Shown: positions 1 through 64,000 of the stretch, in pieces | Layout: each line of letters opens with the position of its first letter | How positions within the stretch are numbered: the first letter of the stretch is position 1 | Source: Plasmodiophora brassicae | Lineage: Eukaryota; Endomyxa; Phytomyxea; Plasmodiophorida; Plasmodiophoridae | Length of the DNA: 64,000 bases | Assembly (NCBI GenBank): GCA_039704465.1 | Contig: JASFAU010000020.1 | Span: 248,001-312,000, forward strand | Direction: 5' to 3' | Made by a program: the position numbers and the translations under genes | Notes under the pieces: model-generated | Databases searched by the model: none | The model's input: the letters and a program-made list of their open reading frames with translations, nothing else | What the model was told of the DNA's origin: nothing

Positions 1-1942
1 ATTGAACGTATCGACCAGGTCTTGGGCGCGGCGGCCGAGCGCCTCGAATAGGCCACGATCCACGATGTTCAGTGTCGCGCACGACCATGCCAAATTGGCC
101 ACATCGGACGCGATGAACGACTCGATCTCCATGATGGCACGCGCGCACAGCGCCGCCGTTAGTTGCGGGTTGCTGATCTCCAGTTTCGCCAACGACCAGG
201 TCAAATTGCTGATTTCCTGGGCGTTGAATCTGTCCGTCATCCCAGCAGCATGACGGCCCAGCTTGTCGAACAGCACGCGGTCTAGAACCCCCAACTTGGC
301 GAACGCCCACGACAGGTTGCCGATCGTCTGGGAGCTGAACCCGGTCGTCAGGCCGCTCGCGCGCCTGCTGATACATCCCATCAGTTCGGCGTGGAGAACC
401 CCCGCCTTTGCAAATGCCCATGCAACGTTGGCAAGACACTGAGCATTGAAATTGCCCATCGTTTCAATAGCTCGTTGGCCAAGCGCCTTGAAAGCACCGG
501 TGTCGACGGCGTCCGACTTGGCAAGTGCCCATGAAACCATGGATACCTCCGGGGCGTCGAAGCTGTCGATCGATGCAAGTACAGATTCCGGCAAGGCGTC
601 GAACAGGGCCGGATGTTTATATCCCAATGCAGCGCACGCCCACGCGATGTTGGAGATGTCGTGGGGCGACAGCTTCGTCGGGTGGGCGATGACCTGCGCT
701 GCAGCCGCATCGAGAATCGCAGCATCGGCGATCCGGACCGTTGCAAACGCCCAGGCCATGACGGCGGCCTGTTTCGGTTCCAGGCATTCGACCAGCTCCT
801 GCGTGCGCCTGGCAATCGCATCGAACAATTCCAGATCTTTGTGACCCAATTTGGCGAACGCCCAGGTGAGCCGCGATATGTTCACAGGATTGAATGACTC
901 CATGATAGCAGTGGCACGACCACTCATGGCCATGAGCAGAGCGTCATGTTTCAGGCCCATCGTGGCAAAGGCGGACGCAGCGGTTGCCAAGTCACGTGGA
1001 AGGTACCTGTTAATGTCCAGGACAATCCTGTTCGCGATGGCGCTGAACAGGTCATCGTTCGGGATGCCCAGCGTGGCAAATGCCAGGATCAATTGCGACG
1101 CGTTCAATGGCCCGATGGCGTCGAGTTCAGCGATCGACCGGCGTGCAATAATGGAAAACAGGGTCTCATCGCGAATGCCCAGTTTCGAACACGCGTTGGC
1201 CGTTATGCACAGCGACGCGGCATCGAACAGATGCGGGTACGATGTTATGCGGCGAATAACGGCCTCGTTCAGGTGGGCATCCGCGAAACCGATTCGGGCA
1301 GCTGCCCAGAGCAGAACGACCAGGTCCCGGTTGTCGATCCGCGAATCAGGAGCGATGGTTCGCGGAATAACGCTCCGGAAGAAACCGTGATCGAGGACGT
1401 CCAGTTTGGCGAGCGCGTTCACCAGTGTCGCGAGGTCCCAACCGCCCAGCATATGAAGGCCCTGACATACCCTGGCTTTGATGTCTCGCATGTAGCACAG
1501 CGCATCATTCCGGTCTGGCCGTGGTTGAGACGCACTGGATCGACATGACTCGTAGACGTGTGGGCGTACCGATGAATCCCTTGGACGTCAATTCTGCGAG
1601 GCGCTTCGACATGTGCGACAGCGTCCGGAGATGGAACCCGTTCGCACGGCTGATCAGATCCGGGAGGCACGACGTGATATTGGCGAGCTCGCGCTGCCGG
1701 TCGGGCGGCAGCTGCACGCCCGCGCTGGCGCTCCTGGCGACCTGGATCAGCAGCTTGTTGCAGATGCCCAGCGTGTACTGGTCCGGCGGGATGGCGTTGA
1801 TGCTGACCGTCGACAGCCGCCGGCGCCGCCACCGCGACGTCACCCTCCCCAACAACATCACCCCAAAATGATTATGGCCGCCTCGCTGCAGCAGCGACGA
1901 CACGATGCAGCCGACTGGGGGAACTGCACGACCCGCCGACAT
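1..1942 (-). CDS. Organellar RNA-binding-type helical repeat protein (OPR/HPR/FAST-like), 3' end outside the window
   Basis: The reverse strand from about 1450 down to base 1 reads as a long run of 35-40-residue helical repeats with cores such as NVAWAFAKAGV, NLSWAFAKLGV, NIAWACAALGY and NLTWSLAKLEI; I count about ten. Such repeats occur in OPR/HPR and FASTK-like proteins that bind mitochondrial or plastid RNA and often end in a RAP domain, which would lie beyond the left edge. The first exon starts near 1942 (an in-frame ATG at 1999 is the alternative). It is rich in Arg, Ser and Val and poor in acidic residues, which suits a mitochondrial presequence. At least one intron lies between about 1440 and 1560; its exact ends are unresolved. 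The organellar role is inferred. Confidence 0.75.
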
Positions 1943-2204
1943 CGAAAGTCGCACCTGGAGATCCGCATTTTTTGTCGACTGCGAAGTCGTCGAGGACAAG
2001 TGGATACGGTGGCCTAATTCTGGGCGCGTCTTGATGCGCGGACACCAGAATATTAACCGACTACCAACTCGAACGCCATGGGCGTGTCAAACATCCCCAA
2101 CGGACGTGTGAGCATGGGCGAATGAAGCATAATTGCAGGGACGTCGTTTGCTGTCCACAGGCTTATTGTGAACGGCGTTCATGCATCTGGGTTGCCATCA
2201 TGGC

Positions 2205-2364
2205 CCAGCTCATCTCGGTTCCCAGCAACGCGTACAATCCGATCGGTACCGCTGCTGTCATGAGCGTATTCGCTCTGGGCCACATATATATGCCTGCATT
2301 GCCGACACGTTCAAGGTTTCGAAACACGAGCGCACCCGCCCCGGCCTTTCCTTCTTTCAAGTGA
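2205..2364 (+). pseudogene. Decayed copy of the 3' end of the membrane-protein gene at 2593-3651
   Basis: The frame reads LISVPSNAYN...VMSVFALGHI, matching FVSVPGYTNS...FMSAFGLGHV near the C-terminus of the next gene (about 3485-3600). DNA similarity continues over the stretch ending in GCCTGCATTGCCGACA. No matching 5' part was seen, so this looks like a truncated tandem duplicate. The short frame around it is not expected to be a working gene. Confidence 0.55.
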
Positions 2365-2592
2365 ACAATGCCCAACGGTGCGCCGTTGCCGTCTTCCTGG
2401 TCAGCCTGCACTGGAGGACTATAATGTGCACCGTCCAGAACCAATGTACGTGCCTCCATACCATGCGTACCAATACACGCTCGCCTGCAAGAATAATCTC
2501 CGAGGAACACGCCGCGCTGGCTCCGTCAGTCCGTGGAGGACTGCTGCCGAATTGCATCTATCTGGTACTCGCTGTCTTCGGCCACTGCAGCG

Positions 2593-3651
2593 ATGCTGAG
2601 GCTTCTGACTGTCGTTGCCGCGGCACTGCTGATGATGGCTCGCACCCACGCCATGATAAATCCCAATGCACTGGCGACGTCGACGTCGAGGGCGACCCAT
2701 GCTGCCGTTGACATCGAAGCCGGCGGCGTCGATGATAACCGCAGTACGCCTCGTGCCGGCATGAACAGTGCCTCGGAACGGTCCTATATCAACACGTTGC
2801 GCGAAACCTTACTGGACAGCAGCAGGCCTGTGAATCCGATGGCGGCACTCATGCGCCGCAACCCGGAGGAATTCTGGAACGAAACTGACGTCCTAGACAG
2901 ATTTGGTCGCGGTACCCCTACTGACGTGGTTAACGGTTGCACCGGCGCCCTGTTGCAAGTGTCCGTCTACGAATTCCAAGCCAACTCGTTTCTTGCTGTT
3001 TGCGGCTACGTGATCACGGCTCTTGTGCTCCCGCTTCTCCTGTCCGCGAATCTGGTCCATTACGCCAACGACGAACGCAAAAGCCCACTTGATCGCGCGA
3101 TACTCCCGGTTGTGGCTGCGGTTGTTCTTATTTGGTTGACAAGGTTCGGGATACAAGTCGGAACGGCCTTTGCGGCAATGTCTCAGTTCGCGCGTCAACG
3201 TCGTCGCCTCCTTACATCAGCGCCCAAGGTCACCAGCTGCTTGTTAAGGGTTGCGCCATTCGTCCTAACCGCTGGAACGACAAGCGCCATCGCCGGCCAG
3301 GACATTGCCGTCGGTGCGAAGTTCGGAACACTCTATGGCACCGCGATGTTGGCTCCTCATCTGTGGGACACGCTCTGTGTGCCGAGGGATGTTCAAGGCA
3401 GGCCGTTGCCGCGACGCCGCTGGTGGCTAAATCCATCGTTCTGGGCCGATACGTTCATGGGTTCGGCGTTTATCTGGAGTACGATACTGGCCATGTTCGT
3501 ATCGGTTCCCGGGTACACAAACAGCGTCCTCGCCACGGCCGCATTCATGAGTGCATTCGGCCTAGGCCATGTGGCCTGCATTGCCGACAAGTTCCCGTTC
3601 CCCGATGCCGGACCTGACCCGGCCGGCCCAGCTAATCCCCCTTCCAACTGA
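2593..3651 (+). CDS. Unknown multi-pass membrane protein with signal peptide
   Basis: Uninterrupted frame of 352 codons. I chose the ATG at 2593 because it opens a signal-like stretch (MLRLLTVVAAALLMMART) and drops 20 polar residues of the longer frame. Hydrophobic segments follow near residues 135-160 (SFLAVCGYVITALVLPLLL), 170-190 (ILPVVAAVVLIWL), 225-240 and two more in the C-terminal third (FIWSTILAMFVSVP; VLATAAFMSAFGLGHVACI). The tail is Pro-rich. I recognise no family. A partial decayed copy of its C-terminus lies just upstream, so the gene may belong to a lineage-specific family. No intron is needed. Confidence 0.65.
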   Translation: MLRLLTVVAAALLMMARTHAMINPNALATSTSRATHAAVDIEAGGVDDNRSTPRAGMNSASERSYINTLRETLLDSSRPVNPMAALMRRNPEEFWNETDVLDRFGRGTPTDVVNGCTGALLQVSVYEFQANSFLAVCGYVITALVLPLLLSANLVHYANDERKSPLDRAILPVVAAVVLIWLTRFGIQVGTAFAAMSQFARQRRRLLTSAPKVTSCLLRVAPFVLTAGTTSAIAGQDIAVGAKFGTLYGTAMLAPHLWDTLCVPRDVQGRPLPRRRWWLNPSFWADTFMGSAFIWSTILAMFVSVPGYTNSVLATAAFMSAFGLGHVACIADKFPFPDAGPDPAGPANPPSN

Positions 3652-3808
3652 CGTCCCAACCGTCCAGCACAGTTCCCTGTTTTCGATAAACGTTCAAATT
3701 GCGTCTCGACGAACGTTCGCCTGCGACCTGAGACATGTGACGCCGGTGTTTTACTGTTTCCCATTTCCCGGTGAACGCCCCTCCCATGCCTCACGAAGCA
3801 CACTCCTC

Positions 3809-4550
3809 CTATTGGTCTAGGAACTTCACGCCGGTTTCATCGGAGGTTTCGGCTGGGATGATGGAGGCCTGTCCCTTGTCAGCCAGTAGTCGGACGGCGG
3901 CGACCAGGACCTGATCGTTGGCCCCATGGAACGCTGTCCACAGCGTATGTCAGAAGACTGTAAAACGACGACGGTGCCCCGCGGTCGCGCGTACGCTGCC
4001 CCATGGTGGAGTCGCCGCTGTGCAACTCAAAGATCGTGCAGATCTCGTTCATGTGCTGCGTGTCCTTCGCCCATTGGTAGATCAGCTGGGATAGCTCCTG
4101 GACGGTCCTATCGGACACGACGATGGCGGTCTGCGACGTATCCCGCCAGATCCCGTATCCTCTCGACACGACCTCGTCGAGTACGGCCCGGACCCCTTCC
4201 GGCGACAGTTTCCCTACGCCACGAAATCAGCGCCCTGATCGCGGTACCGCACCGATGAACCGCGTTACGATTGATGGCGGGATTATGGAATACGTTCGCG
4301 GTCGTCGAACCCTGCGGCTCGTGCACGTACAGGACGTTCTGCTTGTGCGCGCGGACATGGTCGACGACGAGGTCGACCCACATCGCCACTACGGAGGCGA
4401 CACGTGAGCATCGGCGACCCAGGGCGCGCCCGTCCGCGTCAAGTACCGACGCTGCTTCTGCCGGGTCGCCAGCACCGGCTGCAGCGTGAAGAACGGCGGC
4501 AGCGCCCACATGCGGCGGACGTTCGCGCCAGCGTCCCCATCGACCGCCAT
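3809..4550 (-). CDS. VPS25: VPS25, ESCRT-II complex subunit
   Basis: Four exons (4451-4550, 4269-4388, 3995-4213, 3809-3933) join in phase to 187 residues, close to the usual 175-190. The N-terminal winged helix has PPFFTLQPVLATRQKQ followed by LAMWVDLVV, matching the family's PPFFTLQP..TRQKQLA..C motif. The second winged helix shows RKLSPEGVRAVLDEV, LIYQWAKD and the C-terminal block FHGANDQVL ending GVKFLDQ. VPS25 links ESCRT-II to ESCRT-III (VPS20) during cargo sorting on endosomes. Two donors are GTCGGT and GTAACG, weaker than most in this window. The ATG is the only one giving a family-length N-terminus. No operon-like context. Confidence 0.92.
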
Positions 4551-4659
4551 GGCCTGCAGCCTGCTGCCACGAATAGGGCCGAACTGCGACCCGCCCGAAC
4601 TGATCCGCCCACCGTCGCGCTGTTCTTCAGGCGTGTGCCGTGTGGGTACTTATTATTGG

Positions 4660-4900
4660 GTATATGCCACACACTGACCTGTCGAGTGTACACCGAAAGC
4701 GCATGGGGCCTAGCGCAAGTCTCAGAAGCGTTGCCCGTGCATGGCGTGCCGCAGTTGCCGGAGGTCGTGGCCGCCCCGCCAGCTAGCAGAGTATTCCGTG
4801 CCGAAATACGTTTAACCGACACAGGCCAGATCGCATGTACGTCGCTGCTGCGTTCGAGGTCGACGCCGCCGGTGCGGTCACCTTGAGCATTCGCGACCCG
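4660..4900 (-). pseudogene. WSC-domain remnant
   Basis: On the reverse strand one frame reads YFGTEYSASW and the adjacent frame reads GNCGTPCTGNASETC, together covering the two halves of a WSC domain. They are one base out of frame with each other, a stop precedes the first half and the central CWCG is lost. No intron of normal size fits between them. It resembles the intact WSC exon at about 5300-5500, so it is probably a decayed duplicate of that gene. Confidence 0.5.
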
Positions 4901-5148
4901 TCGCCGCCAACAAGCCGACCAGCGCCAGACCTCGCTGACAAATGATATGACGGTCATCGTCCTGCGCTGCATTGCTGACGCGCCGTCGGTGTGTCGATTC
5001 AAGCGGATGCCGCCACAGAGCGGGGAGCACCTCTGCTACCCTGTAACAACGCGCCGATGCCTGCAGCGTCGTCGGCTCGAAGGAAATCCCTCTACTCGAG
5101 AAGAACTTGGTGGACACGATTGTATTCTGCAAGAATGACCAACGGATT

Positions 5149-6234
5149 TCAAACGAACGAGCCCAAGACGATGGACACGAAGAAAGCGACGGCGGTGTAG
5201 GCCGGCACGAGTGGAGCCACTGGAGGGATGGCGCCAGCAATGCCAGCGACAAGTTCGACGTGCGGACGAAGGGGGAGATGGCGTTCGATTCGGTCTCCCG
5301 CAAATCGCGCCCGGGTTACCAGCGCACGGCGCCATCGTCTGAGTCGACGTCTGCAGGGACTTCTGAAGGTTGGTTCCGCACCAGCAATTGTACCCGTACT
5401 CGGTGCCGAAGTAGTCGCAGAACGCCCTGCAGATGTGTACATGAACGACGCCGCATTCGACGTCGCCGCCGCTTGCGCCAGCGTGGTTGTCGTTCCCGCG
5501 ATGCCTGCAATAGTTTACGCGTCTGATGTACCACGACTGCCGCCGACGGCCGGCGACAGGACGATCCGATCGCCGATTATCCATCCCATCACGATGACAT
5601 CGGGCATGACTTCGATGGTTGTCGCGCCAACGGCGGGAGCGGCGAGCAGCGTCCATGATCTTGTCAGGGGTGTTCCCGTGATCGAGGTCGACCCTGAGTA
5701 CTCGCCCAGAAACCTCTCAACGGCCTCGCCTTCGAACGTGTACGACATCGCGTTCGCCTTGATGTAAACGTACGTGCGCCCTTGCGTTTGTGACCGCCAG
5801 GTCGAAAGTGCCACCGGCAAAGACGATGACGTACCCAGCGCACAGCCACTGGTCCTGTTGTGTTTGTGTCGCATCGGTCCTCTGTACGGTCCCATACACG
5901 AGCAAGCCGGCGACGTTCAGGTTGTCGTCCATGACCAGGGTCGAATCGGCGCCAATGATATAGTATTGTGATTGCAGGCAGCAACGCGCCTGGTCGTGAA
6001 CGGCCTCCCAGAAAGGGTGACGGCCGGCAGTGACGATGATACCTGGCATTGGCTCCGGAACTGGGGTCGAAGTTTGGTCGGCAATTGAGCCGCGTACGAA
6101 GTGTTGATGAGGCGCGGGAAGTCGTTCAAGAAACGGACGATGTCGGCCTGGCCGTATCCGGCATACTGGTCATCCACTATCGTCACGAGTGCAGGAATAC
6201 TCCAGCACAAAGCCCAGCGCATGCGACCGACCAC
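5149..6234 (-). CDS. G8-WSC single-pass surface protein (probable)
   Basis: On the reverse strand a G8-like block (YYIIGADSTLVMDDNLNVAG, LLVYGTVQ, AGGTFDLAVTN) leads into SITGTPLTRSW and VIVMGWIIGDRIVL, the end of a G8 domain. A WSC domain follows, with ICRAFCDYFGTEYGYNCWCG and CAGNPGAICGRPNR. The protein ends in a hydrophobic C-terminus (AYTAVAFFVSIVLGSFV) and a stop at 5149. The segments lie in different frames, but introns of about 78, 30 and 40 bp would join them in phase. G8 and WSC domains occur in extracellular proteins, and WSC is linked to glycan binding. The N-terminal exon at 6234 has a weak signal-like segment. Exon ends are only partly certain, and a decaying gene cannot be excluded because WSC relics lie beside it. 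Confidence 0.6.
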
Positions 6235-6437
6235 CTCATTCGTTCGAGACCATCCTAATGGTAAGAATTTCGGCCCGGCAAGGCCACCCTAAGACCTTAT
6301 ACGTAAAGCCGTCTGCCGAAAAGTCTGACGATAGAGACCCGTCGCATCACCAATCAAGTGTGACGAGGGTAGCCATGAGAAAACTAAAAAGGTCAGTCAG
6401 TGGCCATTTGGACAGGCTTTAACATTTGGACACGAAA

Positions 6438-7913
6438 TCAAGCTTCGCAATCGGTTTGCGAATAGTCATCGGTGACAATGTGCTTGAGACGGGCTTCCAT
6501 GGCACGGACGAGTTCATCTGCGTGGTCGGAAGAGAGATGGTAATCACGGAAGTTGAGAGTGATACAGGGCGTACTGTTGATGGTCATGATGTTCATCAAG
6601 GGCATCATCGCGCCAGTGGTGAACCCAGCGGACGTGATCTTAGCATGGAGGCCGTCTTCCAGCGCCAATGATTTTACAGTGATGCGGTTGTCGATGGCGC
6701 CCATGCTGCTGACCCCGAAGCTGAGCATCGTGATCTTGCTCTCGTCCACGACCCAAGTCTCAGGGATGATATCAGGCACCTTGGCTATCTTCATCAGCAA
6801 ACTGCGCCACACCACTGCCGATTGACACTTCTTGAACGTCAACGACTTCTTCATCACCCTGCGGGAAATTTCCCAAACTGTATCGTCTCGCGTCGACCAC
6901 GTTATCCGGCTGTCGCTAACGTACTGGTCCAGGTCGGATTTCCAGTCTTCCCGATCCGTGTAACGTCTGTTGTCGACCATGCAATTGGTGACCACGTACG
7001 TGTTGCGTCGGTTGATGATACCGTGGAGAGACTCGACAAGGACGCCGTTCAGGAGCGCCGTAATCGTCACCGGCCCATGGCGCTTCAGAGCGCGTTTCAA
7101 CTTTGCCAGCGAATCTCCATCGACTTTGATGAGGCGGACACGAGACGGGAACGCGTCGCGAAGAGGCGTTGCGCCGCCGACGATGCTTTGGAAGACGCCA
7201 CCACGACGGTCTCCGAAACCGGTCCAGATCGTCTGCTTTCCGACCGTGACCCGGAGGCTTCTCCCAAGCAGAGAGAACAGGAACGGCAGACCTCGCCAGC
7301 GTCCAATGTCTGGGGCAATGTCCAGGACGGGCGTTTCGCGCGCATCGACCGCGAACTTGAACGTTGGATCGCATGCAGACAGGAGAAGGTCCATGGCGGT
7401 GACTAAGCCAGCCTACAGGGACAAGCGTTAAACACGAGAATTCAGAGAACGACAAATCAAACCAATCACCATGTCCATCATGGCGTGGCTGCACGACAAG
7501 ACCACCCACATTCGAGGCTGGTCTTCGTCGATGACGATTGTCACAGACCACTGCACGTCATCGAGGTTGAATTCGTGATTCGTCAAGGTCTCCAGCAGTG
7601 ATTTGAATTCAGCTTCACCGTGAACGCGTTCTGTGTTGACGATAGAGTCGTGGGCTCGAGGGTCGAGGTCTACGAACTCAGCAGCAAACTGGTCTCCTTG
7701 ACCGACCATGTGAATGGTCTTCCTTAAGCGCGGATACGTGTTCCACATCATGTACGTGGCCGCCTGGGAGATCTGGTCATGCGCCGCTGACATCGCGTCG
7801 GGCAAGGTGCCATTGGGGACGGTGAACTCGACAAACAGGTTGATGGACGGCAGCAGGCCCAGCAACTGCAGGCGAAGGCACATGAGATTACTCCAGCTCA
7901 GCGGGCGACCCAT
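6438..7913 (-). CDS. Condensation / alcohol-acetyltransferase-like acyltransferase
   Basis: Two exons (7470-7913 and 6438-7412) with a 57-bp intron give 472 residues. The intron splits the active-site motif: exon 1 ends HAMMDM and exon 2 begins AGLV, giving H-A-M-M-D-M-A-G, the HxxxD-type motif of CoA-dependent acyltransferases (condensation, BAHD, AATase). The N-terminus starts GRPLSWSN, as these domains often do, then NTYPRLRKTI. The C-terminal half has SFGVSSMGAI and FRDYHLSSDHADEL, typical of this fold. Substrate unknown; the final G is displaced compared with HHxxxDG. Extra 5' exons up to about 8190 are possible: a CA microsatellite and acceptor-like sites lie there. Confidence 0.72.
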
Positions 7914-7986
7914 GACGGCTTCCTGAACCGCACGACGAGGCTGTGTGCGGCAACCTGGATCAACAGTGCGATGTCGGGCACTGCCC

Positions 7987-8010
7987 CACACACACACACA
8001 CACACACACA
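7987..8010. repeat. (CA)12 microsatellite
   Basis: Pure CA dinucleotide run just upstream of the acyltransferase ATG. It probably lies in a 5' intron or the promoter and is expected to vary in length. Confidence 0.95.
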
Positions 8011-8013
8011 ACC

Positions 8014-8585
8014 CTATATCGGGCACCGGGGATGCCGCCGTCGCCGTCGCATCGCGAAATCGGGGCCCGAACTGGAATTGTCGCCACCAGAGCTCTCTGC
8101 GTGGATCCAGAAATGGCATGCTCTGGACGCAGGCTTTGATACTTGAGTCGACGCGGCGGTCGTCATGTTGTCCAACTGTCCCTGGCATGCGCGACGTATT
8201 CCGTCAGATGTGCGTTTTGTGGGAGACGAAATTCACGACCTGATTTGGTTCCGTTTGCCGACACCGGCGACTGTCTGGGGCCACGACTCGCCACAGCCAA
8301 GCTCTACTGCAGTTGAAGACCCTCGCCGACGGCGTGCCAGACGAACCCAGGCGTCGGACGTCCTTCCAGACCGTCTTAATCGGGTAGAAAACCACGGCGG
8401 TGAAGATAAGGCGATCAGTAACGGGCGACGACGACGAATGCCGCGCCGGGTGAATGCGGGTCAAGACGGCAACCGAACTGTCGCCCACAGTTGGACGTCA
8501 ATCGACGCTGTGCAGCCAGCCTGTTAATAAAACGTCGTATGATTGAGAACGCGCGCACGGTATCGATGTATTGCAATGAACAGGT
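8014..8585. other. Gap without a supported gene
   Basis: Only short overlapping frames on both strands. A reverse frame (8204-8488) has one hydrophobic stretch but no recognisable family and no splice partners I could justify. The left part may contain 5' exons of the acyltransferase. Confidence 0.4.
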
Positions 8586-9220
8586 TTAGCGGACCAGAAG
8601 CAGGCCGCCAAAGGTCAGGGCGAAGGCGGTTACCATCCAGAGCATCGAGAGACTGCCGGTGCTGATCAGCGACGATTGCGGCACTTTCCTGCGCGTCGAC
8701 AGGTGCATTGGGGTCTGGACGTCCTCGCGTCGACGGTGCCGGTGTCGGCACGCAGACGACGGACGGATCCTGGCAATCCGAAAGGAAGTTGCATCCTAAG
8801 GCGCCCGTCCCCGTCATCGCGACGATGATGGCTTCGCAGGACGTCGTGTTTCGACAGGCGGCGACAGAGTCGGACGGGGCAACCCCACCATCAAGGACGC
8901 GGGTCTGGCCTGCATCCGGCGTAGAGTATAGGCCGCAGAAATGGCCCATGCGAGTGCCCCAGTACGTGAACGACTTGCATTGCGCGTTCTTCGCTCAGGC
9001 CACAGCACAAGATGGCGAGTCGGGGGCGACGCCCGTCTCCTCCAGCAGCACCGGCACTGCCGGTGCCGTCGACGGTGCCGTCTTCGCCATGCAGAGGATG
9101 GACTTGTCCGGGCAGTTCGAAACAGGGGCAGTGTACATCACGCTGCCGATCCCGGTCCAGACCGAGGTGGCGACTTGGTCGAAGCAGGCGACAGCCCGTT
9201 CAGATGGGACTACGTTAATT
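8586..9220 (-). CDS. Cys-rich extracellular protein with C-terminal membrane anchor (5' exon not found)
   Basis: Three in-phase exons (9031-9220, 8735-8988, 8586-8688) are separated by 42- and 46-bp introns. The ectodomain is Cys-rich, with CPDKSILC, CKSFTYWGTRMGHFCGLY, CRNTTSCEAIIVAM and CNFLSDCQDPSVVC, reminiscent of PAN/Apple-type spacing. A Pro/Thr linker (PTPAP) and a C-terminal helix (MLWMVTAFALTFGGLLLVR) before the stop suggest a transmembrane or GPI anchor. The first exon shown starts after an acceptor at 9221, so a signal-peptide exon should lie further upstream; I could not place it. Family assignment is tentative. Confidence 0.5.
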
Positions 9221-9553
9221 CTGTGGGAACTGAAATCGATCGTTTGAGAGGGCCTACACGGTCACTCGGGAGACTTGACTCCATTCATACAGAACCCGAT
9301 ATGCTGATATCTCCCGCTTCAGCAAACCTGCTTATTACTACAGGTTAATGGATATTCGCTGGTGTTCCACGTTCGTACCACTGGTTAGGAACCGCGTTGA
9401 TCATCCGCCTGAAACGTGACCAAATGGCGGATTCCCGCAACCCCCAGTCTCGGGCCACGACAGCTACGGAGTGCGGACAGGCCCCCTCCCCCCCTTCCAC
9501 AGGTACGCCAACGCCGCCGGTCTGTCGCGGCATTTGCAGTTTGGGTCTTTGGG

Positions 9554-10312
9554 ATGAACTATACCAGGGCGATCCCGGCGTCGCCAGATCTTGCGTCGGC
9601 TGCCGGCCAAGATGCAGTCGGGGGCCTGACAGCCGCGCCAATCGCCGTCGGCGCACCGATGCGCGCGCAACATATCTTCGAATCGGACAACGAGGCGCAG
9701 GCGCGCAAGCGCCATCGCCTGGCGCACCCGGCACAGATCACCGGCGCCGAATGCGCTGCTTCGGTAGTGCGATCGCATGCGATCGTGGCGGAGCATGCCG
9801 CTCAAGAGTATGCCGGTGCCGGAGCGCCGGCATGGTTTGCGCCGGCGCTGCAGGCGCAGCAGGCTCAGCTGCAAGCTCAGCTGCAGGTGCAGCTGCAGGC
9901 GCAGCTGCAGGCTCAGCTGCAGCCGGTCCAAGCAGATCTCCAGGATATCCGCATCCAGCTGCAAGAGATGTCGGCGCGAACATCAAACCTGCGCGTTCGA
10001 AGCCGAAACATCCACCGGCTTTCAATCCAGCGACCTTTGTTGCCGGTCGCGAAGGACGTCGCCGGCCATCCGGCTGGGGCGATCCCACAAGTGTTTGTGG
10101 GTGTCGTCCCGCCGGGTGGCGCCTTCGCCGTGGGGGTCATCCTCCCGGCGCTGCCATATTTTCCAGTCGATGGCGTGTCAACTGCTGACATACACCGCAT
10201 GACAAGCGCCCAGCTGGACGCCATTCAATGGTTTTATCATGTGCGATTTGCTCGTAAGCCTTGTCGGCAGGCTCGATTCCGAATTCGCGGTATTCACACT
10301 GTGATTTGTTAA
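9554..10312 (+). CDS. Ala/Gln-rich coiled-coil protein of unknown function
   Basis: Open frame of 252 codons from the ATG at 9554 (MNYTRAIPASPDLA); an upstream in-frame ATG at 9416 opens a low-complexity stretch I consider untranslated. Residues about 95-140 form a Q-rich heptad array (ALQAQQAQLQ, then repeated LQAQLQ units) predicted to be a coiled coil. The C-terminal part has a short helical element (MTSAQLDAIQWFYHVRF) and ends in HTVIC. The last 39 codons and the 3' flank are duplicated in inverted orientation at 10470-10645. No enzymatic motif is visible and I do not recognise the family. Confidence 0.55.
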   Translation: MNYTRAIPASPDLASAAGQDAVGGLTAAPIAVGAPMRAQHIFESDNEAQARKRHRLAHPAQITGAECAASVVRSHAIVAEHAAQEYAGAGAPAWFAPALQAQQAQLQAQLQVQLQAQLQAQLQPVQADLQDIRIQLQEMSARTSNLRVRSRNIHRLSIQRPLLPVAKDVAGHPAGAIPQVFVGVVPPGGAFAVGVILPALPYFPVDGVSTADIHRMTSAQLDAIQWFYHVRFARKPCRQARFRIRGIHTVIC

Positions 10313-10645
10313 AAGCGCCAGGCGCCGCCCTGCAGGTGCGTCGCGACGGGCTCCAAGAGTTTCTTATCATGTAGCGCAACACTACATGATCCTGAGCCGG
10401 CAGAGTATAAATAGGCGGTTATTTGGTACTGTGCCGTCCACGTGAAGATTCGCGTTTTGTTAATTTGCTAATTGTAAGAAACTCTTGCAACCCGTCGCGA
10501 CGCACCTGCAGGGCGGCGCCTGGCGTTATTAACAAATCACAGTGTGAATACCGCGAATTCGGAATCGAGCCTGCCGACAAGGCTTACGAGCAAAGCGCAC
10601 ATTATAAAACCATTGAAGGGCGTCCAGCTGGGCGCTTGTCATGCG
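10195..10645. repeat. Long inverted repeat duplicating the 3' end of the upstream CDS
   Basis: Arms at about 10195-10369 and 10470-10645 (about 175 bp each, nearly identical by eye) flank a 100-bp spacer. The left arm contains the last 39 codons of the Gln/Ala-rich gene, its stop and the start of the 3' flank; the right arm is the reverse complement. The spacer holds a TATA-like site (TATAAATA, 10406-10413). No terminal repeats or target duplication were recognised. Confidence 0.85.
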
Positions 10646-10830
10646 GTTAGGACGATGTTTACAGCGGTCTGGGTGTCGACCCATCCGTTTTCTTGGAAAT
10701 GGACCGACACCTGGAATACTGTGTCAAAGGGCACTTAGAAATTGATTCGAAGCCCCCAGTAAAGTACACACCCATTGATTCGGCTCGTCAGATTGGACTT
10801 TGCACCGCGTTTTTTGGCCACACGGTCGAG

Positions 10831-12906
10831 ATGGATTCGATGCTGTCGCAGATGGACCCGCAGACGATCACCGCGATCATGTCGGACCCCGACCTGATGC
10901 GGCTCATGTCGAACCCGCAGGTCATGGCCAAGTACGTATATCGCACCTGGCGTGGACCTCGCCCCGGTTGCGGGGGCCTTACCGATCCGGATAGGGTCCA
11001 GCAGCTCATGGCCGATCCGTCGCGCGCCGCCGAATTCATGAACGATCCCGATCTGATGCTCCTCATGGAGAGGATGCGTTCGTTGGGCGTCAATCCTGGT
11101 AGAATTCGATTCGCAGTGGACCCGTGCGTATTGTGATGCGACGGTTTGTCATCTGACAGGTGGTACGGGCGCTGCTCCAGCGCCTGCGCCCATCCCGAAT
11201 CCCTGGGCCTCCGCCGCGTCATCGTCCTCGGTCAAGAATGAAGTTGTGGCCGTTTACGGCATGGGCCAGTTCAACGAGATCGTTCGCACCGAGAAGCTCC
11301 TTGTCGTCGTCGATTTCACCGCGTCGTGGTGTCCGTGTACCAGCGTTCTATTCCCTGCCGCATGGTAAACGTTGCCGAACAGGTGGGCCATGCCGCCATA
11401 TTGCACCCGCGGTGGATTCGCTCGCCAAGTTGTACGCGGGCAAGGCCGTCTTTCTGAAGGTTCGCCAATCGAACTACCCCCGTCCTGTGTGCTTTCCGCT
11501 CACGTTCTCGTCAGGTTGACGTTGACAAGAACCGGGACATTGCCCAGGCGAAGAGGATTGCTTCGATGCCGACCTTTCAGTACGGATCGCTGTTAAGCGG
11601 TCTGCAGAATCCGCATGAACGGTCTCTTCCCTGTAGTTTCTATAAGAACGGCGACCTTGTTGAAGAATTCTCGGGGGCCAACGCTTCCAAGCTCGAATCG
11701 ACTGTTGACCGACTCGCCGTCGTCGAAGTGCCCAAGGTCGGATTCCGAGCACGCTCGTCGGATTGTGTCATTAACGCTGATTGGTAGAGTGAGCCGGCAG
11801 CCGCTCCATCGCCGTATGCGACGATCCCCCTGCAGGCCGCAGAACTCGCCACGTTCCAGCAGTGCAAGTTCGATGTTGTCAAGGAGAAGATCATCGAGTT
11901 CAACGATTCGCCAGGCACGTTCAGGCGCTATCGAGTTGAACTTCATCTCGCTGACGTCTGTTCAGACTGTGGCCTGGTCCTGAACGACGCAGACCTCGCG
12001 ACGTTGTCGTCGCTGGTTGATGTTGTCTCTGAGAGGACGTCTTTCCATCGGTCGACCATTACGCCTGCTCAGATCGATCTGATCGATCGCATGATTGAGA
12101 ACTGGAAACCCGCTCACCTTCCGCCTCTTGTCAACCTTCTACGCATGGCCGTCATCCATCCGAGTCTGCATGCCTGGCTGACGTCTGCGAACATTGCCAG
12201 AATTGTTCGTGCGTCGGCACCGTCCAACGAAGCGAGTCTCGGTCGGTAGCAGGTTGTGCCACGTATTTCGTGAAAATAATTGTACATCTGGGTAGGTGCC
12301 TTGCGGATGACGTGCAACCTGTTCATTCGGGGCCCGTTAAAGAAGGTCATGGTCGATGAGTTCGACACGATCCATGAGGCGATTCGTCCGTTTATCACGT
12401 CGCCTGCGGGTTTGGCACGCCGTCGCCCTTGATTTCCGGTGGTTGATTACGGGTCGCAGGCCCTATTCGTCTTGCGTACATGACGGTCTTGATCAACTAC
12501 GCTATTTCGTTCCTGGAACCGAAGCTGGCAGCGACAGAATCGGCGCAGTCGGCCAAGGTTCAGCTGCTATCCATCTGCAGCGAACTTCTGCAGTCAAGCT
12601 CAGGTGTGTGGTCACACGGTTAATGTGTAAACCTTTCCACTAACTACGAAGTTTAGATGTCAAGGTCATCAATCGACTCGTCCTTATTGTAGGGTCCCTC
12701 GTGTTTCGCGACACGACGTGCAAGTCGATTGCGCATTCGCTTCAAGTCGCCGAAACGTGCGCAAAGGTCAACGATAGCCGCGTCTAGCGTTCTTAAGCAC
12801 GCAATCTGACTCTGCATCGTAGGCGCAGTCTGAATTCGCTACAGACGCCCAGCTGTCGCTCGCATGCTCAGAGGTGTTGAAGTCACTCAACGACGATGAT
12901 AACTAA
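10831..12906 (+). CDS. STI1-like - thioredoxin - PUL domain fusion protein
   Basis: Eleven exons join in phase to 507 residues: 10831-10931, 10995-11098, 11160-11330, 11383-11459, 11515-11579, 11637-11736, 11788-12241, 12296-12409, 12460-12603, 12657-12766, 12823-12906. Residues 1-75 carry two STI1-like DPDLM/NDPDLM repeats (IMSDPDLMRLMSNPQVM; FMNDPDLMLLMERM). A thioredoxin fold follows (KLLVVVDFTASWCGPC, SMPTF, FYKNGDLVEEFSG); the WCGPC active site is rebuilt across an exon junction and is intact. The C-terminal 250 residues match a PUL domain (ALRMTCNLF, NYAISFLEPKL), which in PLAA/Doa1 binds Cdc48/p97. A role in ubiquitin/p97-linked redox or chaperone work is inferred. PUL-thioredoxin proteins are known; the STI1-like N-terminus is notable. 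Confidence 0.88.
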
Positions 12907-12940
12907 ACAGGTCAAATGAGGCTGCTCCCGAAGATTGACT

Positions 12941-14014
12941 TTATCGGAAAGTATTCCCGAATTTGAAGCATGCCGTCATCTTGGACACAATGGTCTTGAT
13001 GGTCCTGCTGACCAACATTTGCAGTCGAACATGAAGCTTGTTTTCCTTTGGCTTGTCGTTGTTGTTCTTGTCGACCCCTTCCGCCCCGCTTGGTTCCTGT
13101 CTAATCGCGTCGTCCACAAGGACGAATTCGTTGTCCGCTTCAGTCGCGCTTTGAGGCACCTCATCTGCGATCTGGGAAACGACAACGGTGTCGTCGTCGA
13201 CCTCAGTCATCGCTAGCAATGGGTCCGATGAAGGACAGGCGCCTTCAGGTTGTGTCGACGGTTGTCGTAAACGACCGACTACCCAGTCAACGACCGTTCT
13301 TGGCACTGACTCGCACATGAAATCGACAGCATTCAGCGCGCACGACTCCAGCACCACGTTGAACGGGAACGCCGTTGGGCTCAGTAATGGTGTCAGGACC
13401 TGGGAATACAACCACGGGTAGAACCCATGTATCAAGAGCGCGCCATTGAGTTGAGGAACAACCATCGAGCCCAGCAAGAAGACGGCCGTTTCACGAAGCG
13501 CTGCGCTGGCTGTTACGGAAACGGCCTGACTTGCCGACGCGGTGACGCTTGAGAGCAGTCTCTTTGTGAACTGCTTCGGATCAGATTCATATGATTTCCA
13601 GGCTTCGCTTAAAGCCTGCTCCCATTTCTCTGGTCCCGTTATAACGGAGATCAGTAACGACAGGGACTGGATGGAGACTCTGACGGTCTGCACGCCGAGT
13701 GACCCAGCAGCGTTCCCTGCGTACGGCATCACGGTACACTTTGCGTTGCACACGAAGCGGTTTGTGTCCAGGTACCCGTAGATACGCGCGTAGGACGGGC
13801 TGCTGGCATAGAACAACTTCCAGTACTGCTCGGCCAGGAAGTTCCAGGCCGACGACCGCAGCAGCCACGCCTTCCCGGTCTGACCCGCGGATACCCTGAT
13901 CGCAAGCTCGCCGCATTTCACGAGCGCGCGCGGTACCCCGGGCGGTTCTCCCCAGCATCGCGCGGCCAGGATTAAAACGATAACGATGCCGACACAACGC
14001 GGCATTCTTCCCAT
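12941..14014 (-). CDS. Unknown secreted or membrane-associated protein
   Basis: Single frame of 357 codons from the ATG at 14014, chosen because it begins a signal peptide (MGRMPRCVGIVIVLILAARC). The same frame stays open upstream to 14563, but that part is the antisense shadow of the J-domain gene and its promoter. After the signal come four Cys in the first 100 residues (VKCGELAIRV; NRFVCNAKCTVMPY). Hydrophobic stretches follow (SIQSLSLLISVITG; AVFLLGSMVVPQLNGALLI), then an acidic region near residue 285 and a Lys-rich C-terminus. No family recognised. It is divergently arranged with the J-domain gene, with about 365 bp between the ATGs. Confidence 0.65.
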   Translation of the reverse strand: MGRMPRCVGIVIVLILAARCWGEPPGVPRALVKCGELAIRVSAGQTGKAWLLRSSAWNFLAEQYWKLFYASSPSYARIYGYLDTNRFVCNAKCTVMPYAGNAAGSLGVQTVRVSIQSLSLLISVITGPEKWEQALSEAWKSYESDPKQFTKRLLSSVTASASQAVSVTASAALRETAVFLLGSMVVPQLNGALLIHGFYPWLYSQVLTPLLSPTAFPFNVVLESCALNAVDFMCESVPRTVVDWVVGRLRQPSTQPEGACPSSDPLLAMTEVDDDTVVVSQIADEVPQSATEADNEFVLVDDAIRQEPSGAEGVDKNNNDKPKENKLHVRLQMLVSRTIKTIVSKMTACFKFGNTFR

Positions 14015-14378
14015 GTCTGGGCAGTCTGATCGCGGTCTCGCGGAGGAGGCCTGTGGTTTTGCGACTGCACGCCGCGCAATTTCCGCACAAGTAATTAACA
14101 CGTCTATTTTTAGGCGTTGTGCCGGTGTCCACGGCCTCAACACGGAGCGATGTTCGCTCGCCCGTGGCACCATCAGACCATCGCCCGAGGCGACGTTCGC
14201 CGGCGCACACACTGTCGAACCGTGCCAATATTGACGTAATGAAAACAGAACGAGCAGTGTCCTTAATTGCTGTTTTGGCGCTCGACGTACGGTACTATGA
14301 ATAGATGTAACGTGGCACGCACGCAGTTTGCGGCGCGTGCAGTTGCATCGTTCCACGCTTTTTTGCTGATTCGGTAAA

Positions 14379-15119
14379 ATGTCCGACGAAGAGGAGGAGG
14401 AGGACGTTGGCGACGCCGTGGGACGGTCGGCGGCGGAGCAGGTCATTGCGGCGCGGCACGACGCGTTCGCGGTGCTGGGACTGGCGCATCCGACGCTGGA
14501 CGAGCTGAACCACCTGCGATGGGTGGTCGATGTGGGTGACGGGCCGGCGTGCGAGCGCGTCATCGTGAACGCGTTCCGACGCCGGGTTGTGTCGGTGCAC
14601 CCGGACCGGTACGCTGACGATGCGGATCTGAAGCGGCGCGTTCGTGCGTACCGGATTCTTCAGGACGCGCGTGATGAGCTTCTGAATGCGGACAAGCGCG
14701 CGACGCTGATGGAGCAGGTGAAGACCGTGCTGCGTCAGCGGAAACCCGACGGTTGGAAGCCTGCTGAATGCACGTCATCCGCTATCGAAGATGGTAGCCG
14801 TCGTCGCGCGCAATTACGCGCCGCCGAAGACTCCAAACGGCAGGAACAGATGAGGAGGCGGGTGGAAGCTGAATTTGCTGCAAGGCGAAGCGTCATGGGG
14901 ACCGCGTCGACCGGTGCCGGGCCCGAATTTCGTCGAACGAAACGGTCCCGTCCGCAATACGATCGTCATCTCGAGTCCGACAGCGAGGATAACGCGCTCG
15001 CCCAGAGCAACGACGACGAGCAGTCCGGGTCCAGCGCTGGGTCGGTGGATTCTGAGACCAGGCGCGCGGCGGCTGTTCGCGCACGACAGCGTCAACGACA
15101 ACGGAAAGGTTTCCGATGA
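14379..15119 (+). CDS. J-domain (DnaJ-like) protein
   Basis: Uninterrupted frame of 246 codons with an acidic start (MSDEEEEEDVGDAV). Residues about 28-105 form a J domain: HDAFAVLGLAHP, FRRRVVSVHPDRYADD with the essential HPD, and AYRILQDARDELL. J domains stimulate Hsp70 ATPase. The remainder is charged and helical (RREQ-rich), then Ser/Asp/Arg-rich and ends RQRQRKGFR, which could be nuclear. There is no zinc finger or C-terminal substrate domain, so this is a class C type. The helix II-III linker is unusually acidic. It shares a 365-bp divergent promoter region with the gene on the opposite strand. Confidence 0.82.
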   Translation: MSDEEEEEDVGDAVGRSAAEQVIAARHDAFAVLGLAHPTLDELNHLRWVVDVGDGPACERVIVNAFRRRVVSVHPDRYADDADLKRRVRAYRILQDARDELLNADKRATLMEQVKTVLRQRKPDGWKPAECTSSAIEDGSRRRAQLRAAEDSKRQEQMRRRVEAEFAARRSVMGTASTGAGPEFRRTKRSRPQYDRHLESDSEDNALAQSNDDEQSGSSAGSVDSETRRAAAVRARQRQRQRKGFR

Positions 15120-15286
15120 CGACGTTTGGCAATCGTCCATCATTGAAATAGGCACGGATACGATCACCAAATCGATTCCTGGTCGACCTCGGGCCACGGG
15201 AATCGCGCGCCATCACCCAACAGGTCGCTGTCGCGCGCCAACTCGTCATACACGTGCCAGTAAACGGAGCGCTCGGCGACCTCCAG

Positions 15287-15775
15287 CAGGTCGTTGACCT
15301 TATCCTGGCATGTTTCAAGGGGAAGCCGTTGCGGTCGCTCCACTTCGCTATTGACGCCTCGGTACTGCTAGCCAGTACCATCGGTCTCGAATTTGCGGGC
15401 ATTAGGGTTTGACGATGATGTTATCGACATCTGGTTTCGGCAGCTCGCCTTCGATTGCCCCGGAACCTTCGTCGCCTTAGCCTGTTGACCACGATCGAAC
15501 GAGTACGTCTCGGATGTGGCAATAGAGGCATTTCGGGGGCCACTGTTCCGTTTCAGATCGCCGTTCGGTCGTGGTTGACAGTCTAAGGGAGGAACGAACG
15601 TCCCGGGGTACCGAAACCAGATGTCGATAACATCGTCGCCGAGCCAAAATAGTGTCCCTCCAAGTCGAGTCAGATGGTACTGGCAAGCAGTCACCGAGGC
15701 ATCGATGGCGAAATGGAGCGACCGCCACGGCTCCCCGTATAGTTTCAACAGGCCACGATAAGGTCGACGATGTGA
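15287..15775. repeat. Diverged inverted duplication of a lost coding segment
   Basis: Arms of roughly 155 bp at about 15287-15440 and 15615-15775 are similar in inverted orientation. Both can be read as SLHFAIDASV followed by DDVIDIWFR, but neither extends to a full gene: the left arm has stops, and the right arm frame runs into unrelated sequence. Probably remnants of one gene or mobile element. Confidence 0.6.
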
Positions 15776-16167
15776 TCCCCCGTGCGAGGACCTTTGTTCC
15801 GGGCGTATTAGTATGTAGCCAAGTCACTCTCGTCATCAAGGTCGAAGCGTGTCTTATTGCTGCCTCCCAGATTGCAACTTATCACTGGACCCTTCTGTGC
15901 GTTAACCTTTGGACACAAACGGCGATTTGTTCGATTCATTCGGGAGGGGGCGCCGTTTCGAGGCGTCACACGACGTGCTGTGATCAGATCGCTTTCAGGC
16001 TCTGTTCCCGGATGCGGGCGTTGACCGCTTGGTCAACAAGGATGTTGGTGTCCCGCAACCAAGTGACTCGTTCAAGTGTGCCATGGTCGTCTCCGCCTTT
16101 GCAGGACACTTGTTGCTACGCGATGTGTCGCCCGCCGGAATGCAATTCCGAATCGATCTCGCGTGGT

Positions 16168-16267
16168 AAACGTTGTTTGCTGCAGGCGATGACAAGTGTG
16201 GGGCGACGTCAAGGACTTCGACGAGCGCCGGCCCCAAACTTGTCATCGCCTGCCGCAAACGACGTTT
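16168..16267. repeat. Short hairpin-forming inverted repeat
   Basis: Arms of 37 bp (16168-16204 and 16231-16267, a few mismatches, core GGCGATGACAAG) around a 26-bp loop. It lies 140 bp upstream of the cyclic-nucleotide-binding gene. Confidence 0.8.
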
Positions 16268-16408
16268 AGTTGCTAGTCGGGTACGCTGCTGCCACGGGAA
16301 GCCACGTGGTAGGCCACTCGGTGGACTGGTACGTTCGCTAGATCTGCCTGCGGTGCCTACCTAGGCAGATATTTGTGCACCCGCCCAGGAATCGTCGCAG
16401 CGTCCGGC

Positions 16409-19400
16409 ATGGCGTCGTTGACGCCCGAGCAGTACGATGTGGTGTGCAACGCGCCCGGGCTGCTGTTCTACTGCCCAGCTGTGCTTCGGGCCCGTCTGGC
16501 GTCTCTCATGACCGTTCGATCGTTCGGGATCAACGACACCATCGTCGAGCAGTCCGCACCGGTCACCAAGCTGTTCGTCCTGATTGCTGGACAAGTCGTC
16601 ATGTACCGGTCGGGTGATACCGCCGAGAAGGTGCTCTTGTGTGTGCACCGGGTTCCTTCCCACGACATTCATTGATGACCGCCAGAAGCCGGCCGAAGCG
16701 CACAAATGGTCGGCTGTGAAGAAGGTGCTGAAGCGCCCAAAGCCTGCTGCCGGCACTCCGATCGGGCGCGCCGCCGGCCCGTCGTGTCTGCCCTCGAACG
16801 ACCTGTTCCTCACACGCGGGGCCGTCCACGACTGCTCCATCGTGGCCGTCGAGGAATGCATTGTCGCCGTGCTGGAGTCTGCCGACTACGAGAGGGAATC
16901 GGGGCAGTCCCAGGTACGTACGATTATACCTGCACCTGATGATATGAACGCCCGCTAACGGTTAGCGCAGGCATCCATCCGCGTGGACGCTGCGTTGCGG
17001 TCGGCGGCGGTCGCATTGGGCAAGCAGACCCGGTTCAAGACGTGGAACAACGAGATGCAGCAGAGCGCGCTGCGCGCCTTGAGTTCCATCCCCTACATTC
17101 GGGATTTGCCCCTCGCGGTACGCACGGGTATGGTCCCGCTCGCCCCAGGAGGAGGCTAACGAAATGATCAGGCCCGGGCGTCCCTCTGCGACCACATGTC
17201 GCTGCTGACGATCGCCAAGGACGAGACCATGCCCGGCGCCGAATGGATCTTCGTCGTCCTCACCGGGTCGCTGGCTGAGTGTACCGATAGTGGCGAATGC
17301 ACACAGGTGGCCGGGTCCACGTCATGTGAACCTGAAACGCTCCCTAACGGACGTATCCGCTGCAGATCGTTCCTCCGGGAACCTTCCTTGGGAACGTTGT
17401 TGTTTCCACTACCGACGACCTGTCGTTGACGGGGCCACGTCCGGATCAGCGAATGATCGCCCGGCAGCAGACCGCGTTAGGTCGGTGCTTGCCCGCGTGG
17501 TGGTGGTCGGTGGGGCACCGCTGACAATCGTGTCAGCGTGTCTGCGCATATCGACGATCATGCGGGAACTTCGTCGAAACGGCGCCCTGCCGATCCTGAC
17601 GGACGCGGTGCAGCAGGCGCTGAAGGTCCCGCCGCGCAAGCGCAACGATAACGCGTGCAATGTCATCATCGACGCGTTCCCGGCCCTGTTCGACCAGCTC
17701 GACAAGCGCCTCGCCATGCGGATCGCCTCCGAAGTGCACCTGCAGCATGTCGGTACTCGTTCCCGCGTTCAACGTCGACGCCGAGCTGATGACGTTCAAC
17801 AGTTGCCGTCACTGTCCGTCATGATGCAGCAGGGGGCGCCGGCCGACAAGGCGTTCGTCCTGGCCAGCGGCACCGTGGCCGTCCACGAGCGCCGGGACAG
17901 CGTCAGCGACGCGTCCGGGAGCATCGGCGACCTCGTCTGCGAGCTATCCCCGGGGCACCTGCTCGGCATGGAGATGATCAACGGGGGGCGGTTCCAGTCC
18001 ACCGTGGTGACCCGCACGAAGTGCGACGTTGTCGTCGTCGATCGGCATTCCGTATGGGGCGCCCCCCAGCAACGTGCGCGACGACGACGTCTGACTGGCG
18101 CATCGGACAGATGCGGGAACTCCTGGCGAGCGCCGCCGACCTGCTCCGCAACATCGCCAGCCTGGACCGTATCATGAAGCTGCCGAGGCTGGAGCGCTCC
18201 AATGCCGACTTGCAGGGTAAGGAACGCGCGGGTTTGGGCGCACTCACGTGGTGTGCTCCGACATTGCCCGCGCACTATTGGCGCTGCAGTCGCGCACCTT
18301 GCGCGACGGGGCGCTGGGCCAGTCGGCTGATGATGATGTTCACCGTCTGACGTGTCGCGTGCGCCACAGCACTGCAGAACGCGCTGCACTTTGTGAAGTT
18401 CTTCGCCGACATGGTGCCGGACCAGCGCCTGAAGATGATGCGCCTGATCGAGAAGGGCAGCATGCCGTCGTACACGACCGTCTTCAAGCAGGGCGACGAG
18501 GGCGACAACTTCTACCTGATCGTGCGCGGGTCCGTCTCGATCCACGTCCGGGACAGCGCGGGCCCACCGCAGCCGAAGCCATCGGCGATCCAAGCGTTGC
18601 AGATTCGCAGATTGCAACGTGCCGGTGGCGCGGGTGGCAAGTCCACCTCGGCGGATTCAGACGACGACGGCGACGACGAATCGTCGCCGTCGGGGGCGGA
18701 CGCGCTGTCCGTCGATGACAACATCTGTAGGCGCGAGCGAATTCGTGCGCCATCGATCGGCGCTCACTCGCGTTTACCGAAATGGGGGCAGTCATGCACA
18801 ACGAGTTGATCTCCGAGATCTACGGCCCCTGCGTGTCGAGTGTGGGCCCCGGGTCCACGTTCGGCGAGTTGGCGCTCCTGCACGGCAAGGCGCGCGCCGC
18901 CACGGTCGTGACGCGCGAGAACACCATGTTCCTCACCATCAAGCGCAAGTACTTCCTCAGGCACGCGTCGACTGCTGCCCCAGTCGGGCGGGCCCGCGCC
19001 TCTAAACAACCCCCATCAGGTCGCTGCGCAAGGCGGACACCAGCGGCCCCGCCTACATCGCGTCGTTCCTGAAAACCGTCTACGAGTTTCAGTGCTGCCG
19101 AACCAAAGGTTTGGTGGCGGCGGCGGCGGCACCAGCACGCCTGACCGTTGCTCGTGATGCAGAACTGATGAAGCTGGCGCGGTCGGCGTGCGAGATCAGG
19201 CATTACATGCCGGAGGAGTACATTTGCATGCAGGGGCAACCGGCCAGCGCAATCCACGTGGTCGTCTCCGGCGACGTGCGCCTCACGAGATCGGTCGGTG
19301 CTGCTGCTGCGTGCAGGCCCTTCCGCGTCTGATCGCGGGCGCGCTTAGGTGTCGTTATCGTCGCCCGACCTCTGCATTCCTGGCGTCCCGTCCAACGACG

Positions 19401-20077
19401 ACACGGTGGACGTGGACCTGGCGCAAGTCGGCCCGCATCAGACGTTCTGCGCGTTCCAGCCCTCGAGCGACAGCCCACGCAGGTGCCGGACGTCGCGCCC
19501 GTTTCGCTTCGCCGATCGGCGTGCCTGACGCGCGCCCGACCAGGGCGGATCTGTCCGCAACGTCGATCACGTCCGCGCGCGTGCTCTGCATCCGATACGC
19601 CGACTACCATGCGATCATGTCGAGCATGTGCCCGCGCGCGCTGTCCCGCCTCGACGAAGCCGGTCGAGCGCGTCGCAAGGCGCACGACCAGCGCATTGTC
19701 GACCTGCTTGGCCCGGTGCGGTCTGGGGATCCGGACGCGAAGACGCCCGCCACGAGCCAGCCGGCGCCGGCGTTCCTGTCCCGATGCGCACGAACCTGGG
19801 CGCCGGTCACCGCCCCGACATTCGGTACGGTTTGCGACGGGCCACGTGAGCGGCCAGACTGCTGATGGGCGAGAGCGGTGCGGCGCGTGCAGAACGGGAG
19901 TCGTACGCGGAGGCGGGTCGCGCACTGTTGGACCACGTCAACGGCCAGGTGGGCGGCGGGGCGGTCGACTGGCGCCTCGCCAGGGACCTGTCGCAGCTGC
20001 TGCTGTTCCGGACGCCGACGCAGCGCCGGCGTCGCATCCGGCGCGACCTGCTGGACGCGTTCGGCCCGGACCGATGA
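16409..20077 (+). CDS. Large protein with about five cyclic-nucleotide-binding (CNB) domains
   Basis: Many short exons each carry parts of CNB folds: CNB1 16409-16913 (KLFVLIAGQVVMYRSG; CSIVAVEECIVAVL), CNB2 about 17170-17450 (WIFVVLTGSLAE), CNB3 about 17810-18055 (KAFVLASGTVAVHERR; LSPGHLLGMEMINGG), CNB4 about 18390-18960 (NFYLIVRGSVSIHV; PGSTFGELALLHGKARAATV), CNB5 about 19160-19620 (YICMQGQPASAIHVVVSG; CIRYADYHAIM). Only CNB4 has the full phosphate-binding cassette (FGELALLHGKARAAT); the others look degenerate. No kinase, channel or GEF domain was seen. Multi-CNB proteins are common in flagellated protists. The last exon (ending DLLDAFGPDR) and several junctions between 17400 and 17560 and after 19330 are uncertain, so the end could be 19865 instead. 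Confidence 0.7.
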
Positions 20078-20258
20078 ATCGACGTCGATAAAGCGCACCG
20101 GGGGCCCATGAGGCCGTTCCGGGCGTTCCTCTCCACGCAGTCCGCCGGGCGGTGCCGCGTCTGCGTGCCTGCGCAACTCTGGCTCGCTGCTCTGCGTACG
20201 CAGTGCGTGGCCCGCGGAGTCGCGCGGTGCAGTCGAGCCCAGTCGAAGCTGCACGCCC

Positions 20259-20403
20259 TGTACGCCATTGAACAAACAGGGCGGAGTCGGACGGGGGAGG
20301 GCCAGCGTGCAGCTCGCACAGTCGCGCAGTGTACGCCACTGAACAGGCGGTGACCGGAGTCGGAGAGGGGGGGCCAGCGAGTGCAGCTCGCAGACAGGCG
20401 CGC
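20259..20403. repeat. Two-copy tandem repeat of about 72 bp
   Basis: Copies at 20259-20329 and 20330-20403 both start TGTACGCCA and contain GAGTCGGA, GGGCCAGCG and TGCAGCTCGCA. They lie in the 500-bp gap upstream of the PP2A B55 gene. The rest of the gap (20078-20589) shows no gene. Confidence 0.8.
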
Positions 20404-20589
20404 AGGGTCGTGCGCGTCCGATCGGGTCGGTACTGTTGCTGATCGTTGCGTGGCGCCCTGATTGCCCGGGTCCGGCAGGTGGCACCGTCGACGGTGCCAC
20501 GTGATGCGATAGCGAGCGGCGCCCCGCGTCTTCGTCGACGGATATTTATGCCAGTGAAGGAGGGCGCGTGCCTCCAGGCCGATTCGCAC

Positions 20590-22159
20590 ATGGCCGCGCC
20601 GTCGCCCGATCATCGACCCGTATGGAAGCACGTGCAGAACGTCGGCGACGAATGCGCCGACGAGGACACGATCGACGCGGACACGATCACGGCGGTGGCG
20701 TTCTCGCCCAGCGGCGCGTACCTGGCCGCCGGCGACAAATCCGGACGCGTCTGGATCCACGCCGAGAAATCGTCGAAGGAGTTCGACCATGTGCACCAGT
20801 ACGAGTACTACACGCACTTCCAGAGCCACAAGCACGACATCGACTATCTCAAGTCGCAGGACATCGAGGAGAAGATCAACATGATCCGGTGGTGCCCGAA
20901 CACGCACGGCTCGCAGATGCTGCTGACGACGAACGATAAAACCATCAAGCTGTGGAAGCTGTACCAGCACTTTGTCCACTCGATCACGAACCTGAACCGC
21001 GACGGGCGCGATGGCGTCCTGCGCATACCCGTCCTGTCACATGTCGACACGGTCCCCGCCTGCACGTTGAAGAACGCGTTCACCGACGCGCATGCGTACC
21101 ACATCAACTCGTAGGACGGCCCCCGCTCCACATCGCGGTGCGGCCGGCGTCTGACTCACCTGCCCCTAGGATCTCGTTGAACTCGGACCACGAGACGTTC
21201 ATCTCGTCGGACGACCTGCGGATCAACATGTGGCACCTGTCGGTCCCCAACGTCAGCTTCAACATCATCGACATCAAGCCGGAGAACATGGAGGAGCTGA
21301 CCGAGGTCGTCACCTCGGCACAGTAATCGCGCTTCGCCATGCCGACCCGGCCTCCCCATACTGAGACGCGCCTGTAATCAGGTTCCATCCGGTGTCGTGC
21401 AACCAGCTAATCTTCAGCTCGAGCCGGGGCGTCATCCGGCTCATGGACATGCGGTGCAAGGCGCTGCTAACGTCGCCGGACGTCGTGTTCGAGTCGGAAG
21501 CCGACCTGCAGGACAGGAGTTTCTTCTCCGAGATCGTCAGCTCGATCTCGGACGCGACGTTCACGCGCGACGGCCGGTTCATCGTGAGTCGCGATTACCT
21601 GACGAGCAAGATCTGGGACGTGCGCGTCCCGGTACGGCCTCTGCACGTCGTCGCCACCCACGACTATATCAAGCCGAGGCTCAGCGACGTCTATGAGAAC
21701 GATTGCATCTTTGACAAGTTCGAGGTCGCCGTCGCCGGCAACCGCTTCATCACCGGATCGTACAACAGCGAGGCCATCATCTACGACTGGGACGCCCACC
21801 TGACCCATCGGATACGACCGCCGAAGCCGACGAGTCTGTAGTGCGCGTCGTCGTCGTCCCTGTCAAACCCCTCGCGCCTAATCCGTGCTCGTTCGTACAG
21901 GATCGCGCGTGCACCAGTTCACAACTCGCGGGTTCCACGAGAACGCCGTCCGAAAACGAAGCGTAACGATCGTTCGCCGATCGATGTTGTTCCACTGCGG
22001 GGAACTGACTCGACCCTCCGTCCCGTCTAGGCGGTTCCAGCGGTGCACCCGCACGAGTTCGACTTCCAGCGGAAGTGCCTGCACGTCGCGTGGCACCCGA
22101 CGGACGACGTCGTGGCCGTTGCCTGCCAGAACGAGCTGGCCGTCCACCAGTTGCTGTAG
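20590..22159 (+). CDS. PP2A regulatory subunit B (B55/PR55 family)
   Basis: Five exons (20590-21110, 21170-21322, 21382-21837, 21901-21962, 22041-22159) join in phase to 436 residues, the normal size. It is a seven-blade WD40 propeller: [124 protein letters not shown] and [15 protein letters not shown] all match B55. B55 gives PP2A its specificity toward CDK substrates, for example at mitotic exit. The hairpin-insert region is shorter and differs from animals (residues [14 protein letters not shown]). The exon before the last blade is only 62 bp, and its acceptor (GGTTCCAG) was chosen over a nearer TCTAG because only it keeps phase. Confidence 0.95.
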
Positions 22160-22782
22160 AGGGGCGGGCCGCAGGTCATATAGAATGCATTCATCGAGTG
22201 TACATACCGTTTTTATCGACGAACACCGACAACGCCCCTTACGCGGTGGACCTTGTGATGGCTGTGGTGGTGCCTTGGGCGAACGGGCGTGCTGGACGAG
22301 TTCACCTCGGCGGAGGACCAGCCGGACGGTGGCCCGGATCTCGCGGGACAACATAGTCGACTTCCGGGTGGAGCGGGGGAGGTACCCGGCTTCCACGAGC
22401 GATGTGTTCGTTTGATGGGCGAGTTCAGGGTGGAGGTGCCGTGTCCGGGTGTACCTGCGTCAGAACCTTTGTAGATGTACGCCGAGTGCGACTCGTTGCT
22501 TGCCATGATCGGATTATCCAGGTGACGCGCGCGCCCCGCTGCAATGCCAGCGCCGAGGTCGTCGGATCGGTGTCACGAGTGCGCGCCCGACGTGATAAGC
22601 GGCCCTCTTTGCGACAAAGCTGACGAACGCCCGTGATGCATTCGTACGCGAAACTGAAGGCAGCCTGTTATTATTAGGCGAGGTTCTTCCCCAACGAGCA
22701 CACGTTACGGAATCTGCCCAGCAACCTCGACCCCAGGTTCGTTGAACCGAGTCGACCGAGACATACCGACCAAAAAAAGCAA
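22160..22782. other. Gap without a supported gene
   Basis: Short competing frames only, none with a recognisable motif or consistent splice signals. The right end holds the oligo-T tract that terminates the tRNA gene on the reverse strand. Confidence 0.5.
22772..22778 (-). terminator. RNA polymerase III terminator of tRNA-Phe
   Basis: Seven T residues on the reverse strand, five bases after the tRNA 3' end. Confidence 0.85.
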
Positions 22783-22855
22783 TGTCCTCTTCGCGGATCG
22801 AACGCGAGACCTTACGATCTTCAGTCGTACGCTCTCCCAACTGAGCTAAGAAGAC
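22783..22855 (-). tRNA. tRNA-Phe (GAA)
   Basis: The 73-base cloverleaf on the reverse strand is complete. The acceptor GTCTTCT pairs with AGAGGAC (one G-U), the discriminator is A, and the D arm has GCTC..GAGC. The anticodon loop is CTGAAGA with anticodon GAA, and the T arm is TCGCG/CGCGA around TTCGATC. There is no intron. CCA is not encoded, as in eukaryotic nuclear genes. The internal A box (TAGCTCAGTTGGGAG region) and B box (GTTCGATCC) are present. Confidence 0.97.
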
Positions 22856-23044
22856 CAACTTGTTGCGTGTCTGACCGTACGCGGATGTCGTGTTCAGTGC
22901 AGTCGCGCAACATTCAAGGAACTGCAGCTTGGAAGACGTTCTGCGCGTCGCGAGCCGTTACGGAAAATCCGATCTTGGCAGCTGCGTGTTGGAATTTTGG
23001 CGTGCGAACACCTCGTCAGTCGTCACGCGTCACGGACCTTCACT

Positions 23045-24516
23045 ATGTCGAAGACGGCACCGTCGTATTCGAAGGGGCTGGTGGGCGTCATCGCCGGGGA
23101 AACGGCGACGGCGACGGTCGGCGCCGGCGGCCACGGTCTGCACTACCGCGGGTACAATGTCGAGGACCTGGCGGCGCACTGCTGTTTCGAGCAGGTCGCC
23201 TACCTCCTGATCTACGGCCAGTTGCCGTCCAAGGCACAGCTGGCCGCCTACACGGCCCGGCTGGACGGATTCCGCCCATTGCCGAAACCGCTCATGATCG
23301 TCCTTGAACAAACGCCCCGCTCGGCGCATCCGATGGACGTCCTGCGAACCGCCTGCTCGTTCCTCGGCACAATCCGCCCTGAGACGAAAGGTGACCCACC
23401 TGTCCCAGCACGTTTGATTCTTCGCTGAAGGGCCTTCCCAGGTGCTCCTGCGGAAGACGTGTTCGACTACCTGATCGCGATCTTCGGTTCCGTTCTGTGC
23501 TACTGGCATCAGTTCCACGCGAACGGTCGTCGTATCGACACGTCCGGGCAAGGACCCAGCGAACGCATCGCCCATCATTTCCTTCGTCTTCTGCACGGTC
23601 GCGACCCGCATCCAGAGGCCGTCCGTACTGTCGACGTCTCCTTGATCCTATACGCTGTACGCCTTCGTAATCCGCTTACGTTGCCGTAAACCGAATGGCC
23701 GCTGTGTCGTAGGAGCATGGGTTCGCTGCATCCAGCTTCGCTTGCAGAGTGACGACGTCGACGCAGAGCGACATCTACTCAGCGATCTGTGCCGCTATCG
23801 GCACGCTTCGTGGACCTCTACATGGTTGTTCAATGTTTCGCCTCCTCATGTGCAACGTAGCTAAATGGCCGTTGGCGTAGGCGGTGCCAACGAAGAGGCG
23901 ATGCGACTGATTGAGCGATTCGGCTCGGTGGCGGACGCTGAAGCCGGCGTTCGCGACATGCTGGCGAAGAAGGTCAAGATCATGGGATTCGGGCATCGCG
24001 TGTACAAGACGCGCGACCCCCGATCGGACATCATCAAGTCATGCTCGGAGCGGATGGCGGCTCTGCCCGAGGGCAAACCTCTCCTCGTGGACATCTCCAA
24101 ACGGATCGAGAAGGTGGAACGTATCGCAACCGGCGAACGGGACGTCGGCGCTGACCCCTGCTGGTACAGTTGATGTGGGACGAGAAGAAACTGTTCTGCA
24201 ACCTCGACTTCTTCGCTGCGTCCGCTTACCATCAATGTGGAATCCCCACCGAGTTCTTCACGCCAATCGTATGCGATCGCGGTGTGCTCTAATCGGGCGC
24301 TCTGTTTGACTCGCTCTGTGTACCTACCTATAGTTCGTGATTGCTCGCACCTCGGGATGGGCGGCACACATTCTCGAAGAGCGTGCGAACGGGAAGCTGA
24401 TTCGCCCATCGGCCCGGTACATAGGTGAGGTTCCGCACCTTGAAACGGTTTTGCAACGCACGCCTAACGAGTCCAAAGGTCCCCCTCCCCGTCCGTTGCC
24501 ATTGTCGAACCTGTAA
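23045..24516 (+). CDS. Citrate synthase / 2-methylcitrate synthase
   Basis: Seven exons (23045-23390, 23442-23656, 23713-23824, 23881-24113, 24170-24268, 24334-24424, 24479-24516) join to 377 residues. Start [13 protein letters not shown] and the block [13 protein letters not shown] are typical. Catalytic residues are present: the first His in [11 protein letters not shown], the second in [13 protein letters not shown], and the Asp in CNLDFFAAS. The length and GFGHRVYK form resemble the bacterial-type/methylcitrate synthases (about 375-390 residues) rather than the long mitochondrial type; substrate choice cannot be settled by eye. There is no obvious presequence, and the C-terminus Ser-Asn-Leu resembles a weak peroxisomal PTS1, so a peroxisomal glyoxylate-cycle enzyme is possible. 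All introns are 51-65 bp. Confidence 0.92.
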
Positions 24517-24718
24517 CGCCTCGTGCACTTCACATTCGATAAACGCGAAGTGTTCATGTGCTCGGTGTATGCCCTCGCAGCAGAGCGAGGTAGGCGTTGG
24601 TTGGAGGTAGCCATTCGAACAGGAGAGGCGGCGTGGCATATGTGGTGTGCCATGTATTACGGGATAGGCGCGTGTTTCTGGAGAATCTAACGGTAACGGA
24701 ATACAATTGGGGCACCGT

Positions 24719-25097
24719 TTAGAAGACAACATCACCCTTCTTCTGCTTGGTGGATTCGGTGATCAGCTCGAAGTGCTTGGTGCGTTTGAGGACGGTCTGC
24801 TGGACGAGACTGCACTCGTTGCACTTCAGCTTCAGGACGATCTTCTTCGTCGTCTTGGCCTTCTTGTGGAAGATCGGCTTGGTCTGACCACCGAAACCCG
24901 CCTGCTTGCGGTCGTATCGGCGCTTACCCTGCGCGAACAGGGACGCCTTGCCGGCCTTGTACTGCGACACGGAATGCGCCTGGTGCTTCCCGCATTTCTT
25001 GCAGAAAGTGTTCTTCTTCTTCGGGTACGACACCTGCGGTACACGGCGTCAGCAGACGGGCGCGGGCAGGACAGGCGGCTGGCCGCTGACTCACCAT
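24719..25097 (-). CDS. Large-subunit ribosomal protein eL42 (L44e/L36A)
   Basis: Exon 1 is just the ATG (25095-25097); a 61-bp intron (25034-25094, donor GTGAGT) follows, and exon 2 (24719-25033) begins GTG-TCG-TAC, giving [18 protein letters not shown]. The zinc-binding pairs are CKKC and CNEC, and the core [20 protein letters not shown] is near-invariant in the family. It ends [17 protein letters not shown]. The protein is 105 residues and sits at the ribosomal E site. The intron right after the start codon is a common layout for ribosomal protein genes and may contain regulatory signals. It is divergent from the MHYT-RGS gene. Confidence 0.97.
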
Positions 25098-25333
25098 GGT
25101 GCTAACGACGTCGAGCGTGTGGGTCGTCGACACGGTGTCCGTGAACACAGCCCACGGAGTCCGCCGCCCCTGTATATGGAGCGCCGCCCTAATATATATA
25201 CCGACCTCCCCACATCCTTCCAGAACATACGGGGCGATATTATCTGCTGTGACGGACAGATTGCCACTTGTCAGCGCAACGACGACGACGACCTGTTCGG
25301 GTCGTCGCCCCGTCACTGTCGAATCCGGGTGCC
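25098..25333. promoter_or_regulatory. Divergent promoter region between eL42 and MHYT-RGS
   Basis: A 236-bp gap between two oppositely oriented start codons. It holds an AT island (TAATATATATA, about 25190-25200) in otherwise GC-rich DNA that could act as a TATA element for either gene. The assignment is by position only. Confidence 0.45.
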
Positions 25334-27724
25334 ATGGCGGTGGAGGTCAATGGCGAGGTGCGTCGATGGAATCATCGTTGCGGCCAGCAGCTGACTGACT
25401 GCGCGCGAACGTGGTCGCCAGACGCTCGTCAAGCAATGGAACTATTGGCTGATCCTGCTCAGCTATGCGCTGTCGGTCTTCGGGTCGTTCACCGCGTTCC
25501 TCATGGTGGAGCAGGCCAAGATCTCGCTGTACAAACGGAAGAACCCGTTGTTCTGGGTCGTTTGGGCCGCGGTCGCCCTGGGCGGGTGCGGCATTTTCGC
25601 GAGTAAGCATTGGAACGCCTGCGCTGGTACGTCTGCTAGCCGTTGACAATGCCGGCAGTGCACTTCATTGGAATGACCGCGCTGTCCCTGGTGTCACCGG
25701 ACGGTAAACCCTTCCCCTTCACATTCTCGCCCGGCCATGTCGTCATTAGGTGGGTCCTTCAACTACGCATTGCTGTCTGTTTGTTGACGAGCGGGCACGA
25801 CCAGCGTTGTGGCACCGATCGTCCTCGAGGTTCTTGCGCTCCTCATTGTCATGCGCGGGTACCACCATCGGCACATCGCCCGGGGCGAGGCGGCACCCTC
25901 CCCCGCTCAACAGCTTACAACGGGGTACACCGGCGCGCGTCCACTCACATTGCCATCTCTCATACGCGGTGCCATGCCCAGGTACACTGGCGTTCGCCGA
26001 ACCATGATGCATGTAGGGGCGGGTATGCGGGCCTTGGAACGGCGTCCTGACTTCGACTGGCTCTCTAGGCGATGAAGGACCTGAAACGCATGGAGCTGCC
26101 GAAGAAGTTGTACAAGGAAACGGACTGGTACGTGCTGTTGTAGAACGTGACTGATGTCACGTTCACAGCGCTCGCAGGTACCTGCTGGGCGCCGCACTGA
26201 TGAGCGGGACCGGGGTCGGCGTTATGCATTACACGGGCCTGATGGCGGTCACCTTCCAGGGGCACATCCAGTGCGGATAATGCAGGCCCCATTGCTGGTG
26301 TCGTCGTCAGTACTCACACTGCGTCGTGTCAGGTTCGACCCCTGGGTGGTGTCCGCGTCCATGCTGATCGCGATCATCGCAAGCGCGGCCGCATTCCTCC
26401 TGCTGTTCGTCATCCAGATGCCCATGCTCCAGATCGTGTCTGCAGCCGTCATGGGCATCGCCGTCTGCGGCGCTCATTACACGTAAGCCGGTGCACTGGA
26501 CAATGGGCAACCGCCCACTGAACCTGAACACCCGCAGGGGAATGCAACACGTGTTCGTGTACGATGCAGCCGCGTCGGCGCCGGCCGCCGATGCCCTGAA
26601 TAAGGACAGCGTTGGGCTGATCGTCGCCTGGGCCGGTATCATCACCTGCTTTCTGCTCGAGGTGCACGGAGGCGGACGTCGATGGCTGGCATGCGCCGAA
26701 TATGAACGACAGGGATGTCTACGTAGGCGTTTGGCGCATCGCAGCTGAAATCGGCCAAACTCCACCTGGATCGCGTCGTGGCACAGACCCAGAACGAGCT
26801 GACGCAGACCATCGTCGAACTCGTCGAGACGCGACGGGACCTTGACACGGCTAAAGTGTGGCACGCACGCTCAGCGACTCGCGCCATCGGCTCTGATCGA
26901 CGTCCCACAGCGAATGCTGACCATGATCAACGTGCTGCGTCCTTTACACTCATCAGACAAGTCGGAGCCGCACCTGCTGTTTGTGAAGGAACACTGACTG
27001 TGGGCTTTCAGGAAGAAGACAGCGTCTAGCACGTTTGCGACGTGTGCGTTAAAATCAATGGGCCTGTCGTATGCAGACGATAAGGTGCCGTCAGCAGGTC
27101 AGACGTGTCGCGGGAATTCCCACATTGGTGGGTGACCTTTCGCTGCAGGCGTTGGAGATGCCAGCGAATCACTGCACAAAGTTCTAGCACATCCGGTGGC
27201 GGTCGAGCTCCTAAAGGTGCATGCGGTTGGAACACTGCGTTGCACAGTGGACCTGAATGCAGGCGCACCAGGATCAGCAAGTGCAAGGCTTCCGCCAGGA
27301 GGGCGTCATGTTCCTGCTGGCCGTCAACCTACTGACCTCGACCAAGCCTCGGGACCAGAAGATGACCAAGTCGCTAACGTCGAAGATCATGCAGGAGTTC
27401 ATCGTCGAGGGCGCCCCGCACGAGATCAACATCTCCATGAGCCAGCGCATCCGCCTCCAGGAACGCAGCAAGAAGCCGTCAGTGCGCATGTTCGCCGAGG
27501 CGTACGACGAAGTCCTGCGCCTAATCATCCACAACGACTACGCCGGGTTCTGCGACTCCGACCAGGGCAGATTCGCGCTCTGGCTCTGCGACAACGTCAA
27601 CTTCGGCGCGCACCACGAAGAGCAACAACCTCCGCCCGTATCCGACACCGACAGCATATCAAGCCTCGAAGAGCTGGCAGGGACGGCCTCCCACAAGATG
27701 GACGTCCTCGGCATGACAATGTAA
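25334..27724 (+). CDS. MHYT-domain 7-helix membrane sensor fused to an RGS domain
   Basis: Exon 1 (25334-25357, MAVEVNGE), exon 2 (25422-25602), exon 3 (25659-25749) and exon 4 (from 25805) fit in phase; later exons run to the stop at 27724. Three MHYT motifs are seen: MHFIGM (across the exon 2/3 junction), VMHYTGL (about 26224) and AHYTGM (across an intron at about 26485). Each closes a hydrophobic helix, and a seventh helix is GLIVAWAGIITCFLL. In bacteria MHYT domains are thought to bind metal and sense O2, CO or NO. A coiled coil follows (LDRVVAQTQNELTQTIVEL). The C-terminus is an RGS domain: SLHKVLAHPVAVELLK, GVMFLLAVNLL, APHEINISMSQRI, SVRMFAEAYDEVLRLI. RGS domains speed GTP hydrolysis by G-alpha. 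Exons between 25910-26080 and 26990-27150 are unresolved. Confidence 0.85.
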
Positions 27725-27867
27725 ACGATCAGGGTTATTGCTGCGTTCTCCGCGAAGGGGCTTCGAGAATGGTTGTGCATCCCGTCCCGTGGCTTCGCGC
27801 AGTCGCGCACTCGCAATAATGCGTCAGTGGCTTCGAAGTGTAGTGCATTCCAGGAGCGGTCGGGCTT

Positions 27868-29260
27868 TCAGCGCTTGCGAGCCAGGACGAAGTAGGAAGG
27901 CGTGAAGATCTGCATCTTGCCACCGTCGACGAGGTCGTCGGCGGTCGAGTTTAGGAACGCGGCCACACGCGACGAGCCGCTCGGGGCAATGCCGAGCGAC
28001 TCCAGCGCGGTGACGAAGACCTTCGTGCACCAGCGGCCGACACGCGTCATGCGGAACCCCTTCAGCGTCATCTTACCGTTCAGGCCGTCGAACCACGGGA
28101 CCTGGTTGCTGGCGAATTGCTTGCTATTGGCGTCGAAGCTCTCGACGATGTCGAACCCGGCCTCGTTCAGGCAGTCGAACACGTACTTGATGTCGGTCAG
28201 CGTCGGAATTCCATTACCGGCCTCGATACCCTCCTTGATGCGAACCTGGTTCGTGTCCGTCTTGTCGAACCCGTCCAGCATGACCCATTCGTACAGAGCG
28301 AACAGGCCACCCGGCTTGAGGATCGCGTTCACATTCTTGAATGTAACCTTGACTGCAACGTTAGCAAAGGATGAGGATGGTTGATAAACGGTCAAGTACG
28401 CGGCGATCAGGCGAGTGGACAGTGCTTTCAATGGCGAAGGCCGCGTCGAACGTGTTCGCTGGGAACTGCTCAGCCAGCTTCTGGAAGTCGCCTTGGACGA
28501 GACGGCACTTGTCGGCGAGGCCAAGCGCCTTGTTGTACTTGTTACCGATGTTGACCTGGTACTGGGAGATCGTGACACCCGTGATGTCAGCGCCGCAGAA
28601 CTCATGCATGTGCCGCATGGGGCCGCCGATCCCGCACCCGACGTCGACCGCCTTCGACGTCGGCGTCAGGCCCAGCCGATACGCCATGTAGTGCTCGCTG
28701 CGGCGGATTGACTCCTCGAACGTTTCCGTTGCGAAACGTGGCGCGAAGTGGAACGACTGCCCCCAGCCCCACTCATCTGTCATGCACGCGTCAGCAACGG
28801 CCATTCGAAACAGGAGATGCGCATACAGAAATCAGTGACCAGGTTGTCTGCGCCAAGACGTCAGCAGGACACGTGAGAGGGGAGAGCACGCGGAACCCAC
28901 AGAACGCTTGGACCATCGTGTCGTACTCGGCTTTACGCGTGTCGATGCTATCCTCGTTCGAAATCTACAGTCAGGCCACACTTAGGCTCTTTGCAGGGAC
29001 AAAGCCTTTGGGAATCGACTTGCCTTTCCGGTGCGAGCGCCCTCGAACAAGTCCTCGTACTTGTCAACGGATGAGGTGACGCCTTTGCTGTCGATGACCA
29101 TGTCCTTCGAGGACAACAGCGATGCGCCGGTCGTCGAGGCGCCGAACCGCCCCCAGGACGGTTTCGTGCGGCGGATCATCCAGAGGGCCACGAGGATCAG
29201 GACGGCGCCGGTCGCCGTCGACCAGTGGGCCACAGAGGGGACGATATCGGCCAACATCAT
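27868..29260 (-). CDS. Sterol 24-C-methyltransferase, copy 1
   Basis: Five exons (29024-29260, 28901-28964, 28827-28847, 28400-28776, 27868-28347) join in phase to 392 residues. The N-terminus has one transmembrane helix (GAVLILVALWMI) as in plant SMTs, an ER anchor. Family motifs are sterol-binding region I YEWGWGQSFHF, SAM motif VDVGCGIGGPMRHM, GVTISQYQ, and C-terminal KPGGLFALYEWVM. It transfers methyl from SAM to the sterol side chain (C-24) in ergosterol/phytosterol synthesis. Odd points: exon 3 is a 21-nt micro-exon encoding NLVTDFY residues, intron 1 has a GC donor (GCAAGT), and the last acceptor reads TCAAG. An apparent in-frame ATG at 28804 lies inside intron 3 and is not the start. 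Confidence 0.95.
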
Positions 29261-29370
29261 GCCAACGTTCGATAGCGAGTGTGACGCTGGCGCCGGGCCG
29301 CGAACTCGGGAGAAGCGCCTTTGGCGACGGGCACGACACGCGCCGGGGAACCCGATTTAGCGCCCATCCC

Positions 29371-29759
29371 GTGCCCTCGACGAAGCCGCTGGACCAGAAC
29401 ACGATAAGGCCGCCCTAATCATGCTGGAGTTCATCGTCGAAAATGACCCACCGAGATAAACGTCTCCACGAGCCAGCGCATCCGCCTGCTGGAACGCAAC
29501 ATGAGGTCGTCACTGCGCATGTTCGCCGAGGCGTACGACGAAGTCCTGCGCCTAGGTAATCATCCACAACGACTACGCCGGGTTCTGCGACTCCGACCAG
29601 GGCAGATTCGCGCTCTGGCCGTGCGGCGACGTCAGCTTCGGCGCGCACCACGAAGAGCAACAACCTCCGCCCGTATCCGACACCGACAGCATATCAAGCC
29701 TCGAAGCGCTGGCAGGGACGGCTTCCCACAAGATGGGCGTCCTCGGCATTCCAATGTAA
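29371..29759 (+). pseudogene. RGS-domain 3' fragment of the MHYT-RGS gene
   Basis: Matches 27332-27724 of the intact gene, including RMFAEAYDEVLRL and the Ser/Asp-rich tail (SDTDSISSLEAL). It is broken by an in-frame stop just after the gene fragment starts, by the shift at ACCCACCGAGATAAACG where the intact gene reads APHEINIS, and by two extra bases at CGCCTAGGTAATC. No MHYT or 5' RGS part accompanies it. It arose as the left edge of the tandem duplication. Confidence 0.9.
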
Positions 29760-29903
29760 GCGATCAGGGTTGTTTGCAGCGTTCTCCGCGAAGGGGCTTC
29801 GAGAATGGTTGTGCATCCCGTCCCGTGGCTTCGTGCAGTCGCGCACTCGCAATAATGCGTCAGTGGCTTCGAAGTGTAGTGCATTCCAGGAGCGGTCGGG
29901 GTT

Positions 29904-31290
29904 TCAGCGCTTGCGAGCCAGGATGAAGTAGTTGGGCGTGAAGATCTGCATATTGCCACCGTCGATGAGGTCATCGGCGGACGAATTCAGAAACGCGGCG
30001 ACACGCGACGAGCCGCTCGGAGCAATGCCGAGCGACTCCAGGGCGGTGACGAAGACCTTCGTGCACCAGCGGCCGACACGCGTCATGCGGAACCCCTTCA
30101 GCGTCATCTTACCGTTCAGGCCGTCGAACCACGGGATCTGGTTACTGTCGAATAGCTTGCTATTGGCGTCGAAGCTCTCGACGACATCGAACCCGGCCTC
30201 GTCCAGGCAGTCGAACACGTGCTTGATGTCGGTCAGCGTTGGGATCCCATTGCCAGCCTCGATACCCTCCTTGATGCGAACCTGGTTCGCATCCGCCTTG
30301 TCGAACCGGTCCAGAATGACCCATTCGTACAGAGCGAACAGGCCACCCGGCTTGAGGATCGCGTTCACATTCTTGAACGCAACCTTAACGGCAACGTTAG
30401 CAAAGGATGAGGATGGCTGATAAACGGTCACGTACGCGGCGATCAGGCGAGTGCACCGTGCTTTCAATGGCGAAGGCAGCGTCGAACGTGTTCGCTGGGA
30501 ACTGCTCAGCCAGTTTCTGGAAGTCGCCTTGGACGAGACGGCACTTGTCGGCGAGGCCAAGCGCCTTGTTGTACTTGTTGCCGATGTTGACCTGGTACTG
30601 GGAGATCGTGACACCCGTGATGTCAGCGCCGCAGAACTCATGCATGTGCCGCATGGGGCCGCCGATCCCGCACCCGACGTCGACCGCCTTCGACGTCGGT
30701 GTCAGGCCCAGCCGATACGCTATGTAGTGCTCGCTGCGGCGGATCGACTCCTCGAACGTTTCCGTTGCGAAACGCGGCGCGAAATGGAACGACTGCCCCC
30801 AGCCCCACTCGTCTACCATGCAAGCGTCAGCAACGGCCATTCGAAACATGAGATGTGCATACAGAAATCAGTGACCAGGTTGTCTGCGACAAGACGTCAG
30901 CGTACACGTGAGATGGGATAGCACGCGGAACCCACAGAACGCTTGGACCATCGTGTCGTACTCGGCTTTACGCGCGTCGATGCTGTCCTCGTTCGAAATC
31001 TACACTCACCGCCACATTTAGGCCCTTGACAAAGCCTTTGGAAATCATCGTACTTGTCCGGTGCGAGCGCCCTCGAACAAGTCCTCGTACTTGTCGACGG
31101 ATGAGGTGACGCCATTGCGGTCGATGACCATGTCCTTCGAGGACAACAGCGATGCGCCGGTCGTCGGGGCGCTGAATCGGCCCCAGGACGGTTTGGTGCG
31201 GCGGATCATCCAAAGGGCCACGAGGATCAGGACGGCGCCGGTCGCGATCGACCACTGGGCCGCCGTAGGGACGATATCGGCCAGCATCAT
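29904..31290 (-). CDS. Sterol 24-C-methyltransferase, copy 2
   Basis: Exons 31054-31290, 30936-30999, 30863-30883, 30436-30812 and 29904-30383 have exactly the same lengths as copy 1 and also give 392 residues. All SMT motifs are kept (YEWGWGQSFHF, VDVGCGIGGPMRHM, GVTISQYQVN). Differences from copy 1 are mostly silent or conservative, for example VTFKN to VAFKN and FDKTDTN to FDKADAN. The intron 1 donor is GT (GTACGA) where copy 1 has GC. Both copies look functional, so dose increase or two successive methylations (C-28 and C-29, as by plant SMT1/SMT2) are possible. The high similarity favours recent duplication. Confidence 0.95.
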
Positions 31291-31375
31291 TCCAACGTTC
31301 GACAGCGAGTTTGCCGTCGGCGGGGCACCCTGAACTCGAGGGGCACGACAGGCGCCGGGGATCCTGATTTAGCGC

Positions 31376-33611
31376 GCGCTCCGATCGCGCTCCCGATTTA
31401 GCGCGCAAATCGTCCCCGCCCCGTCAGTGTCTTCATGAGCAGCTGCGACGTTGCAGTTGCGGGAGCATGCCTCAACGCTTGGAAGGCCTGCGTCGGCGGA
31501 TGCATGTGGACCTTCCAGTGCCGGCACCAGCGTAGAAGCTTACGGATGCAGCGTTGCACGGCTACCGGCCATGTTCCTCATTCGACGCAGTCCTTCGCGT
31601 ACAAATTTTACGCAGTGCGCCGCGGAGTCCGAACGGACGCCGAAAGCAGTCGGCACAACGCGGGCGGCAGTCATTTCGCAAACGGATCGCGGGACAGCAA
31701 ATGGATCGCGGGGCACCGGCAGGTGGTTGTCTGGGTACGTTTGGCAGTTGCTGCTGGGTTGCGCTTGATGATTAGGACGAACAGATAGGGATTCGAGCTC
31801 GACACCGGGGCCTTGTCGCTCTGGATACGATGCCGCTGTCCGATATCGCCTCTACACATTCTATTGGGTTATTTGTGATGAAAGCCGGTTTTCATGTTTT
31901 CCGTTCGTTGTCCTGCTTCTGTATTCTTACTTGGCGTTGCTCTCTAGGACCGGGCCCGCTGTACCGAAGTCGCCATCGTTGAACCGATGATGTATAGCGT
32001 CGTTTCGCGATGCCGTGTTCGGTCCTGCGCTCAGCATCATACACTCGCGTCCGCTCTTGCTGTAGGGTGCGTCGCCTTTTTCAGAATGCGATATGAACAT
32101 GGCCCGTACTGTCGTCACGCGATCTTACAGCATATCCGTCTGATGGTCGTGGGCTCGGCTGCCTACATTTCTCGTCGAAGTGACATAATCACCACCTTGT
32201 CAAGACGATAACGCTTACAAGGTGGAAATTCTGCCACGAAGAAGGGTATTGCTCAACGCCTTGCATTCACCACTTTGGCACAGCCGCACCTCGTCGTCTG
32301 TCGCTATTTCTCCGACTGCTAGATGGACCTGCCGCACTCTCACAGCCAGACCGGTCTACCTGTGTTGGGTCTGGTATCGGGGGATGCGGCGACATTCCCG
32401 TCTTTGAGGTTCCGCATATGGTTTGTCCGATAGCATCCATATCCAGAACGTCTTGGACTGCTCGGATCCGCATTCTTATTCGAGGATCGCTGTCCAGTAG
32501 CGCACCATCGCTCCGGGATGCGACGTCGGTGTGCCTTTCACCGAAGTATGCTCCGTACCAGGTCCACTCCCGGCCTCGGACATCAATACCCGATGTGTTC
32601 CATGTGATACTCGCTTTTAACGGCTTTGTGTGGTCCTAGTCAGTGGTTACAGACACGTGTCGTGCTTATACTGAGCATCGTCTTCTCGTGAACGCACAAA
32701 CCATCCACTGCGTTACACGTTATTCCCGGTGCAAAAGCATACCGGCGCGAAGGTTCTGTCGCATTCGCGTACCCGCCGAACGGTGATGCGCGCGCAACCT
32801 CGGGCCCACAGTCGTTTCAGGTCGCTTCTCTAACGGGTGTGTTTATATATGATAGTCACCGACCCAAACAAACAAATATACCAGGCTTGTTCGATCTCAC
32901 GGGGCACGCGTACGTTTCATGGAAACACGTGCGACTTTTCCGATGCGGAACGTGCGCGGGGTTTGTACAGGGCTACTGATCGACGAGCAATTCCCTCCAT
33001 GCGAACTGCGAATGTTCCAGGATCAGTAAGCTTCAGTAGAAAGGTTACGTTTCGGTTAGAGCTGGAAACGAGCGCATGGTTGTTGGTGACCCGCGATATT
33101 GTTCGCTTGTACCTCGCAGAAACGGTAGTAGAGCTCCATGTCAACAGCGACGACCTCATCCGGAATCGAGCAGTAGTCCCGTAGGGCAGCTTCAAATCCC
33201 ACACGTCCAGCACCGAAAGTCGCAGGTATTGCCAGGAAAGGTCCCCGGCCACTGATTCAGATCCCGGCGCATATTCATCGACTGGAACAAGACGTTAAGT
33301 GGAATGTGTCACGGTCATTACAGGCCCGTCCATGCCTCCAGAGTTTTGGCAAATTGCTCTACAGCCCTACTCAACGACGGCGAATGTTCCATAGCAGGCT
33401 TGATATCGCATGGTAAGGTTTCGGTTGCGGTCGAAGTTCTGGGCCACCGGTCGTGATGGTGGCAGGTTCGGCCCCATCCGAAGCAGGGTTGCGTTTCGTT
33501 GTCCGGGCCGCTCTTTGGCAGTAACCAACACACGCCTTGGTACACGATTGGAGATGTCTGCTCGTTGGCTTGCAGAGTGATTGCAGATGTTTGTGTATGG
33601 CTGGTGTTTCC
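31376..33611. other. 2.2-kb interval without a confident gene
   Basis: Base composition is less GC-rich than the neighbours. A reverse frame at about 32267-32640 (contains REWTWYGAYFGE and RAVQDVLDMDAIGQ) and a reverse frame at 32917-33252 look mildly protein-like, but neither has a start, a family match or splice partners I can defend. No tRNA or repeat structure was noticed. Confidence 0.4.
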
Positions 33612-34473
33612 CTAGGCTTTCTGTTTCTTCTTGGCTGGTTGCTCCTTGCATTCCTCCAGGACCTCGATGAACTCCTTGATGACGGCCTTGTCGTCGTCGG
33701 CGGCATCGGTGACGTCCAGTTCGAGGCATTCGTCGCCGAGAAACGCGTCCGACCAGGTGTTCAGGTCGTCGATGACGCTGGCGCCAGTCGCTCCCGGTTT
33801 CGAGAACCGCTGCCTGGTCTTATCGTCGTGTAGCAACTCGACCCAGAGCGACATCGCCCCGATAACGTACGATTTGTGGATGCCGACATCGTCGTCGTCC
33901 AGGTCCTTGAGGTCCGGCAACTTCGCCGCCAGGCTGGACGTTAACGACTTCAATGCATCAACGGCTTCATCGACTTGCCCATCGGCGACGAGGCTGCTGG
34001 CACGCGCTTCCATCTTCGCGTAATCCTCGTCCTCGTTGTACTCTTCCTCTTCCTCAGCATAGTAATCGTCCTCGTTTCCTGCACCTCACAACGTAAGAGC
34101 ATGCACGCCCGTTCGGTACAGCTGCCGAACCTTCTTCATCGTCGTCTTCGTCCTCGTCCTCGTCTTCACCTTCTTCCTCGCCGACGTCGTCATCGCCACC
34201 TACATCGCCGATGAGAACCGCGTTAGGAACAGGACCACGCGTGGAGAAGGTCACCTGCACCCCGTCTGGCACGACTGTCCACCTGTGACCAGGAGGTACC
34301 GTCAGCGAATCGCATGGTGCACGGACCGGGACACCGACCACGGCCCCGTCTTCTTCCTCGTCGGGCTCCTCGTCCTCTTCGTACTCCTCGGCGCCGTCAT
34401 CGTTGGGGTTGAAATCGTCATCCTCCTCCTCGTCGTACACTTCGTCGTTAACCTCGTCATCGGACGACGACAT
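33612..34473 (-). CDS. Acidic protein of unknown function
   Basis: Exon 1 (34131-34473) and exon 2 (33612-34078) join across a 52-bp intron to 269 residues. The N-terminal half is extremely acidic (SSSDDEVNDEVYDEEEDDDF, EDEDEDEDDDEEG) and leads into YYAEEEEEYNEDEDY. The C-terminal half is helical (ASSLVADGQVDEAVDALKSL; KSYVIGAMSLWVELL) and ends in a basic tail QPAKKKQKA that could be a nuclear signal. The acidic start plus YYA..A...G..DEA pattern faintly recalls the COP9 subunit CSN2 N-terminus, but the protein is too short for it. Function unassigned. Confidence 0.7.
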
Positions 34474-34766
34474 CGTGCCCACACGCCCGGCCCGGCTTGG
34501 TTGCCTCTCTGTACCGCGGAAGGGCCCAGACGGTCCACGGTCACACCGCCCCCGTCCCCGATCGATCGGCTTTCCACGCCAAAAAAATATTCGCGAACGC
34601 GTCCCGCTTTTCTCGCCCACCGCCGCTCGTCAGGCGGAAGAAACGCGCCACAGCTGCGCAAACGTTTCGGCCAGGATCTGCCGCTACGAAAACCCAATTC
34701 AAAGAGCGGACGACGAGTGCTGCTGCTGTTGTGTATGGGAAACGACACAGAGGCAGACAGGGCCAA

Positions 34767-35086
34767 TCACGCGTCGTTCGACTTGGCCGCCTCGGCCTGG
34801 ACGATCAGCCGGAGTCAGTGACACGCGAACGCGAGGTGCAACGACGGGACGAACCAGGGTTTTCAAGAACTGGTCCACCTCGCCTTTGGACAGGGCGGCG
34901 AAGTAGCTGCCGCGGCGGTTAGGCCTTCCGGACGGTGGTGCACCACATTACGGGGACGTACTCGCGAGAGAAGGAGACGATGTCCGGGGGGTGGTGGCGG
35001 ATGACCTCCTTCGTGAACGCCTTCAGCAGGTGCGGCAGCTCGGGCGGGACGACGATCTGTTCCGCGGAGTAGATGCGATCCGACAT
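34767..35086 (-). CDS. Small RIIa (dimerisation/docking) protein, ropporin/RSP11-like
   Basis: Three exons (34962-35086, 34855-34906, 34767-34796) give 68 residues. Nearly the whole protein is an RIIa domain: YSAEQIVVPPELPHLLKAFT, KEVIRHHPPDIVSFSRDYF, AALSKGEVDQFL. This matches ropporin and Chlamydomonas RSP11, which dimerise and dock to AKAP-like helices in axonemal radial spokes. The DYF junction is rebuilt exactly by using the GTACGT donor. With CFAP20 in the same window it supports a flagellum. The short C-terminus AEAAKSNDA comes from a 30-nt last exon; a longer read-through frame exists but crosses an evident donor. Confidence 0.88.
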
Positions 35087-35966
35087 GGCCACCCGGCGAC
35101 GACGACACCCAGCGCTGGACGATGCCCAATTGCCGGTCCCGGTCCGTACCCCCACCCTTCAATCGATCCCTAATAGCGGTGCGATGTTGGTACCCTAGGA
35201 GCTGATGCACGAGACGACATGGACTAATTGATCTTTGTCGACGGGGCTACTGGTGGAAAGCCGACCATCGGCAACCGGTTGTCGTCCTCCAACAGTGTGT
35301 TCCAGCGGCGGCCAGCCAGTCGCTAAAACTCGCTGTACTGTCGTTATCGTCGGACGTCTCCTTGAAAGGATGGACTCTACAACGCACGAAGGATCAGGGA
35401 ACCCGCATTCGCGTCCACATGACAAGTTTGCGGGAGCAAGACGTACGGCCGAGACACAGGTACCTGACAATGGATCAGACGAGGTGAAACAGCGGTAACC
35501 TGCATACGGTGTATATAAGGGGCTTCAATATAATGCGGCCAGCTCTCGTGATACATCGTGAGCCTGGACAAGCATGCGAATCGTATGACGCCTACCCATT
35601 TCCCTACTGATAGGCGATTCCGGACTGGACCACGCAGGACGAAAACGTCGATCCCGCCTTGTCAGCCAGTTTGCAGTACGAGACAGGGCACACCACCATT
35701 TGCTTTGGTAGTTAGCTACCGTTGAGCTGATGTTTGTTCATCGCACCCACATTGAATCCCGACCGGACCAGCCATCTTCATTTCCGCCAGGTGGCCGGGG
35801 ACACGCGCGCTAGCTCCAGGCCTCGCGCGCGCCTGAAAACACATCATTGCCAGGATATCGAAGCCCTTCCTTGCATGACAACGGTGCACACATCGTGATG
35901 TATTCAGAGAGAGAGAAAGAGAGATAGAGAGTCAGAGAAAAAGAAAGAGAGAGAGTCAGAGAGAGA
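35087..35966. other. Gap without a supported gene
   Basis: Contains a TATA-like stretch (TGTATATAAGGGG, about 35510) with no gene found downstream on that strand, and the GA-rich microsatellite at its right end. Short frames only. Confidence 0.45.
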
Positions 35967-35991
35967 TTAGAGAGCGAGAGAGACCAGATCA
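35906..35991. repeat. GA-rich imperfect microsatellite
   Basis: Polypurine tract of AGAGAG, AAAGAG, AGTCAG and AGATAG units immediately downstream of the RING gene stop. It is likely length-variable, and such tracts can form triplex DNA. Confidence 0.9.
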
Positions 35992-36878
35992 GAGACACCC
36001 CCGTTAACCACGCCATCGACGTATGATTGCGGAATGCCAAAGTCGCCGTGCAAACTCTTTACATGAAACGTCTCCGGTACAACGACGCCCCTGCATGCTG
36101 GGCAGGAATTGTATAGCGTTATCCAGCCATCGACACATTTACGGTGGAAACGGTGATTACAGCGACGTATTGTTCGATATTGTGCAACAACATTATTGGA
36201 TCTAGTAAATGCGACGGAGCACCCGCCCATACATCTAAGTACGGTAATTGAGATGACGCGAACATGGCGGGCCATGGTCCCTTACCGCTTGCGAAATACG
36301 ACCGGGGCTTCTTCCAGAGACGTCATGGTATCCAGGGAGATGGATTTGCCGCGTAGGAAGTCGAGCGATGAACCAATATCCAAGGTATTCCCGTGCAATG
36401 CACTGGCGGCTGCGATCAGGAGCTGGTGCATTTCGAGTGCGCGAGCTGCGGACAGAAGCCGTCCGACATCGACAGGTCGACGTCGTTCGGCGTTAGGCTG
36501 GAGCATACTGAGGATCCATGCGAGGGCACTTTCGATGAACTATACGACGCAAATTCATCAGTGTCGTGAAGAGGCAACCACAGAGATATTTACCTGGTCG
36601 GTGCCGTTCATAAATTCCACGAGCAGCTCCACCTCCTGCTTGCCGATAGTGTTCAGGACTGCGTAACATCGACCGCTGCTGATTTCGCGTTGAATATTAG
36701 CGGAGTGAATGACTGCCCGCTCACTCATCACAGGCCAAGCATGATCTGCGTCGGTAGGGTGAAGCCAGAACCACGTCGCGTCGCCAAGTGCAATGAGAGA
36801 TATAACAACGAAGACTGTCGCGTTGCGCAGCGGGGCGGGCTTAACGTGCCGGTACGTAGACATTCTGCAACAGGACAT
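35967..36878 (-). CDS. Membrane RING-finger protein, probable E3 ubiquitin ligase
   Basis: Three exons (36594-36878, 36286-36539, 35967-36234) join in phase to 268 residues. The start could also be the next ATG at 36863. A transmembrane helix lies near residues 20-35 (NATVFVVISLIALGDATWF). The middle is helical (LLSAARALEMHQLLIAAASA). The C-terminal RING has CMGGC, then RRCNHRFHRKCVDGW and SCPACRG, the C-x-H-x2-H-x2-C...C-x2-C order of RING-H2. The first pair is C-x3-C instead of C-x2-C, which is unusual. The splice site that makes the first Cys pair (donor GTAAGG) is strong. Substrate unknown. Confidence 0.78.
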
Positions 36879-37107
36879 GACGTCGATCGAGGCGCGGACA
36901 CAATACAACCTGCAGTACGTACGTGGCCTGTCCTGCAAATTCGAAACTGGTCCGCGGCCTGGCCGCAGCCCCCCACGCAGCCGGCGAAGTCCGGGCCGCA
37001 ATCGGACTCGGCGCGCTCGCGGCCTGGCCGCAGCCCGCGCACGCAGAATAGGGGCCTCGCGATGGGCGGGGAGGACGCGATCGACCTCATGGCACAGGCG
37101 GGCCCTA

Positions 37108-38116
37108 CACTCATTGGCGTAATTAGTGTGTAAAACTAAATAGTGTTAGTTTCCCATTAGTGTTACTAACACTAATGGGATACCACCTCCATCCGGCCAT
37201 GCCTTCTATATATAGTAACACTCAGTGCATGCTCTGCCCGACTTGTAACAGACTTGCCTCCGCGGCGTACCTATACATCTCCGGAGTCCGAACAGACTAC
37301 ACATACGCGATTGCCAGGTTTCTCAGGACGAGGGCCACGCGATGCCAGCAATATCTGTCTTCTCCGCATCAACGATTGCAGCCGCGTTTGCACGTGCACA
37401 GCAACAGCGGGCCGGGGTCGACGATAATGACTCATCGTCAGAGGACGAGCAGGAATCTGGCGGCTCAAGACAGCAACCAGATGGTGCTCCGGAAGTTCGG
37501 CAATCAGAAGAAGAGGTCGAAACTGATGAGGGACCAGAAAGAAGTAACGACCGGAAAGCGTAAGCTGCAGCAAGTTTCGGCGCAGCAGACGCGGATGAAG
37601 GTGTATCGTGGATGGTCAGCGACGACGCTGCTCATGGCAAAGCCCGCCTGTTCGGCAGGACAATTCGCGAATTCCTGAACACTTCCGAGGCACCTCGAAT
37701 GCGAACGACATGAAGGCGAGCCGCTGGTGGGCGTCGCGTGACATCAATTGAATATCGCTCAGGATAAGACGAATTGTCTGTAGACGGTGACGACGGTCAG
37801 GCACGGGCGGGCGCTGCCTCCCGGCGCAGCTCAACCCTAACCTCCAAGCCATTATCTCCAAACATCGAAACCATTTCGATGATGAGCCAGTCCCATAGGT
37901 CATAGTGCGACAAAATGTGACATCCGTCTGCCATTTTGCGTACCTGCTGACACACACTAAATAGGGTGAAATTTGAATAGTGTTAATCACACTATTTATT
38001 TTAGCGTGTGATTAGTGTTAGTTCCCTATTACTGTGACACACACTAAATGTGGTCTGACCTATCGAAAAAAGTGGTATCCAATTAGTGTGTTCCACACTA
38101 ATTACGCCAATGAGTG
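37108..38116. mobile_element. MITE of about 1.0 kb with TA target duplication
   Basis: Terminal inverted repeats start CACTCATTGGCGTAATTAG at both ends (at least 23 bp) and are flanked by TA dinucleotides (37106-37107 and 38117-38118), as for Tc1/mariner-like elements. Subterminal zones are AT-rich with many ATTAGTGT/ACACTAAT motifs, unlike the GC-rich host. A palindromic TATATATA lies at about 37206. No transposase was found; a 73-codon frame at 37342-37563 with a Ser/Glu-rich stretch is the longest candidate. It is probably non-autonomous. Confidence 0.85.
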
Positions 38117-38119
38117 TAG

Positions 38120-41100
38120 TGGGCGAACGAGTCTCACGACGTGACATTCGCCGTAGTCAACTATATTACAGCGGCCGGCAGCGTGTCGACGGTGTTCTCG
38201 CCGTCGCCCGGCCGTCAGTTCGAGGTCGAGTGCCCTGAAAACGAAGCTCTCGTATACTGTCCGAACTTGTTCATCCAGAGTACCAGTACTCAGATGATGC
38301 TGCTCAGATGCTGCTGCCACCCGGTCACATGATCATGACCGTACTCGACCCCGCAGCGGCCCTTGCTGTGACGATCCTGTCCAAATACATCAGTTCGTTA
38401 TATCACCAGGCGCCGACTCTTGCGACCGACCGCCCCCGTAGTGGGCAGCGGCGGCGTTAGCACAGAAGCTTCTTGCGCAAAGAGCCCCAAGCAAACGAAC
38501 TCACTTAATGGCAGGAGGTGGCCGCAGAGCGCCCGTTCGTCTACAGATGGAGGACGACGCCAGGACCAACTCCGACGCCGAGGCCAAGGAGCATGAATCG
38601 TCGACGTCGACAGATGACGAAATCGATCGAGGGCTTCAGTCAACAAACCTGCACGGTAAGAGCCCGATCTTTATGCCTTTGAAACCGCCCATCCTACGTA
38701 CCCTGAGCCTTACGGCCAAGGACGGAATTAACGATTTCCTCAAGAAATATAGGAAACACGTCGAGATCGTTAACGAGCGCCGACTGATCTACAAGGAGGA
38801 TATTCATCCGCCAACGGTGAAGTCATGCATTACCGAGGACGTCCTCAGAGGGATGTCGAAATATCGCCTACGTCAACCCGCCAGCACGATCACGGATGGC
38901 GACATCATGAGCTACTTGAGGTCAGTCCAACGCAGGGAGGCTGATGTCGAGAGTTCGACAGACATCAAGGCGCTTCTCACGAAGACAGTGGTCATGAACC
39001 TGTCAATCAAGAGTATTGAGGAACGTGTCACGTCTTTCTTCGCCAAGTTCGATGAGCTAATCGACGACTATGGGCTACAAGACACATACGCCAAAGGAAC
39101 GAAAGGAACCAAGCGCAAGATCAAGGTATTACGCGGAGGTATCCGTCCCACTGACCTTGCGGTTCTAGTCGAACGCGCGATCGAGTTCGGAGGGTGCAGG
39201 GACGCTGAGAAGGACGAGCTCAAATTCTTCGACCTCGTCGACCGTCTTGCCAAAGAGCAGGACAAACACTTCCGGCTGCAAGCTGAGAAGAAGAAGTCTC
39301 CAGCGCAGACCATGTCCCCACCTGCAGGTAAGAAAGGTAAGGACGTTGTTGCTCCGAATAGGAATGGCGGCAAGCATCCGACAAATCCGATCGGACTGAA
39401 GACAGCTCAATCGTCCACATCGCAAACGAAAGACGAATCGAGGGACATCCCCGAGCACATCCGAAAACGTTTCGAAGGTAAGGATCCTCCAAAGGCAGGT
39501 TGCCTAATCTGCAAGGAGCAGCACTGGGTCCAAGTGTGCCCGAAGGCAACTCAAGGAGAACGCAAAGCTGCCATTGAAAAGTTCCAGAAAGAGCGCAAAG
39601 AGAAGGAGGAGAGTAAGGGCAACGCAGACACGGCAAAGCGCATGGGCCCGCCGTCGCCGTCAACACCGTCCCCTATGAGACTTCGCTTCCAGAACTCGCT
39701 CGACCTTCCATTCGAAGCCGATAGTGGTGCGACGAAGACCGTCATTTCGCAATCGCAACTGCTACGGATTCAAGCCATCCAGCATGTCCCAGTCAAAGTG
39801 TTCGACCATCCAACGGAGGCGAAACTTGCAACGATCGGGGCTACGACAACAATTGTCGCCACAGCGATCGTGGACATCACCATTGTCCCACCTTCGCATG
39901 GCAAACCTGCACATCTACGCGGGCGGGAAATCAACGTATGTCGCGAAGACCTATCTGATGACATTGTCCTTTTAGGAGCCCCGGAACTGGACGCGTTGGG
40001 TATCAATCCAGCTACACAACTGAAGGAGATGTTAATCGAGGCAAATGGTCCTATCATCAATCGAAGCGGATCCGACCCCGGAACGTCACGCCCCAGGTGG
40101 TCAAGGGATCACGATGAGAGCGGTAAGACACCCGGAGGTAAGTGGAACAACTCGCGATCATGAGCCCCAATTGGACACCAATGATCCGGGTGACGACTAT
40201 GATGTCGAAATCGGAGAACACTCCGATACAGACGTGGACAGGGCAATAGACCGGATGATACAACGTGCAACTGACTCCGGTTTCCCTAACGATCAAGTCC
40301 CGCGTCTACGCACAACTGTCAATCGACACAAAGACATATGGCGAACGAAGCTTGGCCGTGATCCACCTGCGAAAGTAAGTCCACTGAAACTACACTTCAA
40401 AGCAGATGCTCGTCCTGTTCGTTGCCGAACACGAAGGTATACCCTCGAACATCAAAAATTCATGGATGATCACGTAGGAACCTTGGCGGAAAACGATTTT
40501 GTGTACCGCAATCCGCACAGCAGGTACGCGTCGCCGTGTCTGGTCGTCGACAAGAAGGACACGGAGGTTCGCGGCCATCGGCTGACCGTCGACATCAATG
40601 AAGCCGTCAACAAACAGACCGAACGCATTGCATGGCCGATGCCTCACATCGACATCATCCTGACCTACCTACGTTCCGCGACCATCTTCATGCTGTTCGA
40701 TGCCTTTAAAGGCTATTGGCAATTTCCGTTGCACCCTGATTCGCAGGAGGCCTGCTCGTTCATGACGCACATCGCCACGTTTACACCCAGGCGCATCATC
40801 CAGGGAATCGCTGATTGCGTGTTTGCGTTCCAGGCGGGAATGCAACAGGTGTTGGGGAAACTTCTATATATCTGCGCCCTACTCTGGATCGACGATATCC
40901 TCGGCTACGTATCTGGATTCGGAGCCTACATGGACACACTCGAATCTCTTCTCAACGCTTTCGACGAGTTTGGAGTTAAACTCAACCCTGATCGCTGCCA
41001 GTTATATCTCACTTCAGTGACATGGTGCGGTCGCGTTATATCCGCTGATGGAGTGTCGTTCGATCGCTCGTATCTCAACGCCTTGCACGATCTATCAACT

Positions 41101-43981
41101 CCTATCACGGCTGCTGATCTCCAACAGTTCCTCTCGGGCCTCAATTGGGTCCGTTCTGTTATCCCTCAATTCGCGGCACATGTTCATCCGCTACAGGATC
41201 TACTTCTGTCCGCTTCTCGTTCTGTCAGCAGTCTGAAGAAATCACACCTACGTCGAGTTCGTTTAGCCGACATCGGCTGGACCACTGACCATCTCACCAG
41301 TTTCAATTCTCTGAAGCATCGACTATCGGAGGCCATGACGCTGGCGCACACCAAGGACGAATGGATCATGTGTCTCTTTCCGGATGCGAGTGACCGTTTC
41401 TGGTCTGTTTTCCTGTCGCAGATCCCTCCGGAAGATATTGATCTCCCGTACGGTGAGCAACACCACGAACCTTTGTCGTTCATCTCGGGGACATTCCGTG
41501 GTTCTCAATTGAAGTGGGCGACCATTGAGAAGGAGGCCTACGCCATCATTGAAGGCTGCTATCGCCTCAGACACTTCATCTCTATGTCAAAGCTGGCACT
41601 TCGAATCTTCACAGACCACCGTAATTTGGTTTTCATTCTGAACCCAGCCTCGGTTGCACGAATTAGTCGGACGACCGGCGATCGCTTGGAGCGCTGGCGA
41701 CTTCAGATTATCGACCTAGATTTTCACATTGAGCACATTGCTGGGGAGGACAACGTTTGGGCCGACCTCGCCACGCGGTGGGGCGTCGCCCTGCAACCAC
41801 TCTCCTCATTTTCCCTCCATCGTTCCGTTCTATTCGTCATATGGCAATTAATCTTGACTTCGACGATTACAAGATGACCGATGAGTTTATCTGGCCGTCT
41901 GTCGACGAGATTAGTAACGCTCAGACCGACTACATTCGCCAACACGACCTATCTGCCGTTTCCGATATTCTCCAACTCGAAGGGGACATGTCTCTCCACC
42001 TTAGCCCGGAATCTGGCTGGCGTACTCCAGACAATCAACTCTGGGTACCATCACATGCACTGCAGCTACGCATCGCAGTGATTTCACATATGGGACTGTC
42101 TGGTCATCAACCTGCTGCATCGACTATTTCGAGCATCGCACAACTCTTCTGGTGGCCTGATCTGGATTCCTTTGTTCGTGCATTTGTGGACAAATGCTTA
42201 CACTGCCTACGCAACAAAGATTCGATGATTCCCCGACCTTTTGGCACGGCTATGCATGCGGACAAGCCCAATAAGGTCATCCACTATGACTTTCTGTTCT
42301 TATCCAAACCTCGTCCAGGCGATTCTCATCAACTTCGTTATGTTCTGGTTCTGAAGGACGACGCCACGGCATTCGTCGAGTTAATTCCTTGTCAATTCGC
42401 GGATCACAGCGTTGTCGCCGAATCTCTTCTGGATTGGTTCAAACGTTTCGGCATTGTTTTCCAACATGTCTCTGACCGCGGCACACACTTCAAAAACGCG
42501 GTTATCGCCGAGCTTAATAGCCGGTTACACTGCAACCATCATTTCACAACTGCCTACACACCTTGGGCGAACGGCACGGTTGAGGTTGTCAACAAGCGGC
42601 TTCTCTTTCTGCTGAAGTCCCCCTCTCCGAGCTAAATCTTCCATTCCAGGATTGGCCGTATGTCCTTCCGCTGATCAACATGACGGTAAATCACACTGTT
42701 CGATCAAGTGTGGGCTACGCGCCTGTCACGATGTTTACGGGTTTGCCACCCTCGACACCTATCTCGATTATCTTCAACAAACGCATCGACGCGGTTATCG
42801 ACGTACCGTTGACCCCTGACCGTCTCAAGGAAATGACGACGGAACTTATCGATTCTCTCGAGGACATGCACAAAGCAGTGGCACGTACACGCACCCATCT
42901 ACGTGATCTCAAGCAACGCGCCCGGCGTCGCCGACGCAATGTTCGCGAGATCAACTTCACGACGGGCGACTATGTTCTCGTGGCCAACCATGGCAAGCAC
43001 TCCAAGTCCGAGTACAACTGGACTGGACCTGCCCAGATTATCGACACCATCAACGACTGGGTGTATCGAGTTCGAGATCTCTTGACTGATCGTATCTCAG
43101 ATGTACACGCCCAGCGCTTAATGTTCTATGCAGATGCGCACTTGAATGTCACCTCTTCCCTGAAGCACAACATCGCGCTCACCGGCGTGGCTTACCAAGT
43201 CAACGCAGTCGAGGACATTCGAGTCAACTCTACGTCAGGTGACACTGAACTACTGATCAACTGGATCGGATTCGATGCCACCGACAATTCATGGGAACCT
43301 TACTCGGTCATGGCGGCCGATGTTCCTGATATCGTCAGGGCCTTCCTCGAACGACAAGCCGAAGGAGACCCGCTCTGCTCACGACTGTTAGCAGATTTCT
43401 AACACGGGGAGTGTTCATCCAGAGTACCAGTACTCAGATGATGCTGCTCAGATGCTGCTGCCACCCGGTCACATGATCATGACCGTACTCGACCCCGCAG
43501 CGGCCCTTGCTGTGACGATCCTGTCCAAATACATCAGTTCGTTATATCACCAGGCGCCGACTCTTGCGACCGACCGCCCCCGTAGTGGGCAGCGGCGGCG
43601 TTAGCACACAACGTCAGGAATCCGTCAATAACATCACTTGGTAGTCTGTTCATCCAGAGTACCAGTACTCAGATGATGCTGCTCAGATGCTGCTGCCACC
43701 CGGTCACATGATCATGACCGTACTCGACCCCGCAGCGGCCCTTGCTGTGACGATCCTGTCCAAATACATCAGTTCGTTATATCACCAGGCGCCGACTCTT
43801 GCGACCGACCGCCCCCGTAGTGGGCAGCGGCGGCGTTAGCACAGAACTACAGTGCTGAACACGTTCGCCGCACTGGTCATCACCGCCACCTTCCACGAGC
43901 AGTACTCGCCCAGGTTCGTGCCCTCGCCGTACGTCAACAAACTGCTGTCGGGGTCGTTCCGGTTGCTCGATATCCTCGCAC
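38120..43981 (+). CDS. Host gene fragment interrupted by the LTR element (two exons recognisable)
   Basis: Exon a (38120-38213) reads ESHDVTFAVVNYITAAGSVS and TVFSPSPG and ends at donor GTCAGT. Exon b (43853-43981) resumes in phase with LNTFAALVITATFHEQYSPR, FVPSPYVNKLLSGSF and RLLDILA and ends at donor GTGAGC. Removing the retroelement and one GAACT copy leaves a normal 58-bp intron between them. The exon a acceptor (GTGTAG) overlaps the right end of the MITE. Upstream and downstream exons were not identified, and the family is unknown. The reading is inferred from phase and the protein-like sequence. Confidence 0.45.
38268..38464 (+). repeat. 5' LTR (LTR1)
   Basis: Begins TGTTCATCCAGAG and ends GGCGTTAGCACA; preceded by target-site copy GAACT. 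Confidence 0.95.
38508..40163 (+). CDS. Retrotransposon Gag-protease
   Basis: Frame of 551 codons. The N-terminal two thirds are a helical, charged Gag. A zinc knuckle (CLICKEQHWVQVC) at about residue 335 is C-x2-C-x3-H-x4-C, one residue shorter than the canonical C-x2-C-x4-H-x4-C. An aspartic protease follows with active site EADSGATKTVIS and the downstream DDIVLLGAPELDALG. It overlaps the RT frame by about 120 bp in a different phase, so Pol is probably made by frameshifting or re-initiation. The ATG at 38508 lies 44 bp after LTR1. Confidence 0.92.
   Translation: MAGGGRRAPVRLQMEDDARTNSDAEAKEHESSTSTDDEIDRGLQSTNLHGKSPIFMPLKPPILRTLSLTAKDGINDFLKKYRKHVEIVNERRLIYKEDIHPPTVKSCITEDVLRGMSKYRLRQPASTITDGDIMSYLRSVQRREADVESSTDIKALLTKTVVMNLSIKSIEERVTSFFAKFDELIDDYGLQDTYAKGTKGTKRKIKVLRGGIRPTDLAVLVERAIEFGGCRDAEKDELKFFDLVDRLAKEQDKHFRLQAEKKKSPAQTMSPPAGKKGKDVVAPNRNGGKHPTNPIGLKTAQSSTSQTKDESRDIPEHIRKRFEGKDPPKAGCLICKEQHWVQVCPKATQGERKAAIEKFQKERKEKEESKGNADTAKRMGPPSPSTPSPMRLRFQNSLDLPFEADSGATKTVISQSQLLRIQAIQHVPVKVFDHPTEAKLATIGATTTIVATAIVDITIVPPSHGKPAHLRGREINVCREDLSDDIVLLGAPELDALGINPATQLKEMLIEANGPIINRSGSDPGTSRPRWSRDHDESGKTPGGKWNNSRS
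40045..41877 (+). CDS. Retrotransposon reverse transcriptase - RNase H
   Basis: Frame of 610 codons. RT motifs seen are YASPCLVVDKKD, WPMPHIDIILTYLR, FDAFKGYWQFPLH, and the catalytic box LLWIDDILGYV with W where most Ty3 elements have Y (YxDD). RNase H follows (LFPDASDRFWSVFLSQ; IEKEAYAIIEGCYRLRHF; FTDHRNLVFIL). The frame then runs out near 41877 while the integrase continues in another frame from about 41760-41850, so there is a frame change between them. Confidence 0.92.
   Translation: MVLSSIEADPTPERHAPGGQGITMRAVRHPEVSGTTRDHEPQLDTNDPGDDYDVEIGEHSDTDVDRAIDRMIQRATDSGFPNDQVPRLRTTVNRHKDIWRTKLGRDPPAKVSPLKLHFKADARPVRCRTRRYTLEHQKFMDDHVGTLAENDFVYRNPHSRYASPCLVVDKKDTEVRGHRLTVDINEAVNKQTERIAWPMPHIDIILTYLRSATIFMLFDAFKGYWQFPLHPDSQEACSFMTHIATFTPRRIIQGIADCVFAFQAGMQQVLGKLLYICALLWIDDILGYVSGFGAYMDTLESLLNAFDEFGVKLNPDRCQLYLTSVTWCGRVISADGVSFDRSYLNALHDLSTPITAADLQQFLSGLNWVRSVIPQFAAHVHPLQDLLLSASRSVSSLKKSHLRRVRLADIGWTTDHLTSFNSLKHRLSEAMTLAHTKDEWIMCLFPDASDRFWSVFLSQIPPEDIDLPYGEQHHEPLSFISGTFRGSQLKWATIEKEAYAIIEGCYRLRHFISMSKLALRIFTDHRNLVFILNPASVARISRTTGDRLERWRLQIIDLDFHIEHIAGEDNVWADLATRWGVALQPLSSFSLHRSVLFVIWQLILTSTITR
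41757..42635 (+). CDS. Retrotransposon integrase core
   Basis: Integrase in a third frame. The zinc-binding HHCC shows HMGLSGHQP and KCLHC. The D,D-35-E triad is visible in VIHYDFLFL, HVSDRGTHFKN and WANGTVEVVN. The frame-true part probably begins near 41845 (MAINLDFDDYKM). It ends at 42635, and the coding continues one base out of frame (in the AAGTCCCCC region at about 42615) into the next frame. Confidence 0.9.
   Translation: MGRPRHAVGRRPATTLLIFPPSFRSIRHMAINLDFDDYKMTDEFIWPSVDEISNAQTDYIRQHDLSAVSDILQLEGDMSLHLSPESGWRTPDNQLWVPSHALQLRIAVISHMGLSGHQPAASTISSIAQLFWWPDLDSFVRAFVDKCLHCLRNKDSMIPRPFGTAMHADKPNKVIHYDFLFLSKPRPGDSHQLRYVLVLKDDATAFVELIPCQFADHSVVAESLLDWFKRFGIVFQHVSDRGTHFKNAVIAELNSRLHCNHHFTTAYTPWANGTVEVVNKRLLFLLKSPSPS
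42680..43402 (+). CDS. Retrotransposon integrase C-terminus with chromodomain
   Basis: Frame of 240 codons. It starts with the integrase tail (GYAPVTMFTGLPPSTP; NFTTGDYVLVANHGKHSKSE; WTGPAQIID). It ends in a chromodomain: YQVNAVEDIRVN, ELLINWIGFDATDNSWEPY. In chromoviruses this domain guides integration to chromatin marks. In-frame coding extends upstream of the ATG to about 42620, so this is a continuation of integrase rather than a separate gene. Confidence 0.9.
   Translation: MTVNHTVRSSVGYAPVTMFTGLPPSTPISIIFNKRIDAVIDVPLTPDRLKEMTTELIDSLEDMHKAVARTRTHLRDLKQRARRRRRNVREINFTTGDYVLVANHGKHSKSEYNWTGPAQIIDTINDWVYRVRDLLTDRISDVHAQRLMFYADAHLNVTSSLKHNIALTGVAYQVNAVEDIRVNSTSGDTELLINWIGFDATDNSWEPYSVMAADVPDIVRAFLERQAEGDPLCSRLLADF
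43412..43608 (+). repeat. Inner LTR (LTR2)
   Basis: Same 197-bp sequence as LTR1; preceded by polypurine GGGGAG and followed by a 38-bp segment (43609-43646). Confidence 0.95.
43647..43843 (+). repeat. Outer 3' LTR (LTR3)
   Basis: Same sequence as LTR1 and LTR2; followed by target-site copy GAACT. Confidence 0.95.
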
Positions 43982-44646
43982 GTGAGCGTTTTCACAGCAG
44001 GTCGACGTTGCTGGAGTCTTTCAAGTGCTATGAGCAACCTGGTTGGTTGCTGACAGTATTTGCCAACCTTGCTGGAGGTTGTTCAAGTGCTATGAGCAAC
44101 CATCCGAGATGCACAGTGGCTGCAGCGGTGGGCATCGCAGTCACTCTGCATCTACAAGGAGATGCAGAGTGAACGCAGAACCGTCCATCTGCATCCAACC
44201 TGCAGCCGGTCTGCAGTCACTTCGCCGCCGATCTGGCGCCAGTGGCACGTACCGGCCCCGGTGCCCGGCGCTCTTGGTGTGGTCGAGCCACCAGCAATCG
44301 TGCGGTCTCTCCAGTCGTTGGTGCCCCTTCACGACTCCGATAACCGGCACGCGACACAGTTACTCATTCGCTGCATCATTCGTCAGACACGTTGCCCATA
44401 CACCGTCGACCAAAACTTAACTATCGGATTTCCATCTCGAGCGCGCTCGTAGTGTTTGGTCACGCCGGTTGACAGGGTAGGAGTTGTATAGGCGGACGCT
44501 CTACTTTTTTAAGATATGACAACTTGGTCCGACCCGTCGTTTCCTCACGCTAGAAGATACAGCAGAACTCTCGTGATGGCATAGGGCACGATCAGCAATA
44601 GGAAGACGACTGTCGCAGTGATTGATCGCGGATCCTGAACATGAGA
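43982..44646. other. Gap; possible continuation of the interrupted host gene
   Basis: Contains an 18-bp direct repeat (CAAGTGCTATGAGCAACC at about 44024 and 44082) and short frames. I could not place further exons of the host gene. Confidence 0.4.
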
Positions 44647-45232
44647 TCAAACATTCAGAAGGGTACTCCTTGTGACGACTGACGACACAATCTTCAAACC
44701 CATGATGGTGGTATCGGTGAGTGCGTCACCAGAATGAGGCCTATCGCCGAAATGGTCATCGCCGCCAGAACGTGAACCACCAACCGCTGGACTGCCTGGA
44801 CCTGTCCTACGGTCTTGGGACCAGAGCGAGTTGATTATAGATAACACAGTGGATGCAACTGTGCTATAAAGAGGTTCGTGAAGAGGCAAGGCGGGATTTG
44901 CCAGGGCCTGCGCGGACAATCAGATTACCCTGCACTCCATTCAACAGCGTGCAAATAACCTCAGTTACCAATACCACCGCGCGTGGTAATCTGGGATGCT
45001 GATCCATCAGAAAGTTCCAGCAGTTGGCGGCTTGCGCGATCGCGCTGAGGGCCGCGACAGTAGTGAGGTGATTCTCCACCAGGTACTGGTGGAACCGGGC
45101 GACATGCGGCCCCAACGACTGATCGTACGCGGCATGGAGACCGGCAGCCGCAACGAGTTCTTCAGCTGTCGCCGCCCGCGGCAGCAGCGGTATGTCGAGG
45201 AGTTGCCTAGCGACGTCATGGTGAGAAGGCAT
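44647..45232 (-). CDS. Hypothetical protein
   Basis: Exon 1 (44929-45232) has protein-like sequence: MPSHHDVARQLLDIPLL, SLGPHVARFHQYLVENHL, AVVLVTEVICTLLNGVQ. A 115-bp intron, longer than usual here and with an AAG acceptor, would join it to 44647-44813 for 156 residues ending TRSTLLNV. An alternative second exon frame gives a hydrophobic C-terminus (AAMTISAIGLILV). No family recognised, and the model is weak. Confidence 0.35.
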
Positions 45233-46756
45233 CCCAAAGGACGACAGAATTGCAGTAAAGATTGCAGTAATGACCGTGGCCACTGACGCACGTTTTGTTT
45301 CCCCAGGAAGCTGCAACGCCGTACGCGGCCGCCCGCCGTGCCGTTGTGTTCGGCATCGCACGTCGCGGGTCGACGTCGACGCCCTGCCGCGCCTGCTTTT
45401 CACGTATGTTACTCGCAGACCACGACTGCTGCAGAACTGTCGCCCGGTGAAGCCGCCATCGTGCGTCTAGCTGCGCCACGTCTGCTATATGGCCTGGCTG
45501 AGGAACGGCATCGTGCCGTCAGTTGCATGGCACGTACAGAGCCAACCCGCCCAGATCACACCGACCGCCGTCCTAAATGTCGTTCCTGACGTGTCTGGCG
45601 GCCCTGCGTGCTCGGGCGCTGACGTCGCCGCCGTCCAGCGGCGCTGATGCCCGGAGTCACTACGACCCACAACTCGTCCTGCTGGGGCGCCTGCCAGCAA
45701 TCCCCATACGTCTGGGAGAACGCGCTGCACCTCCATAACAGGTACGATTGTTCGCCTAACGCAGAGAGCCAGGCGCTCTAATACGTGCTGGGCAGGGCAC
45801 GCCTGCCGTCTCCCGTCCAGCATGAGCACCTGCAAGACAGCAGTCGTCCCGCGTAGGCGAGTCGGGGGCAACGTCGTGCCGGCCTGCTCCTCAGCTGTGG
45901 CGGTGCGCCGATCGTTGCAATCTGTCACGTGCGCCCCTGCCCTGGACAATGCATCGGTGGCAGAGCGACCAACCAAGGACGTCGCCGAGCTCCCCGTCGG
46001 CGTGGCGGAGCGGCGCCTGCCAGCCCTGCAGGACGCCCAGCACGGTAGCGGCCGCGCCAGTACCAGTTGCCGCCGGTCGACGTGCGAACGCCTGCCTGCG
46101 CCCGTCACCTTCCCTGCTTTCGTGTCTCCCCAAGCTGAGCCCTTCAAAACAAGACATCTCAATGGTACCTGGAAAAGGGTCTCCCGCTTGCTTGCCCGTC
46201 GCGATGCGAAGGTCCCGTCACTGGAGAGCCAATTAACGAATACACTAACTGACCGGAACCAGACGACTGGGGGATAGCCTTCGGACGGACGCCGACTTGT
46301 TTGTAGTACCTATTCGTAATTGGCCGGGTATCGGAAGGTGGCGCAACTAGGGCCAACCGTCAAACTGCTCGCGACCTACACGACAGCGTCGTGCAGGTCG
46401 CTGACGTCATGGTTGCATTTGTATTACGTATTCGTAATCGAGTGCACCGCCTATGTAGCACCCTTGGGCGGTCGAGGCCTACCCCTTTGATTAGTCAAAT
46501 ACACAACGGATATGAATCGGGCTTCCAATCGCTCTGACCCGAATACTGAATACGTCGCAACCGTCCAGAATCCCACTCGCGGGCGGGGGGCAGCGAATGG
46601 AAAAACACGAACGCCCCCTTGTTTTTTGCTGCCGTCCGGTTGCTGTTCCAGCGGGGCGGCGCGTCGGGCGTCCACGGGGCGACTGCGTGATCGGCAGCAG
46701 GCTGCAGACAGTCATCAGGCGCTGTCGCCGGGGTTGTCATCTCTCCCGGCCGGCGA
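45233..46756. other. 1.5-kb interval without a confident gene
   Basis: Long overlapping frames exist on both strands (for example the reverse frame 45485-46162) but are Arg/Ala/Thr-rich with no motif and look like GC-driven open frames. Two copies of TATTCGTAAT (about 46311 and 46428) were noted. Confidence 0.45.
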
Positions 46757-47918
46757 ATGTTTATGCAGGGCGTGCCGCCGCCGCCGCCGCCGCTGCGCGA
46801 GTCGCCGCCCGCGCTCGCGCTGGATGCGGCGCAGGAGGAGCGCCTCCGGCTCCTGCTGTCGTGCGTGGACACGCGCGTCCGCGTCCAGCGCATCGTCTGG
46901 AACGCCGTCTGCGTCGCGTCGTCGACCGTCTCCAGCTCCGCCATCATGTACGTGTGCCCGTGCAATTGTACCTATGCGCTCGCGTTGACATGGGTGGAAG
47001 CATCCGGGAGGCGATCCGGGAGATTCTGTACCATTTCGGGAGGCTGATCGATGCCGCCGCCAAGGTCCCCGATGCCGCGCCCGGACCGTCGCGCCTGCTG
47101 ACGTTCCTTGGCGCGGGCGGCGACCGCGTCTCTGAGACGAAATTCGCCGAGCTCGAGGCCGAGCTCAATATGCTCAAGTCGCAGATGGCCATGCTCGTCC
47201 AGAGCGGCGTCGTGCCCGGCCCGCCGCCTCCGCCGCCCGCTGCCCCGCCTGCTCCTCCTGTCGGCGCGCCCCCGCCCGTGAAACTTCGACCGCATCCTGT
47301 ACCAGTATCCAACGATCTGCTCTGTTCGGGTGCGTCCGCGGGAGCGGGACGTCTCGCTCAACGGTCGGATTGACCCGCGCGGCTGTGCAGACGTCTCAGA
47401 CGATGACCCCGACGAGTCCCCGCTGCCGTCGTATCGTGAGCGGCAGGAGAGGCCGGTGCCGCCGGCAGCACCAACGCGTGGGTTCGCCGCGCAGATCCAG
47501 CAAGCGAACAGGACCGGGTTGAGGAAAACGGAGATCAGTCGGTAGGCCGGCCGGCCGCGAGCGACGAGTGTCCCCGTTCGTTGACGCGGTGGATGTACCG
47601 GTAGGTCCCCGGGAGGGACCCCGTTGAACAGGAAACCCGCCCCGGCGGCCAGCGACAACTTCCACAAGGAGATACTCGCGAACGCCTTGTTTAAAAAGTT
47701 CCAGGTACGAAGCGCGTGCGGATCGTACGGAGAGAATAATCGCTGACTGTGGTGCACCGCCACAGAACGCCCGCCAGGGAGAATCGCCTGAACGGCGACC
47801 GCGCCGCGAACCGGCGTCGTCGTTCGCGCCGAGACGCGGATCCGGGCTGGCCTTCATCTCCGACGAGGTCGCCGACGACGAATGGGACGACGACGGCGAC
47901 GCCGAGGGAGCACGCTAG
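46757..47918 (+). CDS. Proline-rich coiled-coil protein with WH2-like and acidic C-terminus (possible Arp2/3 regulator)
   Basis: Five exons (46757-46947, 47001-47329, 47391-47541, 47632-47704, 47778-47918) join in phase to 294 residues. Order: a Pro run (GVPPPPPPLRESPP), a helical region with a hydrophobic stretch (RIVWNAVCVASS), a coiled coil (FAELEAELNMLKSQMAMLV), Pro-rich PGPPPPPPAAPPAPP, an acidic patch, then GFAAQIQQANRTGLRKP. That segment resembles a WH2 actin-binding motif (..QIQ....LRK). A helix DNFHKEILANALFKKFQ follows, and the tail is DDEWDDDGD, like the Trp-containing acidic motif of Arp2/3 activators. The VCA-like reading is inference from motif order. The intron 1 acceptor is AAG. 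Confidence 0.65.
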
Positions 47919-48048
47919 TAGAGAACGGTTGATATTGGTCGGTCGCGTCTAGTAAAACGATAGTCACGATCCGCGACAGCGCTGCGTTCGCCCACCAGGC
48001 GCACGGGGACCGACACGTCCCCAGTGGCAACGTGTATGTAGCTCCGCA

Positions 48049-48220
48049 GTCAGGCGTGTGCAGCTTCGGCACAGTTCGCACACTGGGAGCGGAACGCGCC
48101 TGGCGCAGTCAGACGTGTGCAGCTTCGGAGCAGTTCGCACACTGGGAACGCGCCTGGCGCAGTCAGACGTGTGCAGCTCCGGAGCAGTTCGCACACTGGG
48201 AGCGAAACGCGCCTGGCGCA
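48049..48220 (+). repeat. Three-copy minisatellite, 54-59-bp unit
   Basis: Copies at 48049-48107, 48108-48161 and 48162-48220 each run GTCAGRCGTGTGCAGC ... GTTCGCACACTGGG ... CGCGCCTGGCGCA. The middle copy lacks 5 bp. Each unit contains GTGTGC and GCACAC in inverted orientation and could form a small hairpin. The array lies 107 bp upstream of the UBE2K ATG. Confidence 0.93.
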
Positions 48221-48326
48221 CTGCTGGTCGGTGCGCAGCTCTGGGAGGCCACGTTGCGTTCGTGGACGATCGGCGGTCGCCCACGCGCCGGACTCCGCAT
48301 TGCGCGTCCGTCGTCGTCGTCCGACA

Positions 48327-49285
48327 ATGCAGGCCATGCAGCGCGTGCAGAAGGTGCGCTGGGCCTGGTGCAGGCGGGCGGCGCGCGCTCTGAGTCGTGT
48401 GGTTGGCGTAGGAGTTCAAGGAGATTGTCGAGAGCACGGGCCTGGACAAGGCCGGCGTCGACGCCGCGCTCGTCAACGATGACCTGCAGCATTGGACGGG
48501 TGCGCGTTGCCGCCGCTTCCGCGTTTTAGTTGTATCTGATGCGCGTCCACACAACGCTCAGGGCGCATCTGCGGGCCGATTGACACGCCGTACCAGGGCG
48601 GCATCTACCATGTCGACATCCAGATCCCGAAGAAGTACCCGTTCGTGCCGCCCGTCATGAAGTTCACGACCAAGATCTGGCGTACGCCAATCGGTATTCG
48701 TTGCCGCGTGCGTCCCAGTGTTGTAAATTCTCGTGGCACCCGCAGATCCAAACATCAGCAGTCAGACCGGGGCGATCTGTCTCGACAGTACGTTTCCCGC
48801 GTCGCCGATTGTTGGGTTCGTCGCGGGTTCTGAATGTCGTCCTACCAGTTCTGAAGAACGAGTGGAGCCCTGCCCTCACTATCCGAACCGGTGATCGCGC
48901 TTTGTCCGGATGCATGACGAACGGGCTGATGGGTCCTTTGTAGCGCTGCTGTCGCTCCAGGCCCTGCTGTCCTGTCCCGAGCCGGACGACCCGCAGGACG
49001 CGCAGGTCGCCAAGCAGTACAAGACGAACAGGAACGCGTTCAGCGACCAGGCGTCGCAGTGGGCCAAGCAATACGTACGTCGCGCCGCTGGACCGCTGCT
49101 GCCACGTTCTGACCCGTTCTCAGGCGGGGTCCACGTTCGACTACCAAAGCAAGGACCAGGTCGCGGCCGTCAAGTCCATCATGGAGTTGGGCCTCGGCTG
49201 CGACGAGGCCGCCGTCCGCACGGCCCTGTCCGTCCACGAATGGGACAACGCCAGGGCGGTCGACTACCTGATGGGCAGCAAGTAA
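48327..49285 (+). CDS. Ubiquitin-conjugating enzyme E2 with UBA domain (UBE2K/UBC1 type)
   Basis: Seven exons (48327-48353, 48412-48499, 48562-48681, 48746-48787, 48849-48890, 48944-49074, 49124-49285) join in phase to 203 residues, matching UBE2K (about 200). The UBC core has GPIDTPYQGGIYHVDIQIP, YPFVPPVMKFTTKIWHPNIS, the catalytic Cys in TGAICLDIL, and LSLQALLSCPEPDDPQDA. The C-terminal UBA is KSIMELGLGCDEAAVRTAL. UBE2K builds K48-linked ubiquitin chains. One intron contains a decoy GTGGCACCCG copy of the HP motif, and the true HPN codons are split by it. Two exons are only 42 bp. The tandem array just upstream may affect its promoter. Confidence 0.95.
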
Positions 49286-49518
49286 AGCGGGTTTTCGCAC
49301 ACTCTGCCAGCTGTTTACTCGCGCCCCTGGACGTACACAGTACTACTGCAATAGGCGTCGGGAAGGCTGACGGATCAGGGTGCCCCGACACCCGGTCCCG
49401 CGTGGCCCCCCGCGAGAGATTCTTCTCGACGAACTGCCGGTTGTTCCTGGAAGTTCTGGACGACGACGACGGTCTGTGTTTGCGGCTGTTCACCCAGACA
49501 CACCAATCGACAACGACG

Positions 49519-50865
49519 ATGAAGGCGTCGACGACGCCGGCGGTGATCTACGGGATGATGTTCCTGTTCGCCTACGAGTCCGTCCTGGTCCTCTCCGTCA
49601 TCCTGCCGATCATCCGGTCGGTGGTCCCCGTCGCCCTGTTCAGCCAGCACAAGGGCGCGCTGATGCAGGGCGCCCTGTCGGCGCTGCTGCTCGCCAACGG
49701 CGTCGGCGGCCTCGTCTGGGGCCGCCTCAGCGACCGCGCCGGCCGCCGCGTCGCCGTCGTCATCTGCATCGTCGGCACGGCGGTCGCGTTCGTCGCTGTC
49801 GCGCTCAGCCGCTCCTACGCCGTCCTGCTCGTCGCCCTCGCCTTTGTCGGCCTGTTCGACAGCGTCGGCGTCATCGCCAAGGTCGGTCCTGCGTCGCTGG
49901 GCGCGGCGAGCGTGACATCTGAACGAGTTGCCCAGTCGTGCCTGGGCGACATCAGCACCGACGACAACCGCAAGCAGCGGTTCTCGAGCCTGATGACCGC
50001 GCAGGCGCTGGCGTACGCGCTCGGCCCGGTCGCCACCGCCGTCACACCGGCGACGCTCGACGTCCGCCCCGGCCTGATCCCGATCCTCGCCTTCGTCGCC
50101 CTGCTGGCCCTCCTCCTCGTTGTCGTCTTCGCCGTCTTCCCCGAGACGCTCCGCCCCAACGACGAGGAGAACGATGACGAGCAGCGCGATCTGGAGTCGG
50201 GGGACGTCAACGGCGGCGGGCGTCGTCGACGTGTCGTCTGGGTCTGCGTCGCATCGTACTCGTTGCTCTGGCTGCTGCTGTCGGGCACCGACATGCTGCT
50301 GCCGTTGCTGACGGTCGAGGAGGCGGCCTACGGGGGCATGGGGCTCGCGTCGACTTGGGTCGGCACGTTCCTGACCGCGCAGGGCGTCGCGTACGTGGCG
50401 ATGCAGGTCGTCGTGTACCCGGCGCTGGCCCGTACCGTCGTTCCCGACCCCGTCGTCGGGTGCCGGGTCGGGTTCGCCTGCATGGCGATCGTGGTGCCCG
50501 CCGGGTACCTGCCGGCCGTGGTCCCGTTCCCCGTCCCCGCCATGGTCGTCGTCCTCGTCCTGAGGACGTTCGCGCAGACGCTGTCGCTGACCTCTGTGCT
50601 CGTCTGCCTGGATTTGTCGGCGCCGCCGGCGACGAAGGGGTCGATCAACGGGACGTGCCAGTCGGTCGCGTGCCTGACAGCGTTCCTGGGCGTGGCGGCC
50701 GGCGGCGTCCTGTTCGATGCGGGCCAGGCCGCTCGCGTCCTGTTCCTGCCCTACGCCGTGTTCGCGCTCGTCGCCATTGGCACGTTCGCGCTGACGATGC
50801 TCCTCCCCGCGTCCCTGTGCCGAATACGCGCGTCATCCCCGGCGTCGAGCACGCTGGCGAAGTGA
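49519..50865 (+). CDS. Major facilitator superfamily transporter (DHA1-like)
   Basis: Frame of 448 codons from ATG 49519 (MKASTTPAVIYGMMFLF); a longer upstream frame overlaps the region after UBE2K. About twelve hydrophobic helices are visible. The MFS motif A lies between TM2 and TM3: VWGRLSDRAGRRVAV. Later come LGDISTDDNR, as in the ZIF-like/DHA1 drug-efflux group, and a central acidic loop (NDEENDDEQRDLE). The C-terminal half has LTVEEAAYGGMG and SINGTCQSVACLTAFLG, again like plant and fungal ZIF/DHA1. It is probably an H+-coupled antiporter of small molecules; substrate unknown. A 46-bp GT..AG segment near 49883 could be an unrecognised intron, but keeping it open reads well. Confidence 0.85.
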   Translation: MKASTTPAVIYGMMFLFAYESVLVLSVILPIIRSVVPVALFSQHKGALMQGALSALLLANGVGGLVWGRLSDRAGRRVAVVICIVGTAVAFVAVALSRSYAVLLVALAFVGLFDSVGVIAKVGPASLGAASVTSERVAQSCLGDISTDDNRKQRFSSLMTAQALAYALGPVATAVTPATLDVRPGLIPILAFVALLALLLVVVFAVFPETLRPNDEENDDEQRDLESGDVNGGGRRRRVVWVCVASYSLLWLLLSGTDMLLPLLTVEEAAYGGMGLASTWVGTFLTAQGVAYVAMQVVVYPALARTVVPDPVVGCRVGFACMAIVVPAGYLPAVVPFPVPAMVVVLVLRTFAQTLSLTSVLVCLDLSAPPATKGSINGTCQSVACLTAFLGVAAGGVLFDAGQAARVLFLPYAVFALVAIGTFALTMLLPASLCRIRASSPASSTLAK

Positions 50866-50953
50866 CCTACCGGGGGATCCAGACGCGGAATTAAACAGTT
50901 CCACGCGTTGGCCAGCCTGTGACGACCGGCGCCGCTCTCGGTCGTGCTTGACA

Positions 50954-52055
50954 ATGTCCTGGTTGGCATTGGCCGCCGTCGCGCTCCGGCTGGCGTCCGC
51001 GCTGATCGTGTTCGACAACGACGGCAACCCAACCATCTTCCCGCACGCCACAGCAGTAGGAAGTCGAATTGCCAGTGATCCCCCCGACAATGACGTCCGT
51101 GCGCGCGTCCCGGTAGGAGTTCGGGGCGGTTCGAGGCGTATACGACGTGCAGGGCGAACTGGTACCGATGTCGGTTGTTGGCGATGGGCACCCGTGTAAT
51201 GACGTTCTCCATGCGCAGGATGGAGCCGTTGGGGCCACGTCGCTGTTCTGCGACGACGCCGACCTGGGCGATGGGTCGCGGTTCGTAAACCGCGTCGCGG
51301 TCGCCAGGCGCGGGTCCTGCTCGTTCCATAGCAAGGCGATGAGGTTGCAGTCGATGGGCGCCGTCGCCGTCGTGATCGGCAACGACGAAGGCGACCACGA
51401 CCTGGTGTCGATGGCGACGGGGGATCCGGACGCCGCTGCCCACATCGTCGTCCCCGTCGTGTCCGTCTCGCGAACCACCCTCCAGCAGCTGGAGCGGGCC
51501 AAATCTCGTGGGACGCCGGACAACGTCCCGAAGGCCATCGTCAACGACATCGGCGAAGTTCGCAGGGGCCCTGGTGCGTTCTTCGGCAAGGACGGCCCGG
51601 CACCGTTGGACATCGGTATGGTCGGCGCATGATGCGCCTTCACGTACGACGGGAGCGTGCAGCTGAACGATGCATGACGTCCGGCAGCATCGTTCGTGGC
51701 CATTGCCCTGATGATCCTGCTGCCTGCTGGATGCGTGCTCCTCGCCACCGTCCAGTGTATCAAGCGGTCCTGCAGCCGACGTCACGTGCGTCGGGCGGTT
51801 GCAAACCTGCCCGTGCATGCATACGACGCGCGTGACACGCGTCTGCACAACGAGACGTGCGCCGTCTGCTTGGAGGAATTCGTCCCCGGGGAGCCCCTGC
51901 GCGCGCTGCCCTGTCGGCACGGGTTCCACGTGCTCTGCATCGACCCCTGGCTGCGGGAGCACAGCGACCTGTGCCCCATCTGCAAGCGGAGCGTGCGCGC
52001 CAAGGTCGGCGGCCGTCGTCGTCCCCCAGCACTACACGCACAATCACCGTCTTGA
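50954..52055 (+). CDS. PA-TM-RING E3 ubiquitin ligase (RNF13/GRAIL type)
   Basis: Exons 50954-51055, 51153-51615 and 51688-52055 join in phase to 310 residues. A signal peptide (MSWLALAAVALRLASALIVF) is followed by a protease-associated domain (NRVAVARRGSCSFHSKAMRL, MGAVAVVIGND, HIVVPVVSVSRTT). One transmembrane helix follows (SFVAIALMILLPAGCVLLAT), then a RING-H2 domain: CAVCLEEFVPGEPLRALPC, RHGFHVLCIDPWL, CPICKRSV. All eight zinc ligands are present. PA-TM-RING ligases act in endosomal and secretory membranes with the PA domain in the lumen capturing substrates. The TM exon joins through donor GTATGG; the frame before it contains a stop inside the intron, which supports splicing. Confidence 0.93.
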
Positions 52056-52140
52056 GACGAGACGACCCACGCGCATTTATTCGATCTGGATCGTCCAACT
52101 ATTCGCTTGCCGAAGAGAGGACCCGCTAGACAGGGGAAGC

Positions 52141-52869
52141 TCAGAAGTGCATCGGTTTACCTCGCCCGGTCGTCGCCTGCTTCGTCACGGTCTTGGTCGC
52201 CCCCGTCGTAACCCGCTTCATGGACGCTTTCGTCGTCAGGTTGCCCTTCGGGGCCATCGTCGGCGCCGTCGACCCGGCCGGCGGCTTTGACGGCGCAGTC
52301 GGCGGCTTCGACGGCACGACCGGCGCCTTCGTCGGCGCCATCGTCGTGTTGCCCATGGTCATGGTCGTGCACGAGCAGAACTGAGGGGGGCAGTCGGGCG
52401 GGTTGTTGTTGCATGTGGCCATGCACCAGAAGTCGGTCGCGCGACGATCCACGGCCTTGCAGTGCTTCTGTTCGACGTGGCCGGGCGACGGGCGTCCTTC
52501 GCAGGAGCAGAAGTTTGGCGGGCAGAACGGCGGGTTCGCGTTGCAGACGGCCGTGCAGTAGAAATCAGTGGCACGAGGGTCGACCGCCTTGCAGGCACCC
52601 ATCGACATGGGTGGCTTCGAAGGCATATGTGACATGGACGGCATGTGCGTCATGGACGGCGCCGTGGTTGGGGGCACCGTCGGGATCGCCGAGTGCATCG
52701 TGGAATGCGGCATGGTGCGCCTCGCGGTCGGAGCGATCGTTACCGACGGTTCCGATTTCTTCGTCGTCGCCATGTGACCGGAGCTGGTCGCGCGCAACGT
52801 CGTGGCGGCCAGGACGGCAGGCGCCGCCAGGACGAACATCAGGGCAACGAAACGCAGACGCTGGACCAT
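52141..52869 (-). CDS. Secreted protein with two Cys-rich repeats and Thr/Pro/Met-rich mucin-like spacers
   Basis: Intronless frame of 242 codons. I chose the ATG at 52869 because it opens a signal peptide (MVQRLRFVALMFVLAAPAVL); the upstream ATG at 52941 would bury it. A Thr/Ser/Pro/Met-rich region (MTHMPSMSHMPSKPPMS) precedes two 31-residue repeats: CKAVDPRATDFYCTAVC / NANPPFCPPNFCSC and CKAVDRRATDFWCMATC / NNNPPDCPPQFCSC. Each has six Cys. A second Thr/Pro/Lys-rich tail ends GKPMHF. Short Cys modules of the YCTAVCNANPP type occur in secreted wall or matrix proteins of protists; chitin or glycan binding is only a guess. It is likely O-glycosylated. Confidence 0.82.
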   Translation of the reverse strand: MVQRLRFVALMFVLAAPAVLAATTLRATSSGHMATTKKSEPSVTIAPTARRTMPHSTMHSAIPTVPPTTAPSMTHMPSMSHMPSKPPMSMGACKAVDPRATDFYCTAVCNANPPFCPPNFCSCEGRPSPGHVEQKHCKAVDRRATDFWCMATCNNNPPDCPPQFCSCTTMTMGNTTMAPTKAPVVPSKPPTAPSKPPAGSTAPTMAPKGNLTTKASMKRVTTGATKTVTKQATTGRGKPMHF

Positions 52870-53133
52870 ATTGTTTGAGATGTGTGTTGTTTGCAGGAGT
52901 CGATGGTTGACGCAATGATGCCCATGATGCGGGCGACCCACGACGAGGACATCAGCGATGGGCGATCTCGATCATTCCAGAACGGGGAGCGCGCCATGCC
53001 TGGCTGTGGCGCCGCGCATGGCCTTCGAGAACGTCGGCCGTGCCGATGAGGCGGAGGAGGTAATACAACCGAACGCGGTAAGTCCGTGGCGGAGTCCGTG
53101 GCGGACTGCCTTCGTTGCCGTCGGTCACCGTCG

Positions 53134-55932
53134 ATGACACGTTCGCCCTGTCTGCTGTCCGACGACGTGGTCGCGTACCTGGAATCGGACGCGACATCGC
53201 CCGAGTGCCCGGCGGTGCGCTTCGACGACGCCGCCGACATTACGCAGCTGCTCTTGGAGCTGGGGCCGTTCCTGACCGCGAAATCGGGCGACCGACGCCG
53301 ACGGGCCTATGACATCGTGTCGAAATTCGACGTCGATGCGATCCCGGCAACGGTCCACGATCACCTCGTGCGATTCCTGTGCGAGCGGCTTGCGTCGGAC
53401 CCGTCGTCGGCCTCGTCGATAACGTCGTGCTTGCTGCCGCTGCTGAATACGGTTCCGGAAAGCCTGGCGCGCGCCATGATCCCGTTCCTGTTGCGGGTCG
53501 ACGTTCGGTCGTTAAGCCAAGGGAACCGCGGCTCTGTCTTCAGCATCATCTCCCGATTGCTGAGCGACCACCGTCTGCTTGTCGATGATCCAACTCTGAT
53601 TTCTGGGTACCTTGCCCTGGCCGAAGGCGAAAAGGACCCCCGAAACCTGGTCAGCGTCTTCGAGACCGAGCGACGTCTTCTTTCGTCTCCGTCGCTGAAC
53701 GATGACCTCGCCGAGGACATGTTCGAGGCGGCGTCGTGCTACTTCCCGATCACCTATCGGGCACAGACCAGCGCCGACGTCCCTGAACAGGTTCTGTGCG
53801 ACCTTCTCCTCGACTGCCTGACCGGGGACGCGCGCCTCGCCCAGCACTCGGTCCCATTCTTCCTCGACAAGCTCCACTCGACGAGCACCAGTGCACAGGT
53901 CGCCGCTCTGGGTGCGTTGTCGACCTCGTTCGACCGGTTCCCGCTCTGTGGTGCGACGTCTGCCCACCTTCCCGAACTCGCCGACTCGCTGATTCAGCTC
54001 CTCGCGTCATCATCGTACGCTGCCTGCGCCCCTTTATTTGGTTGGCGTGGACTGATCGGCGTACGTTTAGGTCCTCGAACGAGCTGGTGGAGGCCGGCTT
54101 GTCGACGTTAAAATCAGTGACGAAACGTCTCTGCTCGACCGACGTCGTCGAGTGCGACGAACGGTTCATGGCGCCCATGCTGGAAACGATCGCGGACGAG
54201 TGCTTCGCGATCGACAGCAGAAACGGTGCCGGGCGTTGCTCCACGTTCTATGCGATCCGCTGACGAGGGGGCATCGTTTCAGGACGGACGTTCTCGCGAG
54301 CGTTCACGACGATGTGCGCCGCGTCTCCGTCGGCGCTTCGTCGATGTTGCACGTCGTCGCCGCTCGTCGATCGCGTTCTCGATCAGGTTTCGGCGGGCAC
54401 CGCCGGCTTCAGCCAGACGCTGGCCATGATCGACCTCCTCAACGGCGTCGTCGCCGCTTACCTGTACGTGCAACCGCCGCTGACGGTTTCTTCCCTGATC
54501 TGACATGCTGTCCAGGGAATTCGACGTGCACGACCCTGTCCTGCTCGACAGGATCTTCAATGCTCTTCGTGGAGCGTCCTGTCCCGACCTGGCCGCTGGC
54601 GTTGTCGCGTCTGCCGCGTCGTGTCTGGCACGTTTAGCGCCGGCCCTACCTTTGCCATCTCTCGAGCGGCTCCTGGATTTCGTGGACCCCATCCTTTCCG
54701 CGAACGTCGCTGACGACGTCGTCGACGCGTACACCGAGTGCCTGGCCCGTGCGGCCGAGCGCATCCCAGAGGTCGTTTTATCCCGCGTCGGCCCTGGCGG
54801 TCTCGATCGCCCTCGGCTTCTGTCCCGGTTGGGGGCCGTCGACGCGTTCCTTCGTTGCGCGATACGCCCCTGCCTGGCTCCGGCCGTCCAGCAGCGCCTG
54901 CACGACGACTCGGAGCTGATCGCCACGTTAGCACGGGCAATGGCAACGGCGTCGTCGGCCACGATTCTCGAAGCGGTCGACTGCATCGCGATGCGATTGG
55001 CGCCCGGGGACGCGTACAGCAACGACATTGTCGACCTGTTCCAGGCCATCGCGAGTCGGGCGCCCGTCGACGTCCAGACCGACCTGTGCAAGGTCCACGT
55101 TGACGATTTCATCGTCAGCAGACGCGTCACCGCACTGCTGGGCGCCTGCCTGCACTCCTGTCGGGTGATCCCCGATCCGGATCGATTGCTGGCCGGCCTG
55201 CTGGAAGACAGCAGCGATCACCCCGACCTTGTCGGGGCCGTCGTCAACAACACGGACAGGACCGTCGACGACGTCAACGCCCGGGATGACCTCACCCGGG
55301 TCTGGGTGGCGAAGGCGTTGGCCATGCGCGGGTGCCCCACTGGGATCGCCCAGTGCCGCGATCTCGTTCGGGAGCGCTGCGCCCATTTCCCGGTCGTGTT
55401 CCAGGTGGATCCCAAATGGCACTGGCGCGTCCTGCCCCTGTACAAGCAGCGCGTCCTGCACGCCGTTCTGCCCATCTTCCTGGAACAGTTGGAAGCCGGG
55501 GACGACGTCAGCGCCGTGCTGGCCGCTGTTCTTGAGCAGGTCCCTCGGCCCGTGATCCTGGAGAACACGGCCGCGCTGCTGCCCGTCCTTCTGAGGGCGT
55601 TCACGAAGAAGGATGCGACGGTCGCGTTGCTGGCGTCCACATTCGCCACCATTTCCGTGCTGATCGCGTCCGATGTGTCCTGCATTGCCAGCGATTTCTC
55701 GGCGGTCATCGGCCCGTTGCTGCGATTAGCGGCAGCGTCGTCGAGGGACGCTCGCGCCAGCGTTCGCGTCGCGGCACTGGAGACCTTGATCGAGTTCGCG
55801 ACGCTGCCGCATCACGTAACGTACCCGTTTGCGAGCGACATTCGCGCGGCGCTCATGAAGGCCATGGACGACCCGAAACGCGTCGTGCGGCAGGCCGCTC
55901 GACGCGCTCGACAGGTCTGGACGGTCCAATGA
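53134..55932 (+). CDS. MMS19: MMS19, cytosolic Fe-S cluster assembly / DNA repair adaptor
   Basis: Four exons (53134-54014, 54071-54225, 54283-54463, 54516-55932) join in phase to 877 residues of HEAT-like helices. N-terminal signatures: ITQLLLELGPFLT, AEGEKDPRNLVSVF, and FEAASCYFPITYR (the family's CYFPI motif). The C-terminal HEAT array has YKQRVLHAVLPIFL, VPRPVILENTAALLPVLL, and YPFASDIRAALMKAMDDPKR followed by VVRQAARRARQVW, all as in MMS19. MMS19 hands Fe-S clusters to DNA polymerases, helicases and XPD. It is shorter than the human protein (about 1,030) with a compact middle. I chose the ATG at 53134; a donor-like GTAAGT at 53079 hints at a possible upstream exon. Confidence 0.93.
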
Positions 55933-56181
55933 CGATAACGGACCGGCACCTTTAGCCATAAATGTAACTGGACGTCGTTGCTCGCACGTTGCCTGCTCAT
56001 CATTTAGGCTGTACTGACTGAACGATCGATAATGGCACGACGTTGCCAACGGTTCCTGTGCAGATCGGGTCAGGCGACCGACAGCACAACTTGGAGCGTT
56101 CTTGCCGGTTCTGTGAGATACGCGCACGCCGGTTAGAATTAATTCATTCCAGCGCGATCTTCATCGGTCGGGCTACAGGTC

Positions 56182-58454
56182 CTATTCGACATCGTCGTCA
56201 TTGTCCTGCGACGACTTTTCCTTCGTGCTCGTGTACGCCGCGTTCCTGAAGAACTCGCGTATGCGCGTGGAGACGGCTGTGCCGATTCGCCTGGTGCAGG
56301 CCCCCTTCGACCGATACTCGAGCGCCGCCAGCATGTTCCTCTCGTCCAGCTCGCTGCCGCACGTGTCATACGCCGCCAGAAGCGCTCCTAGGCTGGGATA
56401 GCGCTTCAAGATCGCCAGGCACTTGCTTTCGGTGACGCCGTGAAGAGCGGTCAGCAGAATGCCTATCCACTGTTCTTAGCGGTTCACGTTGCACAGAACG
56501 AGGGACGACTAACCGAACTGATGCTCCTTGCTCTCAATGATGGACTTGCTCAGACGTTGATTGAAATCATCTAGCGCTTCGGGGTTCGCAGGCAGGCCGT
56601 TCTCGTCGACCTTGTGCTGCAGGCGCCTGTGCACGGAACACAGGAACCTGATCGTATTGTCCAGGTCGTGCGTGTGATAGACGAAGAAGCCATCGTGGGC
56701 CTTGTACATGCCATCATCAGCAACACGCGCAGCCGAACGGGGACGACAATGATGCACCATACAATCATCCTGGCGATCGCACTGGGCATGGACTTCGGGT
56801 CGAGCGTCCGGTCGCAGTTCATATCGCCTTCGATCAGGTAAACGACCTGGAGGCCGGATCTGGATGCGCGCGCGCGCTGTCAGCCACCTCAACGATCGTC
56901 GGATCGGAACCCAGCCCACTTCTTCAGGCGGTACTTTTGCTCTTCGTAACGATTGTCCTTGATACTGCTGGCAAAGTCCCCGTCTCGCTTGCGCTCGACA
57001 ATGGGCGACAGTATCGCTGCGCTGTGGCACCCGACCTACATGTGCCAGCACGAGATCACGACTCTGCTGGACACCATGTGGCACGGGGAGGCCAACCTGT
57101 CCTTGACGGCGGGCCACCCAGCAGTAATCGCCAACGGCCAGCTTACAGCGCTCGAACCGCAACGACTGGGAATTCATCTCCGCCGTCAGCCGGGCCCGCG
57201 CGTCACGTAGCTGTGTGGCGACAAGCGTTAGTCCAAGGGACGTCAGCGCCGCAATGGGAACCGCAGGCCGACCCGTTCCGCGGGATCAATCACGAGAACG
57301 ACCTGCAACGGGGCACCGTCAGTCAGGCAACGATAAGGGGGAGACGCGGCACCGCCCACCTCATAGTCGGAGCGCGCGCGACGACACGGCAGGACGTCGT
57401 TGTCGGGCGCCGGCACGTCCCGCATCGGCGGCCCGGCGACCAGAGACGCGCACGCGTTGCTCTGCTCGCGGGCGTCCCACGTGTCCGCCAGTCGCCCGCC
57501 GAGCACCCTCCCCGTTTCCGTCAGCTCGTACCGGGCCGGGTTCCCCGTCTTGACCACCAGCTCCTTCTTGATCAGCGTCGCCTGGGACCTGGTCAGCAGC
57601 GGGAACGCGCGACCGCTCGCCCCCCGCCAATGCCATACCATGGACGACCAGGCGTTGTAGAAGCCGGTGCCGGAATGCACTTCGACGGCCGTGAAGCTGT
57701 CCTCGGCGTACGGCTGGGCCAGCTCCTGCAACTCGGCTCTGCCGTACGCGCGGTCGTCCTTCGCCATGGCGACCAGGATGGCGAACGCACCGGACTGGAA
57801 CAACGGGGGACGACGACGTCAGCAATTGGCGCGCGCTCCACAGGGCGGATCCCCACCATGAAACGCGGAATGTACTCGCGCGTCGTCGGCTGCCGTCGGC
57901 GCTTCCTGGGCCCCGGGTCGTCGACGACCTCCGCATCAGCGCTGGGCGACGTCGTCGTCGTGTTGCGTCGGCCGGCGTCATCGGGCGGGACGGCCGCGCT
58001 CCGGTTCTGCGCCCTCTCCATGGCGGCGGCGCGGGATCGCCCAAGGCCCACGCCTTCACCGGCGAATATCTGCTCAATCTGGACGACGTCACGGGCGGGG
58101 AACGGGCGAGCGGGGGCCCTCCCGGGTCGAACCTCGTTGCAGATGTGCACGCCGACGAACTTCAGCTTCTTGACGTCGTCGACGGTCCGCAACGGGATCG
58201 GCGACTTCCTGACGGACGTGATCGCCTGTCACCCGGTGAACGACAGCGGGGGACGACAACGTGTGTGTGCCTGTGCGCGTCACCTTGCGGTACATCATGA
58301 CGATGTTCGGGTTGGCGTCGGCCTTGGCGGCCAGCGCGTCCGCCCGGGCGGCCAACCCCTCGGCGATGAACTCGTTGAACGGGCAGGCGCAGCACGCCGA
58401 CGATGACGACGCGGCGGCGGCGCGCCCGCCGCGACGTCCCCCTCTGGCGGCCAT
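56182..58454 (-). CDS. MUS81: MUS81 structure-specific endonuclease catalytic subunit
   Basis: The gene reads on the reverse strand through several exons. The N-terminal HhH is ACPFNEFIAEGLAARADALA. The winged helix is SGAFAILVAMAKDD, RAELQELAQPYAEDSFT, and LIKKELVVKTGNPARYELTE. The XPF-type nuclease is VVLVIDPAER, LRDARARLTAEMNSQ, LAVGDYCWVAR, the catalytic VERKRDGDFASSIKDNRYEE (ERKx3D intact) and VVYLIEGD. The C-terminal HhH2 is HGVTESKCLAILKRYPSLGA. MUS81 with EME1/2 cuts replication-fork and recombination intermediates. The exon 1 ATG is at 58454. The junctions at DPAER/LRDAR (acceptor CACACAG) and at WAGF/VVYLIEG are clear; those before VERKR and before HGVTESK are unresolved. The stop is at 56182. 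Confidence 0.92.
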
Positions 58455-58710
58455 TCAACGGCGTCGTCGTGATCGAAGTCGAACACTGAACGCCGCGGCC
58501 CGGTCCGAATCCGCCGTTTCTGCCACTGGATCGGCGACGTTCTCCTACTCCTAGCCGGAGCAGTGGAACGTCAAGCCATTGGTTTCACATTGCAGGTATC
58601 TCTTGTCGAACGACCGCCAACGGCGTCCACCGATTATGATTGTCGCTGATCTCGTCGGCAAACGCAGAACAGAAGGTATCCCGGCGGGAAGCGCGCCGTC
58701 AACGTGGTCG

Positions 58711-59210
58711 GCGATGACGTTTATTACGTTGCCGGTGCTGGTGATTGCAGCCATGGGCGAGGTCCATTCTGGGTTGCCCCTGTCAGTGTGACGCTCGTCA
58801 TTTCCGCGCTCATCATGTCCCTGATGAACACGCGCGCGCGCTGTTCGCGGCGTCGATCGTCCTGACCCTGAGATCGAACGGCGCCCCACCTGAAATGGTC
58901 GCCAGTGGAAACCGCTCGGCGATTGAGATTCATGAGGCGGTTCATTGTCGGCACCGTCTGTGGTTGGATCCTCCTGATCGGGCAGCTTGTTTTCCTGTCG
59001 ACGCAGGACCGATCCCCTTGGCATTACCTGATTGCGCTCAGCGCCCAGCGTTTGGGGACGTCCGTCCAGGACACATGGGTGCCGTCCATGATAGGGATCA
59101 ACAAGAGCGTCGTCACTTGTTCACCAGACGAACCGCTGGGATCTACAGCGTTGCCCCACAAGCTTCCCGCGGGTCAGACCAGCCCAGGTACCCCTTCGTC
59201 CAAACAATAG
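58711..59210 (+). CDS. Possible multi-pass membrane protein (weak model)
   Basis: Several hydrophobic segments lie in + frames: MTFITLPVLVIAAMG (58711), VTLVISALIMSLMN (about 58785), and FIVGTVCGWILLIGQLVFLS (about 58940), which leads into HYLIALSAQRLG. They are in different frames, so introns are needed, but I could not find a consistent set. A further Gly/Pro-rich hydrophobic stretch at about 59390-59460 may belong. No family recognised. Confidence 0.3.
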
Positions 59211-60416
59211 GCATCTCGCCAGGACGGCTGCGTCGATGAACCACGATGTCATACACGCTGCCCTATTCGCGACCATAACGACCCAACTAAACAGTCTTGA
59301 GGAAGGTACAATGCAACATCGCGAATGATGCACAACGTACCCGCCCGCCACATCGTCGCTGTGCTCAACATTCGCGCCCAAGCGGGCCCCGCACCGTCAC
59401 CCTTCTTGCTCGGGATGCTGTCCGGGATCCCTTCGTGGGGGATGGTCGGCAGTGGTTGCCTTTGGCCGATGGGTTTCGAGCAACTGTCCGACCCAGATAA
59501 TCTCTCTCACGGGAACGGACGTGGCAGAGTTCGACAGGCATCTCTCCGGGCCGGGTCCTGCACGCTTTTATAGACCATGCTCTGCTGGCACGGGCACAGC
59601 AGCGCTCATATATAATCGGCTAACATCACGAACGAGTTGAACCTGCCTAGCAGCAGAACCATCGTTTCGACCCCTCTACCAGCGGTCCAAATGTGGTCGC
59701 GAAATGAGGGATGAGCCGAAAGTGCCTATTGTTGCCGAATTGTTGGATCCAGGAGACGTCGATCTGGTACGGGTCACGCTGCCGGTGGGGCCCAGATTAC
59801 AACGGGTTGGGCAGGAGCGGACACAGGTTGGGCAGGGACACCGACGGGTGGGACGGGTGGGTCACCGGGTGCGCCTGGAAGCAGGGCAGAAAGAGGGCGA
59901 TCAGCAGCACTGCAGACCCGCCACACTGTTTGGGATCACGGTTCCTTCAGCAGGGTACAACGGCGGCAGAGACGTCCGATGCACGGACCAAGCGACAGCA
60001 CGTCTCGGGTCGTCCACCCAATCGTGAACGCCACCGCAGCCGATGCAATGTTCGCATACCACATCGGGCGCCGATCGATACGACCCGCGGACAGTCCGAT
60101 CGGAGGTCAAATGGTTGATTACGACAGTGCGGTCGACCGACTCGGCGCCACCGGTCACGCGTACCTCAGCATTTACCATCTGAGGCACCAGAGGGTCCCC
60201 ATTCCGATTTGAGCGTCAGCTGTTGGTGTCCGACGATCTGACCATCGGCAGACGGCCTATGCGACACCATGAGTCAATCGTCGGGGCGAACGAGTCAATG
60301 CCCAATCGGGCTGATGAGTCACCTGGACGTGGTTGACCGACGCATCCAACGACATGGCTCATTAAACGTTTCTGTAATATTTTAACCCGTTCATCATAAC
60401 GGTCGCCGGTCGCCCA
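59211..60416. other. Interval without a confident gene
   Basis: Mostly short frames. A G-rich stretch with repeated GGTTGGGCAG/GGGTGGGACGG motifs lies at about 59808-59870 and could form G-quadruplex structure. Two candidate continuation exons of the membrane-protein model lie at the left. Confidence 0.4.
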
Positions 60417-61340
60417 ATGTCGCTCGCTATTGTCGGTCGTTCCCTTCTGACGGCGCCGCCGAAGAAGGCGAACGCGAACAGGAAGGTGGTGGTGGACGTA
60501 ATCGCTCCGCAACCGGTCCCCCTGGCGACCGCTGTCCTCCCCGAGCTGAGCGACGACCTGGCCGCCATCCGCGTCCAGCGCGCCTGGCGACGTTACCAGG
60601 AAGCGCAAGCCTCGGCCAGGGTGCCCGTCCGGGCCATCTCCAACAGTCGCATCCGCCTGCTCGCCGCCCGGATCGTCCAGGACACCTGGCGACGAATCCG
60701 CCAGCGCCGCCTCCATGCCGCGCTACGCGACGCGTTCGTCCTGCCAGCGGTCGCACAGGCGGTGCACAATTCGGAGCGGGACGCGGCGGCGCTGACGATC
60801 CAGCGTTCGTGGCGGGGCGCGATTGTTCGCCACGATCTGGCCTGGACGCGTCGTACGATCGCGGAGCTGGTCTCCGACCTCGTCGGCGACGTCGAGGACG
60901 ACGGCGCCGCGCGCCAGGTCCAATCGGCGTGGAGAGCGCACGCCGACCGACGCTCAGAGCGTCTGCTCGACACGCCGGCGACGTCTGTGGTCGACTACGC
61001 CCTCGACGTCGCCGTCCAGGAGATGGATGACGCGTTCGCCCTGCGGAAGGTCCTTCGCAGCGTGGCGGCCGATCGCCACGACGCTGACGTTGTCGAACGT
61101 CTGCTCTGCGACCTGGTCGAACACGCCCTTGGGGTGGGGGAGACGCCGCGAATCGTCGCGCCGGAGACGACCCCGACACCGGACAGCGGCGCTGAGGACG
61201 AGACGCCGGTCGAGATGCCGGGCAAGTCACCGACGATAACCGGGGACCCTACGCCGAAGCGGAAACGTCGAGGCGGCGGCGTGTTGCGCTCGTTGAAGCG
61301 CCTACTGTCCTGCGGCGGGTCGTCGTCGATCGTTCCCTAA
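60417..61340 (+). CDS. IQ-motif protein (probable calmodulin binder)
   Basis: Single frame of 307 codons. Four IQ-like motifs are spaced through the first two thirds: IRVQRAWRRYQEA, ARIVQDTWRRIRQRR, LTIQRSWRGAIVRH and RQVQSAWRAHADRR. The third fits the consensus IQxxxRGxxxR best. IQ motifs bind calmodulin or EF-hand light chains. The middle is Asp/Val-rich and helical. The C-terminus is basic (KRKRRGGGVLRSLKRLL) followed by Cys and Ser. No motor, GAP or kinase domain is attached. It sits next to CFAP20, so an axonemal role is possible but unproven. Confidence 0.8.
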   Translation: MSLAIVGRSLLTAPPKKANANRKVVVDVIAPQPVPLATAVLPELSDDLAAIRVQRAWRRYQEAQASARVPVRAISNSRIRLLAARIVQDTWRRIRQRRLHAALRDAFVLPAVAQAVHNSERDAAALTIQRSWRGAIVRHDLAWTRRTIAELVSDLVGDVEDDGAARQVQSAWRAHADRRSERLLDTPATSVVDYALDVAVQEMDDAFALRKVLRSVAADRHDADVVERLLCDLVEHALGVGETPRIVAPETTPTPDSGAEDETPVEMPGKSPTITGDPTPKRKRRGGGVLRSLKRLLSCGGSSSIVP

Positions 61341-61491
61341 ATCGCCCGTAACATCACATCCCTCCGAACGTTTCTGCACGACTGCCAGGATTGCTTACGG
61401 CTGCTGGATGGCCACGATGGGGATGCAACGGTTTATTCCTGCAGGTGGCATGTGGGGGGCGTTATGGCGGATGAGAGACGACGCGTCGGAT

Positions 61492-62126
61492 CTAGCTCTG
61501 CTTCTGGATGGGCAGGAACAGCTTGAACTCGGGCGGGAGTTCCTCCTCCGAGTAGAGCCGGTCGCTGAAGTAGATGCGGCGGATGCGGCAGTTGGCGTGG
61601 ATCTGGACGCGCAGCGTCTCGATGTAATTCGTGCCGTACGCGCGGCGCGTGAAATCGGACAGGTTGAACTGGATCTGGTTCCAGCCCTCGTCCAGCCGCA
61701 TCGGCATCGTGCAGATGAACGGTTTGACGCGCGTCGTCGACTGGTAGTTGGACGCGCGGAACCGGCGCCGCACGTTCTTGTCGTCGAGGACCTGCACCTC
61801 GAACGTGAAGTACTTCTTCAGGTTCTTGATGATCATGACGAGGAACGGGAGCTTGATGCCCAGCGTGTTCTTCGGGTTCGCCGGGCACGTAATGAAGTTC
61901 GTCGACACGTTCGTCCCCATGATCTCCAGCACGGACGACTGGATATCCTGGTCCGTAATCCGCTTGATGTGCCCATTGCGAACCTCCTTGTCCCAGATCT
62001 GCAACGGTTTCGATCTATGCGACGCGGTCAGGCAGGCATACCAACGAGGCGCCGCTCCTGGCGTTCGCCGTACCCAATGCTGTACAGGATCGACAGGAAC
62101 CCCGACTGGAACGTGTTACGGAACAT
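61492..62126 (-). CDS. CFAP20: CFAP20 (BUG22/GTL3), cilia and flagella associated protein 20
   Basis: Two exons (62074-62126 and 61492-62014) join in phase to 191 residues, against 193 in human. Exon 1 is [18 protein letters not shown]; exon 2 continues [20 protein letters not shown]. The body is nearly identical to the conserved family: [84 protein letters not shown]20 is an inner-junction protein of ciliary doublet microtubules. Its presence is strong evidence that the organism, or its recent ancestors, builds flagella. The intron has a GTACGG donor and CATAG acceptor. Confidence 0.97.
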
Positions 62127-62358
62127 GATCGGACGGCGACGACGACGTCCAGCCGCCACTCGACAATGCGCGCGATCGATCCGGCGTACTTCCCAGATGT
62201 CCACCCTTCGGTTAAGTCGAATCTGGCATGGGCAGGGCAGGCAGTCTCAGGGAGCCAACAACATCGCGATGGGGGCGGGCCGCCGATGAGAGTTGACTTG
62301 TGTCCCCCGCGGAGTCCGTGGCGGAGTCCGCGGCACGCCACATTCGCCGTGCGTCGCC

Positions 62359-63360
62359 ATGAGCATTAAGCAGCCCCTGACGCAGGTCAGGCTGACCAAT
62401 GTCGCCGTCGTCAGGCTGAAGGCCAAGGGTAAGCGGTACGTTGTTGCCCACGCCTTGGTAACATTTACACCGATGAATGGTACTGAAAAACAACCCGTCC
62501 TCGTAGGTTTGAGCTGGCGTGCTACAAGAACAAGGTGATGTCGTGGAGAAATGGCGTGTAAGGCTGGCTGGATCGACGCGTTCTGCACCGGGTAATGGGG
62601 TGAAACGCAGGGAATCCAATCTTGACGAAGTCCTGCAAGTCCATCGCGTGTTCTCGAACGTATCGAAGGGCGTCCTGGCCAAGTCGGGTGATTTGGCGCA
62701 TGCGTTCGGGACGGAGGATATCGACGAGGTGATTAAGATCATCCTGGAGAAGGGCGAGGTTCAGGTGTCAGACAAGGAGCGCAAGGTGGACCTTGAGTCG
62801 CGGTTCAAGGATATCGCAAACATTGTCCAAGAGAAGTGTGTCAATCGTGACACGCGGCGCCCGTTCTCGCTCTCCATGATTGAGACGGCTATGCGAGAAT
62901 TGCATTTCTCGGTTGTCCCGAACCGCTCCGCAAAGCAGCAAGCTCTCCAGGTGGGGCTGGCCGTCAGGGGCCGGCAATGCGGACGAACGCCACTGATGAA
63001 TGGTTACTAGGTGATGGCGGCCATCACAGAGGCAGGGCTTCTGCCTCTAGCGCGAGCAAAGATGCGCCTGATGTTACGGGCACCTGCCCAGGTCGCGAAA
63101 CAAGGCCTGAGGGATCGAATTCTCGAGGTACGTGCCTTTGCAACGTGGTTGTATGCGCTAACACGACCTGTGCTCCTCAGTTGCCGTCGGTGACGCAGGA
63201 GGAAGACGAATACACGTCCGGCGAGTGGCAGGCCGTTATTGTCTGCGACCCCGGGCAATTCGCTCAGGTCGAATCCGTTGTCAAGGACGCCAGTAAAGGA
63301 CGCGGATCCGTCATGCTTCTCGACCTGCACGAGAAGAACCTGGCAGATGAAATCGTCTGA
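62359..63360 (+). CDS. SBDS: SBDS ribosome maturation protein
   Basis: Five exons (62359-62435, 62507-62557, 62611-62950, 63011-63127, 63181-63360) join in phase to 254 residues (human 250). Domain I has [33 protein letters not shown], and [20 protein letters not shown]. Domain II has [22 protein letters not shown] and [20 protein letters not shown]. Domain III has ARAKMRLML and [22 protein letters not shown] works with the GTPase EFL1 to remove eIF6 from 60S subunits. The start fits the family's MS(I)..PT..VRLTNVA exactly. It is divergent from CFAP20 (233 bp between ATGs). Confidence 0.96.
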
Positions 63361-63461
63361 CCTGCCGGACGGTGTATTATATATTGGTGCCGTTTTACCG
63401 AACAACCTCACCATGAGCGACGCCCCGCAACAATGGCAACCAACCCCCGTTCGTGTATTGG

Positions 63462-63992
63462 TCAGCGCAACATCTCTGGCAGCAATCCGTTAGACTCGCT
63501 GGCTGGTGGTTCTTCGACAGGTTCGTCGGCGTCGAACTCGTGGACGGATACGTCGTCGCTGAACTTGACGACTGGGTGACGATCTACATGCGATGGAGGC
63601 GCAAGCGCGCTTTCGCGCGTTCTGCGCTCCTCGTCCCAGAAGGCTTCGATGTTCTCGTGCTTCGTTTTGATGCGGACGAACGCGGATTTGCACTGTAGGC
63701 GGAACCTCGGGGTGACTGGGAGTGGCAGGTCGCTGATCCGGGATGTTTCGTAGACGGGGTACAGCCTGTTCCGGAGATCGGTGAACTTGAACGTCGCCGT
63801 GGAATACGCAAGCCAGCAGTCATCGTCGTCTGGCCTCTGTAACCACTGCTCGCGGGCGCTGTTAATGTCGAGCAGGAGCGCCTTCTCCTCTCTGATCAGG
63901 CCCCAGAACGTCCGCACAGCATCAGAGGCAAGCACCTTGAGCCTCGCCGCCCGCATCACTTCAGACGCGTGTTTCTCGAGCGCGGAATGCAT
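63462..63992 (-). CDS. Helical protein with a PP1-docking-like motif, probably partial
   Basis: Frame of 176 codons that stays open to the window edge (no stop before 64000), so the ATG at 63992 may be internal. The N-terminal 120 residues are helical (ASEVMRAARLKVLASDAVRT; LLLDINSAREQWL; KTKHENIEAFWDEERR). Near the C-terminus is HPVVKFSDDVSVHEFDADEP, which resembles the RVxF docking region of PP1 regulators such as PPP1R15 (KVRFSxxVTVH). The match is by eye and the basic residue before VxF is displaced. No catalytic domain. Confidence 0.6.
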   Translation of the reverse strand: MHSALEKHASEVMRAARLKVLASDAVRTFWGLIREEKALLLDINSAREQWLQRPDDDDCWLAYSTATFKFTDLRNRLYPVYETSRISDLPLPVTPRFRLQCKSAFVRIKTKHENIEAFWDEERRTRESALAPPSHVDRHPVVKFSDDVSVHEFDADEPVEEPPASESNGLLPEMLR

Positions 63993-64000
63993 TTCCGAGG

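Follow-up and report, generated by a model that had tools for sequence, protein, structure and literature searches.

A 64,000-nucleotide stretch of DNA from Plasmodiophora brassicae, the clubroot agent, referred to here as the window, contains a plus-strand gene at positions 25334-27724 that joins an MHYT membrane module to an RGS domain, whose usual role is to turn G-proteins off; the fusion is confirmed at these coordinates, and the join looks real. An earlier note on this DNA had proposed both a single gene here and the order MHYT, linker, RGS, and both proposals held up, as the 14-exon frame joins into 555 amino acids from the ATG at 25334 to the TAA at 27724 without a stop, and the same order is found in a public P. 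brassicae protein, here called P0001. The fusion in one frame, the matches to both domain profiles, three motif histidines and, elsewhere in the genome, genes for G-alpha can all be read from the DNA itself. A membrane-bound RGS protein is of an already known kind; MHYT as the membrane part is new. We give a roughly even chance to the reading that this membrane protein belongs with the 7TM-RGS proteins and that a ligand at its metal-holding MHYT module would gate a brake on G-alpha, a prediction that comes from joining the brake gating discussed for 7TM-RGS proteins with the CO sensing of the bacterial MHYT protein CoxC.

The coding span (25334-27724, plus strand, with P0001 as its public homologue) is interrupted by 13 introns of 46-65 nt each, and the reading frame is continuous once they are removed. 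The introns were set manually, guided by GT and AG ends, by the reading frame and by the continuity of the domains, so that the GT-AG ends of the model are there by construction. For scale, the 2015 genome paper (PMC4471660) gives a mean of 4 introns per gene with a mean length of 60 bp, and a total of 9,730 genes, in whose prediction seven transcriptome libraries were used. In the spliced model, exon 1 (25334-25357) carries the start codon and an N-terminus predicted to lie outside, and exon 2 (25422-25602) encodes the first two transmembrane segments, TM1 and TM2. Exon 3 (25659-25749) carries the first MHYT motif (MHFIG), with intron 2 interrupting its Met codon at 25602/25659, and exon 4 (25805-25924) holds TM3 and the beginning of a long basic loop that continues through exon 5 (25982-26012) and ends with exon 6 (26069-26127), both of which encode portions of a cytoplasmic loop. 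TM4 and the second motif (MHYTG, 26224-26238) lie in exon 7 (26178-26270); exon 8 (26333-26482) contributes TM5, TM6 and the first part of the third motif (AHYTG, 26472-26482, resuming at 26538), and exon 9 (26538-26661) the rest of that motif and most of TM7, the second and third motifs being placed by Pfam as well as by the model. Exons 10 and 11 (26727-26960, with an intron at 26856-26910) complete TM7 and lead into a linker that reads as helical and coiled-coil-like by a crude heptad count, in which the best frame scored 8/13. Exon 12 (27012-27097) carries the linker from the coil to the RGS domain, with all residues but one matching P0001, and the RGS domain itself (27169-27562; PF00615, model residues 387-502) is encoded by exon 13 (27149-27216) and exon 14 (27263-27724), separated by intron 13 at 27217-27262. 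All of these features are on the plus strand.

P0001 is a 571-residue protein that NCBI names 'MHYT domain-containing protein [Plasmodiophora brassicae]' and whose record lists both PF00615 and PF03707. Of its 552 residues aligned with the window model, 548 are identical, and the four substitutions (V/I, A/T, F/Y and V/I) are mild; the window DNA apparently comes from another isolate than the source of P0001. The two agree in the residues of all exons save at two places: P0001 keeps intron 4 as coding sequence, which adds 19 amino acids relative to our model, and its last-exon acceptor lies 9 nt downstream of ours. Intron 4 (25925-25981, plus strand, 57 nt) is in frame and contains no stop, and since it is coding in P0001 and an intron in the window model, it is either an alternative intron or miscalled in one of the two. 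An in-frame intron of this sort could give rise to two protein forms. It lies within the cytoplasmic loop and is flanked by the near-repeats GGTACACCGGCG and GGTACACTGGCG.

The earlier note had proposed searching the spliced protein with the MHYT and RGS profiles of Pfam and had staked its reading on both matching. Both do: on the joined model PF03707 scores 92.4 bits (cut-off 21, E 1.6e-26) in two stretches and PF00615 scores 47.0 bits (cut-off 23.9, E 3.9e-12) over residues 387-502, covering profile positions 1-112 of 117, and P0001 gives nearly the same values (92.3 bits for MHYT, 47.9 for RGS). Taken unspliced, three exons match MHYT at 16.4, 24.6 and 22 bits, the first of these, exon 3, being below the cut-off, and the last exon matches RGS at 45.4 bits. 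Among the sequences of solved structures there were 26 distinct matches at E <= 1, nearly all of them named RGS, with RGS7 the best at E 1.2e-4.

Seven predicted membrane segments followed by a C-terminal RGS domain in a single chain is what the joined frame and P0001 both present, with one transmembrane segment set by its motif. To our knowledge most 7TM-RGS proteins have no known ligand. The same layout is described for AtRGS1 of Arabidopsis and for proteins of Naegleria fowleri in the accessible portion of PMC9283941, which counts 28 7TM-RGS proteins in N. fowleri and reports GAP activity measured for the RGS domains of some. That text discusses the plant and protist proteins as receptors that gate a brake on the G-alpha GTPase, some G-alpha being self-activating, and describes the response of the Naegleria proteins to outside cues as still to be determined. 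P. brassicae resembles these hosts in that its genome, too, is rich in matches to RGS and G-alpha. It differs in that the membrane part of its protein is MHYT, homologous to bacterial sensors; the 7TM region of AtRGS1 was not part of the comparison.

Both families were searched for in the genome (25,344,181 bases in 21 contigs). At E <= 0.01 the RGS profile matches it 85 times, twice with a score under the family cut-off; these are single-frame matches rather than genes. Sixty-five of these domains were examined, the remaining 20 being that of the MHYT-RGS gene and 19 others, most of them partial or of low score, and 23 of the 65 lie in frames with at least four membrane-like segments, a count by hydropathy only in which introns shorten some frames. 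Membrane-bound RGS proteins thus look common in P. brassicae. For a parasite whose genome is 25 Mb, 85 matches to RGS is a large number, and no paper on RGS richness in P. brassicae was found among the paper titles searched. By eye, some of the RGS frames resemble cyclic-nucleotide-binding proteins (L007, L008) or FHA proteins (L023). G-alpha, which the earlier note had presupposed as the partner, is indeed encoded: the best locus (L028) has the canonical RVRTTGI and DVGGQR, another (L030) has the near variants RSTGI and DVGGRR, and a third (L029) has stops inside the matched stretch that are perhaps introns. The search gave 91 exon-level matches, which is not a gene count, as many fall below the cut-off and some may be other GTPases; several contain stops within the matched stretch. 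There are ten matches to class III cyclase in the genome. Elsewhere among protists, PMC5784254 reports that Naegleria gruberi has 229 RGS genes and that Bigelowiella natans, which also belongs to Rhizaria, has more than 30 G-alpha subunits.

Whether the RGS half could act as a GAP was approached through the positions that we take to be its contacts with G-alpha, E87, N88, N128, D163 and R167 by RGS4 numbering, of which N128 is presumably the one most tied to GAP activity and catalysis. Positions were placed through RGS8 in the alignment and compared with the 65 other P. brassicae RGS domains. Glu is kept at E87, as in 59 of the 65 others, and Asn at N128, as in 58 of them. N88 is Gly in the MHYT-RGS protein, a residue seen once among those tallied for the other domains (N 32, S 18, T 4, G 1); W92 is Leu (others W 29, L 16); D163 is Asn (others D 21, N 19); and R167 is also Gly, where 55 of the 65 others have Arg and none has Gly. 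With E87 and N128 kept but N88 and R167 both changed to Gly, GAP activity is plausible and not assured. In a tree of 67 rows (the 65 other domains minus one too short, the MHYT-RGS domain, RGS7 and RGS8), the MHYT-RGS domain sits on a long branch of 2.96 changes per column and its placement is not resolved. The two glycine substitutions and the long branch speak for another reading, in which the RGS domain would be a non-catalytic or weak binder of G-alpha, a docking module, with MHYT serving mainly as a membrane anchor. We consider this somewhat unlikely, though it is the strongest of the competing explanations, as N128 and E87 are kept and the Asn found in place of D163 is shared with 19 of the 65 other RGS domains of the genome. 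A ligand-gated brake is the reading we prefer.

The earlier note had counted three MHYT motifs, and three sites do exist; the literal sequence MHYT stands only at the second, the three reading MHFIG, MHYTG and AHYTG (P0001 residues 69-73, 204-208 and 266-270). The histidines of all three (H70, H205 and H267 in P0001 numbering) are invariant in ten of ten aligned proteins. So is F71 of the first motif, and Phe in place of Tyr at that site is therefore usual within the aligned set. The first residue of the third motif is Ala in P0001, where eight of the nine others have Met and one has Val, so that two of the three motif methionines are kept. As to the seven-helix module that had been claimed, we infer seven membrane segments with the motifs at their outer ends and, by the positive-inside rule, a cytoplasmic RGS domain. 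Hydropathy places six segments above threshold, and TM4 was set by the motif it carries. Lys and Arg number 1 in the N-terminus, 4, 1, 13, 0, 0 and 0 in loops 1 to 6, with a further 11 over the 60 residues that follow TM7, all with segment borders set by hand and the count for loop 3 including the 19 residues of intron 4. This distribution favours an outside N-terminus, outer motifs and an RGS domain in the cytoplasm. Loop 5 is expected on the inner side, but with three residues and no Lys or Arg it is too short to tell; TM7 as drawn starts with Lys.

The closest functional model for this half is the CoxC type of bacterial MHYT-LytTR regulator, which, as given in PMC11347149, likewise couples the three motifs of a seven-helix MHYT module to a C-terminal output domain. 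That text describes CoxC as sensing CO in a copper-dependent manner with O2 acting in opposition, and O2 alone as not an effector. The P. brassicae protein differs from this type in that RGS takes the place of DNA binding as its output and its third motif lacks Met, the CoxC sequence itself being outside the comparison. Gas sensing by the MHYT-RGS protein would thus be carried over from CoxC by analogy, and oxygen sensing is the least supported form of it, since O2 alone is no effector there. Other bacterial proteins share the same sensor module, among them the MHYT histidine kinases (NF038348) and the MHYT-GGDEF-EAL proteins NbdA and MucR (PMC11347149, in its available text). The NF038348 profile matches P0001 in two stretches, the better at residues 189-356 and reaching into the linker, with 82.6 bits against a cut-off of 450, and P0001 is therefore not a member of that family. 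Among the 80 loci kept of 556 relatives in a scan of bacterial and archaeal genomes, many matches end at residue 337 and some later, up to residue 539; those running beyond 337 would extend past what counts as homologous. If G-alpha is regulated as proposed, the module might still respond not to a diatomic gas but to copper as such, to redox state or to a small organic compound, which we judge improbable, more so than a docking role for the RGS domain. The one direct case of gas sensing considered here, CoxC, itself needed copper, and with AHYTG as its third motif the site may differ; against this, all three histidines and two of the three methionines are kept, and the module aligns along its full length with bacterial MHYT proteins.

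Under the preferred reading, a ligand-gated brake, the three outer-side motifs would hold a metal, probably copper, through Met, His and Tyr, and the helices would shift when a small ligand binds or leaves. The helical linker would relay this shift to the cytoplasmic RGS domain, which would then bind active G-alpha better or worse and so alter how far it speeds GTP hydrolysis. The helices and their orientation, the metal, the ligand, the coupling and the GAP activity are all things that we infer. Counting against this explanation are the changes N88G and R167G, the third motif without Met, the long branches of both the RGS and the MHYT halves, and loop 5. That two adjacent genes, one for MHYT and one for RGS, were merged by gene prediction in both the window model and the public one is very improbable, for although short intergenic gaps do occur (the start of the upstream ribosomal protein gene, placed by eye, is about 240 nt away) and introns 11 and 12 begin at GTC donors, the same frame is found in the window and in P0001, which differ as isolates do, the modelled standalone MHYT genes likewise use GTC donors, and P0001, if it comes from the 2015 set (PMC4471660, in its accessible text), was predicted with the transcriptome libraries noted above.

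As to where the module came from, the MHYT profile gave 12 matches in the genome at E <= 10, three in the MHYT-RGS gene and nine clustered on contig 5 (L027, 228500-237000; about 1660-5500 within it), where three standalone MHYT genes lie in tandem. With the MHYT-RGS gene they make four MHYT genes found in the genome. Each of the three encodes 337 amino acids as modelled, with the same seven-helix module and three motifs; they differ from the MHYT-RGS gene in that no RGS domain was seen in them, and their modules are 25-27% identical to its own. Fungal signalling proteins also include a standalone MHYT protein, known here from its entry in PMC3576715 only. Of the 80 bacterial loci, 37 went into an MHYT tree of 50 rows, together with nine proteins from databases and the four of P. 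brassicae, with no fungal MHYT protein among them. The four P. brassicae modules form a group whose support is weak (64/93, and 63% of bootstrap trees), at a point where long branches meet, that of the MHYT-RGS protein having a length of 2.68. They share their half of the tree with 20 further rows, which are short proteins or frames (about 235-334 amino acids) and mostly standalone MHYT. This would fit a single ancestral MHYT module that gained the RGS domain later.

The earlier note knew of no described MHYT-RGS protein, and this still stands, none having been found in the literature searched, which took in few subscription papers and no supplements. P0001 was the only protein with both domains among 8000, 7998 and 2316 candidates scored from collections of uncertain eukaryote coverage, the first two sets being those with the most words in common with the query. 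With residues 1-400 as the query it was the sole protein at E <= 1e-3 among the 8000, and nine other matches among the 7998 are MHYT without RGS by their listed Pfam domains. A scan of viral contigs gave three stretches that fit a pattern, none of them a relative. In print, PMC3576715, the one paper found to contain both words, names MHYT and RGS as separate entries for Aspergillus proteins, and by term search the main text of two P. brassicae genome papers, one of them PMC4471660, contains neither RGS nor MHYT.

The gene is preceded by a citrate synthase gene and, on the opposite strand, by a ribosomal L44-family gene, and is followed by two genes for sterol methyltransferase that read on the minus strand. 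Its end is caught up in a roughly 2-kb tandem duplication, in which blocks between 27421-29297 and 29452-31327 are 89-95% alike without gaps, with a mean column identity of 93%. The alignment indicates that the two sterol methyltransferase genes arose by this duplication, which carried part of the last RGS exon with it. The second RGS piece (29452-29774, plus strand), outside the working gene, is a broken copy of the C-terminal exon; it contains indels and gave no Pfam match at E <= 0.01 in the two frames tested, and is therefore taken as a remnant.

The larger claim is that the MHYT-RGS protein may be a eukaryotic gas or copper receptor acting on heterotrimeric G-proteins without a GPCR or exchange factor, in which MHYT would directly gate the GTPase brake and the signal would be the lifetime of active G-alpha; we advance this tentatively, as the less probable side of the question. 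In one bacterium, a member of the MHYT family has been shown to have CO as its ligand and copper as its cofactor (PMC11347149). Because the sensor half belongs to that family, the idea of a receptor that gates a brake is here directly testable, and if it is true, a bacterial-type sensor module would have been wired into eukaryotic G-protein signalling.
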